Below, one piece after another: positions 1 through 64,000 of a stretch of DNA of 64,000 nucleotides (its first letter is position 1; each line of letters starts with the position of its first letter). The notes below the pieces were generated by a model. It saw nothing but the letters and a program-made list of their open reading frames with translations, searched no databases and had not been told where the DNA came from. Source of the DNA: Polytrichum commune (lineage: Eukaryota > Streptophyta > Polytrichopsida > Polytrichales > Polytrichaceae); assembly GCA_950295325.1 (NCBI GenBank), contig OX485803.1, forward strand, positions 32,913,554-32,977,553. The letters are read 5' to 3'. The translations under genes were made by a program, and so were the position numbers.

Positions 1-927
1 TTAAGGGCAGCTTCGGCACAAAATACTTCTAAAAATAGACGCCGAAATTTTTGGAATATTATTGGCATTTTTTGCCGAATATAAAATTAATTATTTTTCA
101 AAATTGCCAAAAGTAAGAAATTTTTACTTCTCACTAGAGTTTTACTTACAGTGGAAGCATATGTGAATTTTGAAAGAGAGAAGGTGCTCCTTTTGTAATC
201 AAGCTCACTTACATTAGTCCACAAAGAATATGGGTTAAGAAGTAGCAAGACTCTAGGTGAGGCTTTTCAAATGTGTTGTACACAAATTTTTGGAGTCCAA
301 TTGAGCATAGAAGATGAAGTTTTATAGAATTTTGTCCAACTAACAAAAGTTGAGAAATCAATCCTTCTTCCACCTCCAACAAGTTTTGTGTCAAAATAAG
401 TCTTTATGCAAAAGATATGGACAAAACATTGCAGCCGTGTAAAGATCAAAAAATTAAAATGCGTTCATAACAGTTTTTCGGAGCTCATTTGTGCATAGAA
501 GATCAACTTTTTTGGAATTTTGTTGGTCTAAGAAAAGTTTACAAATCAAGTAATCTTTCACCTCCAACAAATTTTATGTCATTTGAAGACTCTATGCAAA
601 TGTTATGCGAGTTATAAAAATGAAGTCTAACTCGGTGCTTCACCTCAAAGGTTACATATCCCATATGCATTGTTGAACACAACTCCACTCTACTTGCATA
701 AAGCACAGAGCATTCTCTACTCTTCACTCACATCTTACTTGTCATTCAATCCAAGAGAGATGTACAAGATATAAGCTTAAATAAAAAATAAAAAATGAAT
801 TTAAGCTGAATTTTAAAAATTAAAAGAGAAAATTGCTGAAAATATGAATATACTATTTTAAGGTGCCGAACACTATTTTTTTACTTTTAATAATTATTCG
901 GCAAGAGAGCGCCGAAGCTGCCCTTAA
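1..927. mobile_element. Non-autonomous TIR DNA element with TTAA (or TA) target duplication
   Basis: The first bases of the window (TTAA then GGGCAGCTTCGGC) are repeated in inverse at 911-927 (GCCGAAGCTGCCC then TTAA). This gives a 13-bp perfect terminal inverted repeat flanked by TTAA on both sides; TTAA is a palindrome, so a TA duplication with a 14-bp repeat (AGGGCAGCTTCGGC) fits equally well. Inside both ends the hexamer GCCGAA or its complement TTCGGC recurs (about 12, 41, 74, 865, 898 and 911), like transposase-binding sites. There is no transposase ORF, so it is non-autonomous. The window edge coincides with the left TTAA, so the left flank cannot be checked. Superfamily (piggyBac-like, Tc1/mariner-like or other) is undecided. 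Confidence 0.75.
286..610. repeat. Two tandem 188-bp units inside the TIR element
   Basis: The stretch at 286-421 is repeated imperfectly at 474-610. Shared landmarks are GCATAGAAGAT, then GAATTTTGT, then CACCTCCAACAA, and the spacing between copies is a constant 188 bp. This is an internal direct duplication within the non-autonomous element. Confidence 0.7.
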
Positions 928-2560
928 CGTACGGTACTGAAGTGGGAAAACTCAGTCATTTTTTCAAAGGACCATATCCCAAGCACTGATAAGGAGACAT
1001 CTCACAAAGTTCACATTGTATCATATGATCTGTGTGGATGGACATGGCAATAGAATCGCATTTCATGTCAATAGAAATTCAACATGAATAGAATACGAGG
1101 GTTCAACATTCTTGATTCAAAATGGAAACATATGAAGGTTCCGCATGTGAATTTGTGTGGATAACTAGTCTAAGAACTTAATGCAACTTACAAACATGCC
1201 ACACACGGTACAAAATATTCTTTGAGAACTTTGGGGTTAACTCGCATTTAAGTGAAGTTGGACATAATTTCATAATTTGGACTTTTTGGTTTTTTTAATT
1301 TTGTGGACAAATCCGTCAACACACTTATGATATTCCTAATTCTCATGGGAGATATGTAAATCCTTATTGATAATTTTTATTTTCTTTTTAAAATTTTATT
1401 TTCTTTTGTTTTGTCGTGCACATGCTTCATCGTATATCTACGAATGCTATAGAGTAATGTTAGAAGAAGAAGAAGAAGAACTCCGGTCTCCGGAGGAGGC
1501 CGGAGTGAATAGAGTGATGTTATGGTTTTGTATGTGGTATTCGTTTTTAAGGTGTTTGGTGTGGTGTGCGTTAAGCACATATTTGGGCACTAGTTGTGAC
1601 ATGAGGTTTCACAAAAGAATGTTATGGCGTGGTCTAATGCAAGTTTTTTCTATTTTCGTGGATGAGCTATAGTAATGTTTAAATTCATCATTTGTCATTA
1701 GGTGTGTTCCGTTGGGCGTGTTATTTGTTTGATTTTGGTTATGTCGTGTAATAATAGTTTGTGTAGATATTTTAAGGATAGTGTGGGGGTTATCGTTGGT
1801 ATATTCCTTGCTTGCCGCATCCATTGTGTTTCCAGTAGTGCGGGGAGGAGGGGGGATTTGTCCATTGTGCTTATGAGATGAGTTCCGCTACTTGTTTTAA
1901 GTAGGAACAAGGTTCTTATTCCTATGATAAGGTAGAGTATTGTTGCATGAAATTGATAAGTATAAGATGGAGAACATGAAAAACTAATCAAACAACACCC
2001 TCATACCTTTCTCACATATTTAGAGCAAGAGCACGCATTCCCATTACAAACACCTCTAAATAATTTAGGGATGCATTTCAATAGAGTAGGCGTCCACACA
2101 ATCCCAATATCATGAACTCAGAGGTGCTCTCTCCTCTATAAACTCTTCCGTCCCTTCAAACATGTAATTTATAAAGAGCTTCAACATCCCTATAGGAAAA
2201 TCAATTATCAATCAACTATCAATATCTCACAATCTTTGACCAAGTTAAATCTCAACTTCAACTCTTTCCATGTAGAACCTTGTGTACCGCAAATTATGCA
2301 TTTCGATCATGGGACTGACAACTTAAAGTGATTATCTAGAGTGAACATGTGAAACGTATCAGAGAGAATCCTCTCCTCTAAACTAAAGTTGCCCAATTTA
2401 GCACCCATTCCTGTTGATGTTTCTTGTATAATGCGTGGTGATGCTCTCAAACTACAAAATGTAACCACCAACTGAAAGTTGCATGATCCTTTGGTTTTAA
2501 CTTATGAACTCAATCTGATTCTTTTCAAAAGAAAAAGAAGAAGAAGGTCAGTCGTGGGCA
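928..2560. other. Intergenic, no gene seen; G/T-skewed block at 1373-1990
   Basis: No supported gene. From 1373 to 1990 the plus strand is strongly G/T-rich, like the blocks at 39-44 kb and 60-64 kb, and opens with a short GAA-repeat (about 1459-1480) followed by a CCGG-rich imperfect palindrome (1481-1504). Open frames here are low-complexity by-products of that skew. Confidence 0.5.
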
Positions 2561-2569
2561 ATGAACAAG

Positions 2570-2800
2570 GAGAACCAACGGCTAGGTGGAGATGAACCGG
2601 TTGAGTATGAGAAATTACCGGTCGAAGCTCAAGACTTCATGAGGATTGCCGATCTTTTGAGAGGAATTTAAAGAATGTCAGTCAAATCGATAAAGAAAAA
2701 AAAAGTGAAAGACGTCAACACGGAACCGGTTGGACTTGGAGAACACGCGGATCTTTTAGCCGAGTATGCCCAAAAATCTCCCCGGACACATGTTTCCTGC
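2570..2800. repeat. Dispersed repeat, copy 1 (partner at 27.0 kb)
   Basis: This segment (landmarks GATGAACCGGTTGAGT at 2591, ATAAAGAAA, GAACCGGTTGGA, then CCCAAAAATCTCCCC) is collinear with 27,020-27,231 on the same strand. A short open frame (2675-2860) crosses it but is not conserved in the partner, which has stops and small indels. Probably an old transposon or pseudogene fragment. Confidence 0.6.
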
Positions 2801-2879
2801 ACTAAAAATAGAAACATCAAAGACTTGGACTTGACTCAGGTGGACTGGGTAATAAGTTAACTAAGTTAGTGGACTTTGG

Positions 2880-4340
2880 GTAGAAGGGAGACCGTGACAT
2901 TCAAATGCAGACATTTCTAGTGGGGACCCATAATAATGGTGGATAAGGGCATCCCCACCATAGCCACCATACACCCCTCCAATGCACACTCCAAACACAA
3001 TTTGGGGGGGGGGGGGGGGGCTTGGGGAGTGCTAGGTGAAGCGGCGGCATTAAAATCAGATGTAAACGGGAGAAATTTGAGTGTATTTGGATTTATGCAT
3101 GAACTTTAGATAATTTTAACAGTCAATATGATGTAGATTACATAGCATAACTACACAAATATGGTGATTGGTGAACATGGAATACAAACATTTAAAGTTG
3201 TAGTTGTGGTGTTGTTGCTTTTGCTATTGTCGTTTGATGTTGTTGACCTCACAAGTGCACATATCTTATTATCTATGGACAAGTGGTTTGTTCAAATCTC
3301 GGGGGGGGGGGGGGGGGGGGTGCACTGCCTCTTATATTTTGCATACACGTGCACTCATGGCCTATTTGTCGGGGGGGGGGCTATTTACCTTGCAGAATAG
3401 ATTATAAGGTATGGTATTCTTCAAAATAAAGGTAAATGCTTGTATTTTAATACACCCTATCAATAATTATAATTTTCTAGAGGAATCATTTAAGAATACC
3501 CTATTTTACTTATACTGCATTTTTTCCCCTATACCCCAAGTAACCAATTTTTTGACTATACCCCCATTTTTTTTCTTTCCTCAAAGCCCAATTGTTGTCC
3601 TTTTTTTTTCTTACACCTCATTTTTTTTGGTTATGTAAGCAACAAATTTTTTCATGAAGGACATTTCTCTTCTTACAACCATGAATTGTGAAGTTTAGCC
3701 ACGATGCTAAAGTCACATGAACTAAATCAAAAGAAGAAACCTAAGGCAAAGGCATGCAACTGAAGCATTGTCTTAGACTGTGAAATAAAATTCAAATATG
3801 ATATAGAAGTCAGTTTGTGTTTAGGAACACAATGTTATTTATGTTTGCAGAACTTTGAATTTCACAAGGTCTCTCCAAGTCCTATGCTTCCGGAAAGTGT
3901 ATAAACTCAAACATATATACTTGCAGTTTGCTAACATCCAAGAAATTTGAAAATGCAATTTGTAAGGGCAACCAAACAAAACTGAAGCTAAACACAAATG
4001 AGTAGTGTTCGTGTGCAAATAGCATACAATATTGTACAACAACTGCATGCCATGTCCGCAAATCTTGCAACCAAACTTCACCCCATAAATTTGCAACCAA
4101 TGCAAAATTGAAGCCATAATGAGAACTTGAAATAGACGAAGCACTTCCCATAAATTCACAAGCACTCCAAACAACAAAGAGAATGAGGCACAAAGCAGTT
4201 TGGATTTACACAATTCAAATTAGAATTTAGAGTTAAATAAAGAATTGTGCATGTTAGGGTTGGAACACATGGACTCTATAAGCAACACAAAACTCCACAA
4301 CCATGCAAAATAAGAGAAGAAATGACTTACCAATGACGCA
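2880..4340. other. Intergenic with long G-runs at 3004-3020, 3301-3320, 3371-3380
   Basis: No gene supported. Three uninterrupted G tracts of 17, 20 and 10 bases lie within 380 bp, followed by a T-rich zone (3530-3640). From 3839 to 4213 the minus strand is open for about 120 codons, but it shows no family I recognise. Confidence 0.5.
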
Positions 4341-4344
4341 TTTG

Positions 4345-5000
4345 GTGTAGGGGGGAGATCCAAATTTGATCAGTTGCGTGCACAATGTAGTCACACTTTG
4401 TGATGTCCATGCAAATCGTCCCAAAACCCTCCTAAATGTAGTGCAACTCCTCTAACTCCGCAGTCGACAAGTTTTCCAGCAGCCACACATGAAGCCTAGT
4501 GTTGAGGAGCCCACATGGCAGCTCCCGCGAGTTCCCAAGCAATGCATAATGTTGATCAAACGAGGTCTGAAGCAAGTATTCTACTAAACACCATGGCTGA
4601 ACTAGTTGAGACATGTCCCATCACGCCAATCTGTGAGCCGCGCCTTCAACGGTTTGCTCAAGGAATGACTCCCAATTGTAGCAGGTTTGGCGAAAACAAT
4701 CGAACTCCATCATCATAGTGCAAATTCTGTCATTTAGATGAACATGGCTAAGGTCATCCCAACCGCACTAGCGCACATGTACTCCCTCCGAACTGTGGCA
4801 ACACCACGTCTCGCAATGGAATCTCCATTGCATCGTGAAGCAAAATTCTGCTTGCAGCCAATCAATCTAGCACCACAAAAACAAATAATTACATCCCCAA
4901 AAGTGTGGAAAAATGTGCAGCATTTGTTAAACTTTAATATTTGAAAACTAATACTTCTTACTATATCTCTATTGCCACTTTCAACTAAAGAACTAGTTCT
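4345..5000 (-). pseudogene. Unrecognised minus-strand coding-like fragment
   Basis: The minus-strand reading from about 4,920 down to 4,345 is rich in Trp, Cys, Leu and Glu and reads like protein across at least two frames (an uninterrupted part is 4432-4614). It contains stops and is not framed by recognisable splice sites. I do not recognise the family. It lies downstream of, and on the same strand as, the broken gene at 5.7-10.1 kb and could be part of the same locus or a separate relic. Confidence 0.3.
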
Positions 5001-5691
5001 ACAGAGACTTCTATGATAAAATTCCAGTTCACTGTTAGTAAAGGAGAAATTCTCTCACCGCTACTCAAGAAATTGTTGAAGGAGCTCGATTGGGGAGGAT
5101 TAGGATAGACATATGAAGGAAAATCGCAACAAAATAGAAGCCTACACATGAGCGCTTTAGGCTGTCCACGAACTCTAGCAAGAAAACAACGCCAAACCTT
5201 GTGAGGAAGTCACTGAGTGCTCACCACTTATACTCTCGTTGCTTAGAAAAATGATTCATTTGGGGGGCATCGCCTCAATTGAAACACCATCTATAATGCA
5301 TGCAACTTTCACAAACACTAACACATGCAAGGATCCCCCCCTCATGCACAAATATGCTACAAAAATATAAATCTATTGATTATGCATCTAATGACAAATA
5401 AATTCACCCATTCACCTTATGAAAACGTGGATTTCATAATCTTTTCCTTTGTAAATTTATTATGCAATTTAAATTTGATTTGAGACGCATATTTACTCAC
5501 AAATCTTGTAATTAACAGTTACAAATGTGAAATATTAAAAAAAAAATTCACACTACCATACAACAAGTTGGTCTGATCATGCACATTAAAAGCCACATTC
5601 AATACAACCATACCATGAGATTAAAAAATAAGATTTCAATTAACTTGGCAAGAACTCCACATGTGTCACCAAGCAAAAGAGAATGAAAAAA

Positions 5692-8600
5692 CTACCTTTG
5701 GTAACTGACAAATTCAGCCAAAGAATTTAAATCAACTTCATCAAGTGTGTAAATTTTGGGAGCTGTTGAATATGACAAAGAAACTGTAGAGATGATTGCA
5801 TCCACATCAATCCGAACACAATTGCTTTCCACATACCTATACTTGTTGCGGCATGGATGCTTTTGAAACCAATGTAGGTAGACCATTGCAATTGGCAAAA
5901 TAGATTCCTTGTCTTTTTTTTGAACTACCCTCTTCATTAAGTCAATTGGCTGCCTACAAATGCCCCACTTGCTACCCACCTTCATCTTGATTTTCTGCAC
6001 CCGTCCTATATAAAACATGCCATTGGTTAATCCTGAATTGATAGTAGTAGGCCTACCCCTGGGTTTTTTTCTAGTTGCCCTCACTGTAAATGTAGAACCT
6101 TGCATGTCTTTAAAGTAGACACCAACATCAAACCCTAGACCTAGCAACATAGACATGGTGGATGATGATGTAGTAAGGTAGTCATCGGAGTTATTGTGAT
6201 AAATAGAATTTTTCATGTGAGTTAGCCTATCCTTGGATAGATATGGATTTCCATTTAACTGGCTAACTAGCGTGGATTTGTAACGGAACGACCTTGGAAT
6301 GTGACTATTGGGAGAACTTGGAAGACGGTGGACTGCTAGAAACTTGTTGCTCCTGCTCGCTGAGTAGCTCCACAAAAACATGCCAAGTCTTTTCCTCCAA
6401 GGCGTGCAACGTGGCCAAATCATCCCCGTGAATGTCATCTTCAAGGACCTCATTAAGGTTAGAATGAACCCTTGTTTCTAGTTCAAAATCTGGGCAACTC
6501 TCCAATCTTGCATGCTCGCATTTAACATCTCCATCCAATCCAGGTTGCGGCGTGCGTGAAGGCTGGTAAGCCAAATGAGAAGGGTCATGCTTTTCCAACT
6601 TCCAAGGTGAGACAAACCACACTTTGTTAGTAGTTGAAGCTTGATTGGATGGTGCCATGTTTATAATTCGAAGCATGATTAGTGCTTCCTTCAATCTTTT
6701 TTTCTAAGTTGCAAGAATTTCCACGTTGGTTGCAATCAATGAGTAGTCCGTTAAATTAGCTTCATTGTCCCCCCACTTGGACTGGATGCAAAGACAACCA
6801 GACATTCTCCATTTTATTATGGATTCAGCCAAACTTGAGGCCATTATCACCATACTCCACATTGGACAAACGATTCAAAGTGTTAGTTGTGTTCACAAGG
6901 TCATGAAAATCATATGACCACTCCATCCCATTCATTCCCCCAATTTTTGAAAAGAAAATTTCATAACTATCACTCCCAATGAGGTGCAGAGGGACCGGCA
7001 AATGTGGATACATGTCTCTAAAATGCTTCACCAAGAGCACAAGGAAGTGGCAAGATAGCTGGACATCAAGAAAACACTAGTGACTCACAAAGTTGGAGGA
7101 AAATGTGAATCTTACAAAGTTGTTTCCAATTGCACGATTGCCATGTGTAAACCATAGCTTCCACAACCTAAAGAATAACAAGACTTTTGCTGCAAGCACA
7201 ATCCTACTTTGAAGGTCAAGAACTTGGGAAGAAAAAATGTCGATGTAATCACCACAAATTTGAAGATACATCTCGGTGCCAAGTGTGCGCTCCAAGTGTG
7301 CTTCTTACTAATTCCTCCTCGTAGCCAAACACTCATGAGTTTTTTGCTCGCACATGCGCTGAGCGGAGTCCCAGTTTTGCCAATCCTTGAGCTGAACATC
7401 CTCCAATTTCAGGCCATGCTCATCAAAAGTGTACTTGTTGTTAATCATTCCCAAGTGCGTGTGGAAAACTCTGTCTTCACCAAGCTGCAAAATCTTCACT
7501 AGCGAATCCAACAGGTTGATCAACTTCTTCCCATTATGTATCCAATCTTGATTGTGAAGACCCATGTAGTTTCTATCTTCATCAAGAGCAGCTGTAAGTA
7601 ACCAATCCTCCCAATTAATGCTCAATCACTCTCTTGCAAGACTTCTATAGTTAGTGAGCATTAGTTGCCATTTTCTATTGTACCCATCACTTGCGTGACC
7701 GATGATGGGCCCGACTATGCTCAGGCACTCTTTTCTTCATAATTCTTTGATCTTCTGCCACTATTGACTCACCCACAATGCATAAAAGCAATTGCAAGTA
7801 GCAACAAACACAAGTCGAGGCAAATTGGAATGGAGAGGATTCACCTTTATAATTCTAGCAAAATCTCTCACACGGCTAGTACGAAAGCCATCCACAATGT
7901 TGTTATAGCCAGAGTCTCCCATGCCTACAACTACCTTGTAATTGAAAACAAAAACATGATTATCTTTTGGTCCACAAAATCCTAGTAATATATCCCAATG
8001 ATGATCCTAGGCAATCCTACCCTTCACCTTAGTTTCATCCTCAGCTAGGATCATAGGGATTGGACCAAGAATTCCATGAGCTTCTTTTGCTTGTTTATAG
8101 ATATGTGCCACACCTCGGAATATGTCAACATGTTTTCCTGGGACAAATTAGACACCCTTCCGATTTACACATTTTATGGAGTTGTAATTTGGACCACCAG
8201 AGTTCAAAGAAAACAAATCGTGCATTCGCCTACCTTCATACATTTTCATTGCTTGTGAAAACACTAGTGAGTTACTAGACCAACGAGCTCCTTGTTTCTT
8301 GTGATTAAGGTTATTTGCCACATCTTTCATAAAATCCCACAATGCAGGTCCCCCCCCCATTGCACCAATCCTATGTGTTGATATTATGTCAGTACAAAAT
8401 TTGTAAACGTTGTGTTCAGCAAATCCCCGTTTGGCTGACTCTCTCAAAGTTGGCTGACTGACTTTCAGCTGTGCTATTCTAGCATTTGCAGACCAATGCC
8501 GCATCTGCTTAGTTTCAATTTTTTGGTTAGCAATCGAGAGTGGGCACTCAACTCAAATACAAACAAGTAACCTGCTTGCCTCCCCAGACTAGTGCCTCTA

Positions 8601-10119
8601 GAACCATGTTTCCCTATTGCATGCTCTTCATAAAGTACACGTGATATGAAATCACATTTAGAGACAACACTTTGACACATGCTACAAGTCAAAATTGGAA
8701 ATGGTTCAGCAAATCCAAAGACCCTCCTACATGACTTATGTTTGAAAACCCCTTTCACTATAGTAACATCACCTTCTAGACTAAAGCAAGCCTCTAAATG
8801 CGGCTCGGGGTACCACAAATTCCCCGGGTGAGATTCAAACAACAAAGCACCAATACCATATGACTTCCCCCCATAAATACAGTGTGGACCCCTCAAACCC
8901 CAACAAGTTTGTGTACCAACATACATCTTTTCATAAGTGAAAATCTCACCTTCAGTATGCTTGAAGAATGTGTGCAACCCTGTTTGACTAGACTGGATGT
9001 TGGACGTTGAGGTTTGGTAGGATGCCCGCTCTTGCCGGTGGATAATGCTGCGCCATCCTTGTGTTGATGCAAATCCTCCAAGGTCTTGTTGTGCACTACC
9101 CCATGTACACGTATCATTAAGTTAGCCTCCAAATTCCATTTCGGAGGACAAAGTTGCAAGATTTCCCTTGGACAATGAGGCATTCAGCCTTAAAACAATG
9201 TGACTTCATGAAAGGTTCATTGGGATCCCCAATTAACTCAAATATAGGCTTATTGGGATCAATGGAGTCATTTACAATTTTAAGAATCCCAACGCCCTCT
9301 TCAATCAAGCGCTTGTGGTCAACAATGGTCACTTCCACGAGACTACTTATTGTGCTACCACTTTGAGGGTGGTCGTCAAACTTGATTCCCTTTTGGCGAC
9401 AATAACTGCAAATGTACCCTGTGCTGATCAAGTGGTTTTCTTTTGGAAATTAGAGAACAAGTTGGACATTGTGTTTTTGTTGTGCTTGCTGGTGCTGCTC
9501 CCTATGAAACTCCGACATTCTCCACAAAACAATTGACAAGAACTACTCCGTCTTGATCCCATGACCGCAAGGACCAGATGTGATCGTCCATGGTCTAGAC
9601 CTTCAAATCTCCACGAAGCTTCTCTTCCGCATTCAAGTACCACTGCAGTACATCTCTTAGTAGGAGGATGGACTTCAGCGCTTCACCATCTGTACATGAG
9701 TGCTCCTCTAATGTTGCAACCTTCGTAGTGGACACTAGATTTGTGAGCCTAAAATCTGTAGATTCAGGTTCTCTTGCAGCAGGCTCTAGCTGCACGTTGT
9801 CGCCAACATCATTTCTGATGCCCACTGATTCTCCAACATTGCCTAGACAAGGACGTTTGTTGCAGTTCACCTCCGAATCTGAATATGTTCGAATGAGGTG
9901 GATGTAGTTTCTAATGGAATTCAAGGCTTCGAAATCGTCGTCAATCCTGCAACATTCTTCTACATCCCAAAACTGAAATGTTCCGAGCCGCTTGAACATG
10001 TTCAATTCTTCTAGTCGTTTCCTCAAAACCAACAAGGAGGTATTGTCTTCTGCATCCATCGGATTGAGTAATTTTGGTGGATCCCCTTTGCATTTTTGGA
10101 AGTATATCTTGACCCTCAT
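5692..10119 (-). pseudogene. Long broken gene of unrecognised multi-domain family (possibly transposon-derived)
   Basis: Successive minus-strand blocks read as one protein, each continuing the last: 10119-9595, about 9590-9430, 9431-9117, 8977-8474, 8504-8148, 7625-7308, 7295-7077, 7040-6825, 6694-6305 and 6310-5692. The frame changes repeatedly and no convincing GT-AG introns separate the blocks, so it looks like an intronless gene with many frameshifts. Visible features are two Cys pairs near 9.55 and 9.40 kb (CGEC, CSYC), a third (CSMC) near 8.68 kb, and a Gly/Asp-rich segment near 6.95 kb resembling proteins I recall only as uncharacterised. The C-terminal 250 codons (6453-5692) contain the longest open stretch, with a basic PRGRP motif. 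I cannot name a function. The gypsy element begins just upstream of its first Met. Confidence 0.55.
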
Positions 10120-11663
10120 GGTGATTAGAAGTATAAACCCTACAACCAGTCTGTCACGTGAGGCGACATCGGGGGCTAAGTCACGTCAAATTAGGAGTAA
10201 ATGGACTCCATTAGGAGTCCATGTGTGTTTGGATGGATTATGGACTCCACTGGGAGTCCTAGTTAGTTGTTCATCCACTCCATGGATGAAATCCACATAA
10301 GATTGGGGTTATGTGGAGAGGAAGGCATCTTGACTTGCCATTGTTGTCAAGTCAAGTCTTGTGAGTGTGTTTTGGGAGAGAGAGAGCTTGTTGTTGCTAT
10401 CTTATGGCTATGGTGTAGTAGATCATGAGTAAAGCCTTTGCATTCTTTCTCCATCACTTGCACTCTTGGATTCTCCCTTTGTGGAGTGAGAGATAGCTTG
10501 ACTCTTGTGTGTGAATTTCAGAGTTTCTTGAGCTTTGTAAGGAGACTTCTTAGTTTCTTGAGCTTGGAGAGAGAAACCCTCATACTTGACAACAATTGGG
10601 CTTATTTTTCATTTTTGGTTGTATTTCTGAGCTAGAATGGCCCAGTAGTGGGAGCAAATGAGTGATACAAGTGTATGAAAGCTTAGTTTGCAATTCCTTG
10701 CAACCCTCAAGAAGATTTTGAGAAAAATCTCCACATCTCTTTTGTTGTTTCTTTGTGTTTTCTTGAATTGTTGATGGTTGAATCTTGAGACCAAATGGAA
10801 TCTCAAGTCACATCTGTCTTGCTTGCAAATTGTGGAAGCAAAGTTTTTTTTTTTTTTTAATCAAATCCGATTTAGTTTTAGTTTTAATTTTTTTAGTTCA
10901 AATCCGATTTGTTTTTAATTTTTGTTGAGCTCCGGACGGATCCGGAGCTCACCGGACCCTCTTGGAGCTCCTGGAGCTCCTGTTCTCCAAGCCGGGCGGG
11001 CAGGCGTCAGCCGGGCCGGGGCGGGCGGCGCCAGCCAAGCCCCATAAGGTAAGCCCCTTACCCTTTTATTTGTTTATTTGTTTTTTATTTGTATTTTTAT
11101 TTGTATTTTTGTTTGTTTAATTAAAAAAATTATTTTTATTTTTATTTATTTTATTTCACATTTTTACTTTCACCTTTCAAACTTGGCATCCCATTCTCAC
11201 AAACTTTGGGGTTCAAATTTGGGGGCATACTAGCTCCGATTGGAGTGAAATTTGAGCCTATCTTGTGTGAAATTTGCCAAGGAATCCAATGGTGTAATTG
11301 GATTGTTGATTGGAATTCAAAATCATTGCTGAAATTAGCAATTTCAACGCTGATTTTTGTTTTTGGGAGCAAATTAACTCCGAACGGAGTGAAATTTGAA
11401 CCTAATTTGTGTGAAATCTTCCTAGGAGTCCATTGGTGCAATTAGTTTGTTGATTGAAGTCCATAATTACCTTGGAAATTAGCATTTTCAACGCTGATTT
11501 TTTAATTTTAATTACCAATCTCGAAACCTTTGCACAATTTTGGAATTCTGGGGGCATAAATAAACACTTGGCATTTGGCAAGGGATTGCCATTTAGATAG
11601 CCCGCAACAGGTGCAGGTTGTCATTACCTTGTAGATAGTTGCAGGAACTCAAGTGATTATTTT
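10120..11663 (+). other. Untranslated 5' region of the gypsy element, possible 5' LTR
   Basis: No gene. The stretch leads into the gag frame and looks like LTR/leader sequence. It holds two 18-bp inverted repeats (GGACTCC...GGAGTCC at 10203-10220 and 10242-10259), a GA-rich block, a poly-T tract (about 10845-10858), a GC-rich palindromic patch (10925-11045, GAGCTCC repeats) and a tandem pair at 11.2-11.5 kb. The left edge may be near 10,150 (TGTCACG), but no matching LTR was found downstream of the element, so LTR borders and primer-binding site remain unassigned. Confidence 0.45.
11229..11510 (+). repeat. Two tandem 144-bp units in the gypsy leader
   Basis: Unit one (from 11231) and unit two (from 11375) share ACTCCGA..GGAGTGAAATTTGA, TTGTGTGAAAT, then TTTCAACGCTGATTTTT at a constant 144-bp offset. 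They lie in the untranslated leader immediately before gag. Confidence 0.75.
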
Positions 11664-13328
11664 ATGGTGCAAACTAGGAGCCGATATTATCGATCTCCAT
11701 CACCAGATTACTTGAAGGACGTGCATACCACAAATCTTGAGCCAGAGGTAGATACCAACGAGGCTTTTGAGCCTATTTCGGCGTTGGACACTACTAGTAG
11801 GCTTCGGATTTGGAGTGTCGGCACGTTCGACGAAATGGAGGACGATCGCCACAATTCAGTGCGTGATCGGTTTTCAGGTCGAGCTGGGGGCATTTCCTTG
11901 CCCGATTGGAAACTCCGGTTTCGTACCTGGATTAAGGAGAAACGTCAAAGGTCTTCCAATTTCAATGATTGGTATGCCTTTGAACTTCTGCCTTAGCATT
12001 TGGAGTATGAGGCACTCCAAACTTATGAACGCTGGACAGAGGGTCATCAGCGACAACTTCGGGAGGTGGAGCAGTATTGGGAGGCTCGGGTTGAGCTTAT
12101 TTCAGCCCTTAAAGATGGGGCGGTTGCTACCTTAGCTCCACCCACCTTAAAGGAGGAGGAATCGCCGGAGGAGTCTAAGGACAAAGAACTGGCACTTGGG
12201 CCAATAGTGGCTGGCAGTAGCACGGCTACCCTTTCACGGATGGCACGTGCTACACAGGCATCATTGACGGTTGTTGGTCCACCACCTCCATTCAATCCCC
12301 TTGCTGAATTTGTCGCACATTTGGAGGTGGAGTATGGTGGATTTTGGCGAGACCAGATGCAGCGCATTCAGGATTTCCGCCGAGAGAAGGATGACACTCC
12401 ACGGACCATGTATACGCGACTCGCACGCTTTGCTGTTGAGTCGGGAGGTGTTTTTGCTGAGAATCAGCTTGTCAAAATCTTTTTGTCTAAGATTGACAAG
12501 CGGCTACTTGAGTTGGCATCACCTCGGATTATCCTCGACTACGAAGGCAGAGCTACGCTTGCACAAACGTTTGCCGCGGTTGAGAGATGTGATCGGGCTC
12601 TCTGTCAACACGATGCCACAGACATGGTATCTTGGATGACAGAGAGTACGAAATCAAGAAGAATTGTCACAGCTACTAGTAGTTTAGCTGAGACTCAACC
12701 CGTTAAGGAGCAAAAGATTTTGCATTGTTGGGGTTGTGGAGAAGCTGGTCATTCGAAGAATGATCCCAATTGTCCTAAGAAGAAGAAAACTCAGCCTTTG
12801 GGAAAATTAAAACAAAAGATGGAACCAGTAAAGGCAGGGGACAATTTTAAGAAAAGACAATTGAAATGTAACCATTGTGGTGGCACTAATCACGATGTGG
12901 ATCATTGTTTCCAACTTCATCCTGAGATGCGGCCTGCCAGTTATGTCACTGGAAAATCTCCAAGGGAGCAGAGTCTTGAGGCTAAGGTGGTAAAGCTTGA
13001 GCAAAAGCTCAAATCTTCTGCATCTTTTGCTCAAATTTCTGAGCCGCATGCGGGTGGTAGCACCTCGGGGTCGGACATGTATATGTTTGGGGCATCTGGA
13101 GAGGTGGTGGCTGCGGCTTCTACGCGATCACAAACATTGGCAAATGCAGTGGCTTCTACAAGTGGTGGTAGCAATGAGGTGTCACATCCTCGCCATGCCG
13201 GACCAGCGGATCAAGTTGGTCAAGCACGTTTACCTCTCTCATTTGGATTGGTAGACACCACTGTTATTGGGGCTAAAAACCCTGTACCTTTGAGAGATGG
13301 GGATTCCATTTCGAAGGATGTTACGTAG
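11664..13328 (+). pseudogene. gag: Gag polyprotein with two zinc knuckles, one internal TAG
   Basis: This frame starts at the ATG at 11664 (MVQTRSR...) and runs to a TAG at 13326, broken only by a TAG at 11994. It is the nucleocapsid/capsid part of the retrotransposon. The middle (about 12,270-12,640) has the helical retrotransposon-gag look. It is followed by two zinc knuckles: CWGCGEAGH...C near 12,727 (C-x2-C-x4-H-x6-C, a long last spacer) and CNHCGGTNHDVDHC near 12,870 (classical C-x2-C-x4-H-x4-C). A basic linker of Lys residues lies between them. A Ser/Gly-rich tail leads to the stop, after which the same frame continues into protease. Both stops are one transition from a Gln codon. Confidence 0.85.
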
Positions 13329-13331
13329 GCA

Positions 13332-14345
13332 TTGGCATATAAAATTCTCCATATGCCAATTTTCTCGGGTTCGGAGTTGATGGCTCCGGATTTCAAGCCT
13401 GCTGGAGTTTTCCATTTAGCTGGGAAAATGTTAGAAGGTAAGGCGGATTTGCCATCCCTTCAAGTATCCCAAGCTGTTGTTGACGTACCTGTGGTTGAGG
13501 AGGTGGAGGACTTAGCCAATTTACGAGCGAGCCTTGCGGATGCGGCGATCATTGCTTTTGGTAAGCACACTGATATTCCTCCATCAACAATTTCAGCAGT
13601 GGACACGTCCTTTTCGCATTATGCAGCGGGAGCGGCATATCTTGCAGATATTTTTGCAAGGCCTGCTCGCGAGCAGCATAATTTGCAACCTGGAGTTGTA
13701 CGGCTAATGAACGACAAATCTTTGTTTGTCGTTTCACGCGCGGATATGCCTACTATTTGTGCTACACCACTGAGAGTTATGATGGATTCCGATGCTCAAC
13801 CGGTTATGATTGGCAAAGGACTTGCTGACAGTCTTGGATTGACGCCAGCAAATTTAGATCCTTGTCCATTCACAATTATGACTTCAGTAGGGGGCACTGA
13901 ACGTGCAACATGTTACACCAAGACATCTCTACGTTTGATTTTTAATGTGGGGGCAAGACCTACCTACACCCATTTGTCAATGAAGTGTGTTGTTACTAAT
14001 GCTACCAACTATGATATACTTGTTGGTCAGCAAGCTCTTTATCCACTTGGCTTTGGTTTGGATAATTGGACTGAAAAGACATGGATTAGACCGGAATGGT
14101 CTTTTGGAGATGGCAGGAAGGTATTTATTCCTGTAGCATTTGTAGCTACTTCTATGACTATGGTTGCGGAGGCAATGTTTGGTTGCAGCGGTTCAGTTGC
14201 GGATTTGCCTTGTGCTCCAATTTTGTTGGAGGAAACATTGGACTACGCTTGTATTCTTTATAAATTTCTGCTCGACATTTCAAGGATCCACCTCCACCAT
14301 GGCGTACTCCTAAGGAGTTATCCGACCATTGTTGACACATTGTAG
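13332..14345 (+). pseudogene. Retroviral-type aspartic protease region of the gypsy element
   Basis: This continues the gag frame past the TAG at 13326. The protease would cleave the polyprotein. The active-site triad is normally D-S/T-G; here the matching position (13785-13796) reads Asp-Ser-Asp-Ala within MMDSDAQPVMIGKGL, a Gly-to-Asp change that should kill activity. The downstream segment YDILVGQQALYPLG (about 14,010) fits the conserved ILG-type strand of the fold. After about 14,270 the sense reading moves one base back, where FKDPPPPWRTPKEL continues toward the methyltransferase; the remainder of this frame to the TAG at 14343 is probably not genuine protein. I see no methionine start, as expected for a polyprotein part. 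Confidence 0.8.
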
Positions 14346-14350
14346 CGGAT

Positions 14351-15412
14351 TTGGGGCTTGGAGAGACACCTCCAACGTCATCCTCATTTTCTTTTGCTCA
14401 ACCCATTCGTTGGCAACCACCACCTGAAGGTATTGTCCTTGTAGAAATCTTTGGGGGCATTGGCACAGGTTTGGCGGCAGTGTTGGAGGCTGGGATTACA
14501 GTTAGGCGATATATTCATGTGGATAATGGATATACAGCCAACAGAGCCGTCCGACACCACATTCAACAATTGTTGTTGAGGTACCCCGTACAATTGTCAG
14601 CCACTGCCATTCTTGGATGTTGTGGTCAACTTCCTCAAGATGTCACTATGATTAGTGATGAGGATTTGAGAAGATTGGACCACGTGGATTTAATTATTGC
14701 AGGATGGCCTTGTCAAGGCCATTCACGGGCAGGAACTGGCCAGGGTTTGGATGATCCTAGGTCTAGTTTGTTCGCGGATTTGATGCGATTGACACAATGG
14801 TGGTTTACCCACCAATCAACTCCGCTAGGGTACATTTTTGAAAATGTGCCATTATTGGGTGATACACGGCACAAAGTGGTGAAGGATGGTGAGTACATTA
14901 ATCAAATTCTGGGTACTCCAACATTTCTGGATGCTGCATCCTTGGGATCCTTTGCTCATCGGCCTCGTTGGTTTTGGACCAATTTAGTATCACCTCAGGT
15001 GCTTTCAGCGGCGATCACGCGCATTTCCCGCCTTATGAATCGCAAGGTGGATGACATTTTGGATGATCATCGTGTTTCCGTGGCAGTTTCGAAGGATGAC
15101 ACCTTACCATTTGCATTAATTAACAAGGTGGAAATTTCGAGAGGTGCACTACCTACTTTTGTGACATATCCACGGTCTTTCGCATTTCGATCTCGTGGAC
15201 CAGACATGGTTTGGGATTCAAAATCCCAAACTCATGATAAGTCTACGGCAGATGAGCAGGAACGCGCCATGGGTTTTCCTACAGGCACCACGGCTGCTCA
15301 TGGGCTTCAGGAAGGTCAGAGACGTTTCCTATTGGGACAAGCTATGGATCTCAATAGCATTGTGTGGATAATTGGAATTTGTCTTGCTGCTCAACAACGT
15401 ATGGATGACTAA
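14351..15412 (+). CDS. C5-cytosine DNA methyltransferase domain embedded in the gypsy polyprotein
   Basis: An uninterrupted 353-codon stretch between protease and reverse transcriptase encodes a complete-looking C5-cytosine methyltransferase core, predicted to transfer methyl from S-adenosylmethionine to cytosine. Motifs appear in order: motif I EIFGGIGTGLAAL-like from 14444 (cofactor site), motif IV GWPCQGHS with the catalytic Cys codon at 14711-14713, motif VI ENV at 14840-14848, motif VIII RPRWFWTN near 14960-14983, an ERAMGFP segment near 15268, and motif X LLGQAMDLN near 15332. The RPRWFW form recalls the Dnmt3/DRM group, whereas PCQ is more usual for Dnmt1/CMT and bacterial enzymes; phylogeny is needed. 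It begins by readthrough, not its own ATG; a TGA lies just upstream (14333) and TAA ends it (15410). Retrotransposon methyltransferases have been reported from dinoflagellates and charophytes; this looks like the same kind of capture. Confidence 0.9.
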   Translation: MGLGETPPTSSSFSFAQPIRWQPPPEGIVLVEIFGGIGTGLAAVLEAGITVRRYIHVDNGYTANRAVRHHIQQLLLRYPVQLSATAILGCCGQLPQDVTMISDEDLRRLDHVDLIIAGWPCQGHSRAGTGQGLDDPRSSLFADLMRLTQWWFTHQSTPLGYIFENVPLLGDTRHKVVKDGEYINQILGTPTFLDAASLGSFAHRPRWFWTNLVSPQVLSAAITRISRLMNRKVDDILDDHRVSVAVSKDDTLPFALINKVEISRGALPTFVTYPRSFAFRSRGPDMVWDSKSQTHDKSTADEQERAMGFPTGTTAAHGLQEGQRRFLLGQAMDLNSIVWIIGICLAAQQRMDD

Positions 15413-17437
15413 TTACTTCCTCTGAGGGCAGAGTACAATGGTCAGGGGGCAATGGAGCTGCAATCCAAGGATCACATGGAGGTCAATGACACTGAGGGAT
15501 TATTTTCTTTGAAACAACAGGTTGCGGAAGAGTTTCGAGCCCAACGTGTTTTTTCGGCTTTGGCCCAAAATTTTGGAAAGTTGGAGGCCCACAAAATGTT
15601 TCCACTTCTATTTCTTGGTGACACTTCATATGTGGGTAGCTATTTAGCTACACAAACTGATTGTAGTGGAGAGGATACGCATTTGGATTCAAGTACAGAT
15701 GATGGGGGCAAAGGTGTTGCCCTCTCCACGCACTAGCAATCACAGGCTGTGCTGGCACCAAGTGGCAATCCTTCTATGAAGAAGGAAACAACGGAGTTTG
15801 ACGATTGGCCAATTAAAGTGGGGCCAAAACTTACTGGTGTCGAAGCACGAAAGGTACGGGCATTTATTCGCTCTTACCGTAATTGTTTTGCCTTTAGTCT
15901 TCATGATCTTGAAGGATATAAAGATAAACCTGTTCGTATTCAACTCGAGGACGACCATCCTATTTTCAAACGGCCGTACAGACTTAGTACATCTCAAAGG
16001 TTGGGTGTTCAAACTCGATGTAAAAAATTATTGGCAGCGGAATTGATTGAACTCTCCAATGGAGAATATGCTTGTGCCACGGTTATGCCTTCAAAAAAAG
16101 ATATCTTTGGCAACTGGACGGAAAAACGGATGTGTGGTGATTATCGTCCAGTCAACCGCAAGACCAAGTCGGATCGATATCCAATGCCGATGCCAGAGGA
16201 GTTGTTTGATGCACTGGGATTTGCTAGAATCTTCAGCACTCTGGATTTGAGCTCTGGTTATCATCAATTACCTTTGTTGTTGGGTGATCGGGTGTAGACC
16301 GCATTTTGGGGAATTGATAAAGATGGCAAGGATTAACTTTATCATTGGAAATTTTTGCCATTTGGTCTTAAGAATGCACCAGCTAAATTTCAGCGGGTGA
16401 TGGACCAATTATTGGCTGGTTTACAGTTTGCTAGATGTTACATTGATGATGTTATCATATTTAGTATTAGTCCACAGGATCATGTGAGACATTTGCAAGC
16501 GGTATTTGAACGACTACAACGGTGGGGACTCCGTTTACATCATGGCAAATGTAAGTTTTCCCATGATCGATTGCCCTATTTAGGCCACATGATTGTTCCT
16601 GGCGGTCTTGGTGTGCAACAGGCGAAGGTGGATGTTTTGCACAAAATTCCCGCACCTAGTGATGTACCACGACTTCGGGCATTTCTAGGATTGGCAAATT
16701 ATTATTGAAGGTTTGTAAAAAACTTTAGTTTGATTGCCAAACCTCTCACCATTTTCACGAGGAAAGACCAACCATGGATTTGGAGTCGGGAACAACAACA
16801 TGCATTTGATACATTGAAGTAGAGGCTCGGTTCAGCGCCAGTGCTTCGACGCCCGGATGTGTCTAGAGCTTTTCAATTGCACACGGATTGGAGTGCAATG
16901 GGATTGGGAGCGGTATTGACACAGAAAGATGAAGAGGGAAAAGAATATGTGGTGGCTTATGCATCTAGAAGCAATAATAATGTTGAATGTAATTATTCTT
17001 CATATGAAGGCGAGGCCTTGGCGGCCGTTTGGGCCATTGCACATTTTTGACCTTATTTGTATGGGCAAAAATTTACTTTGGTGACTGATCATCAGCCTTT
17101 AAAATGGCTTATGGAATCAGATAAACTCACTAGGAAACTTGCTAGGTGGGCATTGTTACTTCAAGAATATGACTTTGAAGTTGTTCACCGAGCAGGAATT
17201 GCCAACTTGGATGCGGACGGATTGTCTCGCAATCCAAGTCCTTCGGATGAGGATTTAACTGGAGCCAAGTGGCATGGAGATTGTGATCGTGAGGTAGTGC
17301 CAGGTTGGCATGCTGCCACATATCTTACAATAATGTCGGGATTGGCTGCTGAGATCATTGTGGAAGAACAAGATGAGGAGGTTGATAAATCTGTCGTTGT
17401 TAGTGATGTGTGGGAAGACCAGGCGGTTTTGCACTAA
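15413..17437 (+). pseudogene. pol: Reverse transcriptase and RNase H of the gypsy element
   Basis: The frame of the methyltransferase continues after the TAA at 15410. A variable linker (15452-15736) precedes the RT. RT landmarks are MCGDYRPVNRKT (about 16,130), the catalytic Asp in STLDLSSGYHQ (about 16,240), LPFGLKNAPAKFQRVMD (about 16,355) and the YIDDV box (about 16,442). RNase H follows with HTDWSAMGLGAVL (about 16,880), YEGEALAAVWA (about 17,008) and VTDHQPLKWL (about 17,080). Stops interrupt at 15734, 16295, 16334, 16706, 16820, 17048 and 17435, yet no frameshift is needed anywhere. Several stops fall where the family has Arg or Gln (for example the second residue after ANYY, and AHF-stop-PYLYG), so CGA-to-TGA and CAG/CAA-to-TAG/TAA transitions explain them well. 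Confidence 0.93.
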
Positions 17438-18880
17438 CTTCAACAAGGGATATTTCCTCTTGGACTATCTGCTATGGAGCGAGATAGAGTTAGCCATCGA
17501 ATAACAAGGTTTCGTAGGGCAAACGGTTTGTTATTTCGTGTGTGGCCAAACGGAACGAGGCGCATCGTTCCAAGGCCAGATCAAAGAGCTTCTTTAGTAC
17601 GGCAAGTGCACGAGGAGGTTGGACATTTTGGAGTGCGAAGGACACACTCTATGTTGCGCAACCAATATTGGTGGACTGGGATGTATCAACAGGTTGTCAC
17701 TTATGTTTCTAGGTGTGAAGTATGTGACCGGGTCAGATCAAGTTTTAATACTTTATCACCTCAACTTCAGCCTTTACCTATTATGGGTTTGGGATATCGT
17801 TGGTCTTTGGATTTTTCCGGACCGCTTACTATCACTCCACGTGGGGCAAAGTATGTATTTGTGATGGTGGAGCATTTTAGTAAGTGGATTGAACTCGTGG
17901 CTCTTCCCCAAAATTCCTCAGAATTGGCGGCTATGGCATTTCTAGATCGAGTTTTGGCACGGTTTGGAGCGCCTGCAGAGGTGTTGACGGATCAAGGGAG
18001 ATAATTTCTTGGATCTTTCGAGGCTTTGTGTACTAAGGCTTTGATTGATCATCGAACAACTTCCAGAGATCACCCTGAGGCAGATGGCTTAGCTGAACGA
18101 GTTGTTCAAACTGTCAAGCGCGGTTTGCGGAAGTATGGGTTGTTTCATGGCAACCATCGCGATTGGGACTTGATGTTACCATAGATAGCAATAGGTTACC
18201 GTTTCAGCAGGCAAACATCTTTGGCATCCTATAGTCCTTACCAACTCTTGTATGGACGGGAACCAATTTTACCTAGCTCTGTGCGAGAGAAATTGGCTCC
18301 TATGGTAGACTTGGATGATCCAGATGTTTGGGCTCAATGTCTTCATGACCGAGCAGAATTCTTTCAAAAGGCCATGTCTATGGCCATGGAGAACTTAAAC
18401 ATAGCTCAATATCGTGATACATTACGGTATGCCCGGATCCGCAGTGGAGCTTATCGACCTCATGTTCGTAGATTTTCCAAGGGGGATTATGTTTATTTGC
18501 AACGGGAGGCACCTACGACATTGGATGTCAAGGCTGGGCGCACAATTTTGCGGGTAGAAGATGTTTTACCAAGTGGTATATTATTGTTTGAAGGCAATGA
18601 TGGACAGGAATGTCGTGAGCATTCAAAGAATTGTGCTCCATGTCACCTTCCCATCGATGGCTCTGTGCATCCCGAGTTGGCGGTTGTACCACAGGGTCTG
18701 CCTTGTTATGTGTGTGGAGAGAAGAAAGGAGCTGCAACAATGTTATTGTGCGACCATTGTCAACGTGGATGGCACATGACATGTTTGACACCTCCCCTTT
18801 TGACTCTTCCTTCTGGCAATTGGGTTTGTCCTCGTTGTCGGAAAACCTCCTACTCCATGGCCGTTAATGGTCATGATTAG
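17438..18880 (+). pseudogene. Integrase with C-terminal PHD finger
   Basis: Same frame as RT, with stops at 18002 and 18182. The integrase zinc-binding HHCC region is seen in HEEVGHFGVRRTHSML and CEVCDRV (about 17,610-17,735). The catalytic core has D (WSLDFSGP, about 17,808), D (VLTDQGR, about 17,985) and E (DGLAERVVQ, about 18,090). The segment SYSPYQLLYGREP (about 18,224) is the conserved end of the core. After a linker comes a C4HC3 PHD finger (about 18,704-18,838): CYVCG, LLCDHCQRGWHMTC, then WVCPRC. PHD fingers commonly bind histone H3 tails, so here it probably plays the targeting role that chromodomains play in chromoviruses; that is inference. The frame closes at the TAG at 18878-18880. 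Confidence 0.92.
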
Positions 18881-19515
18881 GGATTTTGTGGATGTTTGCC
18901 ACATGTCTTAGTGGTGAAGTTGTCATCTAGTTGGTCGGAAGTTTTATGGGATTGAAAATCACATTGGGAGAGTTATCAAAGAATTCAACATAAATTGTTG
19001 AAGGCGATTAAGGATGGGGCTCACATTGCACCCAGCCTATAGTTCTTGGGTTACTTCCTCAACCATGAATTTAATTCCTTAGATTACCACTACCCAATTG
19101 GATATGTACAGATGTAGCAACAACTTCATCATGTTCAACACCTCTACCGATGAGTGTGTTTGTTCCTAGCCGATTGGAAGGGCTCCTTATCTGCTAGGGG
19201 GGGCACTTGAAGAGGTGGTTGTTTAGCATATTAGTTTGGTATGTTTATTTTGCTAATTGATGTTGATGACGACACTCGATCTGTTGTGTTTAACGATCTT
19301 AGTTTACACGACAAGTCAACCATCACGCATGTTAAGAAAACACGTTCATGTCGCACATGCAATTCCAATAAGATTGGATTTGCACCCTCCAATCAAGACT
19401 GAACCGCATGAGAGTTGATTACAATCTTCATGCCTCAATTGAAAACAATTCAAATACCAAAACCTCACCAACCGTAACCCTCTCATAATCCAAGAGCCCA
19501 ACCAAAAACAAAACC
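18881..19515 (+). other. 3' untranslated part of the gypsy element and its right flank
   Basis: No gene. A G-run with adjoining purines (19196-19203, TAGGGGGGGC) is a candidate polypurine tract, where plus-strand synthesis would start. The sequence after it does not match 10.12-11.66 kb, so the 3' LTR seems to be missing or too diverged for me to see. Confidence 0.4.
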
Positions 19516-19599
19516 CACTTAAAGCACAATTGAAACCATCCTACTTCCAACAACATGCACTGGTGAAATACTATGGACTAGTCTTAATTCTCTCCAGCA

Positions 19600-20990
19600 C
19601 AACCTTGATAGCAGACTATGGCTTAGAACACAGAAGAGATCAGGAAAAAAATTGAAGAAATTTGACGAACCTACATGAAGAGCGGCATAATCGAAAAGTG
19701 TTCCACCACCAAAGTCACGAGACAAACATCCTTCAAGACCTGAATTCTTATATCCTTTGAGCACTGCATCGTTGCAGCAATGCACACGTTAAGAACTAGA
19801 AGAGGACATGGATCACCTCATCAACAAAAACCTCCCATTCTTAAAAAAACAATTAACTGACAGTTCTTAATTGAAGCCATGGCATACATGGTTCCTTCAT
19901 TGAAAATCATATTTCTAGCAAACCCATCCTAGAAAAGAACCATATTTTCTACACTTGTGTGAACCTCACCACAACGAATGGTGTCACAAAATTCCAATTG
20001 ATTGAATCTCACTTGAGTTTTGCTCTGTTGATTGAGAAAAAAATCACGATGCACTAATGAGTGCAAACCGCCAGATCAAATGCCAATTGGATTGTGTTGC
20101 AAACAAAGACCAATTTTAGATCTTGTTAGAAAGCAGTAAACCCTAAACACCAAAGAATTCCCACATAGCCAACCCTAAACGTAGACAACCTTAAAATAAA
20201 GTAGTACTAGGAAACAAAACACCAACCTGCTAGGAAATTTGTGGACAATGTTGCATTCACTCCAGTTTTTGCTTGTATCGCCTTTCCCATACGCAAATTC
20301 AGAAGGTACAACATGTCTATCCCAACATTTCTACCATTGAAATGAAGGATTGGATGCCCCAAACTCTTAAGTGTTGCTTTGGCATACCCTAAATCACAAA
20401 TCAATAATGATCATGTTACATACTAATACCAACTGTGAACATCGTGAAATCTGAAATCTTGATGACTTAGAGCACTGAAGCAAAATATTGCCAATACTTG
20501 GAAACTCATAATAGGTCACTACATAGAATGGGAAAGACGTGCAAACCTGACCCTCCACACAACAACTACTTCACTTGCTTCGCAAAAGGCAACTACTTCA
20601 TCAATTCCATCCTTCTCACACACTGTGTTGTTGACGTCAAAGCACACAACTTGTGCATTTTGCCAAGACGCAACCATGTTTGCAAAGTCCACCTTCACCT
20701 ACAAAAACAGAACATGTCAATCCTAAAACTTTTCCATTGAGATGTTGCTTAAGCGCATTCCTCTCTAAAGCAAATAGGCAGGGAAGAGCACTTGAAGATA
20801 TGATGCAACTCAAAGTAAATATGAAAAATAAAACAATACTCCTTAACCCTAAACCAACCTATTGGCAAACTTATGGATGATGTTCCATTCACTGCAAACT
20901 TACTTGTATTGGCATTCCCTAGACAATCGTAAATTAGCCCTAGAGAACTAATTTCAACCCCCCAAGTGCAGTGAAAACGCAAATCAAACA
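19600..20990 (-). pseudogene. Phosphoserine phosphatase remnant
   Basis: On the minus strand near 20,720-20,560 a stretch reads ...VVCFDVNNTVCEKDGIDEV, matching the first motif of phosphoserine phosphatase (usually CFDVDSTVC.DEGIDELAEFCGA), the serine-synthesis enzyme of plastids. The nucleophile/acid pair Asp-x-Asp is altered to Asp-x-Asn. A second fragment near 19,725-19,640 (GGGTLFDYAALHV) resembles the C-terminal GGADLFICYAGV strand. Two further related fragments at about 20,290-20,220 and 20,930-20,860 are copies of each other (one reads QAKTGVNATLSTNFLAGW) and may derive from the middle of the gene. Splice sites and frame are lost in several places. The N-terminal motif assignment is reasonable; the rest is tentative. 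Confidence 0.5.
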
Positions 20991-21579
20991 ACAACGCAAA
21001 TCATAATTCACAACAATGAAGTTTGTCACTTACCTCTGTGTTTTGAGTACTTGAAAATAATAACGTAGAAACAAGCAATGTTCCCACACACCAACGCTCC
21101 TTGCATATCGCAACCCAAAGACCATCGACAACAATGCTAGAAGACTAAGAATATAAAACCCTAAACCCTAAGTTTTGGTGCAGATAGGAAACCCCATGAA
21201 CCACAATTGCTTGAACCCTAACCTCCTCTGGCAAGCCACAATGAAACCAAAAACCCTAATGTCCACCACCCGAGCAATCCCCAAGTGCACGCCAAAGAAA
21301 ATTGGAAAGAAGATTGCAATTCAAACAATGTGCTGACTTTTTTCCCTCCCGGCACATAGGTAGAGAACATTAACACCACATTGGATATGTTGGTTCAGTA
21401 ACGTTCAAGCCAGCTAGCCTACAAAGTCATCCATCCAAGCCTTTTCAACAAAAAATTACCTCTTTTCATCCACTAGCACAAACCCTACCCTAGACCCGCT
21501 ACCCCTAGTAATTGTTTCACGTTATTTTACATGTACTAACTAGATAAAAGAGTCCATTATAGGTGATTGTATTTTACAT

Positions 21580-21720
21580 GTAAACATGTTTCACTATTTA
21601 AAAACCCCCTATACTATATGTATGTTTTTTTTGCAAAATTTATCTACAATGAATATGTTTAGACCTTATTTTTTATCGCACGTTGTTTTTACGATTTTCG
21701 CCAACGCCCCCCCCCCCGAG
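21580..21720. repeat. Dispersed repeat ending in a C-run (partner at 36.6 kb)
   Basis: CCCCTATA..TATAT, then GAATAT, then TTTTATCGCAC.TTGTTT and a closing C-run followed by CGAGG are shared in order with 36,580-36,713. The conserved end of the pair is the C-run, suggesting it marks a transposon terminus. Confidence 0.55.
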
Positions 21721-22180
21721 GTCCAAATATCCTTAAATGTCAATTATATATGTTTTTGGAATGATATGTGTGGATAGGAGTGTATCTAAGAATGTGTGTC
21801 CCAAAAATACATTCGTTTGACTCTGTACTCAAAATTTGTTAATCTAAGTTCAATAATCAACATTATTGGAGGAGCCTATATGATCATTTATAGAAGGAGA
21901 ATCCTCACTCTGAGAATGAGTAAGATATTCATACAAGCTCCAAAGAATGAGTGAAAATGGCTACAACCACATGGGGGCCATAATTTGGCTTTATTAATCA
22001 TCTCAAACATTGCCTATATGATATTCTACAAGAAATATGCTAATCATAATATGTAAATATTTAATACATGTCTACTTTAGTGGCAGAGGCATCAATGATT
22101 GCTGTAATATCAAGTGTTTCTCTGTACATGATATGTATTATAATTTCAAAATATGTACAAGTGATGTATTACAAGACCGT

Positions 22181-22183
<3 letters not shown>

Positions 22184-22217
<34 letters not shown>
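22184..22217. repeat. (GT)n microsatellite
   Basis: Uninterrupted alternating GT over 34 bases. Confidence 0.95.
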
Positions 22218-22218
<1 letters not shown>

Positions 22219-22689
22219 GATACCAATAAGTAACATTGTAAAGCTAATATGAAGCATGAGGTGTTATAAAAAGAACACTTTCTAGTGAATTGAAATTTGT
22301 TTGATTGGGGTAATAACTATCTATGTTGTTGAATCGAAATAGAGTGCCTTCTTTGTTTTGGTCTCCCTAAATCTACGTCGAGGAAGATGTAGATGTGATG
22401 GTGATCACTATTTCTCCACTCCCTCTAATTAGTGTTGAAGATGTGGTGGCAACAGTGGGGTTATGGTGGAGATGCTAGAACAAGAACAAGCCTCCTTCAA
22501 TAGAGAGAGAGAGACTGACAACCATGTTAAGGATGCGTGTCGTCACATGTGGGAGAGGGACATTGCCTGCATTCTAGTACTGTATGTGGATGATGTAATG
22601 TGAGGGAGAGAAGGAAAGGAAATTTAAGTTGGGTAAAATGGACAATGTTTTTATTCTAGTTTTTTGTTTGTCTGTTAAGGATTTATAAC

Positions 22690-23460
22690 AAACTTGCTTG
22701 GAATGCCATGGAACTTATTTAGTGGCAATGCGGTGAAGAGAGGCCAAGGGTATTTTGATTTTGGACTTGGGAATGTGAAGCCCTGTCTAAGGAAGATGAA
22801 GTGTGTCCTTGTTCTGAGAACATTACTTGTGCTTTTTGCAGAGTTGCTAAGTGTCTTGAATTGCAGGCTTCCACATGGAACGACATGTCCATATTGTACA
22901 CAGAGTACTTCCACTGCACCAACAAAGAATCTGCATAGGAATTCGTAGCAAGGAAAACCCTGGAACAAGTCAAAATTCAAGAAGATCCACTATTTGAGTT
23001 AATTTTGGTGATGCAGAAACACAAACATGTCCCATATGTTGCAATCGTTGATTTTAAGTGGTCTTCAACAACCCATATGTTCATTTATACGCAGTCATAC
23101 AGCGACTATGTATGAACATATGAATATATTATACACATCCCATAACTAACTGGGTTTGTTATCGCAGGACATATTCAGAACTTGTCGATTGTCATTCTGC
23201 AGGTTAGCTGGTCCCCATACACAATTCTGCAATAGGAAGAATTATCTTGTCGAATGACGTGTGCATTCCATCATAGAGAAATCCTCTTGTAGTCGAGTAG
23301 TTCAACATTTATCCCGACACAAAAGCTGCAGGTCTTGCTGTTGGGGTGCTTCTTGAGTCATATTTTGTGGACGAGAGTACTAATTCTCTGGTTCGGTTGT
23401 CTCCGACTCAGAAACCACGTCCAGCCTTTTTCTGGCATGCAGCTACCCATGCTTGAGGAC
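22690..23460 (+). pseudogene. Coding-like remnant of an unrecognised gene
   Basis: Two plus-strand pieces read like protein. The first (about 22,765-22,940) is Cys-rich (WECEALSKEDEVCPCSEN, then CAFCRVAKCLEL). The second (about 23,300-23,452) reads GLAVGVLLESYFVDESTN, then PAFFWHAATHA and a TGA. Between them the second frame contains TAG stops (near 23,275 and 23,298). I do not recognise the family. It could be the last exons of a decayed gene. Confidence 0.3.
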
Positions 23461-26100
23461 TCAACCTGCACATGCAGGTTACACATTCTCGTTTTATGTA
23501 TGACTCCCTCGTGCACTTTCCTGTTCAACTGTATATTCATTTGTATTTTGAATCAATCGTTCCTCGAGCGAGCAAGCAAGCAAGGATCAGATTTTGAACG
23601 ATGTCAAACATCAAATTCAAATTCCAAACTTGTAAAACATTTTCAAAATTCTAATGTAAATACATCTGTATTGCAAAATGATCTGTGTACTTTGGTATGA
23701 CCTGATTTTGTGCACTACCTTCGTAACAAGGACAATGATGTGGATCTCGTGTTCAAACTTAGAAGACATGCCAACTTGAAATACTACTGAATAGTATCAT
23801 GGTGTTGTACAAACTGCAAAGAATGGTTCACACTTTTAAAAGGCTGGTCCCTGCCTTTCAGAATCTTGACTGCTAATTAAAGTATCGGAATTGTCAAAAC
23901 TGAGAACCTGTGAATTTGGTTTAACAGCACTACACGTAAATGGTTTTCGGCTTGCATAATTCCAAATAGTGAGTGACACAAAATATCAGAATCGACAGAG
24001 TGATGTTTATCTCTTCACCAATCACTTCAAAGTTCAAATTGACTATAGTTTGTGCAACATCTTTGCATGCTACCAGGAATTTGTTGACAATTGTTGTTGT
24101 CCACCATCAACAATGAGAGTATGATTTCGATGTTTTCTACCCTTTGCAATCATAATGGATTGGATATTTTTTGTGACGAGACTTGCTACCGGGATTGCCA
24201 AGGAGCCTATACAAGGTAAGGCGTACGAGTGCCAAGGCCATATAGGTCACATGTGTCATGTAGTAGGTCGGATCCGAATAAATATTGTACATAGCCAATG
24301 ACTGATTTGCTTGAGCCACAAAGATCATCCAAAAATCATTCACAATGAGGCTAAATACAATTCATATACATCCCTACAAGCTACAATTGAATGAAGGTAA
24401 GGAAAGGAAGGCCCATTTTCAAGCATATGTTAGGTGTGCTCTAAACCATTGAGATTTTACTAGTTCAAAATTTGACTATGGTATATATGCCACTTGAGCC
24501 TAGTTACATGAGCCCCTGTTTGAAGGTGCAATTCATGAGAGAAAGAGAGAGAGACTACACAACCCCATTAAGGATATGACACCTAAACATGATTAATGAA
24601 GATAATGATTGCCTATGTTTATGAAATATGTATTTGTCACATCATATAGTGAGTGTGGAGTACTTTATGAAATATGAAGATGCGGTTGACTCTCTAAACA
24701 TGTGTGTTTATGGTGTTTGTTCCTTGATCATCACCCAACCACACACCAATCAAATATAGATGTATGATCAAGAAAAGTAATGAAATAATGCCCTCATACC
24801 TTAGGAGCAATTGTTGGATACTTGAAAACAAGACGATGCAATAGTGAACACAATTGGGAGAACCTATGTAGTTGTCAAAGAATCATCAAACCTCTTCTTT
24901 CTTTTGATAACCACAATTGGGCCATAAATACTTCAGGAGCGATTTCCAATGTGATTGTTGTTGGTGATGTTTCATCATACATTTGCTAATTCATCACATA
25001 TTTCACGACGTGAATACGATCAATAGAAGATAGAGAACAAGAAATACAAACACCTGCACACCTTACCTTATATATTGTTCCCAACAACATCACAACTGCT
25101 TGGCCAATGAGAATGAAGCAGCTCCCTAGGTACGTTAGTTAAGTGCGAGGGATGGTCTGGGTTTTGAATGTTGGCACATGCACCATGTGGGAGGACGCCA
25201 TATATTTGAAATCTGCTTAGCGTGCAGTGGAAGTTGGAACCATAGCAAGTACCTTTATACGTAAGGTAGAGGATGGTAAAACCAACACCCTCTACACCTC
25301 CCGATCACCGACACTCTATTACCTTGAACCGTTCCCTATGAAAAGGAAGTGCCCGGGCTCACAAAGTGACGGGTTTAGGTGTCATTAATGTCGCCACCAA
25401 ATACCAGCCTTCATTGCCTTCATATAGGGTAAGTAGCGGTTCCACTTTATATTAGGTCAGTTCAAGGAGAGCTTAGGGTGGCTTGTTAGTACCTAATCTA
25501 GTCATTTTATTCACAGTGGTTGGGGAAGATTCAAGCCCACAAAAAGACAACGTTATGAGTAGCGTTATGGGGTCAGTTATGAGTAGCAAGAGGGTTAGTT
25601 TTTGGTGGGATCGTGGAGGTGATCATGTTGGGCTTTGATCTAGCTTGGGTCTAGTGCCCAACTATATTTTTTTGGTTCTAGGCAATGAAAGTGGGGTCCT
25701 CACCATATGCAAGGTCGTCACACACAAGACCTAGGGATTGGTTTAAGGAAGATAGTGGTTTTGACTTTGAATATTCATCAAATATTCAATTGAGGCTAGT
25801 TTTTTTTTTTCTTTTTTTTTCTTTTTTCCTTTTTTTCCTTTTTCTTCTGCATAACTATGTTTAGCCCAAAGGTTAATATGCGATTTTTTCTTTAAAAATC
25901 AACCACATAGCCATATGTATGTGCAATAGCTTAAGAGTTGGTTTATGCACCTCAGTTGGGTGTCAAAAGAAAGCTTGAACAGGAGGGCACACATGCAGCC
26001 AGCCTGTTCTGCCTTGATGCTGAAGAATCATTGAATTTGTCCAATGTTTACAAGCACTGAAATGCCGAGTCTGCATTGTATTTATCATTATATACTACAC
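23461..26100. other. Intergenic, no gene seen
   Basis: No supported gene. Open frames are short and without recognisable motifs. A T/C-rich tract lies at 25,799-25,850. Confidence 0.5.
25799..25850 (+). repeat. Polypyrimidine (T/C) tract
   Basis: About 50 bases of T runs separated by single or paired C. Confidence 0.8.
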
Positions 26101-26106
26101 AAAGGG

Positions 26107-26712
26107 TGGGCCAGGGGCCTATTAGAGTAAAGGTGCCCATAACCGATCACTTAAGAGATTTTGCACCAAATCTAGAGAAGTATAAGGCGGTGCACAAATT
26201 TTCCATGTAGGAAGATAGAAATCAAGAGGATTGCATATTTTTCAGTGATTTTATTCCTTAAATTAAAATAACTATGAATTTTTAAAACCAACAATTGGCT
26301 CAAACATATTACCAATGTTTAGAGTATGTCATAACCACTCATTTTAACTGCTCGTTCCTCCTCACTCTAGCACTCATTCTCCACCAAGCAACTTAGGGCC
26401 ACTTCACACATAAGCCAAGGGCCGGGACCATGTACATTAGAGGCACCTATTCCCAATAAGGACCCCATCAACAAACTATAGAGTACTAGAATTTTGGTTA
26501 AAATGTTTGGGCCAACTTTTGGCTTCAAAAATTCATTAGTAATTTCAATTTAAGGAATGAAATTACCGAAAAATTGCAATCCTCTTGATCATTATTTTCT
26601 TACACAATTTTTTTTTTTTGCATTGCCTTATACTACTCCAGATCTAGCATAGAATCTCTTTAAGTGATCGGTCATGGACGCCTTTATTCTAATTGTGAGG
26701 GCCCTTGGCTCT
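26107..26712. mobile_element. Foldback-type element with arms of about 200 bp
   Basis: The left arm (about 26,107-26,305) matches the reverse complement of 26,490-26,712. Shared landmarks are ACCGATCACTTAA, GTATAAGGC, ATCAAGAGGATTGCA and TTCCTTAAATT. The loop (26,306-26,489) has no ORF. A further inverted match joins 26,396-26,435 (GGGCCACTTCACACAT) with 26,945-26,995, so the fold may be nested in a larger palindrome. No clear target duplication was found. Confidence 0.65.
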
Positions 26713-27019
26713 CATCCAAAGGTTGTACCCGTTATTCAAATTACATGGTTCGTTGGAATTTGCATGAAAACCTACCTCTTGGAGATGGACCTAACGCAAA
26801 CTCTGACCTACCATGAAACATTATCCATAGTCTACCACATAGATTTATCGTTCATGATAATTTCTTTGGACCCTTAGACCTTCACCTTCTAGTGTAAAGT
26901 GAACTTGAATGGCCTCAACCTTTTCGACCAACGAGAGATCTTAGAATGCAACAATTGGTCAGGGGCCTTCAGTCCCATGTGTGAAGTGGCCCTTGTTTAC
27001 ATTAAGGACGCTTTTCAAC

Positions 27020-27231
27020 AAGCTGCTAGTTACAGATGAACCGGTTGAGTTTGAGAAATAACTGGTTGAAGTTCAAGACTTGAGGAGAATTACCGATCAT
27101 TTAAACAGAACCTATAGAAGAATATACCTCAAATAAATAAAGAAAGACCCGAAAGATCGGAACATGTAACCAGTTGGAAATGGAAAGAAACACTGGGAGC
27201 TTGAGCGATAATGCCCAGAAATGTCCCCGAT
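27020..27231. repeat. Dispersed repeat, copy 2 (partner at 2.6 kb)
   Basis: Collinear with 2570-2800 on the same strand, with many substitutions and small gaps. Confidence 0.6.
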
Positions 27232-30200
27232 CGGAGCCTGCGATGCGACCCACGACGTGAAGTTATTTAGGGTTAGGTTGTGCTTTTTCAAATGAGAGGC
27301 CGCCTTGCTGCTTCCATGCACCGACCACATTGCAGCTGCAGTCATCTTCAATCATGGATGCCACTTAATAATTAACTTATTCGACTCTGGCAGTTCGGTC
27401 GCATGTCTCACCTGACTCCCACACCAGTAACATGCCAGGTGGACGAGTCAACCATTGCGTCACCTAGCTCTCTCTGCACATTACTTATACTTAAGTGAAT
27501 CAATTACACACTCGGCAATCATGCTAGGGTATCGTTCACGTGCTACTTTCACCCAACTTAAGTTACCTGTAAATCAGGGATGCCACCTCTGCAACCTGCG
27601 AAAATGAAAAAGAAAAAAACAACAAAGTTCATGGACAAAGTTGTGGAACTTAGGGCCTAACCACACGACATGCACTGAGCCAGTCAATAGTTCCTGGCTA
27701 GGAATTGGGTCTATGGATTTGTGAAGATCTTTCTCTTTTTGGACACCCAATACCACACACCCTGCAGGTTTTTCACATGCTATGGTTGCAGTTTTTGAAT
27801 TGTAACCTCTTTTTCCAAGCACTTCCCCTTGGAAGCTACCACAAGAGTCGCAAGTGCCACTTCATATGACAAGTTATTGAACAATGACTTTAACTTCCAA
27901 TTGTGTTGTGGTAGTATATGATTATGATAATAGTCCAGTTTTGATTGTTTTTTTCACTATTCGACATTTATTTATGTATATTTGACATCAAAAAAATAGA
28001 CATTTGAGATTTTCCATCAAATTTTAATAGCATAAAATTCAAGTAAGCACTAAGGGTTCACACATCCTCCATAAAATTTATGTATATCAGAGGTATTGTA
28101 GGATCCTATGATAGAATTGCACCAATCAAGAAGTCCATATTTTGAAAAATGTCTAGATTTACTTAAAATAACATCTCTCTTGTTCTCCTATGTTTGTGTT
28201 ATAACATGATGTGTATGGAAAGAAGGAATTATTGTAGGTGAGAGGGAAGTATTGCATATGGGCGTACCTCTCATTCATCCAACATAAAAGCCTAGAAATA
28301 ACATGTAGCCCAAAGATTATTTAAGTAAAGAAGCTAATTTAACAACATATTCAATTGTAAAGATCTTGAATTAGTCTAATCCAAGTCTTTTGAGATGAAC
28401 TGGCCACAAACATACAAAGAGTTCAAGTTTATGTTTTGGATGGATGAGGGTTATGCTTGTATTTGATAATGCCCTCTCACTAATATCACATACGAACGAA
28501 CCTCTCATTCATCCAACATGAAGACTTGACCCTTATATGTTTTGCCCATTCATCTCAAATTTCTTGAACTACACTAATTTGAGTCTTTAAAACTAAGTAT
28601 GATGTCAAATCAACTAAAAGGAATAACCTCCAGACTGCATATTAGTTTAGGGCTTTTAATGTGGGATGGATGAGAGGTATGTTCATATGAGATGATTCCC
28701 TTTCGGATAGGACTTATGGCTCTCAGGAAAAGTGTGATCACAACCTACACCGACCCCAACTAATTGAGTGGAGCTCATTTCTAGCTCATTGCATCAATAT
28801 TTCACCCCATTGCACTATTTCCCTCTAACCCTCATCTCATGTAGCAATTTTGTAATAAAAAGAGGGGATTGTTAAATGCACCACACACTGGTTAAAACAA
28901 CCACAAACAATCCATACAAGAGCGTTGGCCAAGTTGTTTGATTCATTTAGTTCAACAAGTTTATCAATTCTAACACAAAGCCAATATCTTGCTCCTCTTC
29001 ATGTGTGCGATGAAAAATCAAATTTCGGCAAGTCATGTGACTGCGCGACGTGTCTCTGTGGTTGTTGTAAGAAACTACATGGTCGATTGAACAGTCCCCT
29101 ACAAAGAGATAACATTTGCACCCGACATGAACTTTGAAATGTGATCATCGCATAGTACATCAAAGAGCTTTTCTGAGTACAAGGAATTACAAGCCTTGCA
29201 CATATGAGAGAAGACCATGGTGTTCTACAGGATGGGATAGGCCATTTGGTAAGGTATAATTAAGGACTATATTATACGTTTAATGTAGTGTAACCCACAC
29301 TACTTATAAATGACGCATGTAGGTGATCTTCAATTCATTGAATGGCAACCATACAGAGAGGGAATTATTGCATGAGTGTGCTTCTCGTCATCCAACATAA
29401 AAAGTTGACTTTGTATAGGTTTGTGAGTGATTCATGTCAAATGACTTGGACTAGACTATTTCATATATTGGATGAATGAGAGATACGCTCTTATGCAGTG
29501 GTTCCCTCTCTTCTCATATGTATGACGATTCTGTTCCTAATGGCTGCAACATGAGTATCAAATTGTACACTTAGAAATGGAAACTTCTCAAGCATGTTTT
29601 GGGTCCACTTGCGGTGCACCATGCCAATCTATCAATTATCTCAGTAAGTCTGCATCTACTTTTGGCCATGCCGATCTATTAATCCTCAATCCTGTCATTT
29701 TCAAGCACTTCATTTGGAAATTTTGGTTTAGAGTGTTGCCCACTGTTTCTGGATTAATCAACCAAACACATTCATGAATCATTGCCAACTTCTGATTCAT
29801 CATGTTGCAGAAGATATTTGTTGAATTCCTTGCTCTACAATGCTTAAAAATTTGTGCAACAATACCTATGGGAAAAGCCACGACTTTGAATTGCTCACAC
29901 GGGCGCACATGTAACTTGGCTCTACAGAAATAACGGAGAGGAAAAACATCCAAAATTGAACCACATGCAGGATCTTGCCATTCAATAATTCATCAGCTCT
30001 CATAACCACCATGAATGGCAGCAACATACCTTTCGATGACATATTGGACAACGTTCATGTTTCCAGAGATTTAGGGCTATAATTACCTCTGCCTTTGATA
30101 CAGGGGCAAAGAAGGCTTAGTAAAGGAAGGATTAGGGTAATAGCGTTCTTTGGATAACACCAAACCCTGTTGGCAAAAATAAATAAACATTGGTTCTTGC

Positions 30201-30570
30201 TTTCAATTGGATCATATGGGGACTAAGAGTTGGTAGAAGCAAAATCTCTGCCAGAGGCAAGATGCAGCAAGCAGTGGATATATGATTTTACGGCTTGCAA
30301 TTCTCCCAAGAACAAAATTGAACTTGTTCTGTGTAAGCGCAGAATTTCAGAAACACGGGTACCAACACCTGAAGCATGGTATACAATGCTTGAGCCTATT
30401 CAAGTGGGCCAACCTCCTGTCTCTGTAAATAGCGGTCGATACTTGTACTGGATCCCTGTTGGCATCAACTTATCGACTTATGGAATTTTAACTTCGATTT
30501 AAACTGGAGAGAGCAATACTAGAATCTATGTCAAAGTTGGTGGCAAATGTGGCAACGCTGGTGATTAAAC
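27232..30570. other. Intergenic, no convincing gene
   Basis: Open frames at 29,636-29,953 (minus) and 30,230-30,502 (plus) are about 100 and 90 codons long and lack any motif I can name. The rest is AT-rich and non-coding. Confidence 0.45.
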
Positions 30571-30573
30571 AAG

Positions 30574-32348
30574 TTAGGCAGCAGCAATTCCATCAGCAAC
30601 GGATGTCAGAGTGGAGGGAGTGATGGTGTTCTCCCCTAGGTAAAGGTCCAACAGTGCTTCCGCCACATTGGCATCCTCAATTGTGTAAGCCACCTTCTCT
30701 GGAAGTGTGGCGTCTTCTGAGATGGAAACCTGTAATGGGCAATCGACAGACAAAAATTGAGTTAAGTGTCTGCAGCATCTTGATATTGGCAAAGGATTTG
30801 ACAAGAGCAGAAGTCGCTGTAACCTACGACCATCAACATGGGTTTATCGTATGAAATGGACCAGGTTTTGTATGGGATGAGCACGACTAACGACTCCAGC
30901 TGGTAGCCATATCAATACTGGACATAGCCGGATGATTGGGACCAGTCGAGAAGGTTAATGACATGGGGATGTCCGCTATCTGGTACGAATTAGGGTACTT
31001 GGCTATGGAGGATATTAAGTGCATACTGTGAGCCAGTCACAACATGGTTAATTAGTGACCTGGGAACGTTGGCTACCTGGTACAAAGAACACTGACTGTG
31101 GAAGATTTAGGCATCATAACAAATCAGCGAGACCTGTCCCAAAATCGGCTACAGAGGTAATTTTAGGAAGATATATATATGAGATGAAGTGGGCAAGACT
31201 TGGTTCTTCGAGTGAGTGTTTGCATGAAATGGGGAGCTATGGCAAAGGAGGGAAAAAAAACCTTGACAGTGGATGGGGAAGGCCAGTGGTAGACAATGTT
31301 GGAGCCCTTGGGGAAGGTGTGGGGTTGGAAGAATGCCACCAGATTCTCGAGGGCCTCTTCTTCGGCTTCCTCGTACTTGTCATTGTTCACCAATCTGTCT
31401 CTCAAAGACGACTGCAAAGCACCGCCATAGGGAGTTCCTTTTACACCCTTGATGATGGAGATCCGCACCAGTTTTTCCACAGGAGCTGCACGCACACACA
31501 TGAATACCATACGCTCAGGTCTACTTTGGCACGTCTCTGCCTAAATTCAATTCCATGTCATCTCGTCCAACAGTCCAACAAATCACATGATGACATGTGG
31601 ATACAAATTTCTTCCCTCCAAGGCAGGGGCTCCTTTGAGGCCGTTTGAGACAGGGTATGTGGTTCAAAGAACTATTTTTTCGTACCTTGGATGAGTTCTT
31701 TGTGGAAACCACTGTCGTCCTCCGTAAGCTCAGCAGCAGGCTTGCCCTTCCAGTTCTGCAGGTGCTCGCTGATTGTGGGCTCTGTATAGAAGCCAATGGC
31801 TGTAAACCTGATTTCCACGGTCTCAATCTCCATGCCAGTGATGCCTGCACAGATCATTAATGGCACATGTGGGAACTATCAGGATAACAAACTACACTTA
31901 ATATGATATTCAGGGTCACCAATTCTAATTGGCTTGCTCAATACTAATTGTAAACCGTGGTGTAGTGTCACTGACACTAAATGTTAGCGCAACATTATTT
32001 GTCATTCCTTGTGAAAATTTTGGGGGATTATAGATTTACAGTGTTGCAGTTACTGTCACTTACCAAGTGATTTTTCATCCAAATTTCAATCATCCATGAC
32101 AATATTTCATCGCAAGTTGCAACCAGGGGAGTAACTTTTGTAGCTCATAATTTTGCAATGCATAGGATACTAGCCTATTGATGAGGTTTACAACAATTAA
32201 AGAAACTTTGATTGGGTCTGACCAATTCAGTGAAGACAATGACACCAAACTCACCATAACCCATCAACTCGAGCGCAGTTGAAGAGGATGGTGGTGTGAG
32301 CTTGGCTGAGAATTCCACATCATCAACCTTCACAGCTTGAGGACCCAT
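30574..32348 (-). CDS. CHIL: Chalcone isomerase-like protein (CHIL, type IV CHI fold)
   Basis: Four exons give a 210-residue protein: 32348-32255, 31844-31686, 31485-31262 and 30729-30574, all with GT-AG borders and matching phases; TAA at 30574-30576. The chalcone isomerase fold is clear: [10 protein letters not shown] (residues 8-17), [11 protein letters not shown] (43-53), [13 protein letters not shown] (63-75), GTPYGGALQ (101-109) and [12 protein letters not shown] in exon 3. Compared with catalytic chalcone isomerase from memory, the active-site Arg is Thr34, the Asn is Ser and the C-terminal Thr is Leu, while Thr46 and Tyr104 remain. Together with GITGMEIE and VKGTPYG this fits the non-catalytic type IV group, which in plants binds chalcone synthase and raises flux to flavonoids in the cytosol. 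The start is the only Met before the conserved N terminus; an acceptor-like CAG just upstream allows a 5'UTR intron. Confidence 0.92.
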
Positions 32349-34700
32349 GATGCCTGCCTGCACCAGAAACGCCACAAAAAGCTCCCGAACAATCAAGATC
32401 CCACATGCTCACATTCTGAATTCACTCTGTCAAGCTTCACTCTGATTCATTTCTCCATTTATGTCCTTTTTGTGCTTCTCTCCTTCCATGGGCCTAATTC
32501 AAGTGTACACTTATACATGAAATCTACTGACAAAATTACGAATGCTTTGGACCAGGAGCATTTGAGATAATTAGCACATCAATTTCAAAACTTTCATAAA
32601 GTGTCACTAACACTCACTTCCTGAAGGCTGTGATGAATTTCTTGAGGATGCAGTGGACACTAGATGAGGCCTGTGTTTCAGGCTGCCAGTGAGAAGATGA
32701 TGAGAATAATCACAGCAGAGAGCAAATCGCAAGGCTTCAGAAGTCTTTGAAATTCGTTGTAGCGCAACCTGGTAAGAGCGAATTGCTTACAGTGCTGGTG
32801 ACCTTTCCACTATGAACCCATAAATCATAATGCTGATAACAGAGGGGAGAGGGAGACCGAGATGGTTTGATATGACAGGAGGCTTGAGTCTGGCAGCTCA
32901 CATACCTTCTTCAATTATATGTATGTAGGATGTCACAAATGCCCAAATTCCAAGACTCCACAGGTGGCATTCCTTGAGAATCGCCCGGCGTTGACCTTTG
33001 GCTACCTGTTCAAGGTCAAAAGTGCAAAAGTTTGGAGGCAAAGTCCCAGTTTGGACTTCTTTTCCTTTCCATGGGACTCTTTTTCAAATGAGTCGTCCCC
33101 TATTGCTTACCTCCTCAAACAATTGATGGGTGGCCCTCTCAGATGACGAGCTGCAGTAGCATCGAGCCATCCATGCACTCAAGCCATTTTACAAAGCAAT
33201 ATTGGTCTGCTTATGGACAGAAACCAGAGGTTATGGATGTCAAAATGCTTTCGTATGAACATACCAGTAGCATGGGGTTGTTGAAAATGCTCTCCATTAC
33301 GGATAAGCATCCAGTTTTGAAACTCGCTGTATGGTCATGGTTCCTTTCTCAACGCAGGATATTAGAGGTGCATCCAAAGCACAAAATTAGTCATCAAATT
33401 CTAGACACAAGTTCGCTTAGCATGGATATTGATTATCATAGAAGGCTCTCCATTCTGATGGTAAGTAATTATGCTCTCCTCATATGATGCCACATGTCAT
33501 TCCTACATTGGATGAGAGACCCTTGAATCCCAAGTGGAAACTACACTCCAGCCTTTGTAAAGATGAAATAGATCGTTCGCTATGGTACTTTGGATTTGAA
33601 GAGTCCAAATCGATCTAAGGGGTGGTTTACACTAAGACCAAAGGAGGGAACACTTTGAATCTTGATTGGTTGAGAAGTTGTCTCTAGTCCAAGTTGGGTT
33701 TACACTTAGACCAAGGCCCATGCCATTCCCGAGATGAAAAGTCCACATGGAATCGTATGCGGCCAAAGCAAACACCTAATGTTATCTCAATTGCTACGAG
33801 TGTTTTCTTTGACTGGGTCCTCTTTGACATTTGAGGTAACCCTAGCATACTTTTGGGAAACCATAACATCCTAAATCTTACACCTAGAGGTTCCATTTTC
33901 TAGAATCAAAGCTTATGAAAATAAACCTTTTCGTTTAAAACAATAGATATGCACAATGCGTTACATGTTTACAATATTACCATGTATTAAAGAAATACCT
34001 TGTATCTGTGCATGTCCTCTCCAAACAACAACAAGAGGGCTACTTAAGAACATAAATTATTTCAATTTGTACAAATGAAAAAAGGTTAGAATATTAGGGG
34101 GAGGGACGTTTTAAAAAAGGATAGGATGGAGATATATTTTGGTAACTTACTAGATACTTTTATTTAAGTGTTTTGTGATGAGGTGTGAATCTAATAGTAG
34201 TGTGAGGCCAAACCCACCACCCTTAAGCGTCCTAGTCCGGGTAATGGGTTTGGATATCACATGTGTAACATAAAAAACTTGTAGTAATGTGGAATGTACA
34301 TTCTACCTTGGTGGACTCACAACTTACTTCAAGTCATGACATTTTATTAGTGTGATCCTCTTGCATAGGTACATCCTTGGCTTTCTCAAGAGTCCATCCC
34401 GCTGCCTTTGCCACGCATACCCTCAAGGATTTCCCTCTTGCAAACTTGGTCCTGACTGACGATTCTTCACTAGTGCATAACACCTCGCTGAGGCTATGGC
34501 TTGTTGATTCCATGAGGCACATAAGTCTTTAATACAAGTGTTGAAAAACACTTATATAACTTATCTTTGCCTTCTTGTCCCTTACAACTCCTCCTCAAGT
34601 TCACACCTTAATGTGTCTACTAACACAACTAGATTGACCCAAGTAGCATGGCTACCTAGCCCAACTAACTAGCCCCGTTAACTTAGTAGTAAATTAGTTG
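32349..34700. other. CHIL upstream region and intergenic DNA
   Basis: The first several hundred bases (32,349 onward) would hold the promoter of the minus-strand CHIL gene. Plus-strand frames at 32,919-33,146 and 33,143-33,487 are open but unrecognised. No other gene is supported. Confidence 0.45.
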
Positions 34701-34705
34701 GTTGA

Positions 34706-35058
34706 CCCAGCTTAGAACCCGTAGTCGCAGCTGGTCTTAACCCAGCTTAGAATCACAGTCGCAGCTGGTCTGAACCCAGCTTAGAATCACAGTCGCAGCT
34801 GGTCTGAACCCAGTTTAGAGCCCCAGTCGCAGCTGGTCTGAACCAACTTAGAGCCCACAGTCGCAACTGGTTTGAACCAGCTTAGAGCCCACAGTCGCAA
34901 TTGGTCTGAACCCAGTTTAGAACCACAGTCGCAGCTGGTCTGAACCCAGTTTAGAACCACAGTCACAGCTGGTCTGAACCCAGCTTAGAGCCACAGTCGC
35001 AGCTAGTCTGAACCCAACTTAGAATTACAGTCGCAGCTGGCCGAACCCAGCTTTCGGC
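34706..35058. repeat. 34-bp minisatellite, about ten units
   Basis: Ten consecutive units of 33-35 bp beginning CCCAGCTTAGA (34706, 34741, 34775, 34809, 34843, 34877, 34911, 34945, 34979, 35013) plus a partial eleventh. Core is CCCAGCTTAGARCCACAGTC followed by GCAGCTGGTCTGAA. Units touch directly, so this is a tandem array and not a spacer-repeat array. It is followed by a looser run of AATCTAAATGCTATAA-like units (35,093-35,170). Confidence 0.95.
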
Positions 35059-35349
35059 TAATCCCACAAAATTAAGTGCTAATGATCCAACATAAATCTA
35101 AATGCTATAAGTCTAGGTGCCATGAATCTAAACACTATAAATCTAAATACTATAACTCTAAATGCTAGAAGTTGAACACCCTGAGCTAAGTGTTTGTTTC
35201 TAAGTGCCTTAAATCCAAGACTACATCCAACAATATGAAGCTAATCTTCAAGACTAATTGGCCTTGGTTTGAAACCTCGCACACACACGTGTTCCTCTCT
35301 TGCTTCTCATACACCCACACTTATAACACATGGGGTACCAATAAGCACA

Positions 35350-35374
35350 AAAGAAAGAAAGAAAGAAAGAAAGA
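35350..35374. repeat. (AAAG)n microsatellite
   Basis: About six AAAG units in a purine-rich stretch. Confidence 0.85.
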
Positions 35375-35990
35375 AGGGAGAGTGAGGATTATATAGAGAG
35401 GGGAAAGGAAAGAGGTGAGCATCCCCAAGGCTCAAGATAAGCCTTTTGATCATTTCCTACTTTGTAGGCTCTCATACTATCCTCTAAGCCTTCAACTTTT
35501 AAACCAACAACATAGATCCTAATTCAAACATTTAACTCAAGGAGCTACCCTTGGTTCACCACACACTACGCTCACCTAACTAAAGAACTTTCTTCATACC
35601 GCTAAACTTCTAATCAACCACTCCACACAAGCCTAAGGCCTAAACATAACTTCACTCAAGCCTCACTCTTTTTATATTTTTGTGAATAATCATAAAACAT
35701 CAAAATATAACTTCTAATGGTTTCAAAGGGTTAAAAACACACGTGGGCACCATTTTGGGCTCACAAGTAGACACCCGAAAGATACATGTTTAAAATAGAT
35801 TGGATCAAATATAGAAGAAATGCAACAAACATAAACCTGATTGAATAGAAAAATAAAATGACATACATGACATCCAATCCCCCCATCCCTACCACTCTCA
35901 TAATAGCTTAAATTGGTTATAGTTCAAATAGTTCAAATTTACCACTTAGAGGATTCTCAATACAAGCAAGTATAATAAATAGGGATAACG

Positions 35991-36713
35991 ACCCGGGGGG
36001 GGGCACTCATAGTAAATTTTTCGAGACACCTGTGACAACCACTTATTTTCAAGGGGGGTATTATCTTTAAGAATTAGAATATTAGGAATCCTTAAAGTGG
36101 AAAAAATCTACTAAGCTTAAAATTTCAATATCCTATTGGTAATTAGAAATCTAGAATGCATTCAATATTAAATACCCTATTTTTCTTACAAATTTTTGAT
36201 AGCCTTTGATTTATATCCCGGGGGGTGCGCATTGTGAATTGGCATTTTAACAATGGGATTGCATTTTTGTGGTATGGCAAGAAAAAACACAATAAAAATT
36301 AATTACACCAACAAGATTGTAATGGAGAATGCAAGTAGAGTGCAACCTTAAAATTTAGTTTCTTAAGAAACACAATTGTCCGACATTTGCATGATAGGAA
36401 GAGTTCGTACAACATTTGCAAAAGAATTTCAAACATCGAATATTGTCTCAAGTATACTCCTTGTGTCAACGTTTAAACATAATGGAGTTCAAAGTATCCT
36501 TAATAAAGAGAAACCTCCATGTTCTTTGATGAAGCAAAATGTGGTCCCTTACACATGTCATATTGCATGGTATTTTTTTTATAATTGGTTTCCGACATTA
36601 ATTTGCCCCCTATATTTTATATAGAATTCTTCAAAATAATACCGCGAATGAATATTAAGTATCTCATATTTTATCGCACATTGTTTCTAAAGTACCCCCC
36701 CCCCCCCCGAGGA
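35991..36713. mobile_element. Candidate element bounded by CCCGGGGG and CCCCCGAGG runs
   Basis: The left edge has a G-run after CCC (35995-36003) and the right edge a C-run before GAGG (36695-36708), so the two ends are inverted copies of a C(T)CG-plus-G-run terminus. Beyond the runs the inverted match is weak. The right end is shared with 21.58-21.72 kb. No ORF of note lies inside. The termini are suggestive only. Confidence 0.35.
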
Positions 36714-37439
36714 TAATGATTGAGAGATCTGGAACAAAGAAAACAATGAAGATGTAAGTGAACTATTCAACATTAAGGGTTAGAATCATAACATATGATT
36801 TGCAAAAAGTTTGCATTATGATTGCAATTTCAATGGAAACTAATTCATTTACTTTATCTCTCACAATTCAATTCATGTATAAATGAGCTCACTTATGAAA
36901 AAGTGGCTAGTTCTACGATACAACCTACGTCCTTGTAACAATGGGCAATCTTGAATGGGATAAAACCAACGGACTATGTGTGTAATGGACTTAACTGATA
37001 ACTGATATTTTTATGCATAACATATGGGCAATCAGTAAGAGCATTTGGAGTTGTCACCACACTAAATATAACTACATTTTGTGACATTGTGGATGGGTTA
37101 ACACGTAGTTACCTCGGATGGGATCAAACACAAGCAACGAGGAGGGTCGATTGTGGTGGTTAGGTGATACAATTACTACATAGTGACATGTAGTGACAAC
37201 GTCACCTTTTCTCAATCCCTTGTCACTGGAATAATGTGAAATATAATATCAAGCACGAACACCACAACTAGGGTGGATGGTCAATGACGAGAGCCATTTC
37301 AGAGTACTTGGCTCACAAATCAAACACACATTACATAGAGATTCATCCACCGTTGTGGTGAAGCAAACTTTAACAAGATCTAAAATAATAACAATATTGT
37401 TATTTCGTTTGATTTCATAGAAAGGATAATAAAATGAAA

Positions 37440-37640
37440 AGTTATGAGTGATCACCTAGTTGTGTAAAGATAGTGAGTTGTCTAAATTTAATTATTAAAA
37501 AATAGATAATTGATAGTTATCTATAGAGAATTACCTAAAGGATAGTGAGTTATGTAAAGGTAGTTGCTAGAAGTTAGATAGTTGATAGTTATCTATAGAG
37601 AGTTGCTTAAAAGATAGTGAGTTGTCTTAAATTTGTTATA
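37440..37640. repeat. Tandem 72-bp units
   Basis: GATAGTTATCTATAGAGA at 37512 recurs at 37584, with GATAGTGAGTT(G/A)T flanks repeating at a similar spacing, including a partial unit near 37,465. Confidence 0.6.
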
Positions 37641-37750
37641 CGATTGTCTAAAATGTGAGTGGATATATAAAGGTGGGGGGAAAGAAATCTTCTTCCCCTT
37701 CGAACAATTTTCTCTTTCTCATGTTTCCATTAAGAGTTTTGAATTTTGAG

Positions 37751-39090
37751 TTTTTATTTTTTTCATCCGTAACTTAGTCTAATTGCAGCTTGAAACTCCG
37801 CATTTTCTCATAGCAAAGTTCTCTATACAATATTTTGGTGCTTCCACTAAGAGCCGCTTTGGGCCAACTAGGTTGGCTATGGCATAATGGGAGCAAAGGT
37901 TGTTGGCGACGAGAGTGGTACTAATCCGGAGTTCCGATGGGTTACCGGTGCCGCGATCCCGGGTGATGCTTACTTGTAATATTTCGTTATTGAAAGTGAG
38001 CCCATCCTTGAGCACAAGATCACGCGTTTCCTCTGTGGTAAGGGTAAGAAATGCAAAGTTCTTGTCTAGTTCTGGTTTGGTGAGGCCCATAAATTCATGT
38101 TGCTTGCCAATGTAGTAATTCTCTCATACTAGGGCCTTGAACATGTTAAATGCATGATCGTAGCGTAGTGATTCTTCCTTGAGGTGTAGTCGTAGGTTAC
38201 GGGCTTGGTGGCAAGCTCGTAGCCTTTCTCTACCTTACCAATAACCATTTATCCGTCTTCTATCTCCATGACGAACGTTCGGCTACCTTGGAGGAGTGCA
38301 AATCCATCTCTTTGTGGGTGTTGGAGGTGTATCTTGATGAACCCCGCCCAATTTTTGGTGACGGCGTTGAAACAATATCAAGTGGATTAAAGTATGTCGT
38401 TCCGAGGGGGATGTCTATTTGCCGGAGTTTTCCTGGACAAGCTCCTCGTGCTTCTTGTCTATTTATGCCTTTGAAGCCGTGGTCAAAGTGGATAGTGATG
38501 TGGAAACCTTCGGATAGTCCGGTGGTAGGATCTACATTTTCTTGCCTTGGATGTTGGGTAAAGTGAAGATGGCTATCGGGGACTGCATCCGGTCTCTCAT
38601 TTGGGTAGAGCATTTGTGGCACCTGCGGGAAGGTTCTTCAAAGTGTCTTGATTTCTTGTGAGGGGGTCCCAATCTTTGCGAAGTCCTCATTGGTGCGGTG
38701 CTCGCGTATGACGTCATTGTCTCTTTGTATCGTGATGGCTTCATGAATTGGGAAGCCTAGCCACATTTGTGAAATTATGTCAATGCTTAAAATTGCTTCT
38801 TTGGTCTTCATATTGTGGGATTTGGTTGAGTCGGAGTTGGCCGTGTATCTCCCCGTTTCACTTCTTCTACGCTTAACAACATGGTTGTCGATTGTGGCCT
38901 CTTTCCTTGGGCTCTTGTGTGAGATGGTTGTGGGTGTCGTGGTGGCTAGGTTGATGGCGTCTAGTCGGGATGTGGCGGCTTGGTTTAGAGCGGTGGTGAA
39001 CTCATCATTTGACAAAGAGAATTGGAGGGAACTCCCTCCGTGCTCGGAGGAGACATCCATTAGCTGCATATCAATATCATTATCATGAGT
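37751..39090 (-). pseudogene. ORF1-like retroelement protein remnant, copy 1
   Basis: The minus strand from 39069 down to 37779 encodes blocks homologous to the copy at 61.1-62.0 kb: EHGGSSLQFS, then SQMWLGFPIHEA, then LYPNERPDAV, then a segment with KLRQIDIPLGT. Downstream (38090-37779) comes a compact block, FAFLTLTTEETRDLVLKDGL then SELRISTTLVANNL, that looks like an RNA-binding strand-helix fold such as those in LINE ORF1 proteins. Frames change at about 38,640 and 38,260 and there are stops, so it is dead. Family assignment is uncertain; what is solid is that two copies of the same protein occur in this window. Confidence 0.5.
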
Positions 39091-39199
39091 GGAGGGGGTT
39101 TACCCTCCATAAGTGGTGGTTGCTTTGTTTGGGGGGCATTTGTCCCTTCTTCATTTTGGTCATTAAAGTCTCATATTAGGGCCTTCCTGCTTCTGGTCC

Positions 39200-40057
39200 T
39201 AGGGTGTTGTTGCTCCTGGCTTCTGACCCCGGCCTCAGCTTCGGCTTTGTTGTCGTTCTGACTTGTGGCCCCTGGCTTGCCCTCGACCCCTTTCCGCCTT
39301 ATTGCTCCAGAGCCGTTGTGTTTGGCCTCGGCCCCTCCCTGTCTCAGCTCTTTGGTGATACCCAATATGTGTTTGTGGTTGGCCACAAGCCCGGCTTCGC
39401 TGCTGCTGGGCCGACCTTCGGCTGCCACCCCGCCTTCACTCCTGCTCTGCGTCCTAGGGATAGTCTCCATAGTCTACAAGTGGTTGGACCGGTCTTTTGT
39501 CTTCGAGCCTTTAGTTTTCCAGGATCTGCCTCTTGTGTCTGCTTCGAACATGTGGGCTTGCTTCCTGGAGTCGTTATTGTTGGTGTTGATTGGGGTGAAA
39601 GAGAGTTGAGTGAAGAACTGTGTGAGGTATTGAGGTATTTGAGGGTGAGATTGTGGGTCGGGGTATTGTTTTTTTGGGATTGTGTGTTGATTTGTGAGGT
39701 TAGATTTGTTGGTTGGCGGGTTGGTGGTTTGTGATTCCAGGTGTGTTGAGTCTAGTTTTGGCTTAGGGTTATGGCATTTTTGGGTGGGTTTCGTTTTTCT
39801 TGCCTTGAGGTAGGTGGGTGTTTGTGTGGAGCTGCTTGATCTTAGGTGATTTGGGGTTTTGAGTTTCGGCGTGATTTGTGGTTTTTGGTAGTTTATTGTG
39901 TATCTTGTGTGTAGATCTTCATAAGTTTTGGTGTTTCGACATTTTGGGTCTGTTTTTAGTTGGAATTTGTGGTAGATTTGAGTGGGTGGTGGTTTTCTTG
40001 TTTTGGAGTGTTGGGTTGTCAATGTGGTATTTGTGTGGTTTTTAGCATGGGTGAGTT
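39200..40057. other. G/T-skewed flank of the ORF1-like repeat, left of the hAT insertion
   Basis: The plus strand is strongly G/T-rich (A/C-rich in the sense of the neighbouring remnant). It continues on the far side of the hAT element at 43,949-44,350, showing that the hAT inserted into it. Long minus-strand frames here are low-complexity. Confidence 0.5.
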
Positions 40058-40467
40058 GTATAGTGCAATGTCCGCTAAGAGCCTAAGGCTAGTGTAAATG
40101 CAGCCTACAAAATTTGTGACTTAGCCTATAAAATTTTGAAAGTGTAGGACAAAGAGCCTATGGACAATTTAAAAACATAGGATATCAACCTATGTGATAA
40201 AAAACATGTAGTAAATTTTGCCTACAAAGTTTCTAAAAGAGAGGATTTTAGCCATTCATCCTTCTTCAAATTGGGAAATTAGTTGACCTAAGTACATATC
40301 TTTAGGCTAATACTCGGGGCTCTTGGGTGGCACATAGACGGATATCAATAATAGCCCTAACTCCCTTCCCGCCAATCTTTACAAATACCATTCATCACAA
40401 CTCCTCTCTCATCAGCTCCTCTCTCTCTCTCCCTCCCTCCCTCCACAACTCTCTGCAACTATCAAGC

Positions 40468-40470
<3 letters not shown>

Positions 40471-40500
<30 letters not shown>
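40471..40500. repeat. (TG)n microsatellite in the hAT leader
   Basis: Fifteen uninterrupted TG units, preceded by a CT-rich stretch. Confidence 0.95.
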
Positions 40501-40503
<3 letters not shown>

Positions 40504-40625
40504 ATTCTGATTTCGAAGAGAAGCAGACCCTGATTTCGAAGCAACAGACCCTGGTTTCGAACCAAGCAAATTCTGATTTCGAAGAAGCAGATTCGAATTG
40601 AACAAGCATACCCTGATTCGAATTT
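40501..40625 (+). repeat. Degenerate tandem units of about 27 bp
   Basis: The core CTGATTTCGAA recurs about five times (40507, 40531, 40551 as CTGGTTTCGAA, 40572, 40612 as CTGATTCGAA), with CAGACC or CAGATT before it. Confidence 0.7.
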
Positions 40626-41355
40626 GAGGTACATTTCGATCCTCCTCTTTCTTCTCTTGAGGAGTGACCACACTGATTTACTGATGAATTCTGAATGGTA
40701 AGATTTGGTCTTTGTTTTTATGAAGTGTCATTCTGCACTTGCGTCGGTTAATGTGTCATTGCTATAAGAATGTGTTTTTTGCACAATTGAGCTCTGTATT
40801 TCGCCTTGATCTACGAGACTGCGACACTTGATTTTTCAGAGTCCCTTCTATGATTTCGAATGGGCTGTTTGTGACTGACTGCAGCCATGCTTTGAATTGT
40901 TTCAAGATGGGCCTACAACTCCATTCTTGAAGTTTCGTCATGGTGTACGATCTCAACTAGGAACTATGGCTTCTTTTTTACAGAGATGTGAAGGCAAGCA
41001 GTATCCTGTTGGATGACAAGTTTGAGGTTAGGCTCGGATCCCAGCCGCATCACTCGCTTACTAGGCCTATCACAGTAAGTTGCTGACATGTGCTTCTGAA
41101 CTACACTAAACATCTTGTGTAGTGTGATTTAGATGTTTAGTGTAATGTTGTGGGTTTGACAACCATTAATTGAGTTAGTCTCGCCCATGGAATGATGCCC
41201 TTAGTTCCAACTCAACCTTGAACAGTAGTTATCATATGACCCACATTTATTGATACCTCTTAAAAATGCATTTATTTTCTTGTAAGTAGTTGTTCCTCTA
41301 ATACTACCTCTAGAATCTTTTGTTTGATAAGTATTGAAGAAGTCTTTGGGGTGCT

Positions 41356-43586
41356 ATGGCAAAACGTCAACGTACAATGACAGACATGTTAGTTAGGGTG
41401 AGAAATCCTAGAGAGTCCGTGTTAGAAATTGAACATGTTGCTATCAGTCCATCAACTTCAGCTATAAACAACGATGAAAAAAATCACATTAAAAAGGCCA
41501 ATGAATAATGGAAAGATGCATGGTATGATCTATATGATTGTATAGAGTTCAACAAAGAGTCAGGAAGAGTGTTTTACAAAACTTGTAGAGAAGGAGGTGG
41601 GAAATTTGTGTATGCAAGTGAGGGTTCAACTAATGTTAAAGTTTCAGCACTACAATACCATTCTAAAAGCAATGACCATAAAAAATTGTCATATGCTAAA
41701 CATGTGGGCAAAAAAACTTTGGAAAAATGTGTTGCTAAAGCTAACCGTGCATGTGACGAGGTTGTGATGTCACTCTTTAAGGCTGTTTATTTTATAGGAA
41801 AAAATGTATTCCTTGCCATAAGTTTGCATCGTTGTGTGATTTGCTTGTGTCTTGTAAAACTCCAATAACTGAAAAGTTGTATCATCATGAAAAAACATGT
41901 ATAGACATGATGTTTGCAATTTCTACTATACTTCAAAGACAAATCTTAGATAAAATTCGAGATTCTAGATTTTTTGGCATAATGATTGACGAAAGCACTG
42001 ACATTTCAGTTGTGAATCATCTTGTAATTTTCGCTACTTTTTAAGAAGGTGGTGTTGTTACAACTAGCTTTCTTGGTTTATTGTGGATTGTTGATGGGCA
42101 AAAGAGCTCAAGTGTGATTTTTGACTTACTTATTGGTGTTTTGAAGACTTGGGGTTTAGATATGAATAAGTGTGTAGGTTTTGGATCTGATGGTGCATCT
42201 ACTATGGTGGGTAAGAACACAGGTGTGACTACACTTTTAAAAAAGTTGAACCCTTTTCTTACCTCTACCCATTGTGTTGCTCACATAACAAATCTAGCTG
42301 CTTTGGAAGCTTCTAAAATAGAAAGTTATAAAGAATTGTCGTTGGATGTTGATCATGTATTGAATGCATTGGCTGATCATTTTAACAAATCTTCTAAAAG
42401 GAAATCAGCTTTGCAAGCTTTACAAGATGAATTGAACGATGCTCAAAAAATATTAAAGAAATATCACAAAATTCGTTGGCTTTCTAGATTTGAAGTTGTG
42501 ACAACATTATGTGACTCGTTAGAGTCTGTATTGGTATATTTGCGTAATTCTTGCTCTTCTTCTAGTGTTCACGGAACTCATGTTTTATATGACAGATTGA
42601 GAGAGTTCAAGTTCATTTATGTTCTCTATTTTCTAGCAGACATTTTACAAACGCTTGGCAAATTGTCTAAGATTTTTCAATGCAAGCTTGTGGATATTTC
42701 TTGTTTAGGGTCCATTGTGAAAAGCGAAATAGCTACTATTAGAATGTGTTTTTTAGTTGAGGTTTGTGACTTGAATCAAGAAACTTTCAATCCTTCTTTA
42801 GGATTTCATGTAATTTCAGAATTTGGACCTCCAGGTGGATTTCTCAGGCGTTTGTCAAGCGAAATTAGAGGGTCTAAATTTCATAGTGTAGACATGATTC
42901 GGGATCCTAGTGGGGTTGATTTAGAAGTTGCTTTGTCTTTTCAAATGTTGTATGCTCAAGCAGTTTGTGATGCATTAAAAAGTAGATTTGTTGACAATGA
43001 TCTTATTGATTGTTTTAAGATTTTGAGCCCTACTAATTTGCCTCAAAGGCAAGTTGGCTTGAGTTCTTATGGAGTTGTGCAGTTGGATTTGCTTCTGAAA
43101 TATTATGGAGAAGAAAAGCGTATTGGGGGTACAACATATCCTCCATTGGTAAATGATGTAGCTTGTAAGCAAGAATTCTTTGCTTTCAAAGTGCAAGGTA
43201 GTTGTGAATGGAGTGGTCGTACCTTCGAGGATTTGTGGATATCTATAAGTTGGAGTCCTTCTTTGAAACTTAAATTTTCTAACCTACTAACGCTTGCCGA
43301 CATTGCAAGATGCCAATGTGTTAGTACTGCTACTTGTGAGAGAGCTTTCTCTGTGCAGAATACCATCAAGCAAAAGAAAATGAATCGAATGACAACAACA
43401 CACTTGGATAGTGTGATGCGGGTGGCGATTGAAGGACCAACCAAAAATTTTGAGTTTATTTTGGAGGAAGCTATATCTTTGTGGAAGGATTCAAGAAAGT
43501 TTCGATTCTTGTTTACTAATCCTGAGAAATATCTTGCAGGAAGAGTAGAGGTTGAATCAGAAGATGGTGAGGACTTTCACCCTTAA
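41356..43586 (+). pseudogene. hAT transposase (DUF4371 plus hAT dimerisation domain), lightly broken
   Basis: From the ATG at 41356 (MAKRQRTMTD...) to TAA at 43584 the sequence encodes a roughly 740-residue transposase of the ZMYM/ZNF862-like hAT type. A TTF-like N-terminal domain (about 41,570-41,720) leads to the DUF4371/RNase H-like catalytic core: first Asp in MIDESTDIS (about 41,985), second in FGSDGASTMVG (about 42,190), the HCVAHITNLAALEA helix (about 42,270), and the C-terminal ATCERAFS with the catalytic Glu (about 43,330) in the dimerisation region. Defects are a TAA at 41506, a frameshift in the A-run near 41,800-41,806 and a TAA at 42042. After that, 500 codons are intact. Few defects suggest recent loss of function. 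Confidence 0.93.
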
Positions 43587-43948
43587 ACTCATTTGAATTT
43601 TAGCACCTTTCATTATAATCAACTCTTTAAAAAAGAGTTGGTTAATCATTGGCCTTCAAACGTGGTGAAGGGCTTAGCCAGGTTCAATTCCTGCCAAGGA
43701 TACCACTTAGTACTCAAATTTTGAATTTAAAGCCTACAACATTAAAAGATATGAAGGATTTTAACCTACTAAAAATTAGTTTTGAAGGCAATTGGCGGGT
43801 AACTTAAAAACTCAAAAGGTTTTCAACTTACAAAAATTTGATATTGTAGGATGCAACCTATGCCATGAGGGAACTAGCCTATGCCCTTTTAAAGAGGTAG
43901 GCAATTAACCTCAATAACTTCAAAAACTTTTTGGACACTGGTATAGTG

Positions 43949-44800
43949 TGCTTGATCTTGGCCGTGTGGAGGAGCGTGGATCGGGGGCAATATTGTTTTG
44001 GAGGTAAGTTTATAGATAGTTTGTTTTTAAATTTTTGGCTTTATTTGATGGAGGTGTTTGCTAGGTGGTGGGTGCAAGTGGTTTTGCTTACCATTGTGTG
44101 TGTGGTGATGGCGATATTGTTGTGCATGGAGTGGGTCTCAATCTTGGAGGTAGCCCTTGGCGGTAGTTTGTTGTTGTTAGAGGATGGTATTTCATTGAGT
44201 GGGTTGACATTGATGAGAGACAACTTAGTGGGTATCTTGTTGAGGTTGGGTTTGAGAGGTAGCAACTTAGTGGATAGATTGTATGTGGTGTCATTGGAGG
44301 ATGGTAGCTTGATGGGTAGATCGTGGGGGTGAGCATTGTGGTGTATGAAAACACACAAGGCAATGGTGCTTATGAGCACCCATATTATGTATAAGGGTGA
44401 AACCCTAGTGTTGATGGTGGATGTTGGTGTTGATATTCTCCCTCCTTCTTCATCTTTTAGATCTAGATCTGGGTTTTTCTCCTTTTCTCGCATCTATGAC
44501 ATCTCGTTGCGGCGTCTCTGTTCGATCATGTATCATGTTTCTCCTTTTCAAGTGGCATGTGGTGTTGTCTACTTGTGCTCTGTCTATCTCTGAGGGCGGG
44601 GCTCCCAGTCTTCCTTTCTGGTTGCCGGACTGTTCGGCTCCATTGTGTTGTCGATTCGAGCCGCCTGTAGTACGGCGTCGCAGATCTCAGTTTTGATGTT
44701 GTTGATGCTTCTGATGCCGCTTCTGATGCCGCTTCTGTTTTCTTCTTGCTTCTGTCGTCCATCATCGGGGTCCCTTATAGGACCACACTGATTGACCTTG
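43949..44800. other. G/T-skewed flank right of the hAT element
   Basis: Continuation of the block at 39.2-40.06 kb, turning pyrimidine-rich at 44,410-44,480. At 44,700-44,740 the unit TTCTGATGCCGC repeats two to three times. Confidence 0.45.
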
Positions 44801-47580
44801 CTGTCAGAATTGTTGACTATCAAGAATGAATGGAATATCACATAAATCCAACACCAAGCAAACATGTTGTACATTTGGTGGGGTTTGCAATAAAGGGGCA
44901 ATAGAGTCTCCATTCACATATATCTTTGAATGATGCATAAATTCCCTCATTAGTATGAAGCCTGAAAGATGCAGTGGAAGATGACATGCTCCAAGTATGT
45001 GCTTGTTAACAATATTTCTATTGCAAATATCAAACTTCCACTATGAGGTCTTGCGGTTTCATTATCATGTCATTCTAATGGGTTGTTGACTCGTGGCACT
45101 CAATCCACAACTGTTTTTAAAATATACAATTATGTTTTCTATAAAAGGTTGCTATAACATTCCGTGGCATTGGCTGGAGTGTTTTCAGCTCGTTCTTTGC
45201 ACTCCTTTGCATGAATGAGGCTTTCGTCACATCACTCTAAACCCCTTCTCACATTAGTGTTGGTCCTACTTACTTTACAATGGATAACGTGATGGTAGTG
45301 ATGAGCCCGTTGTTCAACATTCCTCAACGTTCCATAAATCTAGGGGTATCACATTAAAGTAATGTCATAGTGCAAACTTGGGCCAGGATGCAACAGGTTC
45401 TTAAATAATTAGTTTTCACACAAGACTAAACTTGGCACAAGAAATCAAGTGAGTACCTAGGTTTTATGTGGTTACCACCTATTCTCAGTGGGACACTATA
45501 CATGAGTGGTGTACCCACGGCAAGGCTTGTGGTATGAAATTAACACCAAAAGCTCGATTAGATTGGACAATCCGCTCAAATGATAGACATCATTCAAAAT
45601 TCAACAATAATCATAATTACGAGGGCCTACGTAATTGTCTTAAAAAAAATACTCAGTTTGACTTCTTAGAACTCTAACAACTCAACCGATGCTAAATCTC
45701 ATAACTTATTCGCAATTGGTAATCAGATGAGATTCCAAAGCCACTAATCAACCAAAATTGTGAGTTGGAAGTGCTTACAATAGGGCCACATACCTTACAT
45801 AGATGTTAAGGCAATGTGGACCTTATGTGATCACTCTTCTTATGTAGACACCTAAGTTTGAGTAGTATATGACAAGGTTTATGATATTGGACGGACATCA
45901 AAGAGACATATGCTATGATGAAATTAAGTGATATGCTTAATTTATCTCATTCTAGGTTGAATAATTTATCCTTAATTGCCCAAGGGGTGGGGGGTAAGGA
46001 GGTGTGAGAGGCCCAAATTGACCTTGCAATGTATTTGGACCGTTTTGAGGCACTGCCTCTACACATCGTGCCTCTACACATCGTTCCATGAATTCACTTG
46101 GAGCACATACTGCACCGATTATCCCAATTAGTGCGTGTAAGTTTTCAGAGTTATGCAATGCTCTAACTATTTAATGAAAATGTAATATTCTATTGAGCAA
46201 AGTCATCTATGGTCTATAATGTTTGAGCAACCTGTTGAGCTTTCGTTAGTTAAGATTGAACTCCTGAGTAAGACATTATTGCACTGCATAACTCCAAATA
46301 GTAGCACACATTAAATGGGATAATCAGTGTAATAACTTATATATAATCACATATTTGGATGGGGTACTTGGATTGTACCATCCTCATCGGGTGGCTTTTA
46401 ATCTAAAATCCAAGATATTTAATTTATATCCAAAGATAGACTTTGAAAAATATAAAAATCATATATTTGTTTCAAACATTTCCTTCTTAAATTTCATTTT
46501 TTCTAAAATAGAAAATTCATTTATACTCAAATATTTATGAAATAATAAAATTTATGGTGAAGCTGCCTAGGTAGGACGGAAATTCAAATTGTGAGGACCC
46601 CACAAAGTAAAGATTTCAATATCAGGGGGGCATTAAATTTTTCTAAAATTGGGTGACAAGATGAATGTGTAGATTGTTTTCACCGGTCATATGTGATAGT
46701 GTTTTGTAATACACAAGTGTGGGATTTTGAATTCTTGAAATTGGACTCCATATGTGGTTTTTGGGAGCAGTCAAAGTGCATCGACTTGAGAGTGGAGTGA
46801 TGCAAGTACTACGACATTATGCTCAAAGTTGACATAAAATTATATTGTTCAATCTTTCAAGCATTGCAAGAATACTTGGAAAATCTTGGAAAAAAACCCC
46901 ATTTGCGTACAAGTTAAAGATGATGTTGGCATATGCGTAAGATTCAATGATAACTTGCAAACAACTCCTTTGAAAGTTTAGAGTGACAATATGTTGTTAG
47001 ATTCATCAACCTCGCAGTAGGATTTTTGAAACTTATTTATGGGGCGACCCCACCTAAGTGCAATGGAAGGATTTCCCTCCATGAAATGACCTCTCAATCA
47101 TCATGGACACTTAAAAGATTAAAGACAATTGTGAAGGCATGCATATCTAATCATTTTAAGAAAAACACAATCTTCACTATGATCTCTTGTAACTTTTCCA
47201 ATGCAAAATCGATTCCCAAACTTCGTGATTCACCATTGCAAGCCGAAGGAGACAACGCCCAAAATGTGCGAAGGGTTGGAAGTGCCCCAAATTATAGGGG
47301 CACATACCTTACTAGAATAAAGGCGAACAAGAGACAACTTAACTTATTAGTGAGTGAGGTGGTGGGCAAAGAGACAACATTCTCACAAGCAAGGAGCCTC
47401 TGCAGAGAGAAAGGATGTCCGTGAATGGCCACGAGATGCATTAGGGTTGCAACGACCTCGCAGCTATGGCTACCTACCGACCCTTCACCAACCCCGCCCC
47501 TGCCAACAACCAACTTCTCACCAGCACACACATGTACGACGCCCTCACATTTCATTTTTTCCCTCGATTTTCTGATCTTT
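44801..47580. other. Intergenic, no gene supported
   Basis: Open frames at 45,468-45,677, 45,952-46,158 and 47,026-47,424 lack recognisable motifs; the last has no ATG start at its recorded beginning. The rest is AT-rich and non-coding. Confidence 0.45.
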
Positions 47581-48121
47581 TCCCCCCACCCTGAATAAGT
47601 TGTGGCGTATCCAAGTGACTAGGGTTTTAGGATGGTCATCGCAAGCGAGAGCTGGCAGTTGCTGTTGATGTGCTTGCAGGTGTTGGCTTGCGGTGTGTCA
47701 GTGCTCACATGCAGGTGAGGTGTGAGCAAAACGTGTTATAGGTGTTGAAGTGTGATTTTGCTAAGTGCAGTGTTTCTGGAGTGAAGGTTTTTGATGTGGA
47801 GATGCATTCGAGCATGGTGATGGTCATCTGTTAGCGGTTTCTGTATTCTGAGCTCCTTGCAAACTGGTTCCTACTTCACGGTTTTTAGAAAGATGTGCAG
47901 AGAAATGTCGTTGGGGTTTACTGTTTGCGAATTTCGGTGGATGTGTTCTTTGTGGTGTGCGCTGAAGGAATTCTGTCCACAAGGTGCAAGATTATGCTTT
48001 CATATGACTTCAAGAATGTGAATGGTGACGCCAGGATCCTTACTTTGAATTTTGGTTATCACAGGTGGGCTTACTCCTTGAGTCTGTAGACTCTGCCTTG
48101 AGAAAAAGACTGTATTTGGCG
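47581..48121 (+). other. Probable 5' leader and promoter region of the ssSPT gene
   Basis: Pyrimidine-rich start (47,560-47,595), then G/T-rich DNA resembling a plant 5'UTR and leader intron, ending with the acceptor-like TTGGTTATCACAG at 48,052-48,064. No separate ORF is supported. Confidence 0.35.
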
Positions 48122-48451
48122 ATGGCTTCTTCTCCATCTGTTGTGGCTCAGCTCCATGCCAACGGCGATGTAAACCATCAAGTGGCACCTCGGAGACAAC
48201 CGGTACGAAGGGGATGGTTGAGCTCACTGTGGGCATGGATAGATCGAAAGATATTTCTCTATAATGTAACCACGGGACTGTACATGCTGGATTGGTGGGA
48301 GCGGTACTTGGTTAACGCAATTGTGCTTCTCCTGCTATGGCTAATTGGCTACAATGGTGTGCATGCCATAGCTCGCCTCGTTGTTGGCACTGTTGCTTGG
48401 CATAACAGGAATCAGAGAGGCTTCCTCCAGGATCTAGCAGAGGCGACATAG
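48122..48451 (+). CDS. ssSPT: Small subunit of serine palmitoyltransferase (ssSPT)
   Basis: A 109-residue protein starting at the ATG at 48122 (MASSPSVV). Residues 39-79 (WIDRKIFLYNVT, then TGLYMLDWWERYLVNAIV, then LIGYNG) match the plant ssSPT core, normally a whole protein of about 56 residues. ssSPTs are ER-membrane activators of the LCB1/LCB2 heterodimer that makes long-chain bases, the first step of sphingolipid synthesis. One membrane segment spans about residues 63-77, and a second hydrophobic run covers 80-93. Unusual are a 38-residue N-terminal extension rich in Arg (PRRQPVRR) and a 30-residue C-terminal tail. The reading frame stays open upstream of this ATG but has no other ATG; an acceptor-like TATCACAG just before 48,065 suggests a 5'UTR intron. 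Confidence 0.88.
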   Translation: MASSPSVVAQLHANGDVNHQVAPRRQPVRRGWLSSLWAWIDRKIFLYNVTTGLYMLDWWERYLVNAIVLLLLWLIGYNGVHAIARLVVGTVAWHNRNQRGFLQDLAEAT

Positions 48452-49300
48452 CATCATGCCAGGGGTTTCTAGCATGTGAAACTCCTAATGAGAGATTCTT
48501 AAAAGTCTCCGAGGATGTGCTATTCAAGGATTGCACATCGTTGTTCCTATGCTATGAGGGGTTATGGAATGATCGGATGGATTGTAAAACTCTATATCAT
48601 GTCACATTGTAGACTCAAACGTAGATGTTGTAATTAGTGCTTATGAATTATGAGCCTCTTTTGATAGGTTGTAGCATTGAATTCTCAATGTTTGCTGCTG
48701 TGAGGAGCAAATGGGGTTCCTTCCGAATTTGCACCCCTGGCAACCCTCCCAAGTGACAAACCAAAGTGCTCCAGATAGCTCTATGTTACATTGGGGGACC
48801 GCCAGTGTGCTGTTTGTCCTTTATCATCTTCGGAATTGTGGTAGGGCATATCAGAAGATTGATGTAAATTGTAAGGCACATCAGTGTTCTTTGTAACTTA
48901 GTTGGTATGGGCTTCGAGAAGCATACTTCACATTTCCCCCTCGTGCAATGTGCATGTGTATGCCTAGGTTGTCGCTATATACCTCTTTTAAAATATGCAG
49001 CAAGAATTACCTTAAAACAAACAATTCAATTATGTTGGGTTATAGATTAATGCAGTCTCCTGTATCTGGGTTATAAATGATCTTGATGTTTGTGCACTTG
49101 AATTACAATTTACTACTTGATATAGCTGATCCTTACCCTCTTTTTCTCGAGACAGTCCTTCATGAGTTGGTCAGGAAAATACAAGTTGTTAAATTGAAGA
49201 AGTCAAACTTACATGTTTTTGTGTACAGTGTACACATACCAAAGTGAATAGCAAAGAACATATTTTCCAGACAGTGCATTTGTGGTGAGTAGAGCCCTGA
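48452..49300. other. 3' flank of ssSPT and intergenic DNA
   Basis: Likely 3'UTR followed by non-coding sequence; nothing else recognised. Confidence 0.4.
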
Positions 49301-49334
49301 ATTCCAGAGGTCCCGGCCCAAAATTTTTATCTAA

Positions 49335-50022
49335 AGATCACCAACTTCGAGCTAGCATCACCCTTGCACAGGTTTCTGGGATTGCCTTCAGAGAGAAGGC
49401 AGAGAATTCATCCAACCTAGCCACAGGTGCATTAACGATCTTTGTATTGATGTATGATGGTGGTTGAATTCGAAGGTGCTACATAAAACACAAATTGGTA
49501 TACTGTGCTCATCTTACCCCATCCACGTAGGTTAACGTAGTCCTTACTTTCTTACACATTTTGGGCCGATCACATGGTTCATTTAAAGGCCCTTACATTC
49601 CCTGAAGACAATTGGATAGACAATTGTTGCGGCAATTAGGCCGTCGATTGATGTAGACTTCTCTAAGCTTCGAATCGGAGGTCAGAAGGTCACCAACTCC
49701 GAGTTGGCATCATCCTTGCACAGGTTACTGGGGAGGCATAAATCTCATCCAACCAAGCCACAGGTGCACCAACAATCTCTAGAGTGCTGTATGATGGTGG
49801 TTGAAATCGAAGGTGCTACCTTACAGAGAACAAAAATTGGTACACTGTGTTTACCTGACTTTTTCACTTAGGTCAACTTAGTCCTGATTTTATTCTATAT
49901 CTTGGGCCGATCACGTGGTTCACTACAAAGTCCTGACAATTTCCTGAAAACACAAGGGCAAACAGTTGTTGAGGCCGTCGATGTGTTAAGAGTTTTCTCA
50001 GCTTCGAATCGAAGGTTTACAG
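49335..50022 (+). repeat. Tandem duplication of about 340 bp upstream of the methyltransferase gene
   Basis: Unit one (49,335-49,675) and unit two (49,688-50,022) share CACCAACT, CTTGCACAGGTT, CCACAGGTGCA, TGATGGTGGTTGAA (49455 and 49792), TTGGGCCGATCAC (49561 and 49902) and CTTCGAATCG in the same order at offsets of 337-341 bp. Unit two ends 15 bases before the ATG at 50037, so the duplication covers the promoter and 5'UTR of that gene. Confidence 0.85.
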
Positions 50023-50036
50023 ACAAGGTTAGCACT

Positions 50037-50304
50037 ATGGCTGCCAATGACGATGATGAGGAAGGGGCTATGGCGTACCTGGGAGCTTTTCCTGCAAAAG
50101 TGATGCTCGTGGAAGACGCATCAGAGGAGACGCTGCTTCTCTGGGCATTTCGTCAACCCGGAAACCTAAAACCGAATGCATTCGTTTCGCAAGGCTCTCT
50201 GCAACTCGATTTGGATGCTTGTGGCCAACTGCTCCACATCGTGCAGGCACCTTCCTCGATGGTAACACTTAAATCCTCGATGTTTCCCACCGCAGATGAT
50301 GAAT

Positions 50305-50345
<41 letters not shown>

Positions 50346-51931
50346 TTGATGGCATGCTGAGTGGAGTGAGGGTTATGGTGTTGGCCATGGACAGAACACA
50401 TCTGGCGTGACCGGGGGAGTCATGTGGGACAGCGGAGTGGTGCTTGCCAAGCTACTGGAGCACGCTGTTGACACGCTTGGGATGCAATTGCAGGGCAAAA
50501 AATGCATAGAATTGGGAGCTGGTTGCGGATTGACTGGGTACTGTTGCACTTCTCTTTGCTATGAACTTGTGATTGTTCAACCATATCAGCTGCGGATTGT
50601 TGTCAATTTTAGTGTCGCATTAAAATCACATGAAGAGTGGAAACCAGTAGGGCTGTGGGGATTATAATGATGGAGGATCGATGTAGGCAACTGATTATCA
50701 CGTGTTTTTCAGGGATATGGTTTAGGCGTTTAGGGTTTTGTGGCTTGCAGGAATTGATCAAGTAGAGACGCAATTTCTGAAAACTGTAACTGGCAGGCTC
50801 CTCTGTTCTAATGTTTACGTTAGCTTTGGAGGAATTTTCAATGTGAAATTGGGTGGATGAGGAATGGGTCAGTGGATAAACGTTTAGCAGTTGCAGTTCT
50901 TCCTCTCTTTTGGCATGGGCTTGAGGTTGTACAAGCACATCAAAGATTGTGGGACTACCCGTTGCTGCATAGCGGATTAAGATCAGACACTTAAAAGCTT
51001 ACAGGTTTTAGCCTTACGGAGGGAAGGCGTTGATCAAGTAGAGATATACTTCTGAAATTTATTGACAGCCTTGTCTTTTCAAACAACCACGATATATTGT
51101 GGAAGTCGTGGATGTTGAAGAATGGTATTAGCGCACATATGTTGGCAGTGCAGTTATTCTTTGGAATGATGGGCATGTTGTGGGCATGGGCAGATGTGTT
51201 GCAGCCCTGCTAGGGGCTAACGTGATTTTAACAGATATGAATGATCGCCTTCGGCTCCTCCAGAAGAATGTGGACGAAAATGTCTGTGCCTTGTCCAAAA
51301 TTGGAAGTGCACAAGTTTTGGAGCTGAATTGGGGTGACACACTAGATGACGAGTTTATTGACCCTCTTCCTGATTTTGGTACAAGTTCAGCTTTGTACCA
51401 AAAAACTCTGCATTTAAGCTTCTACAGGAGGCTTTGCAAATTGGCAATAAGCTCATGATGTCTCTTGTGGGTGAAAAATGTAGATATCCTGATGGGAAGA
51501 TGTGGGTTGTTGTTGGCAGTTTTTGCTTCAGATGTCATCTACAATGAGGATGCTGTGTCACAACTGCTCCACACTCTTCGAGAACTGACAGGACCCACCA
51601 CCACAGTGCTGATTTCTGGGGAGCTTCGCAATGGTAACACCATTTGAACCACAAGATTGTGACGTGAAGTTGCGTAAATTGACCTACATCAGTCAATTGT
51701 GTTGCCCTTTTTTCTTCATGTTATTGATACAAGATTGGCAACATGTGCAAGGCTTGGATGCTGAGATGCTCTCCTGATTTACGTTGCACAGATGCAGTGA
51801 TGGAGACTTTCTTCAAAATTGCTCTGGACGATTTTTCAGTAGGCAGACTGCAAGAATCAGATTTGCATCCAGATTATTGTAGCCCACGAGTCGCAGTGTA
51901 CGTGCTCGTCAGAAAACCTGAAACCGGGTAA
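50037..51931 (+). CDS. METTL21/VCPKMT-type protein-lysine methyltransferase family protein
   Basis: Five exons give 268 residues: 50037-50261, 50395-50537, 51194-51378, 51520-51633 and 51792-51931, all GT-AG with matching phases, TAA at 51929. It belongs to the seven-beta-strand methyltransferase family 16, whose members methylate lysines of chaperones or elongation factors using S-adenosylmethionine. Landmarks are GGVMWDSGVVLAK (residues 82-94), motif I IELGAGCGLTG (113-123), CVAALLGANVILTD (124-137), and the family signature D-x-x-Y in SDVIYNED (Asp189, Tyr192). The C-terminal ELRNDAVMETFF and PRVAVYVL match plant members. The N-terminal 75 residues are acidic at first and less conserved. 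The start is the first ATG of exon 1; the frame is open upstream but without ATG. Substrate cannot be read from sequence. It converges with the minus-strand gene at 53.0 kb. Confidence 0.9.
50308..50341. repeat. (GA)n microsatellite in intron 1 of the methyltransferase gene
   Basis: About 33 bases of uninterrupted GA between exon 1 (ends 50261) and exon 2 (starts 50395). Confidence 0.95.
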
Positions 51932-53001
51932 GCACCTCAACCATATAGGCCAATAACTTCTTCCACTCCACAAATTCATGTTGTCTGTGGTAGGAATCAT
52001 GACACGCTCCTGTTGTTCACAGGTTAACAGAAGGCAATCCATGGACAACACAAGCATCCTAAGACGTGATGGTGTGACTATTTCGCATCATAAGACCATG
52101 CCTTGCGCATCAGGAGTAACTCCCATGTCAATATGTTTCTCAGAATAATAGTCAAAGAAGATTGGAAAGAGCATATTATTAATGTATATAATTTCTAATG
52201 AAGACAGTAGATAGATAGTTGTGACATGAAACAACCTGGTCCACTGTAGTTATTCATTGGCTCTTTACAGCAGTTTAGTGTTAAGTTTCTATCAATGGAT
52301 ACTTTGAGGCCATTCGAAACACATTGCAGAGCCATCTATTGGAGTGAAAGCTATTAGTGATTTTACATAATAGTGAGTTTCTTGAAACTTTCGTTTGCAT
52401 ATGAATGGAAGAATTTGACTCTGCATTGAAGATTAACAAATGCACGGAATATCAAATTGTGCTTCTCAAGGACAGCATTAGGAACTTTGGACCAGCACAT
52501 TGCAGACTACTGATGGACTTTGAGTCAAGCTTTGATTTCAGAAATGATGCATGATGTATAACTTTGAAATCCAACTCCTGTTTGACCCCTACTGCATGTG
52601 CACCTCTGCATAAGTTAATAGGCATGATAATGAAGTGCTTACAAGAACTCAACCCATGAACAGTAGATGATAAGAATTCAGAACACCGCTGACCATGAAC
52701 AGGAGACAACTCCATACAGGACAAGACAACTGATTTAATTGAAACCCAGCCACAGACCAGTATGACATGTGTCCAGACTTTTGTTGGCAGAGTTTGTTGC
52801 AGCTCACTGTTGTGGCTTTGGTCACCCTAGATCATTGAAATTGATTTGTCAGAAACAGTCAAAACTGATTTGTTGCAACTTACAACAAGTCTTGATGCTT
52901 GGATAATCTTATACCAACGTCTCAGCAATGCCAAATCAGACATGTAGAATATCCTCTCTGGTTTTTGAAGCAAAAATCTACAGAATACCTTTATTAAAGA
53001 A
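51932..53001. other. Intergenic space between two convergent genes
   Basis: Holds the two 3'UTRs; no additional gene seen. Confidence 0.5.
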
Positions 53002-56000
53002 TCATTGGTACTTTTGAGAAAATTGGGTAATACTCGTCCGCAAAAGAGGTTCTCCTCTAAGTGAAGCATGAGTTGTTTCTGCAATGTGTACTTCAACAAA
53101 ATCCCCAGGCTTCAAGTCCACCATAGCTTCGCAATCCTTCTCTTTAATTAAAGGATCACAACCATCCTCACTTGATGCAGCACCAGAGAGGCCATCTAAG
53201 ACAGGTATTTTAGGGAAAATAACTCGATGCCCTTTATCACTCTTCCCAACCAGCTCTGTATCTGGTGCTCGCTTATTGGGACCCTCCACAAGCACAAGCT
53301 GTGTAGTCCCCAGCTGTGACTCAAACCTTGGAAGGGTGGTTTGCCGGAAAGTGGTAATCATCTCTGCTAATCGCCTCTGCTTCACAGGCTCAGGAACATC
53401 ATCCTCATAATTACGGTGTGCGTGAGTTTTTTCTCTCATACTGTAGGCAAACATATATGCCATGTCATAACCAACTGCTTCTAACAATTTTATGGTATCC
53501 TCATGATCTTCTTCAGTCTCACCACAAAATCCTGCACCAGACATAGAAACATTGATGTAAATATGCTGATATATGTAAAATATCTTCACAATGCACAGCC
53601 CTATAGTTCTGCAAAAAATATTGAACCAACCTGTAGATGAGTACATTGCATGCAACCACAACATAGCACAAACCATACAAATTAAAGCTCATTTATAGCT
53701 TAGCATCTTGCATGAGAACAAATATCCATGTAGTCAATAGAAATGGAGCACAATAGAGCCTGCTGGACCCACTAAATCAATTGGACGATTTTAAAAACTA
53801 ACCAGAAATGAAGTCACTGCTTATGCTGACATCAGGAAGAATAGTCCGTATCCTTTCAACACAATCCAAATAAGCCTCTCGGGTATATCCGCGTCTCATT
53901 AGTTCTAAGACTCTGGTGCTCCCACTCTGTGCGGGCAGATGGATCATATTACAAACGTTGGCACGGTCCCGAATCAAATAGAGTAGATCATCTGGGAAGT
54001 CTTTTGGATGGGGAGAAGTGAAGCGAAATCGCATCTCTGGGAACTCGGATGACAGACTGTCAAGAAGATGAGTGAAGCTCAAACCCAATTCCTTGATTTT
54101 ATATATTGTTGAAAATCCTGGACTCAGAGTTGAAGCATATTTCTCTTTTGCCTCGTCTTTAGAATCGATCTTCATAGCAACATTTGTTGCCTGATCCCTT
54201 CCTTTGTCCGCAGCAGCAAGGCCAGTACTAATGTCATCTTCCTCAAGGTTTTCAGACGCATCATTGTAACTATTGACATTTTGACCGAGCAAAATGACTT
54301 CCTTGACGCCTTGCTCCCACAGCTCACCAACCTAGGAGAGTTTCCATAAATCTTTTCAGTACATACAAAATGAAAACAACCATATTGACCAGGCTTTTCT
54401 GCATAAATGCTAGAATCAACCACATCCATCATGTTCTTACACCATCCTATCTTACAAACAGAAAGGTGCTCTCATGTTATCCACTTCTTGCATTACTCTG
54501 AATGACGACAAAAGAAATAGTCACCACCCATGTTTACCAATTCCAATCTTGCAAAATTCATTCTTTTAAGGTTGAAACAATACTACCTACACAAAGAAAT
54601 TAAGAAAGACTACCTCTCGAATGATAGATTTAACAGGACGAGACCGTTCCCTCCCTCTTGTAAAGGGGACAATGCAGAATGAGCACATATTATTACAACC
54701 ACGCATGATTGATACAAATGCTGTCACAGAGTTCTTTGCTATTCGCACAGGTGAAACATCTGCATAGGTTTCTTCAAGTGAAAGAAGAGTGTTGATCCCA
54801 GCCTGCCCTTCATCAACAAGAGACAGAAGGCGTGGAAGATCCCTGTTCAGATTCATCATATTAGTAACATCAACAAATGTTGATAATATCAGGGAACTTC
54901 ATTGCAATCATTTCAAAAGGAATGAAACATCAACATAACAACTGCATAAATGCATACTTAGTCCCCATCAAAAGGCTTAATGATTTACATTGTTCTTTGA
55001 AACACACCACAGCAGGAATAGAACTGACCTGTAAGCATCAGGTCCACAAACAACATCAACCATTTTGTCTGCAACAATTAACTTCTCCTTCAATCGTTCT
55101 GCCATGCATCCCAGCACTGCAACCTTGGGAGGTTTAGGTGCCCGCATGGCACTTATGGTTGGATCCCTATTCCACCTGAAGCACAGGACGTCTGTAAATA
55201 TAAATGTAACAAACTAAAGAAGGTGCATATGACATGAAGTTAGATTAGATTCTCAGGAATGGCGCAAGCTCATGGAGCTTGCTACAATTTACATATACCT
55301 AGTTCATACACATCAAGATCATGGTGCATGTGCTTCTTTCATGTGTACATTTGCCAATCAACTGATAAAGGACCTCCCTAAAACAAGTCCTAGGAATTAT
55401 TGAATGGAAAGTCCTAATATATTCACTGTGGCAGCTCAAAAGTGTGGACAGGTAACAGCAAGCACAATTAAATGTAAGCTCTGGAGACAATAAGAACTCA
55501 CCAACCTGGTTTTTAAGTGCTTGAAGTAATTTAAACGGTGCCAGATTTTATGTTCCGCGTTCTCTCGTATAGCACAAGTATTGATAAATATAATATCAGA
55601 TTCTTCGGGTTTCTCAACAACCTCTGTATAGCCTGCGTCTTTCATGATTGCAAGTACTATTTCCATGTCATTCACATTCATTTGGCATCCATAAGTCTCT
55701 ACGTATAATCTCCCACCATCCACCTTCCTGGATGCATCCTCGAGATAAGGAATGACAGTTGCCCTGTAATCCACACATTTGGTCCACTGTTTTAAGAGAA
55801 CCACTGGATGCACGCTATGAAGAATAAAGAAATCAAGATATTAACTTTGCGCAAAAAAGTCCTCAAGAGAACCTCAAGTGTTCCACCTTACTGCAGAGAA
55901 AGTTCATATAGTGAACCCCTTCCAATGATCAGGTTAATAATATACTGCTTGGCAATGTATCATTATCATAGAATCACTGCATTCAATCAAGTTGAATCAC

Positions 56001-56799
56001 CCTGGAACTGGCTCAAAATTGCCAAACCAACAGGATTTATATTATAGGTCCTGCCCGCTTACAACACCTCATGTTGCATAATCCCAGCCAGTTTCTGAGT
56101 AAATCAAAGTATTTGTGATCAATTTGACTCCAGGTGTCCCTTCAACTATATGGATTAAGTAGCCCGTAAAACTTGAATCTAGCTTCAACTGAGCATCAAC
56201 TCTAGGCAAGTAGACTCTACACATGTGGCAAATTCATGAGCATGTCACGAAATTGCATGTCCTCAAATCTTATCTATATAAGAAAGTGGACTCTTGGAGT
56301 TTTGGCAGAGGTACTTACTCTTCTTAGCCACCTTCAACAGATAAAAAGCTGTAAGAGTTCATGTGAAGATCAGAAACGCAACTTACGTGGGTTCAATATT
56401 GAGAGAGGGAGGCTTAAAATAATCCTGGAGGGAAGTTCCTGCAACTTTTGGAGCCGGCAGTTTCCTTTTCCTCTTCTCCTCTGGCAATTGCCAAGTTGAA
56501 AATCTTGACACAGGGAAAGATATGGATGCCAAAGAACACACAGAAAGAGGCACCACATGCCTATATCCGCGCCTTAATGACAAGAATTCACGATATTCTG
56601 TGCTTAATCTCCAGAAGCTAGGAACTGCCCTATTGGGTCCAACGATGTGGCATCCGGCATACACAAAATTTGATCCAAAACATAGTTTGTACTTGCTAGG
56701 AATCATTCCAAGCTCCGCCATTGCAGAATTCCCGCAAATGGCCCTCATCGGACTAGCGAATTGTGCAGTAGGAGCCCCATTTAACCGGAGAAGCTTCAT
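53002..56799 (-). CDS. tRNA methylthiotransferase, MiaB/CDK5RAP1 type, organelle-targeted
   Basis: Six exons give 718 residues: 56799-56387, 55814-55506, 55175-55029, 54842-54614, 54331-53803 and 53531-53002; borders are GT-AG and phases agree. It is a radical-SAM enzyme that adds a methylthio group to N6-isopentenyl-adenosine 37 of tRNAs. The first iron-sulfur cluster ligands are Cys181 (ETYGCQMN), Cys218 (INTCAIREN) and Cys264 (VLGCMAERL). The radical-SAM motif C-x3-C-x2-C is Cys339, Cys343 and Cys346 ([10 protein letters not shown]). PAQSGS and SSDFISGFCGET follow in exons 5-6, and a TRAM domain (GDFVEVHI onward) closes the protein. The first 110 residues are basic, Ser-rich and acid-poor, as in a mitochondrial or plastid transit peptide. 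A hydrophilic insert (about residues 389-450, after GQNVNSYND) is also seen in plant relatives I recall. Confidence 0.95.
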
Positions 56800-56910
56800 T
56801 TCTTGCCCCTCCCTCCCTTTTCCACCTGCACCACACCATCAGCACGTACACATACACATCATCAGCATCAAGGCCGCTACATCACGAAACCCCGCAAACA
56901 GAAGACCATA

Positions 56911-57918
56911 GCGGAATGTCTTAAAAGGAACCTAATGCCTGGCGAACTTTTTCCTAAACTCAAGCAATTCAAGGCTGCAAGATCCCTTAATTCTAACTAA
57001 GTCCAGCCTTAGTTACTCCAGAATCTGTACACTCATCCAGCTTGACTTGCTTAAATCTGCCAATATGATACATTATGGTGACACATTCTTTGCGAGGGAT
57101 ATGGTTCGCCCGGCGTAGGACATCTTCTTAGACAATCTGCTAAGGTGTCTACATTGTTATGGAAGGAAAAGAAAACAGAATGGAAACTTGTAAGCATATC
57201 AGGACCAGGGCAGCTACATTATGGAAACTAAAAAAAATGAAAAGACCATAGCATAATGTCTTAGAAGGAACCTTATGCCTGGCAAACCAGTTCCTACACT
57301 CAAGCAACTCAAGGCTGCAAAATTCCTTCAATTCCAAGTAAGTCCAGCCTCAGATGCTTCAGAATTTGTACACTCGCCCAGACTGGCTTGCTTAATCTGC
57401 CATTATGACACATTATGGTGACACATTCTTTGAGAGGGATATGGTTCGCCCGGCATAGAACATCTATTTAGACATTCTGCTATCGTGTTTAGGTTGTGGA
57501 GGTAAGATAAGTAAAAAGAGTGGACCCTAGCAGATGGTCTTCGAAGGAACCTTATGCCTGGTAAACCTTTTCTTCCTCCTAAAGTAACTCAAGGATGCGG
57601 AATTCCTCAATTCCAACTAAGTCCAGCCTCAGATACTTCAGAATTTGTACACTCATTCAGCTTGGCTTGCTTTACATCTGTAAATATGAGACATTAAATT
57701 GACACGTTCTTAGAGGAATATGCAAAATATCTGTTTGAACATTCTGCCATGGTGTTTTCATTGCCGTGGTAAGAAAAGAACACAGAATGGACATTAGCAG
57801 AATGTCTTAGAAGAAAACCTTGTGCCTGGCAGACCTTTTCCTACACTAAAGCAACTAAAGGCTGCGGAATTCGTCAATCCCAACTAACTCCAGCCTTAGA
57901 TACTTCAGAATCTGTGGT
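56911..57918. repeat. Four degenerate tandem units of about 270-340 bp upstream of the methylthiotransferase gene
   Basis: The block GCRNAATGTCTTAGAAGGAACC, followed by TGCCTGGC, CAAGGCTGC, AACTAAGTCCAGCCT, GAATTTGTACACTC and GGGATATGGTTCGCCCGGC, occurs at 56911, 57251, 57530 and 57797 (spacings 340, 279, 267). The last copy is cut short near 57,918. Unit one overlaps the region just upstream of the start codon at 56799. Confidence 0.85.
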
Positions 57919-58925
57919 AAGAAAACCAAACAAAATAGGAACACCTTGACGAGGTCGTAAGAGAACTGCAATTTGGCAACACACCGACGACTAGCAGCGC
58001 TGAAGAACGAGTTTCACGAACCTCTAGAATTCGACCAACATGCCGCGAAGATTCTTAACTGGATGTTGGAAATGATGTGGAAGGGGAAATTGGTGATAGG
58101 TAGTCAGAATTGAATTGAACGGAAGCAAGCTTGATTCCCAACCCCAGTGCACCAAATCCTTCCAAAACCCTAAACCTAGGCGAACATTGTTAAGGAGACG
58201 AAGGGGGTGGGATGAGGATGAGGATGAATGCATTATTGTGAGGTGGGCATCCTCCCATTCTCATGTCCTTCTTCTTCATCCATCCAACTTCCTTATTCTT
58301 AATGGGCTCTTGGATTACCATTACTGTACTGAGCTCCATGGGACCATGTATCATGAGAGCATAATTATTCTGATATTCTGATATTCCCCGTTTATGAGGA
58401 GCACTCATGTTGTGTACACCCAAATCTTCATAATGTCACTCCTTCTCTTATATTCCCAAACCCTAGGGAACGGTTGTTCTCAATTAAAATCTCCCTCCTC
58501 ATTGTCACATTTTCCTCCCATATATCATGGATTTTGACATTAAAATAATTCACCAAAAAGTTCAAATCACACTCTCGCACGCATCATGTTGTCAGCATTG
58601 TCATTATTGTTGTTATTAAAATGTTGACTTTGTGTTAATCCATAATGTCACATGCTACACTATTTCTCTATCACCACGTATCCATGTTAACATTGCATAC
58701 CTCCTTAATATCATGTACACTTTGGTTCCTACAAGCATGATATTAGGGAGATTAGAGAGTTTACTCTTGATTTTACAACAAGCAACTACAAATTATCAAA
58801 GTTTCTTAATTGCAGCCACTTTCTTTGGAAAGAGATAATGTTATGCATGATGGAGTGATAACTCTAATAATATAAGGGGGATTAAGTTGTTCCATTTGGG
58901 GACAATGAAAACAATCATCAATAAG
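57919..58925. other. Intergenic, no gene seen
   Basis: AT-rich; short open frames without recognisable motifs. Confidence 0.5.
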
Positions 58926-59259
58926 CACTAGTAGAAAACATTGCGAAAAAAGAACCGCAGTTGTTTTCCCATTGCGGTTCTTTTGACCACCGTGATTTAT
59001 GGTTGCTAAACGACTGCATATTTTTCTTTTTTGTTTTGTGACTGCAATTTCAAAAATTTCGGGGAGTGTAATACACTGTTAAAAATGTATTTTCAAGACC
59101 TTTTCAACAATATATTACAAGGCCCCAAATTCCTAAAATTTCAGTTGGTAAACCAAAAAAACAAATTTGCAATCATTTAACGACTGCAGATCAAGGTGGT
59201 CAAAAGAACTGCAATGGCAAAACGACTGCGGTTCTTTTTTGCAATGTTTTCTACTAGTG
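58926..59259. mobile_element. CACTA-type MITE, 334 bp
   Basis: Starts CACTAGTAGAAAACATTGC and ends with its inverse (GCAATGTTTTCTACTAGTG), flanked by a 3-bp target duplication AAG (58923-58925 and 59260-59262). The inverted arms extend about 75 bp with a few mismatches, sharing AAAGAACCGCAGT, GGTTCTTTTGACCACC and its variants. The CACTA terminus and 3-bp duplication are the hallmarks of the En/Spm superfamily. No ORF, so it is non-autonomous. Confidence 0.93.
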
Positions 59260-59262
59260 AAG

Positions 59263-61060
59263 GTAGACGTGCCTAATGTATTTATTTTTCTTAATTGGAC
59301 ACCTATATTTGTTGAGTGATAAGTGGTTTGGTGTGGCTCCGAGAACAAATGTGTTCTTTAAAAAAAATGAGCTATGTGCTCAAAGTATGTCTATTGTTTC
59401 AAGCTCAATGGTCAACATAATTGGGGGGGGGGAGCACAATGTGACCATTTAATGAACACAAGAATCTTCACTTTGATAATGCATATGATAATCATATTAA
59501 CTCTAAAGATAATTAGAAAAAGCTACAACCTAGATTTGAATTTGTTAATCATCTCGTACTAATTTCGTGTTTCGTATTCTAAAAGAAGTGGGCTAGTCAT
59601 GAGAGAAAAATTGACCATTTAAGACCCATTCATTGTTAGTCAATCTTGTTCAATTTTTAAGATGGGCAACATGAAGTAAGGAGGCTCATGAAGAGTCTAA
59701 GAAGCAAGAAACTTTGGCATCCCAAGTCTCATATTCAAGCATCATGTACCTTTGTCCTCAGGGCCCACAAAATAAACAAGAGTTGTTGGATGTTTTATGT
59801 GGAGTAGATTGATTTGTGTATCATGATTAGAAGTCCACCTCTGCTTGGGGTATAGGGAATTGTTGGTTTTCTCATACATGTATCAATATCATTTATATTG
59901 TTATTAAGGATTTTATAGTGGGGGAATTTTGTGTCTATGTATCTAGTGGATCTTTTCTTTGGTAATTTTGTTTATTATATATGGATGATTTATTTTTACG
60001 TTTATTTTATTTTATTTTATTTTTTGGGGGGGGGAGGGGTATGCTTGTATCATTTCAATAAGTCATGGTAAGCTTAAAATGATGTGTCATGCATTCCATA
60101 TGATTATAATGAGGGAAGTGGGTGTGAGGTTTGGGGGATTTTGTGTGTGTTGTGGCGTTGGTGGTGTGATGTGTTTGTGGTAGTGTCCTTGTATGGGGTT
60201 TGTGCTTTCTATTAGTCCGCTGGTGAGACTTGTTGGTATGAATGGTAGTTCTTATGTGAGCATTGCGTGGGTGATGGGTTTCTTTTGGCGATTTTGTCAT
60301 TGATGAGGTTGTATGCAATTTGGGTGGGTGGGAGTTGCGAGTGGCAATGCGGTTCGTATGTGAGGGGTGTATTAGTTGGTTGTGGGCCTAGGTATTGGTG
60401 TGGGTGACCTCGGGATAGTTGTGTGGCTGCCTTAGTATTGTGAGATAGCAAGGGTCCAGTCTATGGTTGAGTTGTTCGTTGCATTTTTTCGGAAGTGGGC
60501 TAATTGTTGTAATGAATGTGAATAGTCTATGGTGTGGGGATAGGTATTAAGGAGGAGGTTGTGTCTTGGTAGGTATAGTTGTACTTGAGGGGTGTGTGTG
60601 TGGTTTTGGTGATTTATGTATAGTTCAAACATCACAGCTAGGTGTGTATAATGAGTTTTAAGCCTTAGTGTGTGAGGTATGAAGTATTGTTTTTGTCTTT
60701 GTTGGTATTCTTTTGGGAGGCCTTGTTGTAGGATTGTTGGGATGGTACTAAGTAGTAATGTTATGCGAAGTAGTTGTTTGAGGGTATAGAGTGTATGATG
60801 TTGTTGGTGTACTTTGAGTGTATTTTGAGGTTGGTTTTGGTGTGTTTTAGTGTGGTATGGTTTTGTGTGGTATTTGCTTATTTGTATACATTGGGGGAGG
60901 ATGAATAGAATCCATGAGAGAAGTTTGCACTCTTTATTGATAATAAAATATGCAGTACACAATATAAATACTAGAATCCCTTGGTGGTAAAATGATAGAG
61001 AGCTATCCATTAAATGAGTTGTATTCTTGGTGGTTGTTGGTGTGGCCGTTTGGGAAGCCC
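59263..61060. other. Intergenic, turning strongly G/T-skewed after 60,050
   Basis: G-runs at 59,425-59,433 and near 60,026. From 60,055 to 60,880 the plus strand is almost a G/T copolymer with scattered A; minus-strand frames (60,055-60,318 and 60,432-61,010) are open only because of this bias. No gene supported. Confidence 0.5.
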
Positions 61061-62500
61061 GGAGGGGGGGGGGGGGGGGGCTTGGAGTTGGAGAGGTGGT
61101 CCGACGTTTTGAATGGAGATACTTGGGCCTTGGGGGGGGGGTGTGGTACTCAATGGGTGCGGAGGTGGCGAGATAATGGTATTTGCTCCTACATCAATCC
61201 AATTTGCGTACTTTGTGCCCAAAGCTATGTTCATCTTTTGGAGCCTCTTTACGCATGCTCCTCGTGCTTCTCATTCATTTCTGCTCTTGAATCCGGTGTC
61301 AAAGCGGATGGTGACATGAAAGCCCGTCGGAGAGCTTGCTTTTTTTGGTTCACCTTCTCTTGTCTTGGGAGTTGGGTGAAGGGTAGGTGGTGCCCCGTTA
61401 CCGCATTTGGCCGCTCGTTTGGGTAGAGTCGTTGTGGCACCCTTGGGAATGCACTCCTTAGTGTCCAAAATTTGTCTATTTCACTTACGGGTGTGCTTGC
61501 CAAGAGGAATTCTTCATCTGTGCGTTTTTTTTTCTTGATCAATTTGCCTTGATGCATTGCTAGAGCCTCATCGATTGGGTATCCAAGCCACACTTGGGTG
61601 ACCAATTCGATACTTGGAATTGGGGCTTTGAGCTTTGTGTGACTTGTGTGCCTTTGATCTCCCGGAGTTTGATTGAAATTGATGTCGTGGTATGCTCTTC
61701 AGATTCGGACTTCCTTCTCTTGGCATTGTGTGGTGTGCATGCATTTTCCTTCCTCGAGTTGTTGTAGGGGAGGTGGGTGGTGTGCTAGCCGCCAAGTGAA
61801 TGATGTCCAATGTGTAGGTGGCTCGAGGTGGGTTGGCAGCTCGGTTCTCATGTGACATGGAAATTTGAAGTGAGTTGTTGCCATGCTCTAGAATAACATT
61901 TTCAAGCTCCATATCTAGGTCTTCATCATGGCAAGGGGTCAACTTTTGTTCTTTAAAGGCCTTCTTTTGGAGACTCTTCTTTTCATTGCGGATCCTTTGT
62001 TCATGTTGCCTGCTTGTTTCTTCCACTCTCCTACCTGCTTTCTATGCCTGTCTACTCACTTTATTGGACCTCCTAGTCATTTCGTCGGGTCGCCTGCTTG
62101 CTTCCTCCCACCTTATGTGCGTTACCTCTAGTCTCCAACCTGTTTCTTCGGTCTGCCTAATCGCTTCTTCGGGCCACCTACTTGCTTCCTCCGTATTGGT
62201 ATTGGTTTGTTGGTCGTTGGCGGTGCTATGCAGTCTATTGTTGTTTGTTGCCCATCTAGCATGGTCTCCTTTTGATCTCCTCTCATAGTTGCGAGCGGCT
62301 CCTCCATGGCTGGCAGCCACTATGAAAATGTGTGAACTCTTAGTGCTTGTAGGATTGGTGGTTGGAGGAATATGGAAGGCTTGCTTATATACTCTAATTC
62401 TTGGATTAGGGATGGAGTTTGTGGGTTCTATAGAGAGACAAAGGTTGGCATGTGCGCAGGTTGTGTGTGCCAGGGTCCATTTCAAGGTGTCGATGTGCAA
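61061..62500 (-). pseudogene. ORF1-like retroelement protein remnant, copy 2
   Basis: Minus-strand blocks from 62500 down to about 61,110 match copy 1 at 37.8-39.1 kb: EHGNNSLQIS (about 61,880), TQVWLGYPIDEA (about 61,595), LYPNERPNAV (about 61,420), then a shifted frame with ALGTKYANWIDVG (about 61,220). Upstream (62,190-61,990) a short repeat encodes charged units such as EETSRQ, EETGWR and EEASRR, suggesting a coiled or disordered N-terminal part not visible in copy 1. Two long G-runs (61,064-61,080 and 61,132-61,141) interrupt the downstream end. At least one frameshift and several stops make it dead. Function inferred only from likeness to nucleic-acid-binding ORF1-type proteins. Confidence 0.5.
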
Positions 62501-64000
62501 GGTTGAGGGATCCCATTGCTAACTTGGTGATGTTTTAGGTTTCTTAGACCGTGGCGAGTTCTCTGTGGGTGTGGTTTTTTCACTATTCGGGAGATCTAGA
62601 GGTTGGGGTATGTTGCAAGGGTATGGAGGCAAGCCTGTGTTCTTTGTCTTTGCGTGGTTGTATGTGCGAGGAGAGGGTGGTACTGATTCAGGGAGTTGTG
62701 GAGAGTTCATAGATCCCGTTGCATATTTCGTGTTTTTACAAATTTTTGTGGCCGTTGGGGGCTATCTATAGGTATGGCGCTATCTTTATTCATGAGGGTT
62801 GTGGGTTGAGGTAGGATGTATGTTTTTGTACACTTGCATGTATTGCTTTTTGGTTTTGCAGGTGGTGCACTAGCGTGCTTGGTCCGGCATCTACTTTTCG
62901 AGTGTGGCCCATTGTGCTCATTGTTTAAGATATTTTTGGGATTATCACTGTGTGTATGTGCGTTTGGCTCATCATTGTTTTGGAGTGCACGCTAGATGTG
63001 TGTGTGAGGGTGACTATCGAAGTAGTGTCGGCATTGTTTGGATGTGTGGGTGGTTATGTTTTTTTTTTTGTGTGTTGTAAGTATTGCTGGCAATGGCAAG
63101 CAACAATTGGCGCAAAGGTTTTTTGTGGGAGTGGGAAGAGGCAACTTTGTATTTTGTGGGGTTTTTTAAAGATTTGGTAAGCATGCTTTGTACTTTTGTG
63201 CGTTTGCTTTATGATGGTTTTGTGAGGGTGCGGTGGAGGTATCTCAAGGTGTCTTTGTGGGCAGAGCTCAGTCTCGGTGTGGATCAGGTTGCGAGTACTA
63301 GCTGTGGCTGCGAAGTGGAGGGCTTTGTGTGGTCTTCTCCAAGGTTTGGATAGTTTGTTGCAGCTTTGTGAGGAGTGTTGTTGGTGTTGCTTTGTGATGT
63401 GGGACTATGTGGATACACTTTGAAAATGTAATAGATAGTAGCCATGTGATGAATAAAATCAAAGATGTTCTCCATCTCAATGTTGCCTCTCCTCTTGGCA
63501 ATATAGTTTCTCTGTACCGGATATTACAGGTAATCCTGCTATTTTTTGCCTCCTTGGCTCTTCTCTTTCTTGTGTCGCATGTCTTTGCTCCTATCTTATA
63601 GATCGTGGATCTACGTTGTAGTGTTGGTGTATTCTATTGTGTACATGTGGTGTCCCTGGTCCTTCTTTCTCCTACCTCATAGATTTGTCATGCTTTGGTT
63701 TTGCAGTTTGGTTGCGTTGTCACTTTGTTTGCATGTGTGCACACGGTAGCACCCCTACACTCCATCTTCCTCATGCTCCTCGTGAAGCTCAACCTTTGTC
63801 GCCAAGCATATACATATGCACATGTGCCTTTTGGTTCATTCCTAGAACATGTATAATTCTTTATCGCGTGACTAAGACATGTTTGTTAGTTATCTTTTCA
63901 TGCATGTACTTCTTGAGTGGACTTTGATCATCATCATCATTTGTTGATTTGCATGTCCAATTGATGCTCAACATGTTGGCTAACTCGTGAAGCTTTCACT
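62501..64000. other. G/T-skewed flank of copy 2, no gene supported
   Basis: Strong plus-strand G/T bias to about 63,420, then mixed composition. Mirrors the arrangement next to copy 1, where a G/T block lies on the same side of the remnant. Short open frames have no recognisable motifs. Confidence 0.45.

Follow-up and report, generated by a model that had tools for sequence, protein, structure and literature searches.

The window analysed here, 64,000 nucleotides of the Polytrichum commune genome, carries on its plus strand a retrotransposon of 9162 bp (10152..19313) whose polyprotein includes a C5-cytosine DNA methyltransferase (MT) domain. This copy has the unit form A-internal-B and the ends TGTCACG...ACACGACA; homology to L001, a related plant-type retroelement on contig CADCWO010000201.1, stops at both ends, and a 4-bp target site duplication, AGTC, flanks them (10148..10151 on the left and 19314..19317 on the right). 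The domain order is gag (CCHC), protease (PR), MT, reverse transcriptase (RT), RNase H (RH), integrase (INT) and PHD finger. The gag region with its CCHC zinc knuckle (11664..13328, a single frame) contains in-frame stops at 11994 and 13326 and is intact in L046 and other copies. The retropepsin-like protease (13740..14240) has a PF13650 match below the cut-off and an active site reading DSD here versus DSG or DTG in relatives. Downstream of the MT lie a fast-evolving linker (15413..15733), RT with RNase H (15737..17435) and an integrase with an H2C2 zinc site and an rve core (17438..18703), the last two with premature stops in this copy, and finally a C-terminal PHD finger within the integrase frame (18704..18838). 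Both the PR-RT-RH-INT order and the Ty3-like RT place the element in Ty3/gypsy and, with the 4-bp target duplications, bear out the gypsy assignment of the first-pass annotation. Among solved structures, the RT-RH of L001 was nearest to Ty3 (6.7e-100) and its integrase nearest to PFV.

The window copy is dead, as judged by the gag stops, a frameshift and, in the linker 5' of the MT, a TGA at 14333, a TAA at 15410-15412 that ends the open MT stretch, and eight stops in RT-PHD. Four of these eight fall on residues that are R, Q or W in L001, a share too low to decide for a methylation-decay signature. The frameshift leaves gag and protease in frame 0, and the MT shares frame 2 with RT-INT; protease and MT form one frame in relatives of this copy. 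The TAA reads as a lesion of the window copy, the conserved stop being the TAG at 15734-15736, and the MT domain itself is uninterrupted. Before the G-run described below, the 3' region contains a non-coding block (19000..19041, plus strand) that is strongly conserved: it is nearly identical to L001 from about position 6751, while the two elements are otherwise about 25% diverged. The leader holds a tandem duplication (11218-11502, about 144 bp, about 80% alike) that is also present in most fetched copies of subfamily 1. Elsewhere in the window, an open frame at 42045-43586 is a DNA transposon remnant whose match to the hAT-family dimerisation region falls slightly short of the Pfam cut-off, and exons of a CDK5RAP1-like tRNA methylthiotransferase lie on the minus strand at 53002-55840. 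Among the best 120 of 7857 matches, this gene shared 67-68% identity with Marchantia, Riccia and Calypogeia, about 64-66% with seed plants, 84% with two further sequences and 75% with a third, in keeping with the land-plant host that had been proposed from the window alone; by this gene the host reads as a bryophyte, probably a moss.

The MT domain occupies an open stretch of 358 codons (14336..15412, plus strand). None of 200 base-shuffled versions of the element contained a stop-free run of this length, the longest shuffled run being 261. The domain matched PF00145 above the cut-off (E 5.9e-13) and contains motifs I (14444), IV (PCQ, 14699), VI (ENV, 14837), VIII (14954) and X (15320) in unpermuted order, which confirmed the earlier description of a C5-methyltransferase with these motifs between protease and RT. 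The catalytic residues P125, C126, Q127, E169, N170 and V171 are among the columns conserved to at least 90% in 73 aligned rows. A single-sequence search of solved structures ranked DNMT3A first (3.7e-9), and a profile built from 29 relatives matched DNMT3A at 8.8e-24, plant DRM-type enzymes at 1e-13 to 7e-10 and HhaI at 4e-7, so that homology also places the domain in the proposed family. No DNMT1 or CMT chain was found among the 60 profile matches to solved structures up to E 10, and a DNMT1/CMT origin was rejected on this search. A DRM identity was rejected by motif order, unpermuted in the element and permuted in the host DRM, whose exon at G000:C2:4703600-4703956 (L090) has motifs IX-X preceding motif I. 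A candidate host DNMT3 locus proved by its permuted motifs to be DRM, and no host DNMT3 was recovered from the home-genome matches. Because the nearest solved relatives are DNMT3 enzymes and the motif order is unpermuted, we call the domain DNMT3 type; judged by its sequence it is DNMT3-like in the catalytic domain, and it is predicted to act catalytically on DNA.

Copies in the home genome and their split direct repeats

The home genome (407.8 Mb assembly in 64 contigs, the seven examined for length measuring 42-78 Mb) yielded at least 123 methylase matches, all above the cut-off. This number is a lower bound, since 123 of 353 candidates were scored, and it mixes element and host sequences: 20 fetched copies and the window copy belong to the element, and one match is the host DRM. 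The 20 copies were picked from the methylase-family matches for a first frame of at least 1265 aa, and the sample is therefore biased towards intact copies. The first frame contained the protease string in 20/20 copies and the exact motif-IV string in 19/20; L062 was identified through its PF00145 match. RT followed directly after the stop in the same frame in 14 of the 20, and a lesion came first in the other six. The second frame was open over 1045-1048 aa in 11 copies, and both frames were open in 11/20, which provides the intact copies of the same domain order that the first-pass annotation had suggested looking for. Fourteen long-form copies could be dated from their two A repeats, which were at least 99.2% identical in 12 of them and 94.6% and 97.5% identical in the remaining two, indicating recent insertions. 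The family is multicopy and young, with intact members in the home genome.

The ends of the element differ from the usual LTR-internal-LTR form implied at first pass. An LTR search of the window alone found no terminal repeats, and an LTR-less element was considered until same-genome copies revealed split direct repeats, A1-I-B1-A2-B2, in place of a complete LTR at each end. Repeat A (10152..10590, plus strand, right limit approximate by analogy to sister copies) includes an inverted repeat conserved in L001 (10329..10356), and repeat B (19206..19313, plus strand, 108 bp) is directly preceded by a polypurine-tract-like G-run (19194..19205); A and B each occur once here and twice in long-form copies, laid out as A1 - coding - B1 - GC - A2 - B2. 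Repeat A measured 333-444 bp in the seven copies whose layout was resolved closely, and repeat B measured 105-111 bp. The B1-GC-A2 junction was found in 16 of the 20 fetched copies, while L046, L047, L057 and the window copy are without A2-B2; B1-B2 recombination or insertion of a one-repeat circle would each give such unit forms. Repeat B started right after the G-run in 7/7 copies examined, and the repeat unit is thus B-GC-A, with the G-run bounding the start of B.

The same element ends were located in 17 of the 20 fetched copies (the left end was not located in L059, L060 and L062), and exact 4-bp duplications flanked 16 of these 17. The exception, L064, had none, and L047 has two possible left ends, one of which fits a 4-bp duplication. 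When the boundaries of the window copy were shifted, 4-bp agreement occurred in 61 of 14640 trials. The internal B-A junctions read GACA-GC-TGTC in 16/16, as in L001, and insertions start with TGTC and end with GACA next to the 4-bp duplications, the GC being lost. Such a pattern would be expected if the integrase cut one- or two-repeat circles at the palindrome GACAGCTGTC. The circle-junction model is an old one that was dismissed for retroviruses. The topology A1-internal-B1-A2-B2 is that of DIRS/PAT-like split direct repeats, but the tyrosine recombinase of the DIRS order was not found, and the second frame carries an rve integrase. In L001, a primer-binding-site search limited to the initiator-Met type gave 3 matches with 3 mismatches each, versus 7.2 expected by chance, and Rfam returned nothing at gathering score. 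We tentatively suggest, as a possibility less probable than its opposite, that the retroelement operates on circular DNA, with its retroviral-type integrase cutting GACAGCTGTC, the Gag-level MT methylating the circles and the H3-reading PHD placing them.

A conserved in-frame stop between methyltransferase and reverse transcriptase

The linker 3' of the MT is followed by the in-frame stop TAG CAA TCA (15734..15742, plus strand). The first frame reached the MT-RT boundary in 17 of the 20 fetched copies and was ended by TAG in all 17, with CAA-YYA following in every case (TCA in nine copies, CCA in one and TTA in seven as the codon after TAG-CAA) and the frame continuing past the TAG for 37 to 1048 codons. 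The other three copies (L061, L064, L065) have an earlier lesion stop, and L064 and L065 retain TAGCAATCA. In L001, gag-PR-MT and RT-RH-INT-PHD are both open and lie in one reading frame, split by a single TAG with the CAA YYA context. Many proteins among the other relatives end at a common point at the MT-RT boundary. The relative P0114 has a tyrosine where others stop, followed by QS, as if a leaky stop had mutated to sense. The family's TAG-CAA-YYA fits the leaky-stop motif UAG-CARYYA; UAG-CAA-UUA is the tobamovirus context, and leakage of a few per cent is usual at UAG-CARYYA. An RNA structure 3' of the stop (15743..15866, plus strand) is common to the window copy and L001, with 34 pairs, none broken and two compensatory in this comparison of two sequences; against shuffles, the RNA downstream of the stop scored z -4.8 in L001 and modestly better than shuffled RNA in the window (z -1.85).

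The conserved TAG between MT and RT puts the MT in the Gag polyprotein, where it should be made at Gag level, and we predict readthrough at TAG-CAA-YYA, with the MT at a Gag-like level. In the window copy MT and RT-INT share a frame, as first described, but the assignment of the MT to Pol needs correcting, since in the family the MT ends the Gag-PR-MT frame and the conserved TAG precedes RT. It is unlikely that the TAG is an ordinary stop and that RT-INT is supplied by reinitiation, splicing or a separate mRNA. In favour of this reading, a Marchantia gene model (P0143) joins both frames, apparently omitting the boundary. However, the same frame is used on both sides of the stop, the TAG-CAA-TCA, -CCA and -TTA variants all fit the leaky motif, and CAA-YYA is invariant in two subfamilies that are 62% identical in the MT, all of which speaks against an ordinary stop.

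Relatives, phylogeny and the PHD finger

A protein search returned 121 relatives at E <=1e-3 (at least 120 listed), and a search with the MT part of the L001 polyprotein returned 35. Relatives with a named source came from Sphagnum troendelagicum, S. jensenii, Marchantia polymorpha, Calypogeia fissa and Closterium. The expected extension of the phenomenon from charophytes to bryophytes was therefore found, in Marchantia, Calypogeia and Sphagnum as well as in the multicopy family of the home genome. The translated domain, searched as suggested at first pass, retrieved relatives from bryophytes and Closterium; no Klebsormidium nitens sequence was identified among the matches. The Closterium protein (P0155) is without the middle of the MT domain, including motif IV. 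Thirteen proteins of 1330-1451 aa (P0121-P0126, P0128, P0129, P0131-P0134 and P0136) hold CCHC, protease and MT in one frame and end in recurring boundary tails, whereas the Calypogeia protein P0138 was assigned solely through MT and homology, with no match to the protease string. No stop parts MT from RT in P0144, P0148 and P0107, and the MT of P0151 and P0154 is located between RNase H and integrase, so the Gag-level arrangement is not universal. The MT directly precedes the integrase in P0152 and P0153. P0151-P0154 are gypsy polyproteins with a terminal PHD, a writer-reader pairing under another domain order.

A scan of bacterial genomes gave five loci, four Streptomyces enzymes and L001. 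The latter is a 9285-base contig filed under a cyanobacterial MAG, which closes on itself by 127 identical bases to a unit of 9158 bp; P0002 is likewise filed under Candidatus Obscuribacterales. The two filings indicate that such elements contaminate bacterial bins. Scans of viral contigs gave only phage-type MTases (32 loci in one scan) or nothing. A quick MT tree was built from 66 rows after 11 near-identical rows had been thinned; four phage rows and a single partial DNMT3A sequence served as the outgroup. The window grouped with P0004 and P0001 and then with the gag-PR-MT clade that includes L001 (a supported set of 16 rows), the Sphagnum, Marchantia and Calypogeia rows formed a separate clade, and Closterium, P0144, P0148 and P0151-P0154 fell outside on long branches with unsure placement.

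Eleven genome copies have a second frame spanning 1045-1048 aa, and 10 of them, all except L059, contain the PHD string. The nearest solved relatives of the PHD finger are CHD4, PHF12, PHF21A, KAT6A, KDM5, UHRF1 and AIRE, and many PHDs of these types read the unmodified H3 tail. This likeness makes chromatin targeting a reasonable guess, and by analogy the PHD might steer the element to H3K4me0 chromatin.

Proposed role of the enzyme and comparison with known systems

The domain order and its conservation, the intact multicopy relatives, the TAG-CAA-YYA stop, the PHD and the split repeats with 4-bp duplications are read directly from the DNA. From them we propose, with moderate confidence, a young bryophyte Ty3/gypsy family in which a DNMT3-type MT, last in Gag-PR-MT, is supplied at Gag level and methylates cDNA before integration, with the PHD steering the new copy. 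Most ribosomes would halt at the TAG, so that the MT reaches a Gag-like level and is packaged in particles, and RT-RH-INT-PHD would come from the readthrough minority; with leakage of a few per cent, each particle would hold far more MT than RT. Newly made cDNA, whether circular or linear, would be methylated by the MT ahead of integration, inside the particle or as the cDNA enters the nucleus. A new copy would then be inserted with the mark that the host gives to inert DNA already in place and might be hidden from DNA sensing, or its recognition as new might be delayed, while the PHD tail of the integrase would direct it to chromatin in which H3K4 is unmodified. Cytosine methylation is the means by which plants silence transposons, and an element that brings and multiplies its own writer would turn the weapon of the host into part of its own life cycle. 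The leaky stop yields a concrete prediction, an MT level like that of Gag, and the layout of the repeats suggests that circle junctions can be used by an integrase of retroviral type. As the family is young, intact and abundant in a bryophyte and is also present in the genetic model Marchantia, the role of the enzyme is directly testable.

It is improbable, in our estimate, that the MT acts mainly in trans on host chromatin or sister copies, either limiting the element's own copy number or feeding host silencing. Slowed retrotransposition was raised as an option by de Mendoza et al. 2018 (PMC5890265, available parts), and the home genome, with its at least 123 methylase matches, owns methylation enzymes such as the DRM at G000:C2:4703600. 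Against this, the inferred expression in a particle polyprotein points to particle or incoming DNA, and action in trans would need proteolytic release of the MT.

Selection on the MT bears on whether the enzyme is still active. The two subfamilies were compared through L046 and L056, which gave a dN/dS of 0.11 for the MT, 0.45 for the adjoining linker and 0.03 for RT-RH. The MT evolves faster than RT-RH and integrase, with 62% identity between subfamilies versus 90-91%. Between the window and L001, pN and pS were 0.195 and 0.761 for the MT and 0.207 and 0.791 for the protease. Among close copies, in which changes are few, the MT dN/dS was 0.62 and 0.72 in two subfamily 1 pairs and 0.24 and 0.43 in two subfamily 2 pairs, and RT dN/dS was 0.05 in the sole subfamily 1 pair with both MT and RT measured. 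The raised values count against strong recent constraint; possible readings are a weak recent constraint on the MT or diversification of the enzyme. We consider it quite unlikely that the MT has ceased to methylate DNA and instead binds nucleic acid or fills a structural role within Gag, or that its substrate is element RNA. Apart from the values of 0.62-0.72, this reading could draw on the K. nitens MT, which showed no activity in yeast in the sole published assay we found for the nearest known kind, a result its authors call inconclusive because human DNMT3B also failed there (PMC5890265, available parts). However, PCQ, ENV and further motifs have been kept over a divergence that saturates synonymous sites, which argues for continued catalysis on DNA. 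A chance nested insertion or assembly artefact, conceivable when the window copy alone was known, is refuted by PR and MT in one frame in 20 fetched copies (selected by methylase), by the same order in 13 full-length gag-PR-MT proteins, and by the liverwort and Sphagnum proteins.

Compared with known systems, the element MT is closest in its catalytic domain to plant and animal DNMT3 and is instead embedded in a Gag polyprotein, while plant DRM, including that of the host genome, has a permuted motif order unlike the element MT. Chromoviruses are gypsy elements with an integrase chromodomain; they share a histone-reader-type domain at the integrase C-terminus, which is a PHD finger here. Tobamovirus-type leaky stops are alike in having an in-frame stop with nearby RNA structure, but the element has a DNA methyltransferase before its stop. 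DIRS/PAT-like elements share the A1-internal-B1-A2-B2 layout, to which the unit-length circular contig L001 also corresponds; they use a tyrosine recombinase, whereas the moss element has an rve/DDE integrase and 4-bp target duplications. Tca2 bypasses a gag-pol stop that is likewise in frame, according to the available parts of its description, and the domain ahead of the stop in our element is a DNA methyltransferase (PMC2194720).

Land plants were said to lack DNMT-bearing transposons (PMC6338049), and a 2025 survey, in the parts available, mentions that retrotransposons of streptophytes and dinoflagellates contain DNMT3 members (PMC12344493). In open-licence literature other than preprints, covered mainly through titles and abstracts, we found no description of land-plant cases, PHD-bearing gypsy elements, readthrough or unusual ends. 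The kind itself is already published, and the features not found described are the leaky stop after the MT, the PHD and split repeats combined with a retroviral-type integrase. The following comparisons draw on the available parts of de Mendoza et al. 2018 (PMC5890265). SymbioDIRS-Dnmt3 of the dinoflagellate Symbiodinium, whose MT produced CG methylation in yeast, also carries a DNMT3-type MT in a retrotransposon, but with a DIRS RT and a tyrosine recombinase versus the Ty3-type RT and retroviral-type integrase found here. The nearest known kind is KnitGypsy-Dnmt3, a DNMT3 in a gypsy element of the charophyte K. nitens, which is alike in its unpermuted DNMT3-type MT within a gypsy polyprotein, its purifying selection and its DIRS-like repeats, a figure legend giving DIRS repeat structure with gypsy domains; the likeness is drawn from the published description. 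Its MT lies in the Pol ORF and its host is a charophyte, and the word PHD is absent from the main text of that paper, whereas the moss family, present in many copies in a land plant, has its MT together with Gag ahead of a conserved leaky stop and bears a PHD on its integrase.
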